Below are positions 1-64,000 of a stretch of DNA of 64,000 nt, piece after piece. The stretch's first letter is position 1, and every line of letters begins with the position of its first letter. Under the pieces are notes generated by a model. The model saw only the letters and a program-made list of their open reading frames with translations. It had not been told where the DNA came from and made no database searches. Made by a program: the position numbers and the translations under genes. This DNA comes from Fennellomyces sp. T-0311 (lineage: Eukaryota; Mucoromycota; Mucoromycetes; Mucorales; Lichtheimiaceae), in assembly GCA_025266875.1 (NCBI GenBank), contig JALLLT010000047.1:124001-188000 (forward strand), written 5' to 3'.

Positions 1-1062
1 TCTATCGATGCATCCAGGAACGCCACAAACGACTGCTGATCACAATCTTGCAAGATGAAGACGGTCATCTTATAACCGACCAAACACAAATGCTTGGATG
101 CGCACGTCGCTTCTACCAGCAGTTGTACACCGCGGATCCGATCTCAGTGCCAGACATCACCAGGCTCCTTAACGCCGTACCAACTACCGCACATCTCTCG
201 GCTGACACCGGAGAATCGATGACACAACCTTGGACCGAAACTGATTTGCTGCAGGCACTGACGAGGGCTCCAAACAACAGCAGCCCAGGAGTGGATGGCA
301 TTCCATATGAACTGCTGCTTTATATTTGCGAGACCTCGACCTTCGTTAGACAGCTGTTCCTCTTGGTGCTCAACACCGCTCTTAATAGCCACCAATTCCC
401 AGCAACATGGCAACGTTCGATAGTGATCCTACTTCCAAAAAAAGGCGACCGCACCCAGCTGAACAATTGGAGACCGATCTCTCTAATTTGTGCCGATGCC
501 AAGATCTTCACCCGCTTGCTGGCCAATCGCTTCAACCCAGTCATGTCAACTTTGATTGATCTACACCAAACGGGCTTTTTGGCACAACGGTTTATCGCAG
601 ACAATGGGCTTGCCACAAGACTAGCCATGGACCTATCCCGCAGGTACAAACTTCCAGGCGTTGCACTGCTGCTGGACCAGGCCAAAGCGTACGATCGAGT
701 GAATCACCATTTCCTACAAGCTTGTATGATACGCTTTGGCATACCCGCGTCCTTGATATCGTGCCTCATGGCTCTTTTCTCCAACACGACTCTCTGCATT
801 AATGTCAACGGGTTTCTGTCTGCTGCATGTCGACAATGGCGAGGTCTTCGTCAAGGCGATCCACTCTCCCCACTTTTGTATAATCTGGCGCTGGAACCAC
901 TGCTTTGTTTGATCTGGTCAACCTCGACCATACCGGGTTTCCACTTCCATGATCCTAGTGTGGCATCGATGCCTTGGATACAGGAATCTCCACCACATAT
1001 CAAGACTTTGGCTTATGCTGACGACACACTTGTTTTCTTATCTCACCCAAGAGAACTACCGG

Positions 1063-1477
1063 TGTTGTATCCAACATGAACATAATCACTGATCAGTATC
1101 TCGGAACGGTTATCTCTCACTTTCCTTTTTGGTAAAACTCACTCATGCAGACATATCTTCCATATCCGGCATATTGTCATAGACGTTATCATGAACGCGT
1201 GTCAACAGCTATCACTTAGCTTATCGTTATCCGTTATGGACCGGCTCCATAACGATAGACATCACTCGTTTCTCAATAACACCCCAACATGACATACGTA
1301 ATGGATATACAGGTATAATCATGATATGACCTTGGATAACATCGGTAATAGGAAGTCCCATCCATGATAAGCATTTAATATAAATAGAGCGAACTCTTCA
1401 TCAATAAACTACAGTTTTCTGAGTCTCGTTGACTTCTATTGTCCCTTTTCGATACTCGCTACTTCGCTCTTATCTCA
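1063..1477 (+). repeat. 5' LTR of the Ty3/gypsy element
   Basis: 415 bp from TGTTGTATCC to TTATCTCA. It contains a TATA-like stretch (TTTAATATAAATAG) about 100 bp before its end, which fits a Pol II promoter for the element. The copy at 6640-7054 matches over the whole length. Confidence 0.95.
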
Positions 1478-1522
1478 TTTTTTTCAACGTTACTTCGTTA
1501 CCTGTTATTACCTTACCTTATC

Positions 1523-4500
1523 ATGTCTCAACAATCGAACGTTACTACTCCTGTTGGTTCCGCTCAAGGTTCTCCTGCTGGTTCTCCTGCTGGTTCCGTG
1601 GCTAGCACACCAATCCAAGTAATGACGCCTCCTAGTCCTACGCCTGAAATCTCCATTCCCAATGGTCAAGAAGACATGGTGATGTCTGAAGTCCGGTCCC
1701 TTGGTTCTGCTCCTCCTGCTGTTGGCTCCATTCAAGATCCAATGCATCGATCCATGTTAGGTTCAGATGGACATGCTGGTTCTGCCGTTTCGATGTCGCC
1801 TCTAGAGGTTTCGCATTTGGCAATCCAAAGAGCGACTGAGAATATGTCTTTGTTGGGTAGAAGACTGGCACAAGAACAATTGGCTGAGAATGAGTTCAAC
1901 ACCGTGCTTGCACAGTATGAGCTTGCATCCCGTGGCTTGAATGCTTTGATGTCAGGTCATCAACAGATTCTGCAATCGCAGTCGCCTTCCGCTTCCGCTT
2001 CCGTCTCTGTCGAACGTCCTTCAGGTACCTCGCGTAGCTCGATTGTACCAGCCGATTTGCCGCTTCTGCAGTGGACAGGCAACATCTTTGATAAGTCGAG
2101 AACTACGTTTTCGTCCGTACAAGAATGCCTTGATCGGTTTGAAGACATCGTAGAGTCATACTCTCAAGATTTGGATTCCTCGTGGTGCCGTTTGCTTCCT
2201 CGCATGCTATCTCCCGATCAACGCTCCTGGTTTGTGGATCACTTGAAACCACATGGACACCTCCCCTGGGCCTTTGCCAAGAAGACCATCATTAGCAAGT
2301 ATGGTATCCAAGATGCCGAGCGCCAAGCCCAAGCAACCCAAGCCTTATTCAACTTGCGGATGAACCGGGATGAGTCGGTAGAACGGTACACTGACCGTTT
2401 TCACAAGATTCGTCGTGAAGCTGGCCTCGAGGATAGCCGCGTAGTGGCCGCGTTGTTTGTCAACTCTTTGTTGCCAGAGTTGTCCCAGCACGTCAGTTTG
2501 GGTCAAGCCCATTTGCCCGCTGACAGGCGCGAGTCCACCGATCAAGCCGCGAATTTGGCGCGCACATTATATAGCAAGGTGGTGCTATCAAGACACGATC
2601 CGCGCGTAGCAGCTTTAGAAGCCTCCGTGAACTTGGCAAGTTCGTCGTCGTCTGCTGGTGGGTCTGGTTCGTCTGGTGCTGGTGGCTCCCCCAAAGCCAA
2701 GGACAAGAAAAAGGCTGCCGATAGCAAGTTTTGCCGCCTTCATGGCAAGGGAAAGCATTCAACCGATGAGTGCAGGCAAGTTGCGTCTCTCAGGACGAAT
2801 GGCACTTCTGGTGGTAAAGTGTCAAAGCATTCGGGTTCGTCGTCGTCGTCTTCGGTGTCGTCTTCTGGCAGTGCGTCGTCTTCTGGCAAAAAGTGCTATA
2901 AGTGCTCAATGCCTTGGTCTCGAGGACATACGTGTTCACCTGTGAACCACATGGCCATACGATCAGCGACTCGTACTTTGTCAGAAACAGACAACACACC
3001 CCCAGTCACGCCGACTTCTCGTCGCACAACTGCTGCTCCCACGCCTCCTACTGGTTCAGGTACCCCGGTATCTACCGATCTCTCTTCGTTGCCTCCAACT
3101 GCTGTTGCCACAGCAACGGATACTTCGGCCGCGCCTCCATCCGAGGACATTGATATGACTGAGCTTGAGGATGCCCTCAACGATGCCTGTTCTGATTGTA
3201 AGTCATCACGCGATTTTACTCGTCGTACATACCGGAACACTAAAGCTTTTTATACTTGTGTTACTATACAGAAAAGGAATTGCTTTGCTTTCGTGGACTG
3301 TGGCGCCACATTCAGCGCGATTACACCTTCTTTCTGCTCTCTCTTGGGTCTTTCTGTGGTTCCTGCAACAGGGAAGATTGGCATGGCTGCTCCCGGTCTC
3401 GGGATAGAAAGAGTTGGCACAACACAAATAAAGCTTGAACACAATGGATACATTGCTGATGCACATACTTTTGAAGTGATGGATATTAACGCTGACGCTG
3501 ACATTTCAATTGGCGCTGATCTTATGACGTCTATTGGGATATATATGAAAGGCTTAGCTCATTGCTGGCACAAGTCTTCTCGTCCATTACCGCCTCCACC
3601 CGTTACTTTACTCAAAGCTAATGATGCACCTGCTGGAACACCAGAAGAACATTCTCAGTTTCTTGCAGCAATTCAACCATTACTTGACGAAAATGCGAAC
3701 ATTCCTGCTGACTCATACTGTCCTATTCCTGAGGCAGTTGTTGAGCTTCACACACCTGAAGGAAAAGTCGTAAACCGTCGCCAATACCGGCTGCCTAACA
3801 ACATTATACCAGCACTTCGTGAGCACATACAGAAATGGCTTGACGATGGTGTAATTCAAAAGGCTCCGCCTGGTTGCACATGGAATTCACCACTTACGTT
3901 TACACCGAAGCGCGATTCGGCTGGAAACATCAAGGGAATTCGTCCATGTCTTGACATACGTGGGGTCAATGCCTCGCTAACGAATGACGATAAGTACCCT
4001 TTGCCGCTTATCAAGGATATATACAGAAAGATTGGCAATGCTCCATACTTATCAGTATTGGATGTACAAGCCGCATTTCACTCACTGTTAATCCGAGAAG
4101 ATCACAGGCATAAAACATGCTTCACCTTTGACGATAAACAATACTGCTTCGTACGATCACCTTTTGGAATCAAACACGTTAGCTCAGTATGGATGAGAGT
4201 CCTACATACTGTCACGGATGGTCTTGAAGGAGTTGTTTCCTATGCGGATGACATTGTCTGTTGGGGAAATACGTATGAACAACATTTGGAAAGAGTCCAG
4301 AAGCTTATACGTCGATTGACTGAATTCAACCTACGAATCAACATTGACAAAGCACAGTTCCATCAAAGATGTGTCAATTTACTTGGGTATTGTATCCAGG
4401 ATGGCATGATTGCTCCTGATCCGAGGAAAGTATCCAACGTGATGGAATGGGAACAGCCCAAAACAGGCCGTGATGTTATGTCATTCCTTGGTCTAGCTGG

Positions 4501-6517
4501 ATTTTTCCGAGAGCATATCCCGAATTTTGCTCGTCTTACTGCTCCATTGAATGCGTTACGTACCGCTGGCGCTTTGGATAACCTTTGGACAGAAGAACAT
4601 ACAACTGCATTCAACAATGTGAAACTCGCTTTACAGTCTGCGCCTGTTCTTAGCCAACCAGTGGAAGGTCTACCATACTACCTTGCTACTGATGCATCCC
4701 AATACGCGATTGGTTGTTGCCTCTACCAGATTGTGGACAATACATACCGTTACATTGGTTTCATGGCACGTTCTTTGAACAAAGCAGAACAAGCATACAG
4801 TACTACAAAAAGAGAGCTACTTTGCATATGTTACGGTTTAGTGAAGTTCCATCAGTTCACGTGGCAGCAAAAGCTTACAGTGATGTGTGATCACAAAAGT
4901 TTGCAATATCTCCATACACAACCGATTGCTTCACCGATGATGATCAACTGGATGGATATCATTTGCGGTTATGACTTTGACGTCGTGCATATACCTGGCA
5001 TTCGCAATATTCTGCCAGATGCTCTTAGCCGTCTCTTCCCGTCAAACGCGCTGGAAGGGGGTAATAATCCAGATAATCAGCATGATCACGCGCGTTCTCC
5101 TTATTTGGGCGATCTCATCTCGTCACGGAAAAGAAAGAATTTCGGTACTTCTTCTTCCAACTCTACTCATGCTCAACGCGCTGCTGACATTGTCGACTAT
5201 ATCACTCCACCAGAGGAAGCACGTAGTAACTTACTGCTACAAGCACATCTCAATGGACACTTTGGTACTGACGCCATCGTACACGAGTTGCATAGCCAAG
5301 GTTTTCACTGGAAAAACATCAAGCAAGACGCACTCAACACGGTAGCCAAATGCCCTGAATGTCAAATGTTCAATATTGGCAAACACGGATACTCACCTTT
5401 GCGACGTATTACCGCTGACAACGTTGGAGATCACTGGGCAATAGACCTAGCTGAAATGTCCATGACAACGTCACAGGGTAACAACTACATACTCGTAATG
5501 GTCGATATCTTCTCACGTTTCTGCATTCTGCGTGCAATTCCAGATAAATCGGCACTGACCATTGCAAAACAACTCGTCGACGTATTCAACCTTGTTGGAT
5601 GGCCTAAAGTCCTGCAATCGGACAATGGTACCGAGTTTGTGAATGAACTTGTGCGTCTGGTGGTCGAACACTCCGGAATCGATCGTCGTTTGGTCACACC
5701 ATATCATCCTCGCGCAAATGGGGTTGCCGAGAAATGGGTACACACGACAAAGTCTGTAATCGTCAAGAGGTTGCAAGGGAGAAAGATGGATTGGGACCTG
5801 TTCCTTTCCAGTGCACAACTGAGCATCAACAGCAAGCATGCCAAGCTGCACGGATCCCGACCATTCTCACTGATGTTTGCAAGACAGCCGAACTTTTGGC
5901 AAGATTATACCGGAACCGACTCTGGGGACATGAAAGCTGCTCGCACTTCTGATCGTAGATTGGAAGAGATGGAGAAGGTAGTAATACCGGCCATAGCTGA
6001 GCGCGTCAAAGCCCTACACGATGCTCAAGACGAGAAGTTCAACAAGAACAATCGCATTCTTCCTGAATTTCCAGTTGGTAGTAAGGTCATGATTATGAAT
6101 GTTAACCGGAAGTCCAAGACGGATGCCCGTTATGAAGGTCCTTACACCGTGCATGGCAGACGATCTGGAAAAAGCGGACCTTATGTTCTCACTGATGAGA
6201 CAGGGGCGCTGTTGGCGCGGGATATTCCACCTTCCCACATCAAACTGATCTCACAAGACACCGTCGCATCTGGCGAAGACTTTTACGAGATTCAAAGTAT
6301 TGTGGATCATGAGGGTCGAAATGGTAATTACAAATACCGGGTCCGCTGGAAAGGCTACACAGCCAAGGATGACACATGGGAACCTCCAGAGCACTTCAAC
6401 GACCGTACGCTGATTGAGAAATATTGGCAGCGTCGTCAACCCGACCAGCAGAAACGCAAACGAGCAGCTAATCCAACACGCCGCTCTACTCGTTCTACGA
6501 AACGAAGACGTACTTAG
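1523..6517 (+). CDS. Gag-Pol polyprotein of Ty3/gypsy chromovirus
   Basis: A 1664-aa polyprotein; I chose the ATG at 1523 because the frame upstream has only a TTG inside the LTR. In order: a Ser/Pro-rich leader; a retrotransposon Gag capsid region (about 200-350); Cys-rich knuckle-like segments; an aspartic protease with FVDCGAT near 590 (Cys replaces the usual Ser/Thr of the D-S/T-G box, a variant known in some Ty3 elements); reverse transcriptase with SYADD near 905; RNase H (YLATDAS near 1050); integrase with an HHCC zinc finger (about 1240-1280) and D,D,E residues in WAIDLAE, SDNGTE and NGVAEKW; and a C-terminal chromodomain (about 1588-1640, RVRWKGYTAKDDTWEP). The chromodomain places it among chromoviruses and may steer integration to marked chromatin. 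No stop or frameshift is present, so the element may be active. Confidence 0.96.
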   Translation: MSQQSNVTTPVGSAQGSPAGSPAGSVASTPIQVMTPPSPTPEISIPNGQEDMVMSEVRSLGSAPPAVGSIQDPMHRSMLGSDGHAGSAVSMSPLEVSHLAIQRATENMSLLGRRLAQEQLAENEFNTVLAQYELASRGLNALMSGHQQILQSQSPSASASVSVERPSGTSRSSIVPADLPLLQWTGNIFDKSRTTFSSVQECLDRFEDIVESYSQDLDSSWCRLLPRMLSPDQRSWFVDHLKPHGHLPWAFAKKTIISKYGIQDAERQAQATQALFNLRMNRDESVERYTDRFHKIRREAGLEDSRVVAALFVNSLLPELSQHVSLGQAHLPADRRESTDQAANLARTLYSKVVLSRHDPRVAALEASVNLASSSSSAGGSGSSGAGGSPKAKDKKKAADSKFCRLHGKGKHSTDECRQVASLRTNGTSGGKVSKHSGSSSSSSVSSSGSASSSGKKCYKCSMPWSRGHTCSPVNHMAIRSATRTLSETDNTPPVTPTSRRTTAAPTPPTGSGTPVSTDLSSLPPTAVATATDTSAAPPSEDIDMTELEDALNDACSDCKSSRDFTRRTYRNTKAFYTCVTIQKRNCFAFVDCGATFSAITPSFCSLLGLSVVPATGKIGMAAPGLGIERVGTTQIKLEHNGYIADAHTFEVMDINADADISIGADLMTSIGIYMKGLAHCWHKSSRPLPPPPVTLLKANDAPAGTPEEHSQFLAAIQPLLDENANIPADSYCPIPEAVVELHTPEGKVVNRRQYRLPNNIIPALREHIQKWLDDGVIQKAPPGCTWNSPLTFTPKRDSAGNIKGIRPCLDIRGVNASLTNDDKYPLPLIKDIYRKIGNAPYLSVLDVQAAFHSLLIREDHRHKTCFTFDDKQYCFVRSPFGIKHVSSVWMRVLHTVTDGLEGVVSYADDIVCWGNTYEQHLERVQKLIRRLTEFNLRINIDKAQFHQRCVNLLGYCIQDGMIAPDPRKVSNVMEWEQPKTGRDVMSFLGLAGFFREHIPNFARLTAPLNALRTAGALDNLWTEEHTTAFNNVKLALQSAPVLSQPVEGLPYYLATDASQYAIGCCLYQIVDNTYRYIGFMARSLNKAEQAYSTTKRELLCICYGLVKFHQFTWQQKLTVMCDHKSLQYLHTQPIASPMMINWMDIICGYDFDVVHIPGIRNILPDALSRLFPSNALEGGNNPDNQHDHARSPYLGDLISSRKRKNFGTSSSNSTHAQRAADIVDYITPPEEARSNLLLQAHLNGHFGTDAIVHELHSQGFHWKNIKQDALNTVAKCPECQMFNIGKHGYSPLRRITADNVGDHWAIDLAEMSMTTSQGNNYILVMVDIFSRFCILRAIPDKSALTIAKQLVDVFNLVGWPKVLQSDNGTEFVNELVRLVVEHSGIDRRLVTPYHPRANGVAEKWVHTTKSVIVKRLQGRKMDWDLFLSSAQLSINSKHAKLHGSRPFSLMFARQPNFWQDYTGTDSGDMKAARTSDRRLEEMEKVVIPAIAERVKALHDAQDEKFNKNNRILPEFPVGSKVMIMNVNRKSKTDARYEGPYTVHGRRSGKSGPYVLTDETGALLARDIPPSHIKLISQDTVASGEDFYEIQSIVDHEGRNGNYKYRVRWKGYTAKDDTWEPPEHFNDRTLIEKYWQRRQPDQQKRKRAANPTRRSTRSTKRRRT

Positions 6518-6639
6518 GTTGTCTTTTCTCAAGCACTTTTCTCCCACTGGGTTTTCACTGAGTTTTCAAGACTACACCTATACCACAAGTACTTTATATC
6601 AGCTTATCTTACCGGTTGATCCAACCTGGAAGGGGGTAA

Positions 6640-7054
6640 TGTTGTATCCAACATGAACATAATCACTGATCAGTATCTCGGAACGGTTATCTCTCACTTT
6701 CCTTTTTGGTAAAACTCACTCATGCAGACATATCTTCCATATCCGGCATATTGTCATAGACGTTATCATGAACGCGTGTCAACAGCTATCACTTAGCTTA
6801 TCGTTATCCGTTATGGACCGGCTCCATAACGATAGACATCACTCGTTTCTCAATAACACCCCAACATGACATACGTAATGGATATACAGGTATAATCATG
6901 ATATGACCTTGGATAACATCGGTAATAGGAAGTCCCATCCATGATAAGCATTTAATATAAATAGAGCGAACTCTTCATCAATAAACTACAGTTTTCTGAG
7001 TCTCGTTGACTTCTATTGTCCCTTTTCGATACTCGCTACTTCGCTCTTATCTCA
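6640..7054 (+). repeat. 3' LTR of the Ty3/gypsy element
   Basis: Same 415-bp sequence as the 5' LTR, preceded by the polypurine tract at about 6628-6636 and followed by the second ACCGG copy (7055-7059). Confidence 0.95.
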
Positions 7055-8898
7055 ACCGGTTCTTCTGGGCCTGCTGGAGGTCTACGAACGAGCCTCAAAT
7101 GCGAAACTCAACCGGGATAAGACGGTGGCGGTCTCGCTCTCTGGTTTGGCCCAACCGACCTGGCGTGATGCTCTTCATTTGCACAGGATCGATCACTGGC
7201 ATGATAAGGAATCGCCGGAAGCAGTGACATATTTGGGGTTTCCTCTAACAAGCTCGTCGGTCCAGCTAAATAGGTTTTTCAATCATCTGCTGGCCAAGGC
7301 TGAACGAGAAGTGCAGATCCTCTCAGCACGAAGAATATCCATTTTGGGCCATGGGATGGTAATCAACTCATTAATTAGCAGCAGGCTATGGCACGCCATT
7401 CGCATTACACCTGTTACCCAAGACTTTTTGCGGAAATTCCGCTCGATCATCACTAAGTTCCTGGCAGCCAAGAACTTTCCGGCAGTACGTTTCGATATCA
7501 GCACTCGACCCCGCAACGAAGGGGGTCTGGGCGTTCTGGATCCAGTTACACAAATGATGGTGCTTCAGTTGCGTTGGGTTCTACCGCTCCTCAGCGTCGA
7601 TGGCCCGCCAATGGACTCTTTCATTATGCCTATTCTCCGTTTCTGTCTCCGTACGTATGCCGAACTAGCAGATGTGGCGTTACCTCTCCTCTTCCCTAAT
7701 GCAAGGTCACCAACCATCCTTGGCATGTCCTCGTTCAAGAACCTTTTTGCCGCAGCCGACAAACTCGGCCTGCAACCCAACTTTGGAAGCTTTGATCCCA
7801 GGATCATATACGAATTACCCATCCGTGTTCTATGTCCCGATCTGCCACGCACTGACCCTTCAGGAAGATCCATCCCTTGGCATATGATCTTAGTTAAAGA
7901 TGCGTTCTATTACAACCCGGCTTTACAATGCCTCTGGCGCCGGCAACCAGGCTCACGCTCGTCCAAGGACCGCCTGACGACCAAGTTTCTGGCAATGCTG
8001 TCCGAAGGCACATGCACCATCATTACTCCATTACGAACCTTTTTTGAAATGCACGGCAGTCCGTTTCCGCCAGGCTCCTGCTTTATTTTCTGCTCAAATC
8101 TACTACTCCAGCCTACTCTCCGATCCGGCATTGGGCTCACAGAGATCACCCCAAAGCTTTTCCGGTCCAGCAGCCGTCCCTCTTTCATCACACTTCCACA
8201 CGAGTACCCTCGAGCACCCAAATCAGTTTGGTCTGCTTTCTGGCGTGCAAATTTCCCCCACCATGCCCACACTATTTTATGGCGGGCTTATCATCACAAA
8301 CTCCCGACACAGTCACGACTACAAGGCCTCAATATTCCATTTGCTCTGGACGGTCGGTGCCCGCTCTGTGGCGAAACCGAAACGGATAGACATTTTGTGT
8401 GGGACTGCCCGGTAAAACAAACGGTTTGGCATACGGTGGCTCAGCGTTTTCTGGAACGACCCTCTTTGCTATCATACGAGCACTTCCGGATCAACCCCAC
8501 CAACAAGTTACAAGTCTCCGGAATTCAGGGCGTCTCCTTCGAACTGGTCATGGCGTGCACCTTCCTCGCGATATGGCAAGCACACTGGCGATACGTTTTC
8601 GACAATAACACCTTTTGGCCAAATGGCGTCGTCGCCAAAGTCATCCGCCAAGTCAAGAGGATAGAATCCGAACTTAGCTTATAACTAGCTGTTAGTATTG
8701 TAGCACCAATGTGCCCTCTTGTTTGGGCGCTCTGAATAAATGAATATCTACAAAAAAAAAATGAAGTTCTCAGATTTTGAAGTTCCAGAGGTTTGAGACC
8801 CCCTATTATGTTACACTAGGATTTTTTTACAGCGATATGTGCTGATCAGCCTGGAGCTTTGCCTTCAGAAGAGGGAATGACGTAGAAAAAGGAAAGGA

Positions 8899-9312
8899 TG
8901 TAGTATCCAACATGGACACGCCCAAACAAGCTTCTTTATCGTCAACACAATACTGTCTGCCAGAGAATAAGAGCTTTCCATCCTTACCGCCGCTTCTCAG
9001 TTCCGACATCTGAACTGAGAACTTCAAATTGACCTAATACTCAGCCAGTCAGGTTGCTCATCTGCACGACCTTCCGGTCATCACGTCTTTTTGCAGATAC
9101 GCTCTGTCAGCATTCATCCAATCCATCATCATGATCCATTACTGCTCAAGAAAAATAAGGTCGATTACACATCATTCATGGGTGTGCTGGCTTAAGGAAA
9201 CCCATCATGTATAGCACTTACTATAAGTAGGGAGGGCAAACAAATAAAATAAATCAGTTGCATGTTTGAGTACTGTTGACATATTCGTCTTTTAGACTTG
9301 CTCTTCTACGAT
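8899..9312 (+). repeat. Diverged LTR relic of a related Ty3/gypsy element
   Basis: Starts TGTAGTATCCAACATG, close to the start of the intact LTR. Its 3' part follows the same order of blocks (a CCCATC box, a TATA-like stretch, AATAAA, then GAGTNNNGTTGAC). A purine tract (GAAAAAGGAAAGGA) sits directly upstream, as it would before a 3' LTR. No pol sequence is visible nearby, so it is a truncated element or near-solo LTR. The right end is approximate. Confidence 0.6.
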
Positions 9313-10550
9313 TCTATGTATAGTACCTGTATTGTAGATTCATTCCTTGTCATCGAATTTGATCAATGAGCCTATTGCTTCCTGTCTATTTATAACTATT
9401 TAGGTGCATATGTCTTAGAAACGATAACTTCACTACTATTTATATTAAAAAATATACGAAGTTAGCGTTGTCATACGTATAACAAGATAACGATGTATTT
9501 ACATAGATAAAAGCTGGCTACTCGGAGGGATTTCAACAGGCTGATATACAAATGCACCAACGCAATGTAACGCAATCAACTGGTTGTTCTCCCACATTAA
9601 TATATAACGGGAACGTTGGCATATAATGTGCTATACGATAGTCTGTTCTAGATAAGGCTTGCGCTGTGCAAACGATGTATGTACCGCTTCTCTCAAGTTG
9701 GATATCCGTGTCCAGAACCGCGACATGAAGATTGATAAAAATTTCTCGATTCTCACTTTGCAAAGATGGCACAATCATTCCCGCGGGAAGATATACTGTG
9801 ATGACAGTACCTTCGGTTCCGGACGTTGTTAGCAAATGGTTCTGGAATCATACAGTTTCTTTATAGCCAACAGTTATTATGTATATCATGGAAGACATCG
9901 TGCCTTGCGGCCCTTGCGGTATTACTTTAAATTTTCTTTATAAAAGAAAGAAGTGCGTTGTTGTAACTATGTGCGCGTGATAAGAGGTTACGCCGGTAGG
10001 TGCGGTATAAAATATGTATTCGACAAAGGAACAACTTCTACTACTATTGCTTAAATACAGTTATCTTTGTGGCTAGTGCGAGCACTGCCAAAAGTGAAAC
10101 ACCGTATTTGCAACATGCAAAATATTAAACTTTACGAGTGAAATGGCATATATCTGGTATTGTACTAAAGTTGAGAAAAGGGTCACGCGGATGAGTAAAA
10201 CCCTTCTCCAATGCTAATGCCCAATCTCAGCCTTCATATCTGCTTAGGCTCGTGATATTCAGTTCTGTGTATAAAGTCACCAAACTTCATAATAATATTC
10301 GCACCACAACACTATACATTACCCTGTTGCAGATCGTGAAGGGCGTGTATTTCAGCAAGATCATCGATGAAGGAAACAATTTTCAAGCCATATGTTTCCC
10401 AACATCTTCAATTTCGTCTATATTGTCAATATCAATGACATTACTCGCGGTGAATGATGGAGATCGAAGTAATCAAGGCACTGGGCGTGCGTCTGGTAAC
10501 ACCTTTGCGTCAAAGTCAGTGCACGCACTTAGGTCTCAGCCTGGTCCAAG
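9313..10550. other. AT-rich gap with one possible decayed coding fragment
   Basis: No intact gene is visible. The stretch between 9480 and 9840 has a readable minus-strand frame (listed separately). The rest is AT-rich sequence without motifs I recognise. Confidence 0.5.
9487..9838 (-). pseudogene. Possible decayed coding fragment, unidentified
   Basis: A minus-strand frame of about 100 codons reads as ordinary globular, beta-rich protein (around VAVLDTDIQL and FPLYINVGEQPVDCV). It ends at a stop near 9533, but a one-base shift there continues for about 17 sensible codons to another stop. No start and no partner exons were found. It may be the end of a dead gene, or chance. Confidence 0.3.
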
Positions 10551-10553
10551 CTA

Positions 10554-10685
10554 ATTGGCGCCTATTTCTTTGTATCCCATTGGCTCAATTTGTGATTGGC
10601 TCTGGTAGTTGAATTTTTATTGGCTTAGTCTATTCCCGCCCATACGGCATTGGATAGGTTTAATTTCGTCATGGGACTTTATTGG
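10554..10685 (+). promoter_or_regulatory. Run of six ATTGG (CCAAT) boxes upstream of the P450 gene
   Basis: ATTGG occurs at 10554, 10579, 10595, 10619, 10649 and 10681, all in the same orientation and 16-32 bp apart. CCAAT boxes bind the heme-activator (HAP/NF-Y) complex, which in fungi controls respiration, iron and heme-linked genes. The last box is about 240 bp before the ATG of a heme-protein gene. Control by HAP is inference. Confidence 0.55.
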
Positions 10686-10922
10686 CCCTGGGACCCCGGG
10701 ACATTTCAGGCCCACCCATCTGACGGCGAAAATCCCGTTGCAGAGCGGAACGTGAATGACTCTATTGTCTTCCGGGTTGGGACCACGTATACTCCAAAGC
10801 AACCTATGGGGAAGGCTTAACCCGTGACAATGCTGTATAAATTAGCTTTTTGTTTTTTTATCTCCTGATTTTTTAACCACTATTTTATATAAACAAATAA
10901 AGTCGCGAACAAAAAAAATCCA

Positions 10923-12897
10923 ATGAACTTCCAGTCAAATATGTCGTTTATATCCAAAGCCATATCCTCAGTCAAACTCAACTTTAACGATCTCAAAATC
11001 AACTTGGACGAGATACCCATCGGAACTAAAATTGCCGTTGCCGCTGTAACACTTCTTGGTCTGCTGTCGCTAAAATACAATGATCGTGCCGTTTTTACCA
11101 AGCGACGCAAGGATGTTCCTTTCATCAAGGGCGCCCTCTTGTTGGTGCACTTTTCCGCCAGATTAATTCGGCTGATCGAGTTTACGATGACATTGCCGAA
11201 ACTTTCGAACGTATGGATACACTAACAATGTAAGTCATGTTCCACAAACAGGGTTCTTGATCACCTGTTTTAGAAATCCAAGGGCTCATCTTATTTTTTT
11301 TTCTCAGGGCACAGTCAATCATTGGCTTGCCTCCACAGATTATGACCATTGATCCGCTGAATATCGAATATGTTTTAAAACGTAAGCTTTTTTTATTATG
11401 CAGGTCGATTAGGCAGAAAATGATCCTTATTCATCTTCCATAGATAACACGCCCAATTATGTGAAAGGCCAACAAATGCTTGATGCTATGGGTGATCTAT
11501 TTGGACATGCTATATTTACTTCCAACGGCGATACCTGGAAATATCAACGAAAGACAGCAAGTCATATCTTTAATGTGCTGACGCTTCGAGATCATTTTAC
11601 AGAGTGAGTAGAGCTGTTCTGGTAATTGTCGTAATCATTAACGGCAGTGACGGTGTAAGTGTTTTTCATGCAAGAACTCAAAACATTGTCTGAGCACGTT
11701 TTTGAGATCCGGGCTGCGACTCATGAACCTATTGACTTTGCACACTTCATGTCCAAGTATACCATGGAATGCTTTGTCCGGTAAGGTCAACAAGGGTAAT
11801 CATCATTTAACCATATTGTAACTCGTTTATAAATACACAGTGTGGCATTTGGAAAACGGCTCAATGGAATACTAAACGAGATGAACGCCCATTTTGCAAC
11901 CTCGTTCGATACCTGTCAACATATTTCGTTCAACCGCTTTGTCAACCCATTTACTGATATGATTGAATGGATGAAACCTATTTTCTCTCCAGGGACAACG
12001 TCATACAAACAGCATATGCAGATTATCAACAATTTCGCCTACGGAATCATCAAGGAACGACGGCTAAGATTGGCTGCCGGATACGAATTTCAGGACATGT
12101 TATCTCGATTCATGACGACAGAAAAGCCTAATGGAGAGCTACTGAGCGACGACGAGTTGCGAGATACTCTTCTAACATTTTGGCGGCTGGCCGTGACACC
12201 ACCTCTGATGCAATCAATTGGACTTCTATTGTGTGATGACACATCCCGAAGTTGAGGAGAAGCTTCTGAAAGAAATCCATCAGTATCTTCCCAACGATAC
12301 CGATGATCCACGACAACTATACGAGGTTATCAAGAAAATGACATATGCACATGCAGTGTAAGTGAACAAAATAAGGGATGGGCAGTTTGCTCGGTGTTCT
12401 TATAATGGATGAAAGGTTTTATGAGGTGCTGCGACTATACCCATCTGTGCCAACCAGCATTCGGCTGTCTTTGGAGGAGGATCGACTACCAAGCGGCGTG
12501 CATGTGTGTAAAGGCGATTCGATCATGTGGAGTCCATATGCGGCCGGCCGTTCTTCAAAAATATGGGGCGAGGATGCACAAGAATTCAATCCAGAGCGAT
12601 GGGTGACTGATGACGGGAATCTCCAGCGAGTGAATCAATGTGTCTGGCCTGCTTTCAACGCTGGTCCACGTGTCTGCCTAGGTAAGATACCGATGATGTG
12701 GGAAAGTGTATGACTGCTAAACAGGCTGGTTGTTTGGATCAGGTCAAAATCTGGCAACTCTGGAGGCTCTTGTTGTGATAACCTATTTGTTGAAGCACTT
12801 CAAGTTCACATTAGTACCTGACCAGGAGATTACTTATGCCTTGTCGCTTACACTTCAAATGAGAAACGGCATGAAGGTGCATGTGGCGAACCGCTAA
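10923..12897 (+). pseudogene. Cytochrome P450 with several frameshifts
   Basis: A membrane-anchored heme monooxygenase of the fungal P450 superfamily. Exons (approximate): 10923-11229, 11308-11381, 11444-11603, 11648-11780, 11841-12357, 12416-12681, 12743-12897. An N-terminal hydrophobic anchor is followed by the I-helix AAGRDTTS, the K-helix ExxR (EVLR) and the heme loop FNAGPRVCLG, so all hallmarks are present. The frame, however, breaks at four places: about 11120-11150, in the T run at 11662-11666, at 12178-12181, and at 12231-12236. Each looks like a one-base gain or loss, and the sequence between breaks is well conserved. Either this is a young pseudogene or the assembly has indel errors. 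Splice sites are otherwise normal. The gene lies behind a dense CCAAT-box promoter. Confidence 0.85.
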
Positions 12898-13078
12898 ATG
12901 GTTGCGACCAGGTTATCCAAGTATTTAAGCTGGCGTAGCTTCCATATACGCATCCATATATTCATTTAGACCATCATATGCATAGATTGAGCTTTATATA
13001 AAATGAAAAGTGCATTGGAATGTACATTGAGCAGTTTGGAGGATATGTATGCAGAGATCAAAGGGTTCATTGGATTTC

Positions 13079-14500
13079 CTATTCTTGGGCCGCAATATAA
13101 GCAACGACGTATTCGTGTTCCATCAGTTGATCCCGATATTTTTCCAAAGCAGTGTAAGATGTCTGAATAACCTGCAACTCCTCTTTCTTATATCGCTCAA
13201 TGTGATCTGCCATGGATGGAGCCACTTTCTGTGCTGGTATGGCAGACGATATCTCGTCGATGTGGCCTTCAAGAAGATTCATCAGCAAGATGACCACTCG
13301 CAGCTCGATGAGCGGAAACTGCTCTGACTTTGCAACCTTGATAGCTAACGAATCCAGTGTGTCGATAACCTCACCTTCCAACGAAGCTTGAATCATAACC
13401 GGGTCATCCTCATCATCCGACGTTTTGTTACTCTTCTCTGACAAAGTAAGGTTGGACACGTCAGGCAGAAGCTCGAACATAATGTCGTCCTCCAGAGCAG
13501 CGATATACATCATCGCAAGCGAATCTCGTGTCCATCCTGTGGAATCCCAGCCGGTCTCTTCCTCCTTGAGTGGCGCTGACAATGTCACAACAGGTCTCTT
13601 TAGCTGCGACACCCATGAGATTTTCACTTGACTTGCCGGGTCCTGCATATCGAAGAAGTTGGCGAATGGAGCAGTCATCTTCGATGACACTGGGTTTCCA
13701 TCCAGCGTGAATCCGTACAAGTAGAGAAGCTCTTGGTTTGGCTTATCGTCCCCATACGATAGGAACAACTCGTTGCCCGCCAACGATCCAACGGCGTCTG
13801 GGAATGGAACCAGATCGATCCCGCCATCCTTTGTGGGCTCCCATCGAATTGTAGGATCCATTGAATGATTGGCAAAGTCAAAGAAAGGCAGCAGTACGGT
13901 ATCGTAGCCAAGATCATCTGTATTACTGCTTCCAACGCTGATGGCGCGCGACCAGAAAATAGCGTTGGCCCAGAGCCACATGTCGAACGTCATCCACTCT
14001 ACCGCCGTTTTGACAACCTCCAGCTCCTGCTTCAGAAACATGCGTTTGGCGCGAAGAGGCATGGATAGACCAGTGCCATCGAGTGTTCTTGAACCCTCAT
14101 CGTCCAAAAACAAGATACTAGTCTTGCGAATGTCATCCAAAGAAGGTAACACGTCGATGTAGGGCTTCCAGAAAGACGACTTTTGCTTGCTCGAGAACTT
14201 TTGTAGCGCGAGAAAAAGTCGTAGCGTGAATCGTTCTTGCTGCGGCAGGCGCACAAATGTTTCGAGATCCTCTTCGTCAATCTTTGACAAGGCTTCACAT
14301 AGTTCCAGATTGTTTTTGATTGCACGAGTTGCGGTAATCAGCATGTTGTGTGGAATATGCACGAGTGTCATTCCGTCATTTGAAATGCTTTCTTTGGCCA
14401 GCAGTCCGTGTCCAGCGTATTCTGTTTCGGCAACGTCCACATGAGGCGACTTTATCCCATTGTCTTTCGCCCAATTGACGAAAGCGCTGATTGAAGCCAT
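13079..14500 (-). CDS. SET-domain protein lysine methyltransferase (SETD3/6, Rubisco LSMT type)
   Basis: A single-exon 473-aa protein of the SET family related to Rubisco LSMT, SETD3 and SETD6 and the yeast Rkm enzymes, which transfer methyl groups from S-adenosylmethionine to Lys (or His) of non-histone proteins such as ribosomal proteins. The SET core is split by an insert, as is typical: an N-terminal strand with GHGLLAKESI near residue 30, then LPFFDFANHS (residues about 205-214) and FLSYGDDKPNQELLYLYGF (about 245-263), which give the cofactor pocket and catalytic Tyr. The C-terminal part is helical and fits the LSMT substrate-binding domain. Length and motif order are normal. The exact substrate cannot be told from sequence. 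Its 3' end faces the P450 gene about 180 bp away. Confidence 0.88.
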   Translation of the reverse strand: MASISAFVNWAKDNGIKSPHVDVAETEYAGHGLLAKESISNDGMTLVHIPHNMLITATRAIKNNLELCEALSKIDEEDLETFVRLPQQERFTLRLFLALQKFSSKQKSSFWKPYIDVLPSLDDIRKTSILFLDDEGSRTLDGTGLSMPLRAKRMFLKQELEVVKTAVEWMTFDMWLWANAIFWSRAISVGSSNTDDLGYDTVLLPFFDFANHSMDPTIRWEPTKDGGIDLVPFPDAVGSLAGNELFLSYGDDKPNQELLYLYGFTLDGNPVSSKMTAPFANFFDMQDPASQVKISWVSQLKRPVVTLSAPLKEEETGWDSTGWTRDSLAMMYIAALEDDIMFELLPDVSNLTLSEKSNKTSDDEDDPVMIQASLEGEVIDTLDSLAIKVAKSEQFPLIELRVVILLMNLLEGHIDEISSAIPAQKVAPSMADHIERYKKEELQVIQTSYTALEKYRDQLMEHEYVVAYIAAQE

Positions 14501-14698
14501 GTCAAAGGTGCGGACGCGACTGTTTTTCTCCTATGTGTTTGGGCTTAGTGTGAACTGAGTGACTTCAGACAAAGCTAACCCAGCAATCTCTATCACTGGA
14601 AGAGCATACAGCACCTGCTGTATATCGATCCACGGTTTATATTCATATCACTGAGTGATGAATCTATAAGGCTTAACTAGAATGCTTTTGTGCTCTTT

Positions 14699-17600
14699 CT
14701 ACGTATTATAGCCCTTGTCCTCCAGTAAGATTTGTTCTGACCACGCTGTCCGGGATGACCGCACGCTATCTGCTTCCTCGTTACTGCGACCAAACAGCTT
14801 GATGAAACCCTTTTTCTTGGTGGGATAACGCGACTGCTGTTGTATTCTCAGTTGTTGAAGCGGGTCATTTGTCTTAATATTGTTGTCCCCAGGCAAGTTG
14901 TCATTTTCCTCCTGGTGTGCCGCATTGAGACACTGATATAGTTCGTCATCAATATAATACGCCTTATTCATAAGTTCTGTCAGCTGTGCCCGCCGCAATA
15001 GATCATTCGTTAGCTTGCGATTCTCGTCCAATTGCTGCTGCAGATACTGAAATTCTGTCAAGGACACAGCCGGATTTCCGCCTTCTGGTCCTGTCTGGGG
15101 GATATGATCATGCTGTGATCGGCCCTTCATTGCCAAGACATCCAGGGGCTGATCCTCGCTGCCTTTTACTGTGGATGTCAACCCATGTATATCGATCATG
15201 GTCTCATTTTGACCTTTGAAGAATTGATGGTGCACTGGGTTGACATAGGGCGTAGGTTGTCGCAAAAACCCATATTTGTCGCGAAGTTGGTTACGTAGCG
15301 ACGCTTTGAGAGGGCCCATGGAAAAGCGATGGACAACGCCCCACGGTGATTTTGGTCGTGTACCAAAGAGCAAACTGTTGATTGTTAGCAGTAAGGAGAA
15401 CAGACCAGCCACCGGGCCAAGTGCTGTAATTACAGTATACGTTCGTTGCTCTTGTAATGTTGTTTCGACCAATTGTTCCGGGAGAATTTCAATCATGGAG
15501 TTTTCAGGATTTGGTGCGTCAGGTACCCGACTATCAATTGTCGTAATCAACTCTGGGATGTCGTTGAACTTTTGAGCAAATCCAATCTTGTTCCAGGGAA
15601 TATTCGCGAGATATCTATGCATTTGAAACTTGTAACTGATGGATGTCTTTTGGCCTCGTAAAATGGTGTATCGGTTCGCTCTTCTTTCGTTATTGAGTAA
15701 GTCTTCCTGAAGCCACGCATCTCGTTCTGATTTCTTTGTAATGGATTGTGTCTGGTTGATGCCAAATATCGCCAAATTGCGGTTCTCTTCTCGTCTGTAA
15801 AGATCGATTCGAATGTTGGTGTTGATCTGGTTATAGTAGCGAATACGATAATAGAACTGGATTTGGCCACCGTAATCAGAATTGGATGTAAACTGAAATT
15901 CTGGCGGTGGTGTAAAGAGCCAACAAAACGTTTGTGATGTTTCCATGTCGATTTCTGCGTAAGGATATAGCTTTGCTGTCTGTAGTCGGCGCAAGTACCC
16001 AAGATCTCCGCAACTTCTTGAGGGAATCGCATCAGAAACACAATCTACTTCCACTTCAACTGCTCCTTCAAAGCAGAATCGAATATCTGGTGAGCGGGGA
16101 AAGGGGGTTTGAAGAAAAGCACATAGTGTTAGTGATGAAATAATTACACAGAATTAGAGCACAATAGATCATGTAGCTACCTGGCATTGACATATTGTCT
16201 ATTGGTCTATTGTTATTTAGTGTTGTCACCGGACTTTCCAAAACTAAGTTCACGTTATGAGAAAGGTACGAGACAAATATAACAAACAGAATCAACTTTG
16301 CCACCAAATGTGAAGCCTCAGTCCATTTTGGCTCTCCAGTTCTACATATATATCAAGAGACGATGTTAGAGAGTTATTGATTGTCTATTTTTCTTTTCCA
16401 CACTCACCTCGGATCCCATATTAAGTACGTCCAGATTGCTATGAATCCTCGTTTTACAGAACGCTTCCAATGCCAGCAGATTAACACAAGAATAATTAAA
16501 AGGATACCGCCACCAATAGCAACCCCAACGATTATTCCAGTGTTGTTTCCTCCGTTGCTTCCCTCGTTCATGGCATTTGACGAGCTTGAAGTGAGATTAG
16601 CGACTGATACAAACGGTCCAGACGGGTTTGTGTCCTCCGGAAGTCTCAAGACATCGATCTCGTTGGTGAACCCATAGCTTGCTTTACCTATTAATTGAGT
16701 TAACAAATTCTGTTTGAAACTACATCTACAGTGTATTAATGAGTACTATGACTAGCACTAACACATACCGAATGCTATTACAAGCGAACTATCATTTAAT
16801 ATTCCTGCACTGAATGCCGTACGAGGTATGAGGGGTACATGACTTGATTCTTGTGGATGAACACTCCACTTCCATGATCTCAAATCAAGAGTGGCGATAT
16901 CGGTATATAATGGTCGTTTAGTGACTGATAAACGCGCCGAGCCAAGGTTCCCTAGTAATTATTATTGTTAGTTCGCTATTATAACGACGTGGTTAGGAGT
17001 ATGTTCAAATTGTTTACTCACCTCCAAAGTAGTATATTATGCTGGGATCCGACGGTGCTGTTTATCACGAAAATATGGTGCTTTTAGCAATTGTAAATAT
17101 AGCATTTTCTGTTCAAGTTTCTATATTTACCTGGAAATGCAAAACCAAGGTACCTGATATTGTACTCTTCGTTAGTTGTATCATTATAAGAGATTGCTCC
17201 ACCACCATCAACGCTCGTAAAATCTGAGGTTGCTTGTCCCGAAAATTTCTCTGTGATCGTATCAAACAAGAAGACATAATTGCTGATTGCTGGAATGTAC
17301 AAAATGCGCCCATTTCTGAAATATAGTAGCACTTTAGCAAAAGCTGACAGTACATATAAAGGTGGCGGCTATAGGTGAACTAACTTACGAGATAGGGATT
17401 CCCGGCGCATTTATCCAACCATACAATATTTTAGGTACATCTGTCGGGATTGGTGTATAAAGTTCCACTGTAGGATCATACTTCCAAATCTGAAACCCTG
17501 CTTCTTGGGTTTCATTTCCCGTAAGCCTTCCTCCGGCGATGTAGATCATTCCATTTGGCATCAGTGTTGCTGTGCTGTATGCACGGTTCGAAGGAAGCAC

Positions 17601-18098
17601 GCTTCCTGCTGCTGTTTTTGCTGGTACAGCTCTGAACGTTGTAGTCCGAAAGTCATACTCTCGCAGATGCATGGCGTAATTTTCTGGAATTGAAGCATCA
17701 GCAGAACTGTAACCACCAAAGAAAAGCACACGATCAGTTTTAGGATTATATACTGCAGTTGCTCCTATATAAAACTGATTAAAGCTGGTACTGTTTTCGA
17801 CAAACGAATATTCCAAGCTGCCGTTCTGCCAGTTGAAGCTTAGCGCTTGAAAGTAGGGAACGTAATCTCGGAATGTACCGCCTTCGTCCATCCATCGACC
17901 TTCTCCACCGTAGCAGTAAAGTACATTGTTTCGAACAAATGTCGTGGCTTCACGTCGGTGAGGAAAACGTATGGGGTTTCTTAATTCTTCGCTGACGTTG
18001 TATACTGCATCGACATTCATGGTAAAGAGTAAAAGCTGGTGGATCGCTGCTAATAAAAGCAGGTTCATGGGGTCTTTCAACCAGCAGGCGGTTGGCAT
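14699..18098 (-). CDS. Kelch (galactose-oxidase-like propeller) membrane protein with three TM segments
   Basis: Seven exons join in frame (minus strand: 17389-18098, 17131-17315, 17022-17057, 16769-16951, 16408-16687, 16181-16341, 14699-16086) to give 980 aa. The ATG at 18098 is the first in frame and opens a signal peptide. Residues about 40-375 form kelch/beta-propeller repeats (VLYCYGGEGRW, RVLFFGGYSS, GMIYIAGGRL, IIYYFGG). A Ser/Asn-rich stalk leads to TM1 (about 421-445), a short loop with GEPKWTEASHLV, and TM2 (about 476-494). A second, probably extracellular, domain opens with DIRFCFEG. TM3 (about 733-757) is followed by a roughly 220-residue tail with a coiled coil (LQQQLDENRKLTNDLL). 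I recall similar proteins in Mucoromycota, function unknown; the oxidase copper ligands were not traced. Looked at alone, the downstream part could be taken for a separate gene, but splicing at 16342-16407 keeps the frame. Confidence 0.85.
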
Positions 18099-18119
18099 TA
18101 TTTGACTGTTGGTACACAA

Positions 18120-21100
18120 GTACTTAAGAGTTACTATTGCGTCTTTATATAAACCTGGATTTCGGGTAAAGATCTTTGTTTCTGTACTACTTGATATCGA
18201 TCATTAAGAAACCGCTACTGACTCTATGTGAAAAGGAATATCAACTACGCAATTTTTAAGCGCAATGTCTTTTGGTTTGCTCTTGTGATACTGAATATAA
18301 TCTCAAAAGTGCTGATGTGTTACGAAAAATAGAGTTAGTTACACATACTTGGTGTTGGTAAGGCTTTGGGGCGCCACTATGCTATGCACTTGATGTGAAT
18401 GGTAAACTCCTAACTCGTATCATATACTGTACCAACTGACATTTGATAAATATTGATCCGCTTTCTTTACTCTGTGGAAACAGTGCAGTCACTTCAACAG
18501 GGCATTAAACCGTCCACATTTGCGATTTTAATGATGGAAGCTAAAAAAATTCACTCCGTCTTGTGCTACTTGGCGCACTTCGAAAGATCTAACGATCCTA
18601 TTGCTAGTATCAAAACCCATCTTTTTTTCTGCCACTGTTGCAGAAGAAGTGATCTCGCCCGTTTCGTCAGTTTATCGCAAAAATTAATGTTTTTTGAAAC
18701 ATATCCAATGAGAGACATTGAGATAGAGCGTATTACATTGGTAAGTAAAACCAAATGTCACCAGCTTGCTCGAGACGGATCGACACTTTTTCATTTGAGA
18801 TTGCCCGCTCAAGCAAGAGCTCTAGCAAAAATTAGCCCAGTGGAATCTAACAACTCCTCATCGCCAATTTATGACCACTTCCGTGTCAATTCTTTAAGCA
18901 AACTGTCAGTGAGAGAGTATACAACATATCGCTATGGTGTATGTATTTTATAACCGACACAAACCTTAATTTTTCTCAATTTTTTAATTTCAAATTCCGC
19001 TTTATATATAAAGGTAGAGAGGGTTACACACAGCTAATCGTGTCTGCCAACTCTTCTGTGGGACTTCTGTCGCCTAGGACTTCCACTGCTGCCTCTCCTG
19101 CATTGTGGCCTAAACTATATGCTTTGATATATTGCATGTACTGATTATAGTATCGTTGTATGATAGCCTTGTCTGCTGTCTTATAGAGTAACTAGTGAAT
19201 GTTTTTTGTAGGCCGCGGAATGAGTAGTCACATTGCAGACGCGCTTCACGTTTTGCTGCAAGGTGGCGAGTGAGCTACCATCATAATTAGCACAAAATAA
19301 ATTATCAGCACCTTCTTTTCATGATAAGTCATTGACCAGAGAAAGTTCAGGTCTGGCAATAGGCATTAACTGATTCGCTGATATGTTTGGAAGTTCCCAG
19401 TCTTCTTGCCCCTCAACGGATTCAATTGTTGACTCCAATGACTCACCAGGATCACTTGTAGCAGCCTTCTTAAATTTTCAACTGGTACAGTTCAAATTTG
19501 CAACAGCTTTTTGACACTTTATTTTACCAGCCATTCTGTAAGAGATCGAAACAAGAAGGATATAGATGAGCAACGGCACGCTGAGATCGTAAACGTAGGT
19601 CCAGCCAATGACAGCGGGTACATCAGTGTTACACAGTTATTTCAAACTCAATAAGGCATTTGGGTATTCTCAATTTTTTCTCGACCTTAGTATATTTTGC
19701 CCGAACTGACCAACTTTGAACTCTCATAAAAATTTTCTTTGTTAGAAAAATAAATAAAGTGGCTCGTAATAATTATTTACAAAGGCTTTATCTTCCATTA
19801 TTACGAATTAGTTTTACGAAATATTGACATAGAAAGTGTTATAACGATTCAAAGTTGGGGTAAATTTGTGTCGGTTATTAAATACATGCACCATATCTCA
19901 TTAGAGATGGCTCTGCCTGGCAGGTATTTGTTATCTGATGGCCAGTACACTAGTGATTCGTATTTAACAGAAAAACTTACTGTACAAAAGTACTTTCACC
20001 AAGCCCATCCATCAATTCCCAAATAATAGCAGAAAACAAGTACAGCTTTATCTTAGGCGTGTTATATTTCAGCATATGTTTTCGTTATTGAACCAGGTAC
20101 TTTGAATAAAGCTACTTTCGGAATTATGGAAAAGTATACGTATGTAACTTATTTAAGAACCTGACTAATACTCTGTTGAATGGTACGTATATATACTTTC
20201 ATGATCAAACATTGTTATCTGCTCATTTCTCCAAATGATTACGTGCTATGTCCCATATTTATCGATTTATGAATGTTGCATGGTATTCCCAGTCTTGGGA
20301 ATACAGTAGTATGTACTTTACGCATTACCACCTAAATAACCAGAACGTGCGTAAGTGTGAAACCCATGCATGTACGTAACTAACCTGCTTTACATGTGTG
20401 GTTCTGTAAGGGTCTACTTGTACTATGGCAGTGCCATCTCCGCTGTCTACTATCTCGGACTGCACTGACCTGCTTTTTTTTCGTTTATCAATATGGTTTT
20501 TTTTTCCAAGCATGGATTTTCTCATCCTTTGTAATAATTTAACAACACCTTAAAACCACAAGGGAAAAACCCAATACCTTTAGGAGCAGGTCTATTACCT
20601 CTCAAAAATAAATTATAACTGCTGAACTAACCTGCTTTTTAAATGGGTTGTGATTAAGGATAAGTACGTATAGAGTCAACCAATGTAAAGTTGATGGCCT
20701 GATATGGATATGTATAGCTGGTCAGCAAAGAAGATATATTTAGAAAATGCTGATGGAAATTGAAGAGAAAATATCAATGTAGTGCATGGAAGTGAAGGGC
20801 TACAGGGTACCTTCGTGGTTTCTGCGTTTATCAGCTGACGTCTTACTACGTACGTATGAGAACAAATTGACCAACTTAGGGCATTTCAAGTGAATACTTA
20901 TCTTATCTCCGTGTGATGTTGTACAAGGTCAGGGAAGATTTATGCTCTAAAAAAAGAATTACTCTCTTCGATTGCACATGCCTTACTATTCCACTAAGAG
21001 GTACTTTTCTATTGTCCCTTTGACAATCTGCTGTTCATGGAGAAAATCCATCTTTCATAATGTTTTTTCTGTGTCGATACCAAACATAATGGAGCTTCAT

Positions 21101-21841
21101 TTGCGGCACTATAAATATTACTACATAAGCTTTAATAGTGAAGTGACCTCATGAACCTATTGCAGAATTATTTACTTATCGTAATCCCACGACATATGGC
21201 GTGTCCAATTAATTGTTACACGTAATCAAATTTCTTCTCTGTTCCCCTTTCGGTAATTCGCCCATCATCAACAACGTAAACCTTCCGATACTCGAAAAGT
21301 CGTGGATTTTTATGTATAGGTATTCTTTTACTTTACCACGTCATATAGTACGTGGAAAAATTGAAGAACTTTAATTGGATATAGATCGTCGGCCGCTTTA
21401 CTTATTGAAAATACGTTTGTCGTTGTTTATGGTCAAGAAAATCATTTTTGTTAGGATACATTATTTGTTTACAAGATATTCTACCTAGACGTCGTGCACC
21501 ATCTGCTGCCAATTTATCCATTTGTAGTCAACAGACCTACGTTGCCGAATCGTATGAGCCTGAATACCATAATAGGCACTTATCCACAAAACTGGGCCCC
21601 AATGAATTAACTGAAAAACCTTTATCCGCCTGAGCATCAGGAAAACAGCTGTGTTTGGTTTTTCTCTGATTTAAAATCAAACCATCATTTTCGAACAGGG
21701 TACAGACGTGATACAGTGTTACTGTTAAATACGAATAAGCTCTCCTCATATACGGGCATCTTTAATGGATAAGGAATATAATTGATATTGGAATACAAGA
21801 AAAGTAGAGGCACTAATATTAAGATTTTGAAAATATACACA
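18120..21841. other. 3.7-kb intergenic region, mostly no recognisable gene
   Basis: AT-rich, with many short frames lacking codon regularity. A plus-strand frame of 166 codons (18453-18953) starts at TTG and shows no recognisable motif. A decayed minus-strand fragment at 19319-19625 is listed separately. No RNA gene was recognised. Confidence 0.5.
19319..19625 (-). pseudogene. Remnant of a membrane protein gene (C-terminal part)
   Basis: A minus-strand frame reads a hydrophobic segment (VPLLIYILLVSISYR), a basic stretch, then one in-frame TGA, after which the same frame goes on for about 50 codons of normal Ser/Glu-rich tail and ends in TGA at 19319-19321. A stop also lies just upstream. The pattern fits the last exon of a dead gene for a TM protein with a cytoplasmic tail. 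The family is not recognised. Confidence 0.35.
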
Positions 21842-23344
21842 TTATTTTGAACCGTATTCTTCCATCAAACCCTCAATAGCTGACTTGCTACCAAAGATCA
21901 AGCCAACAATACCAAGAGCAACGGCAAAGAAACCAAAAATCAGTTCGTAGAATGGCTTGTTTCGGAAGCCAGTGAGGCGGTAATAGAAGATGACAGGGAA
22001 GATGAAAATTAAAGTACAGTTGGAAAAGGCGCCCAACAACGACATGATGTTACCGAACGATGGAACCTTGACTGCAATGACGGTAACGACGACAATGTAG
22101 ACGACGCGTAGAATGAAGCGTAAGATAAATTCGACGTATTTTGAGTGATGGAATGTAGATATCCGCAAGATCTTTTCGCAATCCAGGGCAAACGATGTCA
22201 TCAGAACAGGCATGGCGAGCAATACGTGAGCTGTGATGATGATGATGGCGGCAAGCTTGGGCCCACTGTCGGGCAAACTGTTGTAAACCGGGGATTCGAC
22301 ATCAGAACCGTAGTAGTAGTAACCAGGAATGGCGGTGATGAAGTAGATGGCTACACAAGTCGAAAGACCAGCGAAAATCACACGGTTCCAATGCTTAGGG
22401 TTTCGCATGCCTGCTTCCACGTGGGGGTAAATAGGATTACCACCGAAACTGAAAGCAATCGAACTCAATGCAATGGGGAACATGGGCCAAATCACAGGAT
22501 CGTGATGAGCGTTGAGTTCGCGCTCGTGGTCATCCTTGACAGCCATGCCGAGCACGATCAAAACCGTAATAACGGTTGTCAAGACACCAAAAAGACTGGT
22601 GATACCGACTTCCTTGAGTGATTTGAAGAAAATATAAGGGATACCGACGACGGCAGCACAGATAATGGTCCAAATTCCGGGGTCGAGTTCAGCACTGGTG
22701 CCCTTGCAGGCCTCGGATATGTTTGCACCAGCCAGCATAACGTACAAAATAGGAACACCAATGAGGGTGACGGCTGTGAAAAAGAATGCAATCCAGCCTC
22801 CAATTTTTCCGAATGCGGCTTCGGCTACTTCTTGGTATGAGGAAAGCCGAGATCGTCCGTCGTAATAAAGGCATTTGATAAGAATAATACCGGAATCTGG
22901 CGTGACAACATAATATTAGAGTCTTTTTCTTGTAGTGGTGTATGTAAAGTCTTACATGTCGAGAAAAACCAACTAAGAAACAAAATGAGCAAGCCTATCC
23001 AGCCACCTTGAGCTAAAGCGTACTTAGAATATCTTGGTTAGCGTCTGCTTGATTTTTCGCACGACTTTTGCTAGCTTACGGGCAGTTGCAAGGCACCTGT
23101 GCCTGCGACAACACAGACAACATTGAAGTAGGCAAGGAAACTGGAACCTTGTGCCTCACGTTCGACACCATGGGAAAACTTGCCACCGAGTTCGTAATCG
23201 ACTGTTTTTATGTCAATAAAACAGATTATTTCCTTTTTCAGGGGGTTTATTGCACTCACCAACGGATTGGCATTCTTTGACAGATTCTGCTACGCTTCCG
23301 GTAGGAGTATGGGCCTTCTCGCCCGAGAATTCTTTGATGCTCAT
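21842..23344 (-). CDS. Amino acid transporter of the AAAP family (AVT-like)
   Basis: A polytopic transporter of the amino acid/auxin permease family; fungal AVT members move neutral amino acids across the vacuolar membrane by proton exchange. Exons on the minus strand 23260-23344, 23080-23201, 22956-23022 and 21842-22896 join in frame to 442 aa with about 11 hydrophobic segments. Family hallmarks are the first helix, VVCVVAGTGALQLP, which carries the unwound substrate-binding stretch, then a GGW-containing helix, and FSFGGNPIYPHVEAGMRNP in mid-protein. The N-terminus is a short hydrophilic tail (MSIKEFSGEK). The ATG at 23344 is the first in frame. Substrate and compartment are inferred from family only. 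Confidence 0.88.
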
Positions 23345-24091
23345 TAATGTAAAGGGCCAAGTCGCATCGACACAGGAAGGTATGGAAAAAGGTTCAGACG
23401 AGCCGAAAGAAACGAAAAATCTTTGGATCCAAGGATGGGGGAGAAAATAAAGAAAAAAGAGGCGGAGTGTTTTCCCCGAGGTCCAACTAATGGTCGAGTC
23501 GAAAACTGGCGCCGATTAAAGTCATTCCGCTCTTCCTTGTGAAGGTCATAACATATTTTGATCTGGCATGGGGGAGGGTGTTTACACACGTTGGGTATGA
23601 CAAACTCTTGTCGTGGGTTTTGCTAGCCCCATTAATCTTATCTAGTCGTGCCACCTTTCTCTCATTTATTAAGTGGCGAATCGCCGACATTCCATTTTGG
23701 ATGTGAGACCGTCTATTGCTAAAGTAGCACATGACCCACAGTGCGTCAACTCGGCTCGAGCCACGGCACTTCGGAGATAATGCACTATAGTAAAAAAAAA
23801 GCTGTTCAAATAAATGGTTACTTAACATGGATATCTCGTAATATCGCATAATTTCCCGATCCGGAGTACTAGGTATGTGTTTACTGCAACGGTCTATCCT
23901 AGCCCTTGTGCTCTTCGAGAGAAATAGGGAAAGGCCGGCTCGCAACATCAATTAAAGATACAACAGAGCTCACCATTGCTTAACGATGGTAGCCTCTTAT
24001 GGTGGCGCGCGTACGGACTTTAAAGCTACTTCCTCTTTTTTCATCTTCAACAAACAACTTGCAGCATATATCGTAATCGTAGTAACAGAGC
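23345..24091. other. Divergent intergenic region between transporter and copper-fist genes
   Basis: About 750 bp separating two divergently transcribed genes, so it should hold both promoters. No clear TATA box or known metal-response element was identified. Confidence 0.5.
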
Positions 24092-25231
24092 ATGATTGTC
24101 GACGGCATAAAATTAGCTTGTGGTATGTTAGCGATTGAATATACGGTACTCTGGAGATTGGCTAATGTTTAGCATTGTAGCAACATGTATTAAAGTAGGT
24201 TTTAGATATAGCCTTCCGCAGCACTCCGTCATTTATTGAAATCAACAACCGAATCAGGGTCACCGAGCATCGCAATGCGGCCACAAGGATCGGCCATTAA
24301 TAGAAATCAAGAAGAAGGGACGGCCAGCAACACAATGCAAACGGTGCAGAGAGTTGCGAACTGTGCGACAACTGCACGTGAAATGCGACTGTAACGACAG
24401 CTTAGGTAAACAGTTTACTCTACGATATCATCAACGTATTCACATTAAAAGGAACACAAGGACGCTCGAGAAAGCGGACAAACCCACCAGGTTAGACACG
24501 AAAACGGAGCGACGAATATTTGCCATTATTGACAAATCACTAAAATAGACAAGGTGGTGAAAGAATCCGCATACAAATTGAATTTGCGCCTAATTGCGCC
24601 GAAGCCACAACCACTAGAAGCACAGCAACCCCTGCAAGTGCACTCACCACCACAACAGGAACAGTTACCACACCAACCGGCATTGCCAGGAAATAGTAAC
24701 TCTGGGGATATCTCCTGTTGTTCATCCAATACGAACAGCCATTGCTCTTCTACCCCGAGTGATAGCAGCTGCTGCTCGACGACCCCTCGGAACGTTGATA
24801 CCCCTAGAAGTAGTGTTTCAGCAACTCCTTCCGGATGTGGATGTAGCACAAAAGAACACCCACCAGATGAAAGCGAAAACCAAACAGAAAAGGCAGAATC
24901 TTCGTCTTGCTGTGGAACAAAAACAGTTAATAGGGTCCGAGTGATCACCTGCCGATGCGGCGATTCATGCAGCTGTCCAGGCTGTGATGCGCATCCTTCC
25001 CGCGCAATGAAGGGACGCAATGATCCTTACACTGGGTTTACGACAGAAGATTCCCGGCGTCGTTTATCGATTGCTGCCATATGTTTACCCTCCGATACAC
25101 CAACTTCGAAACGTTCTGATCAGCCAACATCTATACTGAGTGAAGATGGAGTCCCGCTATGCGGTTGCGGATGTTCTCAATCCCTTGAATCCTGCTCAGA
25201 TTGTTTCCGCGAACTCTGTCAAGGTTACTAA
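24092..25231 (+). CDS. Copper-fist transcription factor (Cuf1/Mac1/Ace1 type)
   Basis: A copper-sensing DNA-binding regulator. Exons 24092-24122, 24181-24194, 24258-24405 and 24549-25231 join in frame to 291 aa. The copper fist covers residues 1-45: C-x2-C (CATC), then C-x-H in GHRASQCGH, the basic hook KKKGRPATQC, and a further Cys pair CKRC-x10-HVKCDC. The second exon is only 14 nt and encodes part of the zinc-ligand loop (TCIK); without it the fist lacks a ligand Cys. The C-terminus has two Cys clusters, CRCGDSCSCPGC and CGCGC-x7-CSDC, like the copper-sensing clusters of Cuf1 and Mac1, which suggests a factor that switches off when Cu(I) binds. The middle is Gln/Ser-rich. Its targets (copper or iron uptake) are inferred. 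Confidence 0.9.
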
Positions 25232-25634
25232 CCCTAAAAGTTTATATCCTTAGTGACATTATCACACTCACAATCTTTTGGATAGATTACTACACCACAG
25301 TTCCTTCATCATGAAGAATCCCAGTCATAGCACCTGTATATATTACTTAGCAAGTTTGTATTCCGTTTTATGTTTATATCATCCTACATTATTAAAATGT
25401 ATACACATTGTTTCTAATATGGTCGTTGAATGGGGTAGTCACCAGGAAAGAGACACAGAAGTAAAAGAGGAGAGGTAGGGACTCAATTTGTCTCCCTTGT
25501 GTTGGTCCCCCCTGAAACGTTTTTTTTTGACGAAGGTTACATTCCTTTCCTCTTTTACTCGTTTGTTGATTCATGCAAAAAAAGTGAACTAATAGCCAAT
25601 AGTATATATAGTATGTATGTATGGTGGAGAAGGA
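25232..25634. other. Gap between two convergent genes
   Basis: About 400 bp of AT-rich 3' flank shared by the copper-fist gene and the minus-strand His/Gln-rich gene. No feature was recognised. Confidence 0.5.
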
Positions 25635-26938
25635 TTAATCCCCGGAGCGTCGGCGGGAGGAATTACTAAGGGCGCTTCCTGGTCTCGAGGGCTGATGGGT
25701 GTCCAGCATGACAAGCGACGGCGACGATGCATTAAACGACTGCGAGGTCACCAAACCACCACCATTAGCGGCGTTCAAATAGGGGTATACGAGTTGCTGC
25801 TGCTGTGGGTACATGTACCCCACTGGTGCTGCTGGTACTGCATGAGCGGGGTAGTATCCGTATTGTTGATGCTGATGCTGTGGTTGTTGTTGACGATGCT
25901 GTTGTTTGTTGTTTTCCAAGGATGAAGCAGAACGCTGGTGACGAGGCTTTCCTTGATGGTGATGATGGTGATGGTGATGCTGTTGTTGTTGCATGGCCAT
26001 CTGCTGGAAGCTGATATTGTGTGATCCGGGTTCTGGCAAGTTGGCCAAAAGTCCTTTTTCAATCTTAACGTTGGATGTATTTAACTTTGGCTTCTGGCGC
26101 TTGGCTTCGGCTTTTTCTTGCTCGAGTTGCTTCAGGAGATCCATACCCGACATGCTAACACGTTGCTGCTGTTGCTGCTGCTGAGGCCGCAAGAAGGATG
26201 GGTGCTGGTGTTGAAACTGAGCTATCTGAGTGTGGTGATGGTGTTGCATCTGCTGCAGATGATGAAGATGGGACCCCTCGACAAAGTACTCGTCCGTGCT
26301 ATGGCGGTACTCCGAATCGTATTGATGGTTGCCGCCATCGGAATAGCGTTTCGCCATTTCTGCATTTGGCCGCTGTTGAGGGGTGGGAGATCGACCATGG
26401 AGATTACTTGTGGAGCCAACTCCACTCAGTCGGCGATACATAGGGCTAGGTCGCTGTTCCGCGTCGCTGTCATCGTCTTCATCTGTAATGAATGTTACCC
26501 ATGTCAAAAAAAATTGTCCAGAAATTGACGCACAGTGTTTTCTTACCTTCATCCTCATCCTCATCATCACTGGGCAATGGCTTCTTTGTCTTCCGCTTGG
26601 CCACGTTTTTCTTCTTTTGGTAAATGTCTTCTTCATCCGAGCTGTCCACATCCTCCTCGTCATCATCTTCTTCATCGTCACTTGGGACGCATTGGCGATT
26701 GCGGTCCCTGCTGCGAGGCGTTTTCTTTTCTGCATGGTTGATTTAATATGCATGTGCTGCAAACTCTACGCTCTTCCTTTTTTTTTGTTTTACCTTGTGT
26801 AATGGTGATAGAGGGAGCGTTGTTGGTGCGACTTTTGGGGCGAGATGCCAATAAAGGGGTATTGCTACTCGACAGCAAGTCAGGAGTGGTGTCAAATGAA
26901 AGGCGGCTCAAATCGAGCGCTATGTTATCCACGGACAT
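25635..26938 (-). CDS. Acidic, His/Gln-rich protein of unknown function
   Basis: Three exons (minus strand: 26794-26938, 26547-26729, 25635-26482) join in frame to 391 aa starting at the ATG at 26938. No catalytic or folded domain is recognised. The N-terminal third has Lys-rich blocks alternating with Asp/Glu runs (DDEEDDDEEDVDSSDEED, DDEDEDEDEDDDSD), a pattern seen in nuclear and chromatin proteins. The rest is low complexity with poly-Gln, an eight-His run and mixed Gln/His, apart from a short helical patch, GMDLLKQLEQEKAEAKRQ. It is convergent with the copper-fist gene. The His runs could bind metals, but that is speculation. It could be a transcription or splicing cofactor. Confidence 0.8.
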
Positions 26939-29900
26939 AATGAATGTTAGGTAAAGGAAAGGAAAAAAGGGAAGATAAAAAACAAACGACAATTAGAATT
27001 TATAAAAAGCACTTTTTTTTATTTTGACGTGGCGAAGGAGACACAAATCCCTTTCTCCCCTGATCTTATTTCTCTCTTTTGCAAGCATCTATAATTCCTG
27101 CTTGCCGTGATATACAAAAATAGTTATTCGCAAAAAGGCTACAACAATTAATCGATATTGATGGTCTGGGCCTCTCTTCTTTCTCTTCTTTGCGGGCTTT
27201 TCTTACTTGACATATCAATTTTTGTTTTCTCTGCATGTGCTTGTTTCCCCAAACAAACAATATTTTTCTATGTGCTATTTATGGCTGCTCAACAAAGCGG
27301 AATAAGATGTGGTAGGTACAGAGTCCGTGAAACATGGTCAGCAGGAAAAAGTTGGATGCCGGCCGAGGCTCATTTGGGTGTGGCGACGTAGTGTTACGCT
27401 TATTAGGTATAGATCGACCAACGTGTTCGCTATTATTTATAGCAAGCCGGGAAGCTGCGGAGAATTCACTTTCGTTACACAGATCATTGGTAAATTGGGC
27501 CCTTTCCACGGGGAGACGAAAGAACTAAAGTTTTGGGAGCACCTCAAACTATCGACGCTCGCATATGTAGAGAAAGAGAAGAAATGCGTTTTGCAGAATA
27601 AAAGTTGTAATTGTACATATGCTCCTATAACAAGTCCTCTTCCGAGCTTTATACTTTACAATTGCCAGTTTCTCAGCAATGACCGCGGGCGGTTGATTGG
27701 ACTCATGGTGCTTAACTTATTAGGGAATTTTTTTTTAAACATAAGCATGATTCATAGTTCCGGTTGCCGTTGGATTACTCATACGAGTCAGTCGTGGTGT
27801 CGAGAACAAGGTTTTTCTTTTTTTTGCTCGTTTTGCCTCATGCAGCTGCTCCTACAAATAATCATGTACATTCTATAAGCAGCAAATCCGCTCACTAATA
27901 ATATAGTACGTACTGATAGCCATATTGTTGACTAAATGTATCAATGAAAGGGCGTTATGCCTGAACAATTTACGCTCTTTTAATTGTTGATTCGTTCAAG
28001 TAATTAAAAAGTTATGGTTTGACAACAGCCAGTGTTGTTATAAAAAAAAGATATGCGAGTTAAAGGGCGGGACAGAATCGGTAAGCGCATATGATAAACG
28101 CCCAGTGTTATCGCTCCTTGCATTTATGGATATACAAAAAGCAATGCAATGCACAAGTCGTCGTTAATGAATGCTCCTTCCCCCTCCTTTTCAATGACAT
28201 ATCCAGTTAGAAAGTAAGGTCGCGTGACATGATAATGAGACTATACAGGTTGATCTAGATTAGGTAAGTAAATATGTATGTAACCGAACATGGGGTTAGA
28301 TAAAAATAAAGTCTTATTATCAATCTGGCCATCTTTGTGCCTTGATTGATTATAGTTCGGCCTTATTAGCATTCTGTTCTGGAACCAAACGATGACATTG
28401 CGTTGGAAAGTCGTTATCATAGCAAATCATTTATCTTTACGAAGGGTATCAAGCAGGAGAGTTGTTACGCGCATTTGCAAGTGTGGCACACGCAGGAGAT
28501 GGCTACTGGTTAGAGAAGCAAGAATAGTTTTTCCGCAAAAATGAGAAGGATATGATTGGTTACAATGCTTGCTGGTGCTTATATTAAAAAAGTTCAAACG
28601 CGAAAAAGCTGATATAAAGAAAAGCGTTTTGATGTGCTGTTCGAAATGAGTGCTATTAATTACAGCTTCCTATCTTATTGATTTCTTAAAGCAGGCAATG
28701 GCTACATATATGATATGCAGGATCCACTGCTTACCCTCGTTGTTTGTTTGATCCGACAAGCTTGAAGTGCCGCCACATCCCTCATACATACTATACTGCT
28801 TTTACAAAAATGTCTGTTATTCGTAGATGCATATCCTCTCATTTTCGAAGAAGTCAATAAACAGAAACCATGTAGATACGTATTTGTTTTGGATTCCCTG
28901 TTTACCGAATCTCTTACCATTTGCTTTTCTTGTACTCTCCCGACTACAATACAATCGTGACTTACATTCCTGTACATATCTTTAAGCACGAATAGAGGTA
29001 GTTAAAGCTTTGTAGATCACTCGATCGAGTGACCACGTGGCAACTACGTTTGCCTCGCATTCCTGTCGAATATTATTTGCGGACGTGGCGGAAGCTCCAA
29101 GCGAACCTTATCAGCCAATAAGTGCTTCGTTGAGACATTTTATACACAGCCTCCTAGTGATACCTCCTACGTATCACCATTACCAACATTTCCAGCGATG
29201 ATGAGGAATTTCCCTTCTAACGAATCTTTTTCGATGCAAGCATCATGTGAAGTTATTTCTACGTACATGCATGAAAACTGTTTATTTATATCGTAAGGCA
29301 ACGTCATTGTTTACTTGTCCAACAATCCCATTGGACAAGTAACTAGCCTACCATTCCTAATAAAGCAAACGTTTTCGGTTAAAACAATCCAACGCCTTGG
29401 TAGTACTTACAGTCCATTCAGAAAACATATAATGCGAGGAAGAGGTCATTTACAAAGATATATGCAGAAGTTCTATTATGATTTTGTATCGTTTTGATAC
29501 GTGAATTGGCAATAGGTGATAAATCTTGTCATGGAAGCGCTCATTAGTATTGCTGCAACCGTGGAGTTGGCGATTGCGATATATTTAACGACATTTCTTT
29601 GAAGTACATTGCTCATTCGTTCTTGCCCATTTATGTACGTGTATGTAAGGTGATGTATTCAAGAGGAGGAAGGTTATCTGTGTTGAGGATTATATACCAA
29701 AATTTGTTCTGAGCAACAAATTTTTCTTTCCGTCTGACTACAATGGAAGTGCCGCATGTTCACGCCACTTTAAACTGAGCATTGTAAGTACAAGAGAGAA
29801 ATAACCAGGTATGATCAAGTGGGTCTCACGAGGCCCTTCACCTCCATCCTGTGGCTATGGCTGCTTTGCATAATCTATGGTAGGAATAACCACTTAAAAA

Positions 29901-30754
29901 TCCTAGTGTAACATAAAGAGACGATACTATAAAATTATACGAAGCCTTGTAAAATCTTACAGTGACACAACGACAGTAATATAAAAGCAGCTACTTTGGT
30001 ATCGCTTAACAAGAAAAAGACTTCTAATGGCGGGACAAAAAATAAGCTTGTTTTATTGTGAAAATTATCTCTGTTTACACTGATGATGAGTCGAGATCGA
30101 TAAGACAAACGTTTTGTGTTATAGTTCCAAGGATCCATGTTACCTCCGAATCTCATATGATCTTTCCATATTATCGAAGAGACCGAAGACCTGACACCAA
30201 GTTAACGGAAATGCCTTATTTGATCAATAAAGTCGGATCAAAGGTTGCACATAAGAGCAAATAGGGCAATAGATAACTGTAGGACTGCTGATCCCGTAGT
30301 AGTGGATATATTCAAGGACTAGGAGAACGCATGTAGCAATGAATGATGGTATGTGAAAGATATTAGAGCTACTCCATCAGAGGCTAAAACATCATTTAAG
30401 AGTAATGTATTAAATATCAAATGATATGCACACGCATCACATGGTTTTGGGAGCGAAAATTGGTCATCCATTAACATAAGGAACAACACTTTGGCAGTGG
30501 CGTAGCATTTTTTTACTTTTGCTACAACCGTATTCGTAAAACGATCTACAGTAGTGTACCTGAATTCACGACCCAAATATACTAGCCATTTGGAGTTAGC
30601 AATGAATAGTCCAAAAATCAATTCTGATCGCACATTCTGAATTGCAGTATAATGATTCAATTACATTATCGTCAACTGCTCTGGAAAATGAATGTACAAA
30701 CAGTATATGTACACTAAGTCTGCCTTATCGTTCTTGAGTAAAAAAAAAAAGTAG
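26939..30754. other. 3.8-kb intergenic region without a recognised gene
   Basis: AT-rich sequence. The longest frame (27309-27878, plus) runs through what should be the promoter of the minus-strand gene and shows no protein-like pattern. No tRNA, rRNA or repeat array was recognised. Confidence 0.5.
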
Positions 30755-31232
30755 ACAGACAAAGAGAACTCCAGCATGTACTAGAAATGATGGATCTTGC
30801 ACCAATGTATCTGACTGGCTATTTCTATCTGGCAAGGTCTACGCAATGCGTGGATATTAAGATGCAGCGATGAAAGTGTTCATGAATAACCTCGATCACA
30901 TTCCACCTATTGAACCAGTGCATATGTTGCTAGAGCAAAAGTATGAGTTTGTCGAAGCACGATTCGAGGGACGGGTTGAACTTTATCAGCGAAGGACCTT
31001 ATGACACTAGTTGAAACGTATGGATTTTATTTGAAAAGCTAATTGACCTCCCCCTATCAGTACGTGATTGCTTGCTTGTGGTACAGCGTAACGCAGCAAG
31101 CTACTCAACCTATTGTGATGACAAGTCTTCGAAATCCGAAGTGGTGGTCAATCCAATCGTTTGCTATCAATGATATTTCATCTCATTGAGGCGTTCCGAG
31201 TCAGAGCAAATTCACGTTTAGCCAGAAAATGT
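30755..31232 (+). pseudogene. F-box/LRR pseudogene, first piece
   Basis: Base-by-base similarity to the intact F-box gene at 35240: the segment around 30790-31010 matches the helical repeat and the start of the F-box (for example AGTATGAGTTTG and ACCTTATGAC in the same order), but stops and indels break every frame. The match ends near 31230, at a point equal to about 35990 in the intact gene, where a LINE fragment begins. Confidence 0.75.
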
Positions 31233-31885
31233 TTCATATGATATATGCGTTGTCATTTCCAAAAGTACGATTACGGGAAGTTCCTCGCCGCAGTAAGTTA
31301 TTACCTTGATGAGTACTTGGCAGCCTCATCTAAGGATCGACACCGACTGGTTAAATGGCGTATGCATTGGCTTCCCTCATACCCTCTGAAGGACTGCGAA
31401 TGCGGTACAGTTGCTGCCCCTCGAGAACACTATGCCACCTGTCCATTGCTTCGGGCAGAACTTCAAGAACTACTCCTAGCATTTGGACCAGTCCCTGAAC
31501 AACAAAGCAATACACAGGTGATCGACTTTATATTGAACAGCCTTCCGCGTTCAAATAATGGACTGACCCGGGGCAAATGGAAGCAGGCGTGGCCCGCACT
31601 TTTGCATGTCCTCCGCAAGGTTGATAGACTGAGCCATAAAGATGCGCAGTACGATGACGATGAACCGGCACCGGAAGAAGCTCTTCAAGGCGGACCATCA
31701 GCACGTACACACCACCACACTTAGGGTGATACCCACGTTGACATTATTGATATTCTATCTACACTGTTTTTCTTCTCTCTAATTCTATAACTCTACGCAA
31801 CGTTTCCATATCGGCCTGTCTTTTTCCCCGTAAGGGGTTTTTTCAGACATGGCACCAGATACCCTTTTATATCTATACATTAGTA
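31233..31885 (+). mobile_element. 5'-truncated LINE fragment (RT C-terminus)
   Basis: The frame 31245-31724 encodes about 159 aa with a C-terminal zinc-knuckle-like pattern (DCECGTVAAPREHYATC) preceded by HRLVKWRMHWLPSYP, as in the tail of LINE reverse transcriptases. Everything upstream of the tail is missing, as expected for incomplete target-primed copying. It sits inside an F-box pseudogene. Both ends are approximate, and no clear poly(A) was found. Confidence 0.65.
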
Positions 31886-32280
31886 CCGCAAGGAAGCGAC
31901 CATATACCTATTGGAGCAGGTCAAAAAGTCTTCCAAATAAAATTTATACTTTTCAACTATTACCTTGACGAGTATACCACTTAAATCTCATGGTGAATAC
32001 ATACACTTCGGAATTATGGAGGAGTAGCACTATGAAAGTATGGGCGGTGTGATGTCGGCCGCTTTAGATACATCGACCCATCTACATACGTACCAAAAAC
32101 TCCAGGGTCAAGCTACCTCCTTTGGCAAATATCATACGGATTTGTCAAAATCTTATGAGCTTTCATTTTCATCACCATGAATTAGATGCTGATGACAATT
32201 GGGCTGTCTGTGACGTTTGCAATATCCCTGGCACACTTTCGCTGATTTCACATACCTTTCATGAAGGAAGCGGCACCAGT
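31886..32280 (+). pseudogene. F-box/LRR pseudogene, second piece
   Basis: Similarity to the intact gene resumes: 32030-32160 follows intact positions about 36130-36260, and 32180-32280 follows about 36280-36375, with many stops. It ends exactly at the left inverted repeat of the TIR element. Confidence 0.6.
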
Positions 32281-32326
32281 CACCATGGGAAATAATCCGG
32301 ACAATCCGGACAATCCGGCCCATCAG
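32281..32326 (+). repeat. Left terminal inverted repeat
   Basis: 46 bp, pairing with 34042-34087 with one mismatch at position 40 from the tip. Confidence 0.88.
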
Positions 32327-32457
32327 GACAAAAAATTGCCATATATACACACCGGAGAAAGAATAGAGGTCAAAAAGGGAAGGCACGTGTAACAGTTGGT
32401 AGACAGAAAGCTTTGTCGTTCCAGGTATGGAAACTCAAGACACTCACGACAAGCAAA

Positions 32458-32580
32458 ATTGCCATACACACACATGGTGTAACAACACGATGAAAAAAGT
32501 TGCCATATACACACACGGTGTAGCAACACGATGAAAAAGATTGCCATATACACAGACAAGTGTAACAGCATCAGGCCCAT
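32458..32580 (+). repeat. 41-bp subterminal tandem repeats
   Basis: Units start at 32458, 32499 and 32540 (TTGCCATAYACACACA, then GTGTARCAACACGATGAAAA), with the third partly diverged. A lone copy of the unit's first part is at 32335. They lie just inside the left terminal repeat, where transposase-binding repeats often sit. Confidence 0.65.
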
Positions 32581-32673
32581 CCGGCCCATACGGTTTATAT
32601 ATGCGGCGAGATTTTACTTTTTTCTGCTGCGCATTTGCCGTGACCACTGATTTTACTTCTCTTTCTTTTTCCA

Positions 32674-33816
32674 ATGAATCCTTCTCATCCTGACCTGACT
32701 CGGATGTCCGAGCGCGATTTGCTCATCTTGGCATTGGATGCTTTGTCAGCCTTGAACAACACGGTGTCAACCTTAAGTGAACAGGTTGGCACGTTGACTA
32801 AACGGGTCGCCGCGCTGGAAGGTCTGGTCGCGCAGTGACCGCAGCAACACCAGCAATACGAATTCGCGCTGGATCAGAGGAAGCTGACCAAGACTCAGGA
32901 GGATCACATTGCCTCAACGTTCACACTGCCAGCAGATGCTCCAGCGAGAGATGTTAATAGTGGCGCTGAGTCAGCCCCCACCACCGGTGATAAAAAGCAG
33001 ACTGTCCTGGTCAACCATTGCATTGATTTCCTGCAGAGGTTCTGTTCCCTGCCAAACCAGGCAAGTGTAAAGAGTCTTCTTACCTTTCTTAAAGTTGTTG
33101 CGTGGAGCCATGGCGTGAGGGATCTGTGCGTCAACACCTTGCGTGCCTCGAACTACAGGTATATAGGTGATGATGCCATCGCCAACTATTACAAGACTTT
33201 TGAGCCCGTAGTCGAGAGGTATACAAGGTGCCATTGGGACGATGCACAGATCACTGGCTCAGTAGAGCCATCATCCGCCAGCTGTGGCTCAAGTACGTCT
33301 ATTGTCCAAAAGGTAAAAGCATGCGAGTCAACCAGGATGGAAGGTATGCATAATGATATATCATATGGCATGCTCAGAATTAACTAGCTTCTAGTATATG
33401 CATCGTAAGTCCATGGATAACTTGTTATAAAATAGCTCTCGAACGACTGTGTCCAGAGTTGCTTCGTGAATGGGCCATAAGGATGTGGCAGCAATTCCAT
33501 CCGCGTCGACTTCCATGTCAGCATAAGGTAAGCATAAAAAAAGGTGTATTTGTATTCTATATACTCATTATTATTTGATAGGGAAATCAGCAGTGCAGCC
33601 GCGGGGAACACGTATGTTTTGTCAAACTGATGATAATACTGGACCTAACTTGAAGAACGCGATATATATAGTGCTGACAACGCTGGCGATACTGACGACG
33701 ATGGCATTGACATTTTTGAGGACGAAGATGAAGAGTACGATCCCTTCCTCGCTCCCCTCCGGCAACAACAACAGCAACAGCAACAGCGTCAACCACAACA
33801 ACCACAGGTACAGTGA
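32674..33816 (+). pseudogene. Broken gene inside the TIR element, unrecognised
   Basis: From the ATG at 32674 a frame encodes about 54 aa with a coiled-coil heptad stretch (NNTVSTLSEQVGTLTKRV), then a TGA at 32836-32838, after which the same frame stays open for about 170 more codons (DFLQRFCSLPNQASVKSLL, TLRASNYRYIGDDAIANYY). An intron (about 33343-33431) leads to an exon with ELLREWAIRMWQQFHPRRL. Near 33671-33816 an acidic then Gln-rich end is readable (DDDGIDIFEDEDEEYDPFL). I recognise no domain. The stop may be read through, edited or simply a mutation. The last splice junctions could not be settled. Confidence 0.5.
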
Positions 33817-34041
33817 TGGCGATCCCGGCCATCTGCTCGTGCCCAAAAAGAAAGAGCCATCCCTCCTGAAGGTTTTTTTTACAATAAAGTTTTTTTTCGC
33901 AAATAAGATTTATTGAGCAAAAGCGTCTTCTGATACACGGCATTGGCTGCCTATTTCTTACCATATAAGGTATCAATACGCAGACTTCAGATTTTTACCA
34001 TATAGGGAATCTGGACATATACTGAGATTAAAAAGTATGCG

Positions 34042-34087
34042 CTGATGCGCCGGATTGTCCGGATTGTCCGGATTATTTCCCATGGTG
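34042..34087 (-). repeat. Right terminal inverted repeat
   Basis: Reverse complement of the left terminal repeat, with one mismatch. CAGT follows it directly, as it precedes the left repeat. Confidence 0.88.
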
Positions 34088-35060
34088 CAGTCAAATAGGA
34101 AAACTTCTTCGCTATGCACCAGCCCTGGAGTACCTTAAGCTCCGTGGTTGTAGTACTGATATTGTACCGTTGGTCGCATAATACTTCCACAGCTTGGTAA
34201 CTCTAGGCTCAGTACAGAGTGCGCTGGTGCTGGCCTACTAGAAAAGCTAATTTCTCACTTTTGCAAGTCGATAGTTTGCTTTCAGCGGAAAGATTACACT
34301 GTGCTTAATTCAGCTTTTACTGGAACTTTTCTATGATGAACTGATGTACTTGCATTGAATACAGATAAATAACAGACTGGAAAGGCGTCTACTACTGACG
34401 CTCACTTTTCCGTCACTCACGAGGCTTCCTATAAATGCAATAGATTCGCAATTCGACACGATCACTGCAGCTCCGATATGTCAAAATCCTAGTTTAAGAG
34501 ATATACATCTTGCTGATTTCCGAAACGCGGCAATAAGCGATGAGCAGTATCGACGCAATTGTACAACCATTAGAAGGGGTTGACTCTCTCGTAATCATAT
34601 CTTGCGATATTGGTGAGGCTCGCTCGGTATCGTCCTTCAGGAATTACCAACTATGCAGACTGGTGATCTGCTTGTGTCACAATTAGAACGATCAACTAAT
34701 AACGGGAAGGGCTTCAATCGAAGTTCTAGAATACTTACGCCTTGATGATTCGGAACGGAAAATTGTGAACACGGTGGATAGCTTTATTGAGCTCCTTGGC
34801 AAGCTATGTCGCTTGAGAGATAATGATTTCGAATACAAGGATCTTAATAACGCAGCAGTGCAAAGCTTTTGTCGCAGCAAGAGCTTGAAGAGCGTCATCC
34901 TCTATGTGTGCAAAGTACCTATGGAGGGGGTACGGATATTCGGTGAGCATGCTGTAAATGTAGTCTCAATTACGGAACTTCGAGAATTCTATGTTCTGAC
35001 AAGAGCACGACAGATGAAACTCATGAATTAACACGCTTGCGTTAATTAAAATAAAGGTAA
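34088..35060 (+). pseudogene. F-box/LRR pseudogene, third piece (LRR end)
   Basis: Right after the TIR element the sequence matches the intact gene from about 36376 onward. The best part, 34765-35031, keeps a frame that parallels the last 90 residues of the intact protein, including SKSLKSVILYVCKVPMEGV against SKSLKEVSFYGCKVSKEGL. Earlier segments contain stops. Confidence 0.75.
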
Positions 35061-35239
35061 TGGTATTAATAGTGCTCTGATATTATGTCCCATTGATGTA
35101 TATTTCGACAAGCGTATGTTCAGCTTGCCTTACTATGCCATAAAGCGGGGTTCATGGCTCTGCTATCATATGGCAGCATCGCGTGCAGCATTATTTGTAA
35201 ACTGCTTTGTAACTGGACACCCAATAAGATCACTGTCAT

Positions 35240-37262
35240 ATGGCACCGTCAGCGGCACTCTCTATTTTGTTTTTCCCTAACGCCATGGTCGAAAAGCAAT
35301 CTGCACTGGAACATTTCGAATCACAACCCAATTGTACCAGGATTACGACTCTTTCTTCAGAGCTGTCAATGAATGCGCTCCGGGAATCAGTTGTCGAAGC
35401 TCTTGGTGAATCACGGTTGGACGATGCCATTACGCAATCTTCAACTGCCTTGGAGATTCTGCTGACAAACGCGGTCAAAATGCTCGAGCTTCGTGCTCGT
35501 TCTTGGGCAAAGAAAGGAAAAACCGCGGAAGAGCTCAAGGACGCGTTAAGCATAGTACAGATCTACCCGAATCACTCGAGTGGCTATCTTTACGTCGGCA
35601 AGGTGTATACAACTCAAGGATTTCAAGATATTGCTATGAAGGCGTTCAAGGATGGTCTCGATCATATTTCACCCACTGACCCAGCCCATGCGTTGCTTCA
35701 ACAAGAGTATGAGTTTGCCAGGGCACGATCTGAACGACGGATTGATTTTATCAATGAAGGGCCTTATGATATTGTATCCTGTATTACAAGTCACTTGACA
35801 AATGACGCGATGGTCGAGTCGGTGAAGGTATCTCGTCTCTGGCGAACCATGATAGTCGAGAATCCATTGTTATGGAAGGTATTCGAGGTTCAGAATACCA
35901 CCGTATCCAATAGTTTGCTGCCTGTGGTGTCTCACCACGTCGAGGAGTTTAGATTGACAGCGCATTCACGTCTGGTCAGCAAATGCTTGGATATGATACC
36001 GGCCGGAAAATTCTCAAAGCTACGTTCACTGAAGATTTATCACTGCTACGGTGAGTCATACAACAATTCGAGGTTTTATGTAAAGCTAACAACTGCAAGA
36101 AGTTGCTGGTGGTAGAGAACGAAATCTTTACGAAAATATGCACGATGTACTTTCAGCCACGTCCGAAACATTGACCCACTTATGTATCGATGATTCCAGA
36201 GTCAAATTGTCTTCCTTGGCAGACATCTTATTGATCTGTCGTAAGCTCACCAGCATAAACTTGACTCGTCGACGATCGAATGTCAATTGGCTTACCCGAC
36301 TGTCTTTACCGTATACGACATCACTGACTCACTTGTCGTTATACACTTATGATCAAGAAAATGACGTGACTCAGATCGAAAAGCTTTTTTGTTGCTCGCC
36401 AGCTCTCAAGTATATCAAACTTGATGGCTTCAGTGCTGATATTCTACCGATCATCGCACGACATTGCCACAACTTGACTTACCTTGCGTTTAATCCAAGC
36501 TATTTTAATGACGAGGTAAATCTACCAGATATCACAGCTGATAGCCGTCGGCATATGATTTTCGGTGGACGATTCACAACGCGCTTGATTCTGCCTTTAC
36601 TGGAGAAGTTTCACGATACATTGGCGTCTTTGTATATACTACACGAAGATTCTGATGAGCTGGATCAGGATTTGGGTTTATGGGCAACGTATTCACTACC
36701 ACAGTTAACGAAGCTTTACATAATGTCGAAGCACTTGCACGCGCATATTATTCTAGCTGCCCTGATACGTCAAAGCCCCGGTTTGACCGACGTCACTCTC
36801 GATGGACACCAAGCACCAATAGAAAATGACAGCATCGACGCATTAACACAACTGACGCAAATGGAGTCGCTCACAATCCTGTGGTGTAATATCGTCGGTG
36901 ACCATATGTCACGCCTTCTCAGATGCTGTCAATTGCGCAAGCTAGCAATCCGCTTTTGTGGTGGTGTAATGGGCGAGCTGCTCATGGCTGCAGCTGCTGT
37001 CAAAACGCTAGTGTGTCTGAGAATTGATGTTTTTAACCAAGATGTCGTGGATAAGATGGAGGATTTTACGGAGTCTCTTGCAAATTTACCTTGCTTGAGA
37101 GAAATCACTCTTGAATACATGGAACTTAGTACTAAAACAGTGCGAAATCTTTGTATTAGTAAAAGCTTGAAGGAGGTCAGCTTCTACGGGTGTAAAGTAT
37201 CGAAGGAAGGGCTATGCATACTTGACCAGCACGGTATAGCCACGAGAAAACACCTTATGTAG
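35240..37262 (+). CDS. F-box protein with TPR-like N-terminus and leucine-rich repeats
   Basis: A likely substrate receptor of an SCF ubiquitin ligase: the F-box would bind Skp1 and the LRR would bind the target. Two exons (35240-36050, 36100-37262) join in frame to 657 aa. Residues about 45-170 form helical, TPR-like repeats (YLYVGKVYTTQGFQDIAMKAF). The F-box is at about 175-220 (PYDIVSCITSHLTNDAMVESVKVSRLWRTM, of which only the general pattern is conserved). The remainder is LRR with repeated LTHLSLYT, LTYLAFNP and LREITLEYM units. The ATG at 35240 is the first in frame, though one at 35285 is also possible. A mutated paralogue lies directly upstream in the same orientation, so the pair arose by tandem duplication. 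Target unknown. Confidence 0.83.
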
Positions 37263-40200
37263 TGACGTAAATGCTATTGATCGCACATTAAAGAGATGCA
37301 CTATAGTTATCGTAAATACAGATCGAACATTTACTGCTTTGCTTCGTCATCCAAGGTTACATAGATACAATTATTTCTTTACATCTTGGTTACATATATT
37401 CAACTGTAAATATTGTGCATAAGTAGGTTGGAACGAGACTTGAAGTTGAAACTATTTGTTGGTACAACTTAATATAATGCATAGCCAAGAGTTATGCCAT
37501 TTCTGTTTTAAGGATAAGTAACAGGTTTTCCGTATAGTTTGTGACCCATGAGATAGCTCACAGTTGGAAAAGCTTCAGCCTTCCAGAATTTGCTCTGCGC
37601 TATACACAAGAGCAGTACGGCACCGTGACTGATGGAGTATGCTCTCTGCTGAATCATATGCTATAAGCTGTATAATTTTATTTAGCCGATTTAAAGGATA
37701 ACCATATATTGATTAGCGCGCGTGTTACAAACCTCCTGTTGATAAACAGGACGCATAGGTACTACGTATGAGGATCACAAGGCTTTTACCGCATGCAAGG
37801 ACCATCAGTGGCTGATTGTGAAAATCGCGTCATCAGCAAGTTTATGAAAGTAGTTTATGGTAATAGCCCTTCTTAGTCTGTACCCTAATTAAGTGATGAA
37901 CGCATGAAATATCAACGTGTTAGTTTGATTAGCAAGTATGAAACATCCAGAGATCGCCTACTTTGTCAATCTGCCAAGAATCTGCAATGCATCAGCCCTC
38001 TTTTTAAACTTAAGTAGCTGCGGAGCCTGTCTGTCGTACATGAACATGTCTTTTTTATATAGGTCTTATTTTGGGAAAGTATCAACAATCGTTATTACTA
38101 CTTAAGACCCTCTATACTTCCTATCGTACATAACGGCGAATTCTTTTGGATTATAGATAATTTCGGGAACATTCCGATGTGTCTCTGGTATCTTTCTGTG
38201 CACTGTTAAGCAAAGTGACTGATTTGTAGAAGATACCCTGGTCCCGTGTCGTTAAACATACTTGGTTGATTTTTCCCAAGCGGTTAGTTATTTTACTGAA
38301 CTCCGTGTTAGTGTAATACCAAATGAATTTGGCGCTGTCCCTTTCAAGTTTAGTGCTAACAAAAACATCGCAACTGGGATTTGTTCTCATGCTTGTCTGA
38401 TATTCCTCGGAAAGATGGTGGATAGGCGCGAGATTACAGTCAGAGACTATTGCAGATAGATTACAAGGCATTCTTTTAGCTTCAGGAGACATACCGCGTG
38501 TGTAGATCAGGGATCTGTGGATGGTTTAAAAAACGAGAATATATTTTACTTTTGCTGCTGAAGTATAATAGGTACTCTTAGTTATCAACAACATTCGTTG
38601 TATAACTGTACTGGCAACGATTAAACGCCCTAGAGCGAAGATTCAGTACCATCACTCTGGTTTATGAAAAAAAGACACAGAATTCGATTGATTTTGTTTT
38701 GACTAAACTGATCTAGACTTACCTATACTACGTATTATCAGTAGATACTTCGATAAATTTATTCATCGTAAGGGAAATGATCTACTTTGCCCTTAACATT
38801 TCGAGCTCACAGCGTCGACTTGTTTAGTACGTATCGGATGTCTATATGGTTATCGTTATAAGTGCGTGTGCGGTTAGGTGAGAGAGAGCTGGCACAGTTG
38901 ATACCTAGATATCCAAACGAAATCTGAAAATGTCATCTCTTGCTGATCTGCTGTATCATTTGCAAATCTTATAGAGCATGTGGTCATGTGTGCTTGCTAG
39001 TGTCTATACCGTACTAACCAGTATCAACCGAGCTCCAGACAAGAATCAGTGCTGCACAGTACATATTTTGCCATCAACTTGGGCGATAACGGTTAGACAT
39101 TACTCATCGATTGGCATATGTGTGGGTACACTCATGAGATATAAGCTTTCTAGTTAATGTTGAACATCACTTAGTACGGATCTTACTATTTATATAGCTT
39201 AAAAAATGTTCACGCAGTAAAATCCAGTTTCCTGTCATCCCTAAATCGAATAATAATATGTAGTGTGATCGATAAGCGCCAATTTTATATCTCATGTGCG
39301 TTGATAAACATAGAATGCCGCGGTAGCTTTGACTGTTTGTATATGCCAAGAAATACAGTTTATGCGACGACAGAGAACAGGAGGATTTTATTTTGTTGGG
39401 ACATAAAATCTACGAGAATATGCATAGAACTGTCTAACTAAGCCTTTGATGTGTAAACAAATGTCTTCGATTCAAGAACTATTATGGAACAGCACCACAC
39501 GGAGGTTATTTAATTTTTGAATACCCGGTGCCGTTTTTATCGTTGCACTTTATAACGATCTGGCTTGAGTGCTATGAAAGAGTCATAACAGCCCGCCACC
39601 CTATTATGCACTGATTGTGAGGCGCAGGGCACATGAGCACACCAGTATACTATTCTAAGTAATTCATCTCCAGTACCAAAATTTCTGCGTCCAAACAAAG
39701 AGGTACGAGTGATAAACAATGGGGTGATGTATTGTGAAGGGCCTGCTTTTTCTTTGAAGAGCGAAACAGCAGGTCCCTGGATCAATGAAACAGAAGGATT
39801 GACAGGCCTGATACATTCTAGTTGTCGGTGTCTATGGTGGTTCCCCAGCCATTCTTTTTATAACCTGGAGAAATTTCTCAAAATTCTATAGAGATCTGCG
39901 TGTTCAATGAGGACGAAATACGTGATTGCTCTTTTAAAGCTTCCCAGAAGTATCACTCTGGAAAAAGAACTGCTAAAAATAGGATTAGTGATGACTCGTC
40001 TTTGTTTACATCAGCTGCTAGGGTAGGGAGGTCCGCTTCGAGATTGACCCGTTGCCAATATTGGGGCATGCCCGTAGATCGTTAATCCTTCCTTCGGTGT
40101 AGCTTTCCATTTTCGGACAAGGTTCGTTTTTTATAGTAAAATTTTGAACATAGCAACGATTACCAGGGTCTCGAGTAAGTGTGGCAGAAAAGGGTAAAAA

Positions 40201-40464
40201 CGATCGCTCTAGGCGCCGGGCGAAGCTGGGGGATCTAGTGTGAGATGGGTGAGACAAGTGAGGTAAGAGCCACACACAATGGAGCAAGAGTGCTTGGCGC
40301 AGTAATGGCGGGGCTTCTGTAACCAAGCTAAGTTGAAGAAGGGGACGGAGCAGAGACTGAAGGAGTTTGCCCGTGACCTTTGTTTCACCCAAGTGCATTG
40401 TATTCGAGGGCTTTTCTATTACTAGCCTCTTTTCTTCTCCCCCCTTCCACTTTTGCGCTACATT
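37263..40464. other. 3.2-kb intergenic region without a recognised gene
   Basis: AT-rich. Short frames up to about 155 codons show no protein-like pattern. The last 80 bp (about 40385-40464) are CT-rich, as in a fungal promoter or 5' UTR for the gene that follows. Confidence 0.5.
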
Positions 40465-43145
40465 ATGTTTTCTCCATTTATAAAACATGATGTAGACATC
40501 ACACGATCATCTTCTTCCACTTCGCCGCCGCCATCTCCTATCAACAAAAAAGGGCTAGACTTCAACACCACACAGCGTAGAATGAATAACCTGAATTCTC
40601 ATCTGTCAGCCATCACGATGGAGCACGACTATACGCCGCGTCGAGACAGACGGACCGGGTTGTCGTATGTGTCTATCAAGGACAAAGTGCTGGAGCCACA
40701 TCGACACTTTCGACACAACCTGAAATATCGGCAACGGACGCGGTGGTGGAGACTTGCGCTTGTTGGGGCCGGTCTCCTTTTGTTTATATTTATTTTTGGA
40801 TACATACCCTTTTTCAACTTTGCGAGGACAGCATCGACCATGACGCCTATCACGGCAGAGCCGCAGCGGGACCAGCTCCTCCTGTATCGTATCATCGGCA
40901 ATGATCTTCCGCCGCGTCATAAGGAGGGCCAGACTTTGTCGAATCTCCACTTCATTTTGGAGCACGAGCCCGCGTTTCCGAATACGCGCAAGATATTCTT
41001 GCTGAACCGCATCTCTGATCCCGCAAACGAGGCCGCCGTCATCCGCCTACTCGAAAAGTATCGCATGGAGTACATCCGCATCCCATTCATGGAGGAAGAA
41101 TACAAGCAGCTGGACTTTCGGCTAGAGCATTTCACAGAGCCTGATTTTCTTCATTCTGATGATTACCGCCGCTTCTCCAAAGTCGCCAAGTTACGTGCCC
41201 TCGATTACATATACCACGACAAGAACCTTTATGCGATGAACAATGTAAGGGTCAAAATCCCACAACAAAGAAAGAAAGTATATATTAATTTTGATCCGTA
41301 GAACGGAGGACGAAACACTGCGATACAACACGGTCGATCAATCGGCAACGCACGTTGGATCATGCCTTTCGATGGAAATTGCTATCTTAGCCGCAACGCA
41401 TTCAACGATATCAGGGCGCAGCTGGAGCGATACGGAACCGATACCAAATATTTTGTTGTTCCAATGACCCGCTTATTGAACAATTCGGTTCTGCTTAATG
41501 ATTTGGACGAGCGACCCAAGATCCACGAAGAGCCACAGATCATTTTTCGCTACGACGCGACTGAGGAATACAACCTGAATATGCGGTACGGACGTCGTAG
41601 CAAGGTGGGTTTGTTTGGCAGTGGGAGAAAGCAAAAAGATCATGGCAACTGACAATGACAACATAGCTGGAGCTACTATGGATACTAGGCGCACTGGAGA
41701 ACCGCCGGTTGAATCGAACAACGGTTGCCTGGGAGCCTAAGCTACGTCCATACAGCAAGGAGAAAGGAAACTTTCGTACGATTGGATGGGTGTTTCGACT
41801 GTTTTCAGGCAATCCGCAGCAGGAGGAGAACAAAAAGGAGGCGTCATCGATTCGCGCATTCAACCGGCTCTTGGCGATCCAGTCCTCATTAGACGGATTA
41901 GATGAGCAGATCGCGCGGCGGACCTTCCGGCAAGACCGGTTGTTTCTATACAATGAAACGGAACTGGCTATGATTCGACAAGCGCATTGGAGCAAAGACG
42001 AGAGTGTGGCGCGCATGATGGAGGGGCTCGAAAAGCGCGCTGAAATCATCTTGCATGAGACGCAGGAACGTCTTGCACCAATGTCTGTAACTGACGATAT
42101 GGATTCATCCGGACCTGAAGAACTGCCACCGTTGTTTGGTAAAGAGGACACATCTGCTTACTTGGGGCCGTTATCGCAGAATGTGACGACACTGACGCTG
42201 GCAAACTATTTTCTGGGCAACGAAAAATATGGACGGTGGGCAGCCAACTTGGTTCGTGTGTACTTTTTGAACGAGTTTGCGCTGGAAGATCAGGACGAGT
42301 ACAGCTCCGCACAAATGATTCCAGACAACACGCATTTGTTGGACTTTTTATCTGATCAGGGCTACTCGTTTCCCAGCCTCAGCCGGGTCCCCAGAGTCGT
42401 ACCGAAATACACCAGCAATCGAATCATTAATGCCTCAGATCTCACAAAGACCGACATCACCGCCTTGCTCGATTCGATGCGTCTTTTACGACGCTCACAG
42501 ACGCTCACACACAAAGAATATGTTGAACTACAGGCCAGCATGGCGGAAGTGCTGGAGTTTTTGATCACATCGCCAACTGGGATCCACCTTGCCCAAATGA
42601 CAGATCACCGTGGTGTCCTGTATGACCTGCAGGTAACTGCGCTTGCTGCATTCACAGACGATGTCAGGTTGCTACTTCGTGTCGCCAACCGTTGTCGGAT
42701 GCGAATCGGCAAGCAGTTCACGGCTGACGGAACACAGCCCTACCAGGATGCTTCTGTCCAGGCACGCGTGCAGACACTTCCTACTGCGGGTGACGCAGGC
42801 TCGCTCTTGCTGCAGTATGAGACGCTCAATCTTCAGTACTGGACCATGCTCGCCCGCGGCATCCAGAACATTGGTGTTGCGAAGGATATTTGGCACTATA
42901 CTGCGAAGAACTTTGGACGGATATCCCATGCGGTCGTTGCTCACTTGAAAAAACATGCCACGAGCTCTCCGCACGTCAAGGAACAGTTGGCGTCCTTGGC
43001 GCACATGGCACGCAGTGCGTTCGAGTACAGTGAGTTTGATCCAAGCAGACAGGATGTGGTGGCCGACCGGCAATGGATAATGGACTACTCCTCTGACTAT
43101 AAGCCCGTTGATGACGACGGTGCGGTGGTGTACTTAACGCACTAA
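40465..43145 (+). CDS. Type II membrane protein: glycosyltransferase-like plus alginate-lyase-like domains
   Basis: Three exons (40465-41244, 41302-41604, 41667-43145) join in frame to 853 aa. The ATG at 40465 is the first in frame; the frame upstream offers only TTG. A basic N-terminal cytoplasmic part of about 90 residues is followed by one TM (about 95-118, LALVGAGLLLFIFIFGYI), a type II layout typical of the Golgi. Then comes a region opening YRIIGNDLPPRH with GNARWIMPFDGNC further on, which resembles nucleotide-sugar or glycan-handling domains, and from about residue 500 an all-helical region (NTHLLDFLSDQGYSF, LANYFLGNEKYGRWAANLV) resembling the alginate lyase / PL-type helical fold. It may process acidic glycans such as the glucuronans of Mucorales walls, which is an inference. 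Catalytic residues were not assigned. Confidence 0.75.
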
Positions 43146-43365
43146 TATCTTTTCCCCTTTCATTCCCCACACACTCACACTCACACACACAAAAAAGTCC
43201 ACACAACACATATACATCTACAACTTACATAGACCATTCGTTCTTTGCATACACTCACTCCAACTACATTTTCCTCTTCGTATCCAAAAATTCAAAAGAA
43301 AGAGATGAATACCCTTCCAGCATTAGTTGATATCATTCTGTACGTATTCTACTGTGTTTTTTTTA

Positions 43366-44406
43366 TTAATCGCGCTTGTTTGCCTCCATCCATGCTTTCA
43401 CATCACATGTCCAGTGATTTTCGTATTGTCCAAAATAGCCCTTGCTGACCTTCTTCGCCAGCTTAAATCCGTGTCGCTGCTGCAGAATCACTGCCGCTGT
43501 GCCTTGGAACTCGTCCGTCACCGCGGTGACTGTGTGGATGTCATGTTCGTTGGCCCACACCATCGCCCGAGTGATCATCACAGTGCTCAGTCCGCAGCCT
43601 TGGAACTGGTACTTGACTGCGAGGCGCTGCAGGGTTGCTGTGTGAGGAGGTGATGCTTCTGTAAACACCCGGGGTCCAGAGTCTTTTGGCATAAGCAGGG
43701 CGGGCATCGACAGATCGTAGCGTTCGAAAAGATAGCGACCGAGACGTTGCCAAGTCGCGCCCAGGACGGGCCGAGCATCCATCACAGGGTTCTTGAGACA
43801 AGCCAGTCCAATCATACCACAGGCCGTTCCATCCACTTCCAAGACCCAAAAGTGACCAGGCGTGCGCTCTTCCTCGGGCAATAATTCCCGCACGAGCTCG
43901 GTTGCTGGTTTGGTATCTTTATCGAATGTAACACGCTTTTTCTTCTTTTTCTTGCCGTCAGACGATGACCCATCGTCCTCCTTTTCCTCGGCCGGGTCGG
44001 TGACCACTTGCTCGTACTTCTTGTAGTTGAGATAGTAGACTTCGGGATCGCGTAAATCGTTCTGCCGTGCCGCCTCTACCCGGTCGACAGTTTCGAATCG
44101 ATCAGTGAACAAAAAGAGTGCTGAAAAACCGACGAGTGCCCAGCTCACGGTGAAGAAGATGCGCAATGCAATGCCAGCCCAGCTTGGCATGTTCATTCCA
44201 TGTAAGAGTACCGGTACAATCGCCAACAGGTAAGCATACACGGCAATCCACAGTATTATCGTTGTCGGTGACATTAGCTTCTGCTTGACACCCTCGGGCA
44301 CCAGCGCAAAGTAGGTGCTGTAGAATAGAAAGTCGACATGCTCGCGATCGGTTGGTCTGTATGTTCGTAGAAATAGCTTGGGTTCAGACGTCGACGGTTC
44401 GGCCAT
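43366..44406 (-). CDS. Membrane-associated GNAT N-acetyltransferase (NAT8-like)
   Basis: A single-exon 346-aa protein. Residues 1-50 begin an acetyltransferase-like fold (FLRTYRPTDREHVDFLF). Two hydrophobic helices follow (about 50-105), then a Lys/Asp-rich insert (GKKKKKKRVTFDKD), then the GNAT core with HFWVLEVDGTACGMIGLAC and an acetyl-CoA-binding stretch around YQFQGCGLSTVMITRAM (a Q-x-x-G-x-G/A-like loop, imperfect here), ending ILQQRHGFKL. The helix pair within the fold resembles NAT8 and related ER-membrane acetyltransferases. Substrate unknown. It converges with the 40465 gene, with about 220 bp between the stops, and lies downstream of PSF3 on the same strand. Confidence 0.83.
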   Translation of the reverse strand: MAEPSTSEPKLFLRTYRPTDREHVDFLFYSTYFALVPEGVKQKLMSPTTIILWIAVYAYLLAIVPVLLHGMNMPSWAGIALRIFFTVSWALVGFSALFLFTDRFETVDRVEAARQNDLRDPEVYYLNYKKYEQVVTDPAEEKEDDGSSSDGKKKKKKRVTFDKDTKPATELVRELLPEEERTPGHFWVLEVDGTACGMIGLACLKNPVMDARPVLGATWQRLGRYLFERYDLSMPALLMPKDSGPRVFTEASPPHTATLQRLAVKYQFQGCGLSTVMITRAMVWANEHDIHTVTAVTDEFQGTAAVILQQRHGFKLAKKVSKGYFGQYENHWTCDVKAWMEANKRD

Positions 44407-44556
44407 TGCCCAGGATATCCTAGTAAGAAATCGGTTGTCTCAGCTCGTCGCGCTTGACGTTCATTTTGTCGCGGAGGACTGTTTTTTATTATTAATGCTT
44501 GCCAATGCAGAAGGAGAGATGCTAAACAATGAACGGGTGGGATAAGAGCGTTATTT

Positions 44557-45441
44557 TCAAACGGATGACTGAGACGATATTCGATGACCCAGCGAAATCG
44601 GTTTAAGTTGCTGCCGCCTCTTGTGGCGCCACTTTCTTGATTCTGCAGTACTTTCCTGCCCGGCCTTGAACACTGCACATCTGTCAACGCTTTTCCCGTT
44701 TTACCCTCTAATATAATCGCCTTACATTCTTTTTCCGTCTCATCCAGCTTTTGCAGGAAGTCCTGTCCGACGTTCGTTGACCCCGTCAGCGAGATGTTCA
44801 TGATTTCCTTTAGCCGTGCTTTGAATGCGTTCTCCAGCGTCGCTGGAAGCTGATCGTCCACAATCAAGTCGTAGAGCTTGGTGCCGAATTGGTAGAAATA
44901 TGGAGTTACTTGTCGAAAGTCGATGCTCGTCGGGCTTGCATCAAGTGAATTGCGCACACGAGTGCCATATGCTTTAGGTAATTCTATAGTCACTATGCTC
45001 CTTTTTTTGCCAACTTCACGTCAGTAAGCTCTTCCGTAGCCATCCGTACGAACAACCTACTCGTTGTTTGGGAGTCTGGATTACCCCGAAAAAGGAAAGA
45101 GTTCAGCGAACCGATTATTTTTGTGCGTTCAAGGTACGTTACTTGTATTGAGCGAGCATTTTTGCAATCCAGAAAGGCAATTCAACCCGTGAATTCGCTG
45201 CAATCTATTTGAACCTGTCAAAACATGAATTTTCGCATTGAAATAAACGTTGTACCTCGTTTCCATCGCCTGTGAGGTTCACTGATGCATCAATGTCATG
45301 GAGGAAAATACATGGTATTTTCTGTAAGAAAACAGGTCAAAGGTTATTCTCTCCTTGAACTAAAAGTCAGTTCTAGTTTTCTGTACGTGCTGAATGCTCG
45401 GCAAGAATGGAGTCTATGTCGTAGTACTCGTCGTTGATCAT
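44557..45441 (-). CDS. PSF3: GINS complex subunit Psf3
   Basis: Part of the GINS tetramer (Sld5-Psf1-Psf2-Psf3), which joins Cdc45 and MCM in the replicative helicase. Exons on the minus strand 45391-45441, 45256-45321, 45143-45204, 44726-45000 and 44557-44672 join in frame to 189 aa, close to yeast Psf3. Landmarks: YYDIDSILAEHS at the start, IPCIFLHDID, RVELPFWIAKMLAQYK, the family box IELPKAYGTRVRN, YFYQFGTKL, and DETEKELFKAGQ at the end. The first intron would start with GC rather than GT on the minus strand (GCACGT), and the third intron uses an A-rich acceptor, so these two joins are the least certain. ACGCG boxes upstream suggest G1/S control. Confidence 0.85.
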
Positions 45442-45462
45442 TTAAGGAGGTGTGAAAAAGAA

Positions 45463-45543
45463 ACGCGACTGCTGCCGTTTCTGGAATTATTTTTTTGTGG
45501 TCCACCTCCGCAACGCGTAACGATAGACGCGACCAGGGACGCG
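45463..45543. promoter_or_regulatory. Four ACGCG (MluI cell-cycle-box-like) sites upstream of PSF3
   Basis: ACGCG occurs at 45463, 45513 (full ACGCGT), 45527 and 45539, within about 80 bp and 20-100 bp before the PSF3 ATG. ACGCGT is the MBF-binding site that drives DNA-replication genes at G1/S in yeasts. Four copies next to a replication gene is a sensible match; function is inferred. Confidence 0.6.
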
Positions 45544-46081
45544 ACCTAACGAGCCGAACTAGCGCTTGTTCCTGTAAGCCAGACCACAGTCGATTGCTGT
45601 CCTTATATGAGCACTTTAGTAACGGATCTATTATGTCGCCCCTGTTTCGGGCTCGATTAATAACCAGTATGCCATATATACATCCTTGCCCGTAAAGTAT
45701 ATGCAGGGTTATTTTTTTAATATAAGTTGAGAAATGATAAATTAAAGTAGTCAGCTACTTACAGCAACATATTACCATGGAAACTATGCCGCCATAGAAA
45801 CCAGCAACCGAGGACGATAAATACCTTTGTATATTAATAAGAGCTGTACGTGAAGATTTTAATAACATAGCATAAACCCAAGAGCCTGAGTTTGTTTGGT
45901 TTTGATAGTTTCTGGTATGGTCTTTACAGATGCACAAAAAGTTGAAGTACATGGAAAATCCTTATGCACCATCATCCAAAGCCATCACCAATTTGGACTT
46001 CGGCGCTCAAATCTCAGAAAAGAGCAAAAGCGAGGTGGCTTGCAACTCCCCTTTGTTCTTAACCTACATAATTTTTTCGGC
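45544..46081. other. Divergent intergenic region between PSF3 and MRT4
   Basis: About 540 bp beyond the ACGCG cluster. It should hold the MRT4 promoter. No other motif was identified. Confidence 0.5.
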
Positions 46082-47012
46082 ATGCCAAAGTCCAAGAGAT
46101 CCACAGTTGGTAACGTTGTCTTGATCAACACACCAAGTGACCCATGTCAAGTTTACCAATACGTCTCTAGTGTCGTTGACTAAAACGGAAAAGAAGGGCC
46201 ATGAGGGCAAGGAGAAGTTGATCGAGGAAGTAAGTTTTTTTTTTTTTATTTGACAGATCGCGGGGAGAGACAGTAAGTTTATTCAATCGTTTCTAGATCC
46301 ATGAGTGTGCCGACAAATATGATTATATCTGGGTATTCTCCGTCAAGGATATGCGCAACGCATTCTTGAAGGAAGTTCGCAACGACTTTAAAACGTCCCG
46401 ATTCTTTTATGGCAAAAACCGAGTCATGGCCAAGGCACTCGGTACTACTCCCGAAGAAGAGTATAAGACTGGAGTATCACAAATCGCAAAAGTAAAGTTT
46501 TGGGCGTTTTTTTAGGAGATAGACAAGGCTTAGAATGAGGTCATTGACGTCAATTTTTTATAGGATCTTCGCAACGAAGTTGGTCTACTATTCACCAGCA
46601 AACCTTATGATGAAGTTGTAAAGTACTTTAACGATTATACACAACCAGACTATGCTCGGTCAGGTGTTATAGCAACACAAACAGTTGAATTACCGGAAGG
46701 TCCAGTACAGCGAGGTGCAGATCCAATGCCACATAACATGGAGCCCTTGTTGCGTTCGTTGGGTATGCCCACTATGCTCAAGAATGGTATTGTTACCCTA
46801 CCTATTCCGTACACGATCTGCAAAGAAGGCGAGACACTTTCGACAAATCAAGCACACCTTTTGGTAAGTTTTTTCGGGTTACAATTGTGTGGGGAGTGAA
46901 CACAAAAGAATTAAACTTGCATGCATACTAGAAATTGTTCTATCACCAATTGGCCGAGTTCCGGGTCGATTTAATTTCTTGCTATCACAACGGAGAGGTC
47001 AAAAGGCTATAG
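46082..47012 (+). CDS. MRT4: Ribosome assembly factor Mrt4
   Basis: A nucleolar paralogue of ribosomal stalk protein P0 that holds the stalk site on pre-60S particles until P0 replaces it. Exons 46082-46109, 46171-46229, 46297-46491, 46564-46863 and 46932-47012 join in frame to 220 aa (yeast Mrt4 is slightly longer). Landmarks: the start MPKSKRSTVVSLTKTEKKG, then YIWVFSVKDMRNAFLKEVR, FFYGKNRVMAKALG, VGLLFTSKPYDEVVKYF, MPHNMEPLLRSLGMPT and KLFYHQLAEFRVDLI. It lacks the acidic P-protein tail of P0, as expected for Mrt4. The ATG at 46082 begins the conserved N-terminus. An upstream overlapping frame from about 45896 is not needed. Confidence 0.93.
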
Positions 47013-48669
47013 AAAATAGGAACTAGATTGTCATCTTGCATACTCGAATCAACACATACGCACATTATAATTAAAAAAGCTGCAATATATGGAAATTGGA
47101 TAGGGGAAAGCGTTTGCTACTTTGCTGTAATACAACATACATACTTTGGAGCGTCTGTGCGATGAAAAAATTTCACAGATAAAGGAGAATATGAAGTGAC
47201 GAAAGGGTTTACGGTTCGCGTGGCCGGTGGGAGACGCCTCGTGGTTCGCACCATGCCACGTTGAAAGGTACCCTTTCTTGTGGTGAGTCCCTTTTTCAGT
47301 CCCCTAAGCTGAAGTTCGCGCGACCCTCAACCCATCCATTTGGGTTGTACTTCGTGCTGTACAGTTCGTATTGCAATTTTTAGTAGCCCTTGTTGACAAA
47401 TGGCTATCGTAACTTGAATTTTATGTTTAACTCTAACCTCTCTTAGCTACCAAAAAGTCGGCTAGTAATAGCAAAATTGCATTACCGTAAACTCAAGCTT
47501 GGCCGACAAGATAATTCGCCAAAACTGGATTGTTCGGATTTGCTTGAATATTGAATATTTTTCTGATCGAGAAGCAAGGCAGTTCCAAAAGTACATATAC
47601 AAAAGATAGTAAGGAAGATAAAGTACTAGTTCGAGAAGTGGTAAAAAAGTATAGAAGTATTTTTGTTTTAGCTGCATGATGGCGATCACTATGTCAATGC
47701 TGTGTCATAAACGCTTGTTTCAGAAGTCTATTGTATTGACAAAACAAGTCGGCTTTGTAATAGCGAATGAAAAGTATAACTAACTGGGGTAAGAAAAGAG
47801 TTGTAATAATAGTACCAAGCCATAGTTATACCCCTAATAAAAGCATGGACCCTTGCTTCCCTGGGCGTTACACGCGCGATTGACTTGCATGCATGTCCAC
47901 GTTGGCTGATGAACCACGTTTCATGTTACAGGGGATAGAAACACATACACCACTATTCCTTTCCAGGTCACTTTTAAAAGACCCTCGCTCGATCGCAAGG
48001 AGATAACATCGATTCAATCCTGGGCCCGTTCGCCTCGACACCTTAGGGCCACTCAAGGATACAAACACGGGTGATTCGAGAAAAACCACTCATGCGCACG
48101 CACACCCATTCATAGGCTGAGAGGAAACAAACTCCTTTCACTCCCTTGATAACTGATCGGAGTATATTCGAATAATAAGCAAAGTATGAACAGACTGGAG
48201 TGTATAAAAAGTTTAAAGTTTTGTGATGACGGTATAGAGGAGAAGGTTCGTCAATGACGCAAAACCGAAAAAAAAGTTATTAGAAAATGACAAGCTAAAA
48301 GTGATCTGATGACGAAATAGTAATAACACTTTTCAGGGGAAAAAACCAAAAGAGGGGTATGTGAGAGAGGGCCATTCGATGCTCAAGGAGTTACTCAATA
48401 TTACTGCTGATGACCTTTTACTATTCCGATCCGATCATTACGCAGTTCTAAAAAACAGATTAAGATGATTGATTCTATATGGTCCCCTCCCTCCCTCCGC
48501 TCCTATACTGTGCCTCTGTTGACATCTTATGCAACGTGGGCAAAGTGCCAAGGAGTGGATGGTGGGGGTTTGAATGAAAACTATATAAAAGGCGACAAGT
48601 TGAGACGCCATAAAATCATTTAACTTGCACAGACTACTTCTCTACTTTACTTAACCTTTTTTTCTAACA
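47013..48669. other. 1.66-kb intergenic region upstream of the Myb gene
   Basis: AT-rich with a CT-rich block at 48483-48502. No gene was recognised. The last 90 bp carry the TATA box listed separately. Confidence 0.5.
48582..48589 (+). promoter_or_regulatory. TATA box of the Myb-like gene
   Basis: TATATAAA lies about 85 bp before the ATG at 48670, in a good position for a core promoter. Confidence 0.6.
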
Positions 48670-49290
48670 ATGGATATCAAAAACTTACTCAACACTCAAC
48701 AACAGCAACATCACTTCTTTGACAGCAATGGCAACAAGGATGAGATCGTCGAATTTCCAAAGTCACCAATGACATGGTCAACTGCTTCGTCATACTCAAC
48801 AGCTGGAAGTCCTGCCTCAAGTTACTCGTCACCCCCATCCCCACCCACTTCACCTACTGCAGTCTTGCCGCCCCTCACGAATGTCCTGCAACTTCAACAG
48901 CGAGATAGCAGACAATCTAATAAGGGAGGATCGACACCACAAACTCGGACACCATGGACACCCGAGGAAGATTACCTTTTGGAGCAGGGATACAGCCAGG
49001 GCCTCTCGTGGGCTATGATCTCCGCTACCTATCTGCCTCATCGTTCGCGAGGTTGCTGCTGGGGTCGTTACAAGACACTTCAAAGCAAAGCCATGGAACA
49101 GCGCGAATGGACCAACGCTGAAGATCGATTACTCATGCTGGCCGTCAAAAAGAACTCTCGACTGTTCAAAAAGGCATGGAAGACCGTTGCTGACGAAATC
49201 GGTTGCCGATCATGGAAAGAGTGCGAACTGCGATCAACCAAGCTTACAGGTGTTATTCGCAAGAAGCAACACCACGCGCCAGCTTTCTAA
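48670..49290 (+). CDS. Small Myb/SANT-domain protein, probable transcription factor
   Basis: A single-exon 206-aa protein. The N-terminal half is Gln-, Ser- and Pro-rich low complexity (SPASSYSSPPSPPTSP). Two SANT/Myb repeats follow. The first is at about 95-140 (TPWTPEEDYLLEQGYSQGL, SWAMISATYLPHRSRGCC, WGRY) and the second at about 143-192 (REWTNAEDRLLMLAVKK, WKTVADEIGCRSWKECELR). The spaced tryptophans and the acidic EED/AED starts are typical. The protein ends soon after with a basic tail. Probable DNA-binding regulator; targets unknown. Its strong TATA box and lack of introns set it apart from its neighbours. Confidence 0.85.
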   Translation: MDIKNLLNTQQQQHHFFDSNGNKDEIVEFPKSPMTWSTASSYSTAGSPASSYSSPPSPPTSPTAVLPPLTNVLQLQQRDSRQSNKGGSTPQTRTPWTPEEDYLLEQGYSQGLSWAMISATYLPHRSRGCCWGRYKTLQSKAMEQREWTNAEDRLLMLAVKKNSRLFKKAWKTVADEIGCRSWKECELRSTKLTGVIRKKQHHAPAF

Positions 49291-49896
49291 ATTAACTCGC
49301 AATGACGGTGAACTGTCGATCAGATCCCGGTTGCTTTTGCTACTTCCTCCTTTCGCCTTCTCCTCTGTAAATTGAATCCGACAAAGCCGATACCAAGTTA
49401 CCATGTCGTGCATTAAGATGATATACGCAGCAAACACAATAACCTCCTACACATACATTGGACAAGAGGCGCATAAGCACGCACGCACATCACACAAACA
49501 CACGCACGCACACACACACACTCTCACACACATGCTCCTTTCCTTATGTTTATGCTTATACGGTTTCATTGTAATTCCTCGTTATGCACATAGTAGTAGT
49601 TATTTTTTTCTACGTCATTAGTTTAATCCATCACCCTTTCAAAAAAATTTGTACAGAGAAACACAGGAGTATAATCATCATTAAAATAATAATAGTAATT
49701 TTTTTTGTAAAAAAAAAAAGCATGAGCTTTTTGAAATATTGAGCAAGAAGAAAAAGTTTATTCATTGGAACAATTTCAGCAATGTAAAACATGCCGATTA
49801 CCCCCGTAATTTCATCCACTTGCATTATGATGCTTTGTTTTTTCACTTAATTTGTTTTTTTCTCAGTCCAAATACCAAAAAAAAAATGCATGAAAA
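49291..49896. other. Intergenic gap with a CA-rich microsatellite
   Basis: Contains a CA/CG-rich run at about 49480-49531 (mixed CACA and CACG units), and AT-rich sequence before the receptor kinase ATG. Confidence 0.6.
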
Positions 49897-52800
49897 ATGC
49901 ATATTTGGATTATCGTCATTGCTATTCTGAACTTTTGCTTAGTGCAAAACGTCACTACAGATGCACCAACGGTACCAAGATGCGGAGAGAACCAAACATG
50001 GACGGTACCGACAACACGACCAAAATTTGTGGTCATATCCCATTACTCGATCCTTCAAACGTTTTTCAACAATCCCGAAGCTGCCGCACGGGAGGCAGCT
50101 GCGTTATTAGACATCGAGATCGAATGGGATCGCCATGTTGTGAGCAGCGCGGAAAAAATGAAGAATGACATATTGTCTGCAATCGAACGCGTAAGATCGA
50201 TGTGAAAGTGAAAGGGAATTGTCCTAATTTGGAATTGACAGGGCGTGGATGGCTTGATCGTAACAATACCCAACGATCTGGTATTCGAAGCAGTAAAGGA
50301 GGCTGTAAATCAGAAAATGCCCGTGATCGTATTCAATACTGGACTGGAATATGCCCGACAACTCGGTTTAACTCGTGTTTTGCAATCTGACAAAAAGTCT
50401 TCGGAGATGCTGGCCCAAGAGTTGAAGAGGCGCAATTATTCAAGACCCCTTGCGGTTCAGATCACAAGTTCGAGTTCCCCTCTCGATGACAGGACGTTTA
50501 ATGCACGAGCGAATGGATTGAGCACGTTTCTAAACCATACAATCGACGTCATGTCCGTGGAAGAAATGGATAATTCGAGCAAAGTGGTTAGCAATGCACT
50601 TTTGGAAGGACCTTATGATTCTGTCATTTCTTTAGGAGGTTTGGTAAGTCGATCAATAGTTACAGGGATCGAGATAGACAAAGTTCAGGTGCTAAGGAGT
50701 GAAAAAAAAAAACTTGGCATAGGCGGGTGTTGAACTTATTAGCGCTGCTGCAACACAAGCCCTGAAAGTCGAACCAGATCGACGATTGGCAGTCTGTTAT
50801 TACGATGTTGGTAGCAAGAACAACATGTCAGAAATCTTCGATCGTTTCAATGATACGTTTGGTATTAGCCAGATGCCATATTACCAAGCTGCACTACCTG
50901 TATTTCTTATGTACGCTTGGGTAAGTTGAAAAAAACGATCCCTGATATCGCGATTTGCATGGTAACAAAATTCATGATATCATTATACTTTTTACAGCAT
51001 ATTTCAGGATACCAACCCATAATCAACAAGACTGTCAGCACGGGGCCAAATCTTGTCACAAATGAGACATATTCTTCGCTTATACATGGCGACGGGCACT
51101 CAATCATACCTGGTCAAGATATCCATTCCACCATTGGCACGGTTATTCCAAACATTGATGGCGATACCTATCAGGCTGGTATTATGTCCGGTGTTTATGA
51201 TTTAGCGGGGAAGTTAAACTGGTCAATCTCTTCGACCGAAGAGGTAAAGATTATATCTGTGCAAAAAAAGTACGAGTCGATTAAAAGAAAACTCTACGTG
51301 ATATAGGATGGATTGATTGGTAATCAATCGACGCTGAAGAGCCACCTCAAAGCACATGCCGATGCAGGAGTCCGGGGATTAGTACTGCAATCCAGTGATC
51401 CATCTGTAGTCCAGTATGCAGTGGAACTGAGCGACGAGCGCAAGATCCCGTTATCTGTTTTGGGAACCTTTTTTGAAAACGTGGGAATCAACAACTATAC
51501 CAATACTACACCGTGAGTTTTATTTTGTGATAAAGAGAAACTAGCTATATTAAACTGATTGTTTAGACCCATAGCTACAAACATCATTACAGATCTCAAT
51601 GAGCTTGCTGAATCGATCGCAAGTCAGTTGATCACTGACAATGCCAGCAGACCTGTTTGTTTCGGATCGCATACACCTTGGAGAGCAAGTCATCTTTGCG
51701 AGAAAGTGTATTTTCAATGGCGACACCTACAAGGGAACACAACCGGCGTGCTGTTATCAGACTTTAGTCATTCAATCAATCTGTCTACGATCAGCAGTAT
51801 GGAGATTGATCTTCAAGCAATCGTTGAAAATTTAAGGAAGCGCGGATATCAACCCGATGTGTATATTACACTATCAGAGCATGTCTTTAGCGCCCTCAAT
51901 TACGTAAGAATCCGCATATCTTACCAAGAAGCTAGAACTGATGATGTAAATTTGTGGATAGCGAATGTTACGAGGTCTGTTGGACAACGGTACAACGGTC
52001 TATACAGCAATAAGTCAGTTTGATCAAATTCAAGCGTATCTAGAGGGTCGAGTGGATAGAGTATGGTAAGTTTTCGGATTAGATGAATAGCTATGGGTCA
52101 ATGAGAATAGTAGTAACGTATAATCTTAGGCATTATAACACGTATTCGAATGGCTTTTTTGCCTTGTTGGATATTTTGTTGGCCAAGACCTCGTCGCATC
52201 GCCCGTGGACTGGAACTCTTCTGACGGTCCCTCGAATATATGAAATATGTAATCCTGGTCAATACTATGTCGAATTATCCGACTCGCCATACTGTGTAGC
52301 AAAAGAATCTGGAATCACTAGTCCATCTATACGTTGCGCTCCATGTCCCATGGATACCTTCAGTTCTGATCCGAATCAACACGAATGTACACCTTGCCCC
52401 TACGGTGAATATTCAGAAGAAGGATCTGCATCGTGTGTACACTGCAATGATGGGCACGAAGATAGTACACACGCTCATACCCAGTGCATCATTTACGCTC
52501 AAGATCAAGCTCAAAAGCGACGACGGATTTTTATCGGGATATTCGTGCCTGTTGGTGTCATAGTACTGGGTGCTCTTCTTGGCTTCTGCTTTTGGCGGTT
52601 CCGAAAGTATCGAAAGATCAGACTACTCGAATCCCCGTCTCAAACTGCTTGGTTACTATCTTATGACGAATTGATGCGACCATCGATGCAACACATGTCA
52701 TCCTTGCCATCGCCAAACTCTATGACGAGCGTTACAAAGGAGAACAACGAAGCGCTGTCTCCTTCGGTTTTGCCTTTACTGGGAGCCGAAGATAATAGTA

Positions 52801-55800
52801 GCTCTACACCCACATCACCTCATATACTCGATAAATCTCGAACGCCGGAACTTGTTGCTAGTGGAGCAGCAGCTCTGGCAGCGCCTTTGGCACCAAAGAC
52901 ACAACGATCAATGTCGGAGGGGAATGAAGATGAGGGTGAACATCAGCATGGGAATGCTACTGAACCAGGGACACGAGATTATTTTACCTTGGCAACGGTA
53001 CATGAGGCACCCACGTAAGACCTGATCAAATACGTTGCATAAACGATCCGTATTAATATTGTTGAATATATTAGTCTGCTGTATTATCCAGATCGGCATA
53101 CGAAGCGACTAATTCGTGCCATCGGTTTCCAGTAAGTGCTACGACTATAAAGTCATACCTCTATTAATATTCGCGTCTTCACTTTAGTCGGAACTTGCCT
53201 GTATTCGTTAAGCAAATTGGATTTCGGCGTGTACACCTTAATCAAACAGCTTATCACGAGATTGCATTAATGAAAATGGCTCGCCACTCGAAGCTGGTTG
53301 AGTTCATTGGATTATGTATCGAGCCTCAGGGCACATTTCTTGTCGAAGGTCAGTGACATGGATACAAGGAAAAAAGCATCGTAACTAATGCAATATATAT
53401 GTAGAATACTGTAGTAAAGGAACACTGTACGATGTATTGAAAAATCCTGACCTAGACCTTACTTGGATCTTTCGATTTTCGTTGATCAACGATTTAATTG
53501 AAGGGCTCGAATTCTTACATCGTTCCAAGTTTTTGTTCCATGGTTGTCTTACTTCACAAGCCTGTGTCGTGACTGGTCGATGGGAGCTCAAGATAACCGA
53601 TTTTGGTCTGTACAAGGTTCGAGAATCTCAATACGACCCTGTCACCATCGCGTCACTTTCCAAGCGTTATCCCAAAGAAACGTGCCACGATTCTAGCGTG
53701 TCTGGGCCGAGGAGCCTGAGTCCTACACATAACCATGGATACTATGATTCGCCAATGCATGTTGTACCACATACCGAGAATTTGCTATGGCTGGCTCCGG
53801 AATCAGTAGTGGATACCAACTTGGACATTTGGATTACATATCCTAGCAAGAAGGCTGATATATACAGGTATATTCTGCTCGGCGATATGGTTTTTTTTGA
53901 ATTGCTGATACAAAAAGTGGCAGTCTCGGTATGATTCTGAACGAGATTGTTACGAGGGCCAAGCCGTATCAGAAAGAACTTATTGAATTCGAGGAGAACT
54001 ATGAGGCTGTGTTTGATCGTATCAAGCACCATGATCTACTCCCTGCCATGTTGACTCCAGACCAAGACGTGTATGTAGGACAGGTGAACGAGATTATCAT
54101 ATCTTGTTTAAGGCGTGAAGTGATGTCTCGACCATCGATTGGTCATGTCAAGAGCCGAATCAAAATTATCGATCCACATATCACGGGATCAGATAATGTG
54201 GTGGATAACTTGGCATTGCTAGTAAGCTATCTTTATATATATATATCTTTAGCTGGCAATTGACATTTGGATTCATTTTAGCTGGAAAAATATGCAAACA
54301 ATATGGAAAATCTGGTTCGCAAGCGCACAGCCAATTTACAGCAAAGAACAATCGAACTTGAGGAAGAACGTGCACGTACCCAGAATTTACTCAAAGACCT
54401 CAAAGCTGCCAAAGAGGTGGCGGAAGCAGCAGCCGCATCAAAGCAAAACTTCTTGGCAAACATGTCACATGGTAAGACAAAAGGATAATAAATGGCGTTG
54501 TGCATTATTGACATTATTTTACAGAGATCCGCACGCCGATGAATGCTGTTATTGGGATGTCTCGCATCTTGATGGAGAGCAACCTGCCAGCAGAACTACA
54601 TGATTGTGCCGAGACCATTGAGTCATCTGGTAACCATTTGATGGCTATTATCGACGATATCCTCGACTATTCCAAGATTGACTCTGGAAAGCTTGGATTG
54701 GAGCATCGACGAATGGATCTGGTGGGCTTTATGCAACATCATACCCAATAGCTTACTAATAATCTAAGATAATTAGATTTTTGTGTTTGAGAGTGCACTA
54801 AAACTAGTGGCACCCAATTACATGGACAAAGGTATTATCCTGTGGTATATTATCGATGCGGACGTGTCTACTGGTGTCTACGGAGACGTTGTGAGACTGA
54901 GACAAATATTGCTCAACTTGTAAGTAAAAACCGCTCTTGTCATGTAGCAATTGAATTAACAATGCAACAAGACTCTCGAATGCTCTCAAGTTCACCAGTG
55001 AAGGTTATGTCTCGGTTCATGTTTCACGTCAAGGTTCATCACCGAGCACACCAACGTCTCTTGAGCCAGACGATAGCGACGAAAATAGCGGCTTACTATC
55101 AGAGTCGCGACTTGCTCAAGGTCCGAGAACCGAGTCATTACTGGTTTCCATTCGTGATACCGGTATTGGTATTCGTAAAGACAAAGCCGATAAACTGTTC
55201 CAAACGTTCTCGCAAGTGGATGCTTCAACAACGCGAAATTTTGGTGGAACAGGACTTGGATTGGCAATCAGTCGAAGGCTCACCAGAATGATGGGAGGTG
55301 ACATGGTGAGTTGATCCGTATTGAATTGAACCGATATGCTGATGCCTGAATTGTCGTTTAGTGGTTTGATTCTGAAAGCGGCCAAGGATCCACGTTTTAC
55401 TTTACTGTCAAGCTGCAGAAACAAGCTGATAGTCCAACCTATGCTTCCTTCAATTGTTTCAGCGAACTAACGAGACTTTGTCATAGCGTAATTATTGTTG
55501 CTGACAATCATTACGGAAGGAAAGCTTGGAACCAATTGTTTGGGTCGATACCAATGCCACAAGCCAAAGTGATGTGTTTCAATGACGCCGAAAAGGAGCT
55601 CAAACAAAAAACGAAAGAGAAACTATCGCTGCTGGTGATTGACGAGGAATTTGAAGTGATCAAAACGTTTGGACCGACACCAACAACGAGCCAAACTGTA
55701 TTAACTAGCCTGCAAGAATGTATGCCGTTTCTTCGCTCTATACCCACGATATGTATCAAAGATATGCGAAATCAACGCCGTGAGCGTATTTCCGATGCCT

Positions 55801-56732
55801 CCGATCAATTGACATTACCGCAGATGGCCAAACAAATTCCCTTGGAACAAGATTCGCCTACACCTGGCGAAGAACGTCGCAATCCGTTCGACTCTCTCGA
55901 TGATGGACGCACGTTATATCTAGTCAAACCATTGAAGAATTCCAAATTGTTGGCAGCATTTCTCAAGCTATTGAGGCCGCCGAATGACGATTCGAAGCAA
56001 ACGAAATCCAATGCCGCTTCTCCTACCGCATCCCCTGCAGCCTCTCTTGACCGATCCACGAGTATTCGATATAAACGTCGGGAACGATCAAACACTATAG
56101 GAAGTTCGTTATCGAGTACTTCGACGACGTCGTCTGGACGACCATTGAATGAAATCGCAGGTAGCGTGCGATCACTTTTGGTGGATGATAATCCAGTCAA
56201 TCAGAAAGTGGTCATGCGTATGCTTTCTCGCCTTGGTGTTCGCCCAGAAGTCGCTCAAAATGGAAAGGAGGCCTGCGACGCTGTGCGCAAATCCCAAAAG
56301 ACGGATGATCCAATCGATCTCGTGTTTATGGACATTTGGATGCCTGAAATGAACGGGTTTGAAGCATCCGAGTATATTCGTTCCAATTTGTCGGAATCAT
56401 CCGTGCATCCATATATTATTGCCATGACAGCTTGTGTCATGCCTGGTGATCGAGAAAAATGTCTCGCATCAGGTAAACTATTCCCTCCTGTATTTTTTTA
56501 TTGTAATACCGGATCTAACAAAAGAATCCTCCTAGGTATGAATGGATATGTTAGTAAGCCTGTGCGCAAGGATGAGCTGGAGGCTTCACTTCACACCTAT
56601 ACCCAAGTCATTGTGAGTGGAGTGTCTGACGAGTCGCAATCCGAGAGATCTGCAACAGAATCTGCACCCCCAGAAGCCGAAAGTGAATTGCCATCAGTCA
56701 AGGTTACATCCAATGATAACAGTAGTCAATAG
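49897..56732 (+). CDS. Receptor hybrid histidine kinase with guanylyl-cyclase-like kinase homology domain
   Basis: Eighteen exons join in frame to 1940 aa: 49897-50190, 50242-50643, 50723-50920, 50998-51243, 51307-51512, 51567-51903, 51962-52065, 52130-53014, 53075-53131, 53188-53348, 53405-53867, 53924-54221, 54282-54471, 54525-54721, 54777-54919, 54972-55305, 55362-56472, 56536-56732. In order: signal peptide; an ectodomain like a periplasmic sugar-binding protein ([21 protein letters not shown], with two lobes, about 30-640); Cys-rich repeats ([28 protein letters not shown]); TM (about 728-750); a kinase homology domain (about 900-1195) with VFVKQ Lys and ITDFG but HGCL in place of HRD, so probably not a kinase; a coiled coil starting [12 protein letters not shown]; HisKA with [13 protein letters not shown]; HATPase with SNALKFT, DTGIGI and [10 protein letters not shown]; a degenerate receiver; and a full receiver ([26 protein letters not shown]). 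It should signal from the cell surface by His-Asp phosphorelay. The ligand is unknown. Confidence 0.88.
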
Positions 56733-56904
56733 AGTTTCAAAATTCTGTACATTTATAATAATAAACCGTATATACTCTACATCCTATCCTTCGACTCTAC
56801 CAACCAATCTGGAGCAAAAGCCATTACGTGTCGAACGTCGCACATACGTAGATATAGAAAATAAGGGGTAAAAGTTCTATATTTCATGAGAGCACGAGAC
56901 GCAG

Positions 56905-57814
56905 CTACGCAGTCTTGAGCCTGCCACCATGTAATTTGGAATGTACAAATGCGCCTGCACGGAGATTGGGTTAGCCTCTTCCCCCTAATCCGATTTCCTA
57001 ATATGAAAGGACTTACCGATTTCGTAAATGAACCAGCAAAGTGTAACAGATAGCACGTAAAACAAAGCTCGAGGCCCGTCTGCCAACTCATCCAGAAAAG
57101 GGTATGGCCAATGGCCATTCCGAGACTGACAGGCCCATGACCAGGCAAAATAAAACGCACCAAATGCGTAGATAATGGCAATATGGCGCGGGGAGCGTTT
57201 GAATTCAAAGTTGAAAATAAGGAAATCACACCACAGGAACATGGCCGGATATAGATGCAATGCACAGTCAACGATAGGCGGAATCGGTGGCATATCTTTG
57301 GGAGTGACCAATGTGGGATCAATTACTGCCATCCCCCAATACATGCAGCTGACAAGACCCTCCAGCTATTTTTTTTTTGCTTGTGAGTACTTTGCAGTTA
57401 GTTATTCCTCGAGCAGGACTTACAGGGGTTGCAATATTTGATACAATTTCATACGCAACTGAAAGGCAGAATGAGCTGCGCTGTACAAAATAATGAAATG
57501 CTTAAGGGGTTCCTTTTTACCTTCAAAGGTTCCTGGGATCATGTGCCTTAGGAGTTTGAGCGAGAAAGCAATCGTTGCCGTGGTTAAGCCAAGAATTGTA
57601 AGATACTGGATCCAAGCAAGTCAGCGTGTTGCATGGCTGCATTTGCGAATTCGTATGATAAAGAGACGGAACATACTTGAAAGTGACCACCGAAGCCAAC
57701 TGCGTACGGGTTTTCGTACACCCAATGCACACAGTACAATGCTATGAGGTTGGATACCAGTCCGGTGGTATTTAGGATGATGCTTGTGCGCTGACTACTT
57801 TTGGTTGCAGGCAT
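56905..57814 (-). CDS. FAR-17a/AIG1-like integral membrane protein
   Basis: Exons on the minus strand 57677-57814, 57521-57605, 57424-57458, 57017-57365 and 56905-56954 join in frame to 218 aa with about six hydrophobic helices. The family signature is the stretch CALHLYPAMFLWCDFLIF followed by FYFAWS and RNGHWPYPFLDEL. Animal members (AIG1, ADTRP) are membrane threonine hydrolases of fatty acid esters of hydroxy fatty acids, using a Thr-His pair; the His in LHLYP fits the catalytic His. The fungal substrate is not known. The ATG at 57814 is the first in frame. It converges with the histidine kinase gene, with about 170 bp between stops. One exon is only 35 nt. Confidence 0.85.
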
Positions 57815-58755
57815 GGGTAAATGGAAGTGGAAAAGAAGCAAAAAGAAGACGGGCTAATCGCTGTAAATGCATTATGCCAACCGCTATGGTAGTCACACCG
57901 GTCAAAGTTGTTCCGTACCAATGAAAATGCCACCGTGCATCATACTGACGATAGATTTCGGCTTAACTTTTTCATTAGTTCAGTCGGCACGTTCCGGATT
58001 CCGCGCTATAAGCCCAACATTCGTCATCACTATGGGGCATTTGCCTCGTTCATCCTTCAGCTACATTGGACAATGGCAACATTCTTGCCCTGCTGTTTTT
58101 TCCGGCTCTTTCACTAATATTTTTTCCACGCTTTATCTATTAACAATTAGATGCTGTTACCAAAGTGGGGTATTCCCGGTGCTTGTCATTAATTATGCCT
58201 GTAATAACGCCACGAGTTTCCAGTGATATTATACTTATCGCATTCTTGCATACAGCTTTTGGAAGTTTGATCCGTGACTCCCTCTCTCTCTCTCTCTCTC
58301 GCTCCGCACACCGGAACAGTTTAGTTTGCGCATTGACAATAACCGGAGGAATACACAGACGTTTCGCTTCTGCTCCCCGGATACAAAAAGTATCGCCACG
58401 TTCAATTGTCAGGTGCACTAAGGGGTAGAAAAGATGCTGATGATCATGTTACTAATGTCACTGTTGTCATATCAACAAATAACGATGAATTACAACTTAT
58501 GTAATACGCCCACACACATCAGACGGTGCAAAAAGGAACAGCAGATTTTAGTCTGTATGGAAAAAACTCGTGTTGGCCAGCTGGTGCTTACTGACAGGGC
58601 GCCGTGCGTTGTCATTGTTTCATAGCAATAAGATGCACAGGAAACCAAACTCGTGTTCAAGCTCAGAAATATGCGAGCAAAAAAAAAAACAAAGGAGACG
58701 AATTTGCGTTAAGCCCTTTTTCTTACTCAAACCGCAACCCATTCGCATAATCCCC
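57815..58755. other. Intergenic gap with a CT microsatellite
   Basis: Holds a CT run at about 58279-58303. Otherwise no recognised feature. It should carry the promoters of both flanking genes. Confidence 0.55.
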
Positions 58756-58929
58756 ATGGCGTTACCTAATTTATGGAAAATCTACTCGTCTTTTCGAACA
58801 CCAGAAGAGGAACGGCAATTCTCTCGGAACGCCTTTTTTAAGTTTAGTGGCTACATTTTATCGTGCATTGTCATGACGGTGCTAGCATCGCGGTATACGA
58901 ATGGAAAGCCGAAGTTGGTGACGGCCTAG
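58756..58929 (+). CDS. Small single-pass membrane protein, unidentified
   Basis: A 57-aa frame from the ATG at 58756 to TAG at 58927. It reads like a real small protein: MALPNLWKIYSSFRTPEEE, a basic/aromatic stretch SRNAFFKF, one hydrophobic helix (SGYILSCIVMTVLAS) and a short basic tail. Size and layout recall small mitochondrial-membrane subunits, but I cannot place the family. It stands alone between two introned genes, and a partner exon was not found. Confidence 0.55.
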   Translation: MALPNLWKIYSSFRTPEEERQFSRNAFFKFSGYILSCIVMTVLASRYTNGKPKLVTA

Positions 58930-59799
58930 TCCATATAACAACTCGTGAAATTCCCACTTAAAGGATACAATGCATGGCTTAGCGGTCCTTGCCACAAAGA
59001 GTATACCACCACAACCAGAAGTTTGTTTATTTTGTTGCACGATAGTGCTCAACGCGTGTAACAATAAAATATATTACACTTAACCACACTGGCAAATAAA
59101 AAAAAGATATGTTTTTAGTTTCACACCAGATGCGATCTCGGTTATACCTGGCTACGAGCGCCCTTTACCTGATCAGGCATCAGCGCTATATGTTATCGAG
59201 ATCCCGTTTCTATTTTACAATGTCGCAAAAAAAAAGTATGGCGGGGTTCTAGATTGGTTGCGCGAATCGTTGCAGCGTACGCTTATTGCAAAATATATCA
59301 TGTCGCGACCCGTGCTATATTTAGGGCGATAAAAAACCTACTAAATGACAAACGGTTGAAGGGAAATGACAAAGTGAAATAAGAGATTGAAGAGGATCGA
59401 GTCTCGAAGAGGGCTGGGCTTGCATGAAGTCCACTGCTGCATTGTCGATCACTTTTTTGTAGAAGCATAATCGTTGGATAGTAAGATTAAGAGCGGAAAT
59501 TCGGAGCGGTGTTTGTTCGCTATACTCCCTATACAACACATTTTGGTACAGAATGGATTGTGTCGCCAAAAGAAATAAAGAATTGAGAGTGATACAAATC
59601 CAACCTGGTGTTCATTCCCAGCTTTAATATTTCGGTCCCTTGGTTACGCACTGCGGGGTTATAACCAGTGAGTATAAAACCGAAAACTCAACCTTGATAA
59701 TCAGGTTGCACTATAAGTCCCATTTCCCTTCCTTTTCCTTCGCTTCTTGAATCTCTCCCTCCCCTTTTTACTTTACAACCTTCGCGCGTACCAAACACC
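58930..59799. other. Intergenic gap with the promoter of the aldehyde dehydrogenase gene
   Basis: No gene seen. TATAAAA at 59674-59680 lies about 125 bp before the ATG, followed by a CT-rich leader (about 59725-59770), a common fungal promoter layout. Confidence 0.6.
59674..59680 (+). promoter_or_regulatory. TATA box of the aldehyde dehydrogenase gene
   Basis: TATAAAA about 125 bp upstream of the ATG at 59800, followed by a pyrimidine-rich tract that often marks the transcription start in fungi. Confidence 0.55.
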
Positions 59800-61949
<2,150 letters not shown>

Positions 61950-62617
61950 AGGATATTAGATTTTTTATAATCTATTTACATTCCTTTTCTAATACTATTC
62001 TGAAATTCCCTCTTAAATCTCCTTCTACTCACTATACTTAATTATCCCCATTAACCACTTTTTCTCCCTTTTTTCAACTATGGTCTTTTTTTTTTATTTA
62101 TGGATTAAATTTGGTCAATTGGCCTAGCCAGGTTTAGACTAACGTGGATAGTAAATATAATCGGCTGGGATAATCCGGTTACTTGGGATTCGTCTCCCCG
62201 CAATGTAATACGTAGCACAAGAAAACAGCCACGTGTTTTCAGATCCTAGATATCATACTACTTTTAGCTCCGTTTCAAGTGATGGAGGATGCTATATGGA
62301 GGGAAGTGAGAAAGTTGCAGCTTGAAGGTGCACAGACAAATGTATGTGTAGCATTCCAAAAGTGGCAGTGACGCGTAGGTAGTACAGCTGTTTATTAAAG
62401 TGTGTTATTTTCGGGATACCACCATTTGCACGACGTAGTACTTGCTTGACAATCACAAATGTGGCTTTGACCTTTCACTTTTCATAAGAAAAGAAGCACA
62501 TGTGTACACTTTACTAATTCCATTAAAAATGTAAGGATTGTAAAGAAATATGTAAATATTACATTAAATCAAATTAGACATCGTTATATAAAAGAAAAAA
62601 TTCGCTCGGGAATCAGC
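61950..62617. other. Gap between two convergent genes
   Basis: AT-rich 3' flanks of the aldehyde dehydrogenase and heat shock factor genes. No feature recognised. Confidence 0.5.
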
Positions 62618-63686
62618 TTATTGGCCCATAGGTGACATTGGTGATAAAGGTGAAGAGATGGGACTACCAAATATCATATTACTAGGATCCACGTTTGGAC
62701 TTGGAGGTAATGGCGTATTGGCAGCCATTTCCAACAGCATATCTGGAGTAAATTGCTGTTGTTGTTGCTGAAATAGCGGCGGTTGTGGGGTATCCCAGTT
62801 ATCATGTTCATTCCAAACATCATGTTGTTCTTGCTTAACGTTGGGTTGCGGCGAAGTAATAAATACATCGGGTGGACCAGGAAACATGTTTGGCATCAAT
62901 TCCTCTATCGGTACACCTTGTTTCTCGGCCAACTGTCTCAGCATAAAATGCTGTTGTAGTTGCATTTTACGTGTCTCTTCAAACCCCTGTAAAAGATTCG
63001 AGAAGCTCTCTTGCAGGGCTTGAAATTGCCGTTGCAAATCCGCTTGAGATACTTGAAGCATTGAAAAGAAGGCATGCATATCGCCCGTTTCTCGTCGTAA
63101 AACTTCGGAATCCATCGCTTTGCGTCGAATATCTTTTAATAGGTCCGATCGATTGCGTTGGAATTGTGGATGCGAGAATTCCCATATCTCGTTTTCGTTT
63201 CCACGTTGACCCCGTGGCGATTTGTTGATTTTATGGAAGCCATACCTATACAGAATATGAGCAAGTCCATTATGACTCTCATCGTTCTTTCTCTTTTTAC
63301 ATGTTGAGGAGGCGGACAAAACTCGAAAAATTGCCGTGTTTGAAATATTCCGGTAGAACGACTTGTGCGAACCGTTTGACGTTGCAAATCAAAAACGATG
63401 TCCCCGTAGGGTTCCATGAGACAAGATCTTGATGCCGTGGATCACCTACCAAACTAGAATGATTATTTGGTTAACAAACAAATCATGAGTTAGAATCGTT
63501 GTCAATGTACCTATAGAGTTTGCTTATAAAGGAGCTAACATTTTTTGTTGCGCGCTCCGAGCCTTTGTCGCTTCCTGTTCGCGACATTGCATATTCTGTG
63601 GATGATCCACTCGAAGAGAAGCTGCCTTTCCGGAAGTTCTCAAAATCACCAGGAGAGTCGACGTCTAGATAACTGATACCAGACAT
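62618..63686 (-). CDS. Heat shock factor (HSF) transcription factor
   Basis: Exons on the minus strand 63511-63686, 63301-63453 and 62618-63245 join in frame to 318 aa. The HSF DNA-binding domain spans about residues 48-145: SSFISKLYSLVGDPRHQDLV at its start, the wing motif NFSSFVRLLNMYGFHKI and WEFSHPQFQRNRSDLLKDI. It is followed by heptads (FFSMLQVSQADLQRQFQAL) for trimerisation, a Gln-rich stretch and a Pro/Ser-rich C-terminus. The ATG at 63686 gives a short acidic leader; a GTG further up is not needed. At 318 aa it is short for a main HSF1 and nearer to Sfl1/Hsf-like members. It binds heat shock elements in stress genes, from family knowledge. Confidence 0.92.
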
Positions 63687-63878
63687 ATAAAATGTTAATG
63701 AAAGAGCGCCAAAAACAAGTTTCGCAACAAATAGAACCGTTTTACGTAAAAAGCAGTGTTTCACATTTTGAGATGGGTTTTTTGTATACGTAGTAGAGGA
63801 GACTTTTTTTTTATTAATCGATGCAAAAGTATGAAAATGAAGGGAATAGTGTGTGTATATTTTTTTTGCGGGGCGTAT

Positions 63879-63959
63879 TTACATTGCTTTTCTCTTTTTA
63901 CCGCGCTTCTTTGAGGCATCCAACGCTTTGTCAACAGCCAGCATGACAGGCAGAAGCAT
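63879..63959 (-). CDS. Last exon of an unidentified gene running off the right edge (partial)
   Basis: An acceptor-like AG (63960-63961) precedes a 27-codon frame ending in TAA at 63879. It encodes a hydrophobic stretch followed by a basic tail (KKRGKKRKAM), a nuclear or nucleolar type ending. The rest of the gene lies outside the window, so no family can be named. The frame runs in the same direction as the HSF gene and ends about 190 bp before its ATG. Confidence 0.4.
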   Translation of the reverse strand: MLLPVMLAVDKALDASKKRGKKRKAM

Positions 63960-64000
63960 CTATATTTTTTTTGGATGGAAAGTTCAACCAACCAACCACC

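Follow-up and report, generated by a model that had tools for sequence, protein, structure and literature searches.

A fungal receptor histidine kinase that probably shares its intracellular relay with animal receptor guanylyl cyclases

Animal receptor guanylyl cyclases, such as GC-A (NPR1) and GC-C, combine a single transmembrane (TM) helix with a juxtamembrane W..(Y/F).. motif, a kinase homology domain (KHD) that has HG for HR and lacks the full catalytic triad, and a linker of the form YANN.E..V..RT...EE.K.T..LL. In the relevant passages of PMC1592074, a dead kinase followed by a signalling helix (S-helix) is described only for these receptors, and the passage of the Dictyostelium kinome paper that treats the receptor-cyclase kinase group calls it metazoan-specific (PMC1420674). 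Fungal hybrid histidine kinases (HHKs) form 16 groups, and early-diverging fungi have unprecedented HHKs, most with transmembrane helices (PMC5285503). Those with a Ser/Thr kinase domain constitute groups X and XVI (PMC8510515, in the text on these groups). In Sln1-type fungal histidine kinases, as outlined in PMC1592074, a coiled S-helix feeds the histidine kinase, as in the receptor described here, but without a kinase homology domain. The titles, abstracts and passages searched contained no description of an architecture of KHD, linker and histidine kinase.

The window, a stretch of 64,000 nucleotides from Fennellomyces sp. T-0311, encodes a receptor that has all the named elements of animal receptor cyclases, and their order differs nowhere before the output. 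At that point, HisKA, HATPase and receiver domains take the place of the class III cyclase, and the outside is Peripla_BP_4-like and Cys-rich rather than an ANF_receptor domain. With fungal HHKs it shares HisKA, HATPase and a C-terminal receiver with intact catalytic residues, but it is TM-anchored and carries a periplasmic-binding-protein (PBP) ectodomain and a receptor-cyclase-type KHD and linker. HHK groups X and XVI, which are soluble with an N-terminal kinase domain, also have a protein kinase-like domain upstream of the histidine kinase; going by their descriptions, they are set apart from the present protein, whose KHD lacks the full triad and sits between TM helix and linker. The features of the gene are as follows.

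49897..56732, + strand: whole gene, 18 exons; open frame with GT-AG introns, matched letter for letter by protein P0001 from M527 onward
+ strand: exons 1-6, at 49897-50190, 50242-50643, 50723-50920, 50998-51243, 51307-51512 and 51567-51903
+ strand: exons 7-12, at 51962-52065, 52130-53014, 53075-53131, 53188-53348, 53405-53867 and 53924-54221
+ strand: exons 13-18, at 54282-54471, 54525-54721, 54777-54919, 54972-55305, 55362-56472 and 56536-56732
49897..49947, + strand: signal peptide-like N-terminus, aa 1-17; hydrophobic by hydropathy
50017..51033, + strand: first PBP domain, CUT2 sugar-binding type, about aa 41-310; Pfam Peripla_BP_4 at 53-296, 8.2e-13; PDB 4ru1, 1.3e-6
51121..52238, + strand: second ectodomain half, possibly PBP-like, about aa 340-632; sub-threshold LppC match (0.0013) in relative P0014 only
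52248..52487, + strand: Cys-rich juxtamembrane stretch with 9 Cys, aa 636-715; Cys positions, sub-threshold Ephrin_rec_like and NCD3G matches
52527..52583, + strand: single transmembrane helix, aa 729-747; hydropathy 2.65
52647..52673, + strand: juxtamembrane motif AWLLSYDEL, aa 769-777; regex match only
53013..54173, + strand: KHD, aa 891-1201, predicted catalytically dead; Pfam PK_Tyr_Ser-Thr at 911-1039 plus a second stretch, 3.6e-25; profile searches, tree, residue check
54189..54401, + strand: receptor-cyclase-type signalling-helix linker, aa 1207-1257, with an RT..L..RT 7-residue repeat; contains intron 54222-54281; linker HMM
54441..54688, + strand: HisKA, phospho-acceptor His1280 (54468-54470), invariant in 26/26; Pfam at 1271-1335, 3.3e-20
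54882..55418, + strand: HATPase_c, aa 1382-1524; Pfam 4.7e-26
55464..55976, + strand: probable degenerate receiver-like domain, about aa 1540-1710; suggested by the strand-helix alternation modelled for a Circinella relative
56175..56591, + strand: receiver, phospho-acceptor Asp1829 (56331-56333) and Lys1883, invariant in 26/26; Pfam Response_reg at 1777-1894, 2.7e-23

Spliced from the window DNA, the 18 exons read through as one frame of 1,940 aa that starts with ATG 49897 and stops with TAG 56732, and 17 of 17 introns are GT-AG, which recovers the single 18-exon gene read by an earlier note on this DNA. The NCBI protein of the same strain, P0001 (1,414 aa), equals residues 527-1940 letter for letter, and hence spans KHD, linker, histidine kinase and receiver unbroken. 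The N-terminus absent from P0001 is backed by relatives, P0003 aligning over residues 22-640 with 844 bits. The donor of intron 54722-54776 is GTGGGC, and splicing there presumably makes the HisKA-to-HATPase stretch a few residues shorter than in related kinases, but P0001 and P0002 share the junction (MDLIFVFESA). The genome has a further gene with this layout, at C161, and among the matches listed many other fungi carry the same domains on one protein (P0002, P0003, P0005 and others). Hence, the arrangement is not due to chance.

Pfam and hydropathy confirm the domain order proposed earlier. In full it runs PBP-type ectodomain, Cys-rich stretch, one TM helix, KHD, linker, HisKA, HATPase, a probable degenerate receiver and a receiver. 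The ectodomain had been described as a two-lobed sugar-binding-protein-like domain. One clear two-lobed PBP of the CUT2 type is indeed present, but a second, weakly PBP-like half accompanies it, so the outside is not a single domain; a Pfam-type search found no LppC match in the second half of the window protein itself. Nor did a Pfam search find ANF_receptor (PF01094), the ectodomain matching Peripla_BP_4 instead. Likeness to receptor cyclases, previously ascribed to the receptor body, therefore holds for its intracellular non-catalytic half (juxtamembrane region, KHD and linker) and not for the ectodomain. Within that half, the juxtamembrane AWLLSYDEL resembles LLWKVDFKDI of animal receptor cyclases, the regex matching 5/14 fungal and 10/20 animal rows.

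The KHD contains the HG-for-HRD change (H1009-G-C1011) and the K-ITDFG motif (D1029) noticed before, and the 12-residue linker stretch is likewise present at aa 1218-1229. Lys918 and the DFG Asp1029 are kept, the HRD Asp is replaced by C1011 and the catalytic-loop Asn by A1016; from these residues the domain is predicted to be catalytically dead. Once rows spanning 240 aa or less were removed from the KHD alignment (142 to 137 rows), none of 122 fungal KHDs had a full triad. All 29 Mucorales rows have lost the HRD Asp and all 92 Mortierellales rows the DFG Asp, with no gaps at these sites, whereas Lys is kept in 25 of the 29 Mucorales rows (the other 4 have a gap there) and the DFG Asp in 23. 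Rows were assigned to the two orders by P-number from printed names. The loss of different residues in Mucorales and Mortierellales fits an absence of selection for catalysis.

The guanylyl-cyclase resemblance of the KHD is real and specific by sequence comparison, in line with the cyclase-like character first ascribed to it, and it is seen in both search directions. Of the solved kinases, GC-A and GC-C rank highest whether or not the linker is included. A KHD-only profile of the fungal proteins gives 195 bits for GC-A and 143 for GC-C against 115 for CTR1, the next of the PDB kinases, which also include a JAK-type tyrosine kinase entry, BRAF and BTK; with the linker, NPR1 reaches 137 bits and the best non-cyclase 57. 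Two KHD-plus-linker database searches retrieve histidine kinases from fungi together with receptor cyclases from animals, after which scores drop from 104 to 39 bits in one search; in the other, scores of 88 and 76 bits are followed by a plant kinase at 62. Conversely, an HMM built on 12 animal KHDs gives 194 bits for the window KHD and 238-243 for the two gut-fungus KHDs, within the 169-337 bits of six held-out animal cyclases; the best of 20 other kinases is CTR1 at 138, a lower bound since it comes from a fragment. In a tree, 14 animal and 23 fungal rows together stand apart from 17 other kinases with 100/100 support. Its 54 hand-chosen rows comprise 12/29 Mucorales, 10/92 Mortierellales, P0120 but not P0145, and 12/13 animal rows plus GC-A and GC-C. 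Before building, the columns of the activation loop were cut from fungal and animal rows; the outgroup holds CTR1, plant receptor kinases, P0144 and own-genome kinases, without tyrosine kinases and with L017, L030 and L032 omitted.

The conserved signalling-helix, or dimerisation, linker of receptor cyclases follows the KHD, and its likeness to the animal linker extends to the point where the cyclase domain would begin. An animal-linker HMM gives 46 bits for gut-fungus linkers, medians of 24-28 for Mucoromycota and 32.2 for P0001, which is identical to the window protein here. Controls reach 12.7 bits at best among 1,285 bacterial ORFs from 80 histidine kinase loci and 0.7 among 97 own-genome ORFs from 8 such loci, although the control is thin, ERT standing upstream in only 3/68 bacterial ORFs with an H-box. 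A cyclase-style linker thus leads into a histidine kinase, as had been suggested. Mucoromycota linkers are one heptad longer than those of animal receptor cyclases, and that of P0102 three. The spacing from RT to the phospho-acceptor His is 47 in 122/126 proteins, 61 (two heptads more) in 3 and 64 in 1; the 14 residues that P0102 has in addition consist of two more copies of the RTADLQA heptad. Linker and first HisKA helix are modelled as one helix in P0004 (320-408).

HisKA, HATPase and receiver lie on one chain, which makes the protein a hybrid histidine kinase by Pfam content. Its phospho-acceptor His and Asp and its ATP-site motifs are intact, and the histidine kinase and receiver residues are invariant in all 26 aligned proteins, hand-picked from about 125 fungal ones with models ending in or near HisKA (P0109, P0111, P0121) excluded. 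The stretch from about residue 1540 to 1710 has no Pfam match and is probably a degenerate receiver-like domain, judging from the structural model of the Circinella relative. A Pfam search found no class III guanylyl cyclase domain (PF00211) in the receptor; the one match in the genome, L009, is by inspection an adenylyl-cyclase-like ORF of LRR-PP2C-cyclase type. Two HPt-like places occur in the genome, consistent with possible autophosphorylation and phosphorelay to HPt.

Could the protein be a receptor pseudokinase gene and a neighbouring histidine kinase gene wrongly merged? The gene model is built from DNA, the NCBI model misses the first ectodomain half, and database models P0109, P0111 and P0121 stop in or shortly after HisKA. 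Against this, a split between 53015 and 54281 is not supported by P0001, which crosses the junction unchanged; single-protein models elsewhere, the C161 gene, the uniform introns and the near-constant RT-to-His spacing point the same way, and the P0121 terminus MSHGM is what read-through past exon 13 would give. We reject this reading, whose probability we regard as next to negligible. An ordinary TKL-type kinase fused to a histidine kinase, with the HG motif and generic S-helix likeness arising by convergence, is extremely improbable. ERT-signature S-helices are common ahead of histidine kinases, in the passages of PMC1592074 concerned, TKL and TK structures match the fold no worse than GC-A, and the plant kinase trails the weakest animal match only slightly in one search. 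Yet GC-A leads CTR1 by 80 bits, and the 104-to-39-bit gap, the reciprocal animal HMM and the 100/100 split all separate the KHD from ordinary TKL members, a placement that is largely refuted, while the TK entries rank below GC-A and GC-C in the KHD-only profile; generic S-helix convergence was likewise rejected on the linker scores, thin as that control is. A working protein kinase, giving the receptor two enzymatic outputs like HHK groups X and XVI, is very unlikely: retention of Lys918 and the DFG Asp, here and in most Mucorales, would suit it, but the order-wide Asp losses and the lack of a full triad in any of the 122 fungal KHDs led us to reject it.

Transfer is a different matter, as it accepts the shared module and has it move, one way or the other, between an animal lineage and an early fungus before fusion to a histidine kinase. 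Among the matches listed (120 of 7,993 in the domain listing, plus protein searches that demand shared 5-residue words and similar length), holders of the KHD-histidine kinase arrangement are seen only in Mucorales, Mortierellales and Neocallimastigomycota, and the gut-fungus KHD is the most animal-like. Gut fungi inhabit animal guts. In the tree, however, a single clade (100/98) takes in all fungal rows, the gut-fungus row branching off first (94/89, not starred, for the other 22), which matches fungal phylogeny; animal rows are supported at 53/0 only, so nesting is conceivable. We consider transfer unlikely.

The reading we favour, and hold to be probable, is that of a single-pass receptor HHK whose juxtamembrane region, dead KHD and coiled-coil linker are homologous to the relay of animal receptor guanylyl cyclases, with histidine kinase and receiver replacing the cyclase. 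Architecture, homology, broken triad, intact output residues and spread are read from sequence. The chimera of the earlier note stands as a cyclase-style receptor body joined to a histidine kinase, but is no one-off, given its spread over three fungal groups. For ligand class, dimerisation, switching direction and downstream partners, we infer the following. The PBP ectodomain of a dimer would bind a small molecule, which may be a sugar or resemble one. The change would cross the membrane to the KHD, which would phosphorylate nothing and serve as an allosteric relay, shifting a two-stranded coiled-coil linker continuous with the first HisKA helix. The linker would set the balance of autophosphorylation and phosphatase activity at His1280, and phosphate could pass to Asp1829, a Ypd1-type HPt protein and then response regulators.

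That three fungal lineages have this relay in front of another enzyme implies that relay is separable from output, and suggests that this signalling part is used with different outputs in animals and fungi. It explains the database labels 'RGC/RGC protein kinase' and 'guanylate cyclase' on fungal proteins P0012, P0073 and P0109. It may also bear on a report, in the section of PMC8778642 concerned, that Glomeromycotina are rich in a guanylate-cyclase family while no fungal guanylate cyclase has been described; the present proteins come from Mucorales, Mortierellales and Neocallimastigomycota. Moreover, how a signal travels through KHD and linker, a question of long standing, becomes testable with a His-Asp relay readable in yeast. 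Finally, the histidine-kinase form may be the older one, although this is less likely than not. On this view, a two-component output would already have been driven by a dead kinase and coiled linker in a receptor of an early opisthokont (or of an earlier eukaryote), and animals, left without histidine kinases after loss, would have kept the receptor body and swapped its output for guanylyl cyclase at the linker end. If so, animal hormone-receptor cyclases would be converted histidine-kinase receptors.

The gene at 49897-56732 (+), in a 45.6 Mb genome of 182 contigs (the window is G000:C125:124001-188000) from Fennellomyces, a genus of Mucorales, holds a frame that stays open across its 18 exons, the number given in the earlier note, and encodes 1,940 residues. 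Residues 527-1940 of the spliced protein equal the same-strain NCBI model P0001, which begins at M527 and is without the signal peptide and first periplasmic-binding-protein (PBP) domain of the 49897 gene model. Pfam places HisKA, HATPase_c and a receiver after the kinase homology domain (KHD) in the same protein, upholding the proposed complete histidine kinase (HK) plus receiver, and also finds a sugar-binding-type periplasmic-binding-protein domain and a protein kinase-like domain. The membrane-proximal features are:

aa 729-747, transmembrane segment
between the transmembrane segment and the KHD, AWLLSYDEL, then a Ser/Thr-rich stretch

The stretch between HATPase and receiver (55464-55976) has alternating strands and helices in a relative's model, and is probably a degenerate receiver. 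Upstream lie an open frame of 211 aa (48655-49290, +), in which TPWTPEEDYLL and REWTNAEDRLL resemble SANT/Myb repeats and are candidates for these, and, by eye, an intergenic CA-rich simple repeat (49480-49535). The same contig carries more HisKA places, all within about 110 kb of the gene (259752, 279014-279269 and 288003; G000:C125:259752-288260).

The KHD is of the receptor-guanylyl-cyclase type, a likeness recovered in the PDB ranking, database searches, a maximum-likelihood tree and an animal-KHD HMM. When KHD and linker together were compared with every sequence in the PDB, the animal receptor cyclase GC-A came first (137 bits), ahead of GC-C (70) and CTR1 (57). A linker-free profile built from 11 fungal KHDs gave 195, 143 and 115 for these three, followed by an entry at 112 for a JAK-type tyrosine kinase, BRAF (106) and BTK (102). 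Searching 5.8 billion database proteins with the window KHD plus linker left 27 of 4,973 candidates, headed by kinases of Mucorales, a series of animal receptor cyclases (1.5e-41 for the best, 88 bits for the weakest) and an Absidia HK fragment (76 bits). The gap below these is small, because a plant kinase closely trails them at 62 bits. When the query was the gut-fungus protein P0120, 47 of the 1,503 candidates were retained, among them P0145 (Piromyces finnis), HKs from Mortierellales and Mucorales, and animal receptor cyclases, the weakest of which scored 104 bits; none of the 47 lay between 104 and 39 bits.

In the tree (54 rows, tyrosine kinases left out), 14 animal and 23 fungal KHDs are split from 17 other kinases by a branch supported at 100/100. 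Fungal rows form one clade (100/98) from which the gut-fungus row splits off first, the other 22 joining at 94/89; the animal group is without support (53/0). An HMM of 12 animal KHDs gave 238-243 bits for gut-fungus KHDs, medians of 200 for Mortierellales and 188 for Mucorales, 194 for the window protein and 169-337 for six held-out animal cyclases. The top of 20 other kinases was CTR1 at 138 bits, a lower bound because its sequence is a fragment; only 3 of 121 Mucorales and Mortierellales rows, all with truncated spans, fell under it (P0114, 134; P0022, 104; P0023, 101).

As had been noticed, HGC replaces HRD in the window KHD and Asp1029 of DFG is kept; Lys918 is retained and the catalytic-loop Asn is Ala. 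No KHD among the 122 from fungi (29 Mucorales, 92 Mortierellales and P0120) combines Lys, HRD Asp and DFG Asp. The HRD Asp is missing in 29/29 Mucorales and 13/13 animal rows, the DFG Asp in 92/92 Mortierellales rows, and HG stands for HR in 27/29 Mucorales, 91/92 Mortierellales (one gap) and 13/13 animal rows. All 26 hand-chosen aligned proteins agree at the phospho-acceptor His of HisKA, at the N-box and G-box and at the receiver's Asp, Thr and Lys. Since the triad is lost in 122/122 KHDs while these residues are invariant, selection appears, from the alignments, to have kept the HK and receiver and not KHD kinase activity. The DFG-to-APE segment has 62 residues in the window protein (aa 1032-1093), 23-69 in Mucorales, 41-169 in Mortierellales (>100 in 46/92) and 21-26 in animal cyclases; the long activation segment is possibly a regulatory loop.

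The linker after the KHD also proved to be of receptor-cyclase type. It spans 51 residues, versus 44 in the animal cyclase P0147, where the cyclase follows directly; the gut-fungus linker (RTAELEFEKNKTSQLLKEM) lacks the extra heptad and is animal-like right to its end. An HMM of 20 animal linkers scored two gut-fungus proteins at 46 bits; the median was 28 across 34 Mucorales rows (range 8.9 to 34.1) and 24 across 92 Mortierellales rows (15.7 to 28.2). Control maxima were 0.7 for own-genome HK loci and 12.7 for bacterial hybrid-kinase loci (80 loci, 1,285 ORFs), a thin control with ERT upstream in 3/68 H-box ORFs only; the weakest Mucorales row (8.9) scores under the latter.

A seven-residue RT..L..RT repeat occurs in the window protein and 124 database proteins, in no animal row, and within the fungal KHD-HK set is absent from P0120, P0143 and P0145 only. 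The spacing from RT to the phospho-acceptor His is 47 residues for 122 of the 126 proteins; P0120, P0145 and P0102 have 61 and P0012 has 64. The 14 extra residues of P0102 (Mortierella sp. GBAus27b) are two further heptad copies, giving four in tandem (RTKNLQA-RTADLQA-RTADLQA-RTAELEE), a natural lengthening by whole heptads, so its coiled coil stays in phase. In P0012 the insertion is 17 residues long, which breaks the phase, and it looks like a candidate retained intron. An AlphaFold2 model of the Circinella protein P0004 (mean pLDDT 70.6) shows a single helix (320-408) made up of the linker and the first helix of HisKA, at pLDDT about 52-71 and under 50 at its start (316-324).

In receptor cyclases, according to two reports, the catalytic domain receives the hormone signal through the signalling helix (PMC6278801, PMC1592074). 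By analogy, ligand binding outside would reorient the KHD pair and coiled linker, and the reorientation would reach the HK as the linker runs on into the histidine-bearing helix. Changes in linker length by whole heptads suit a rod-like part. Consistent with a phosphorelay, the genome has two HPt-like places along with 21 matches to receivers, of which 17 exceed the cut-off.

Automatic database labels call relatives 'RGC/RGC protein kinase', 'guanylate cyclase' or 'histidine kinase'. Judged from its sequence, the window protein is not a receptor guanylyl cyclase, because it is without a cyclase domain and its ectodomain is of another type. PF00211 matched one place in the genome, an ORF of the LRR-PP2C-cyclase type, and no further class III cyclase was found there. 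The window protein is a hybrid histidine kinase whose relay is of the receptor-cyclase type, which makes it a new combination of two known kinds. We found no description of this architecture in the portions of the literature searched; a figure in a survey of early-diverging fungi may contain Mortierella members, and that survey mentions unprecedented hybrid histidine kinases, most with transmembrane helices (PMC5285503).

Another gene with the window gene's layout is on a different contig (G000:C161:309001-318000). Phascolomyces P0014 aligns to it in nine pieces (52-87% identity), the Peripla_BP_4 region included, and the KHD/linker border of this second gene seems to have an intron right before LEKYAN, as in the window gene. 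An exon-wise Peripla_BP_4 search of the genome returned the window gene only; such searches thus overlook divergent copies. In an HK-core tree, Mucorales and Mortierellales join at 100/96 with gut-fungus HKs nearby (97/91 with P0117 included), which falls short of proof for a single fusion. The gut-fungus P0120 and P0145 have KHD, linker and HK in common with the window protein, and their ectodomains gave no Pfam PBP match; that of P0145 shows a short Cys-rich stretch. With the relay shared and the PBP match lacking, exchange of the sensor is possible: the sensor may have been swapped while the relay stayed.
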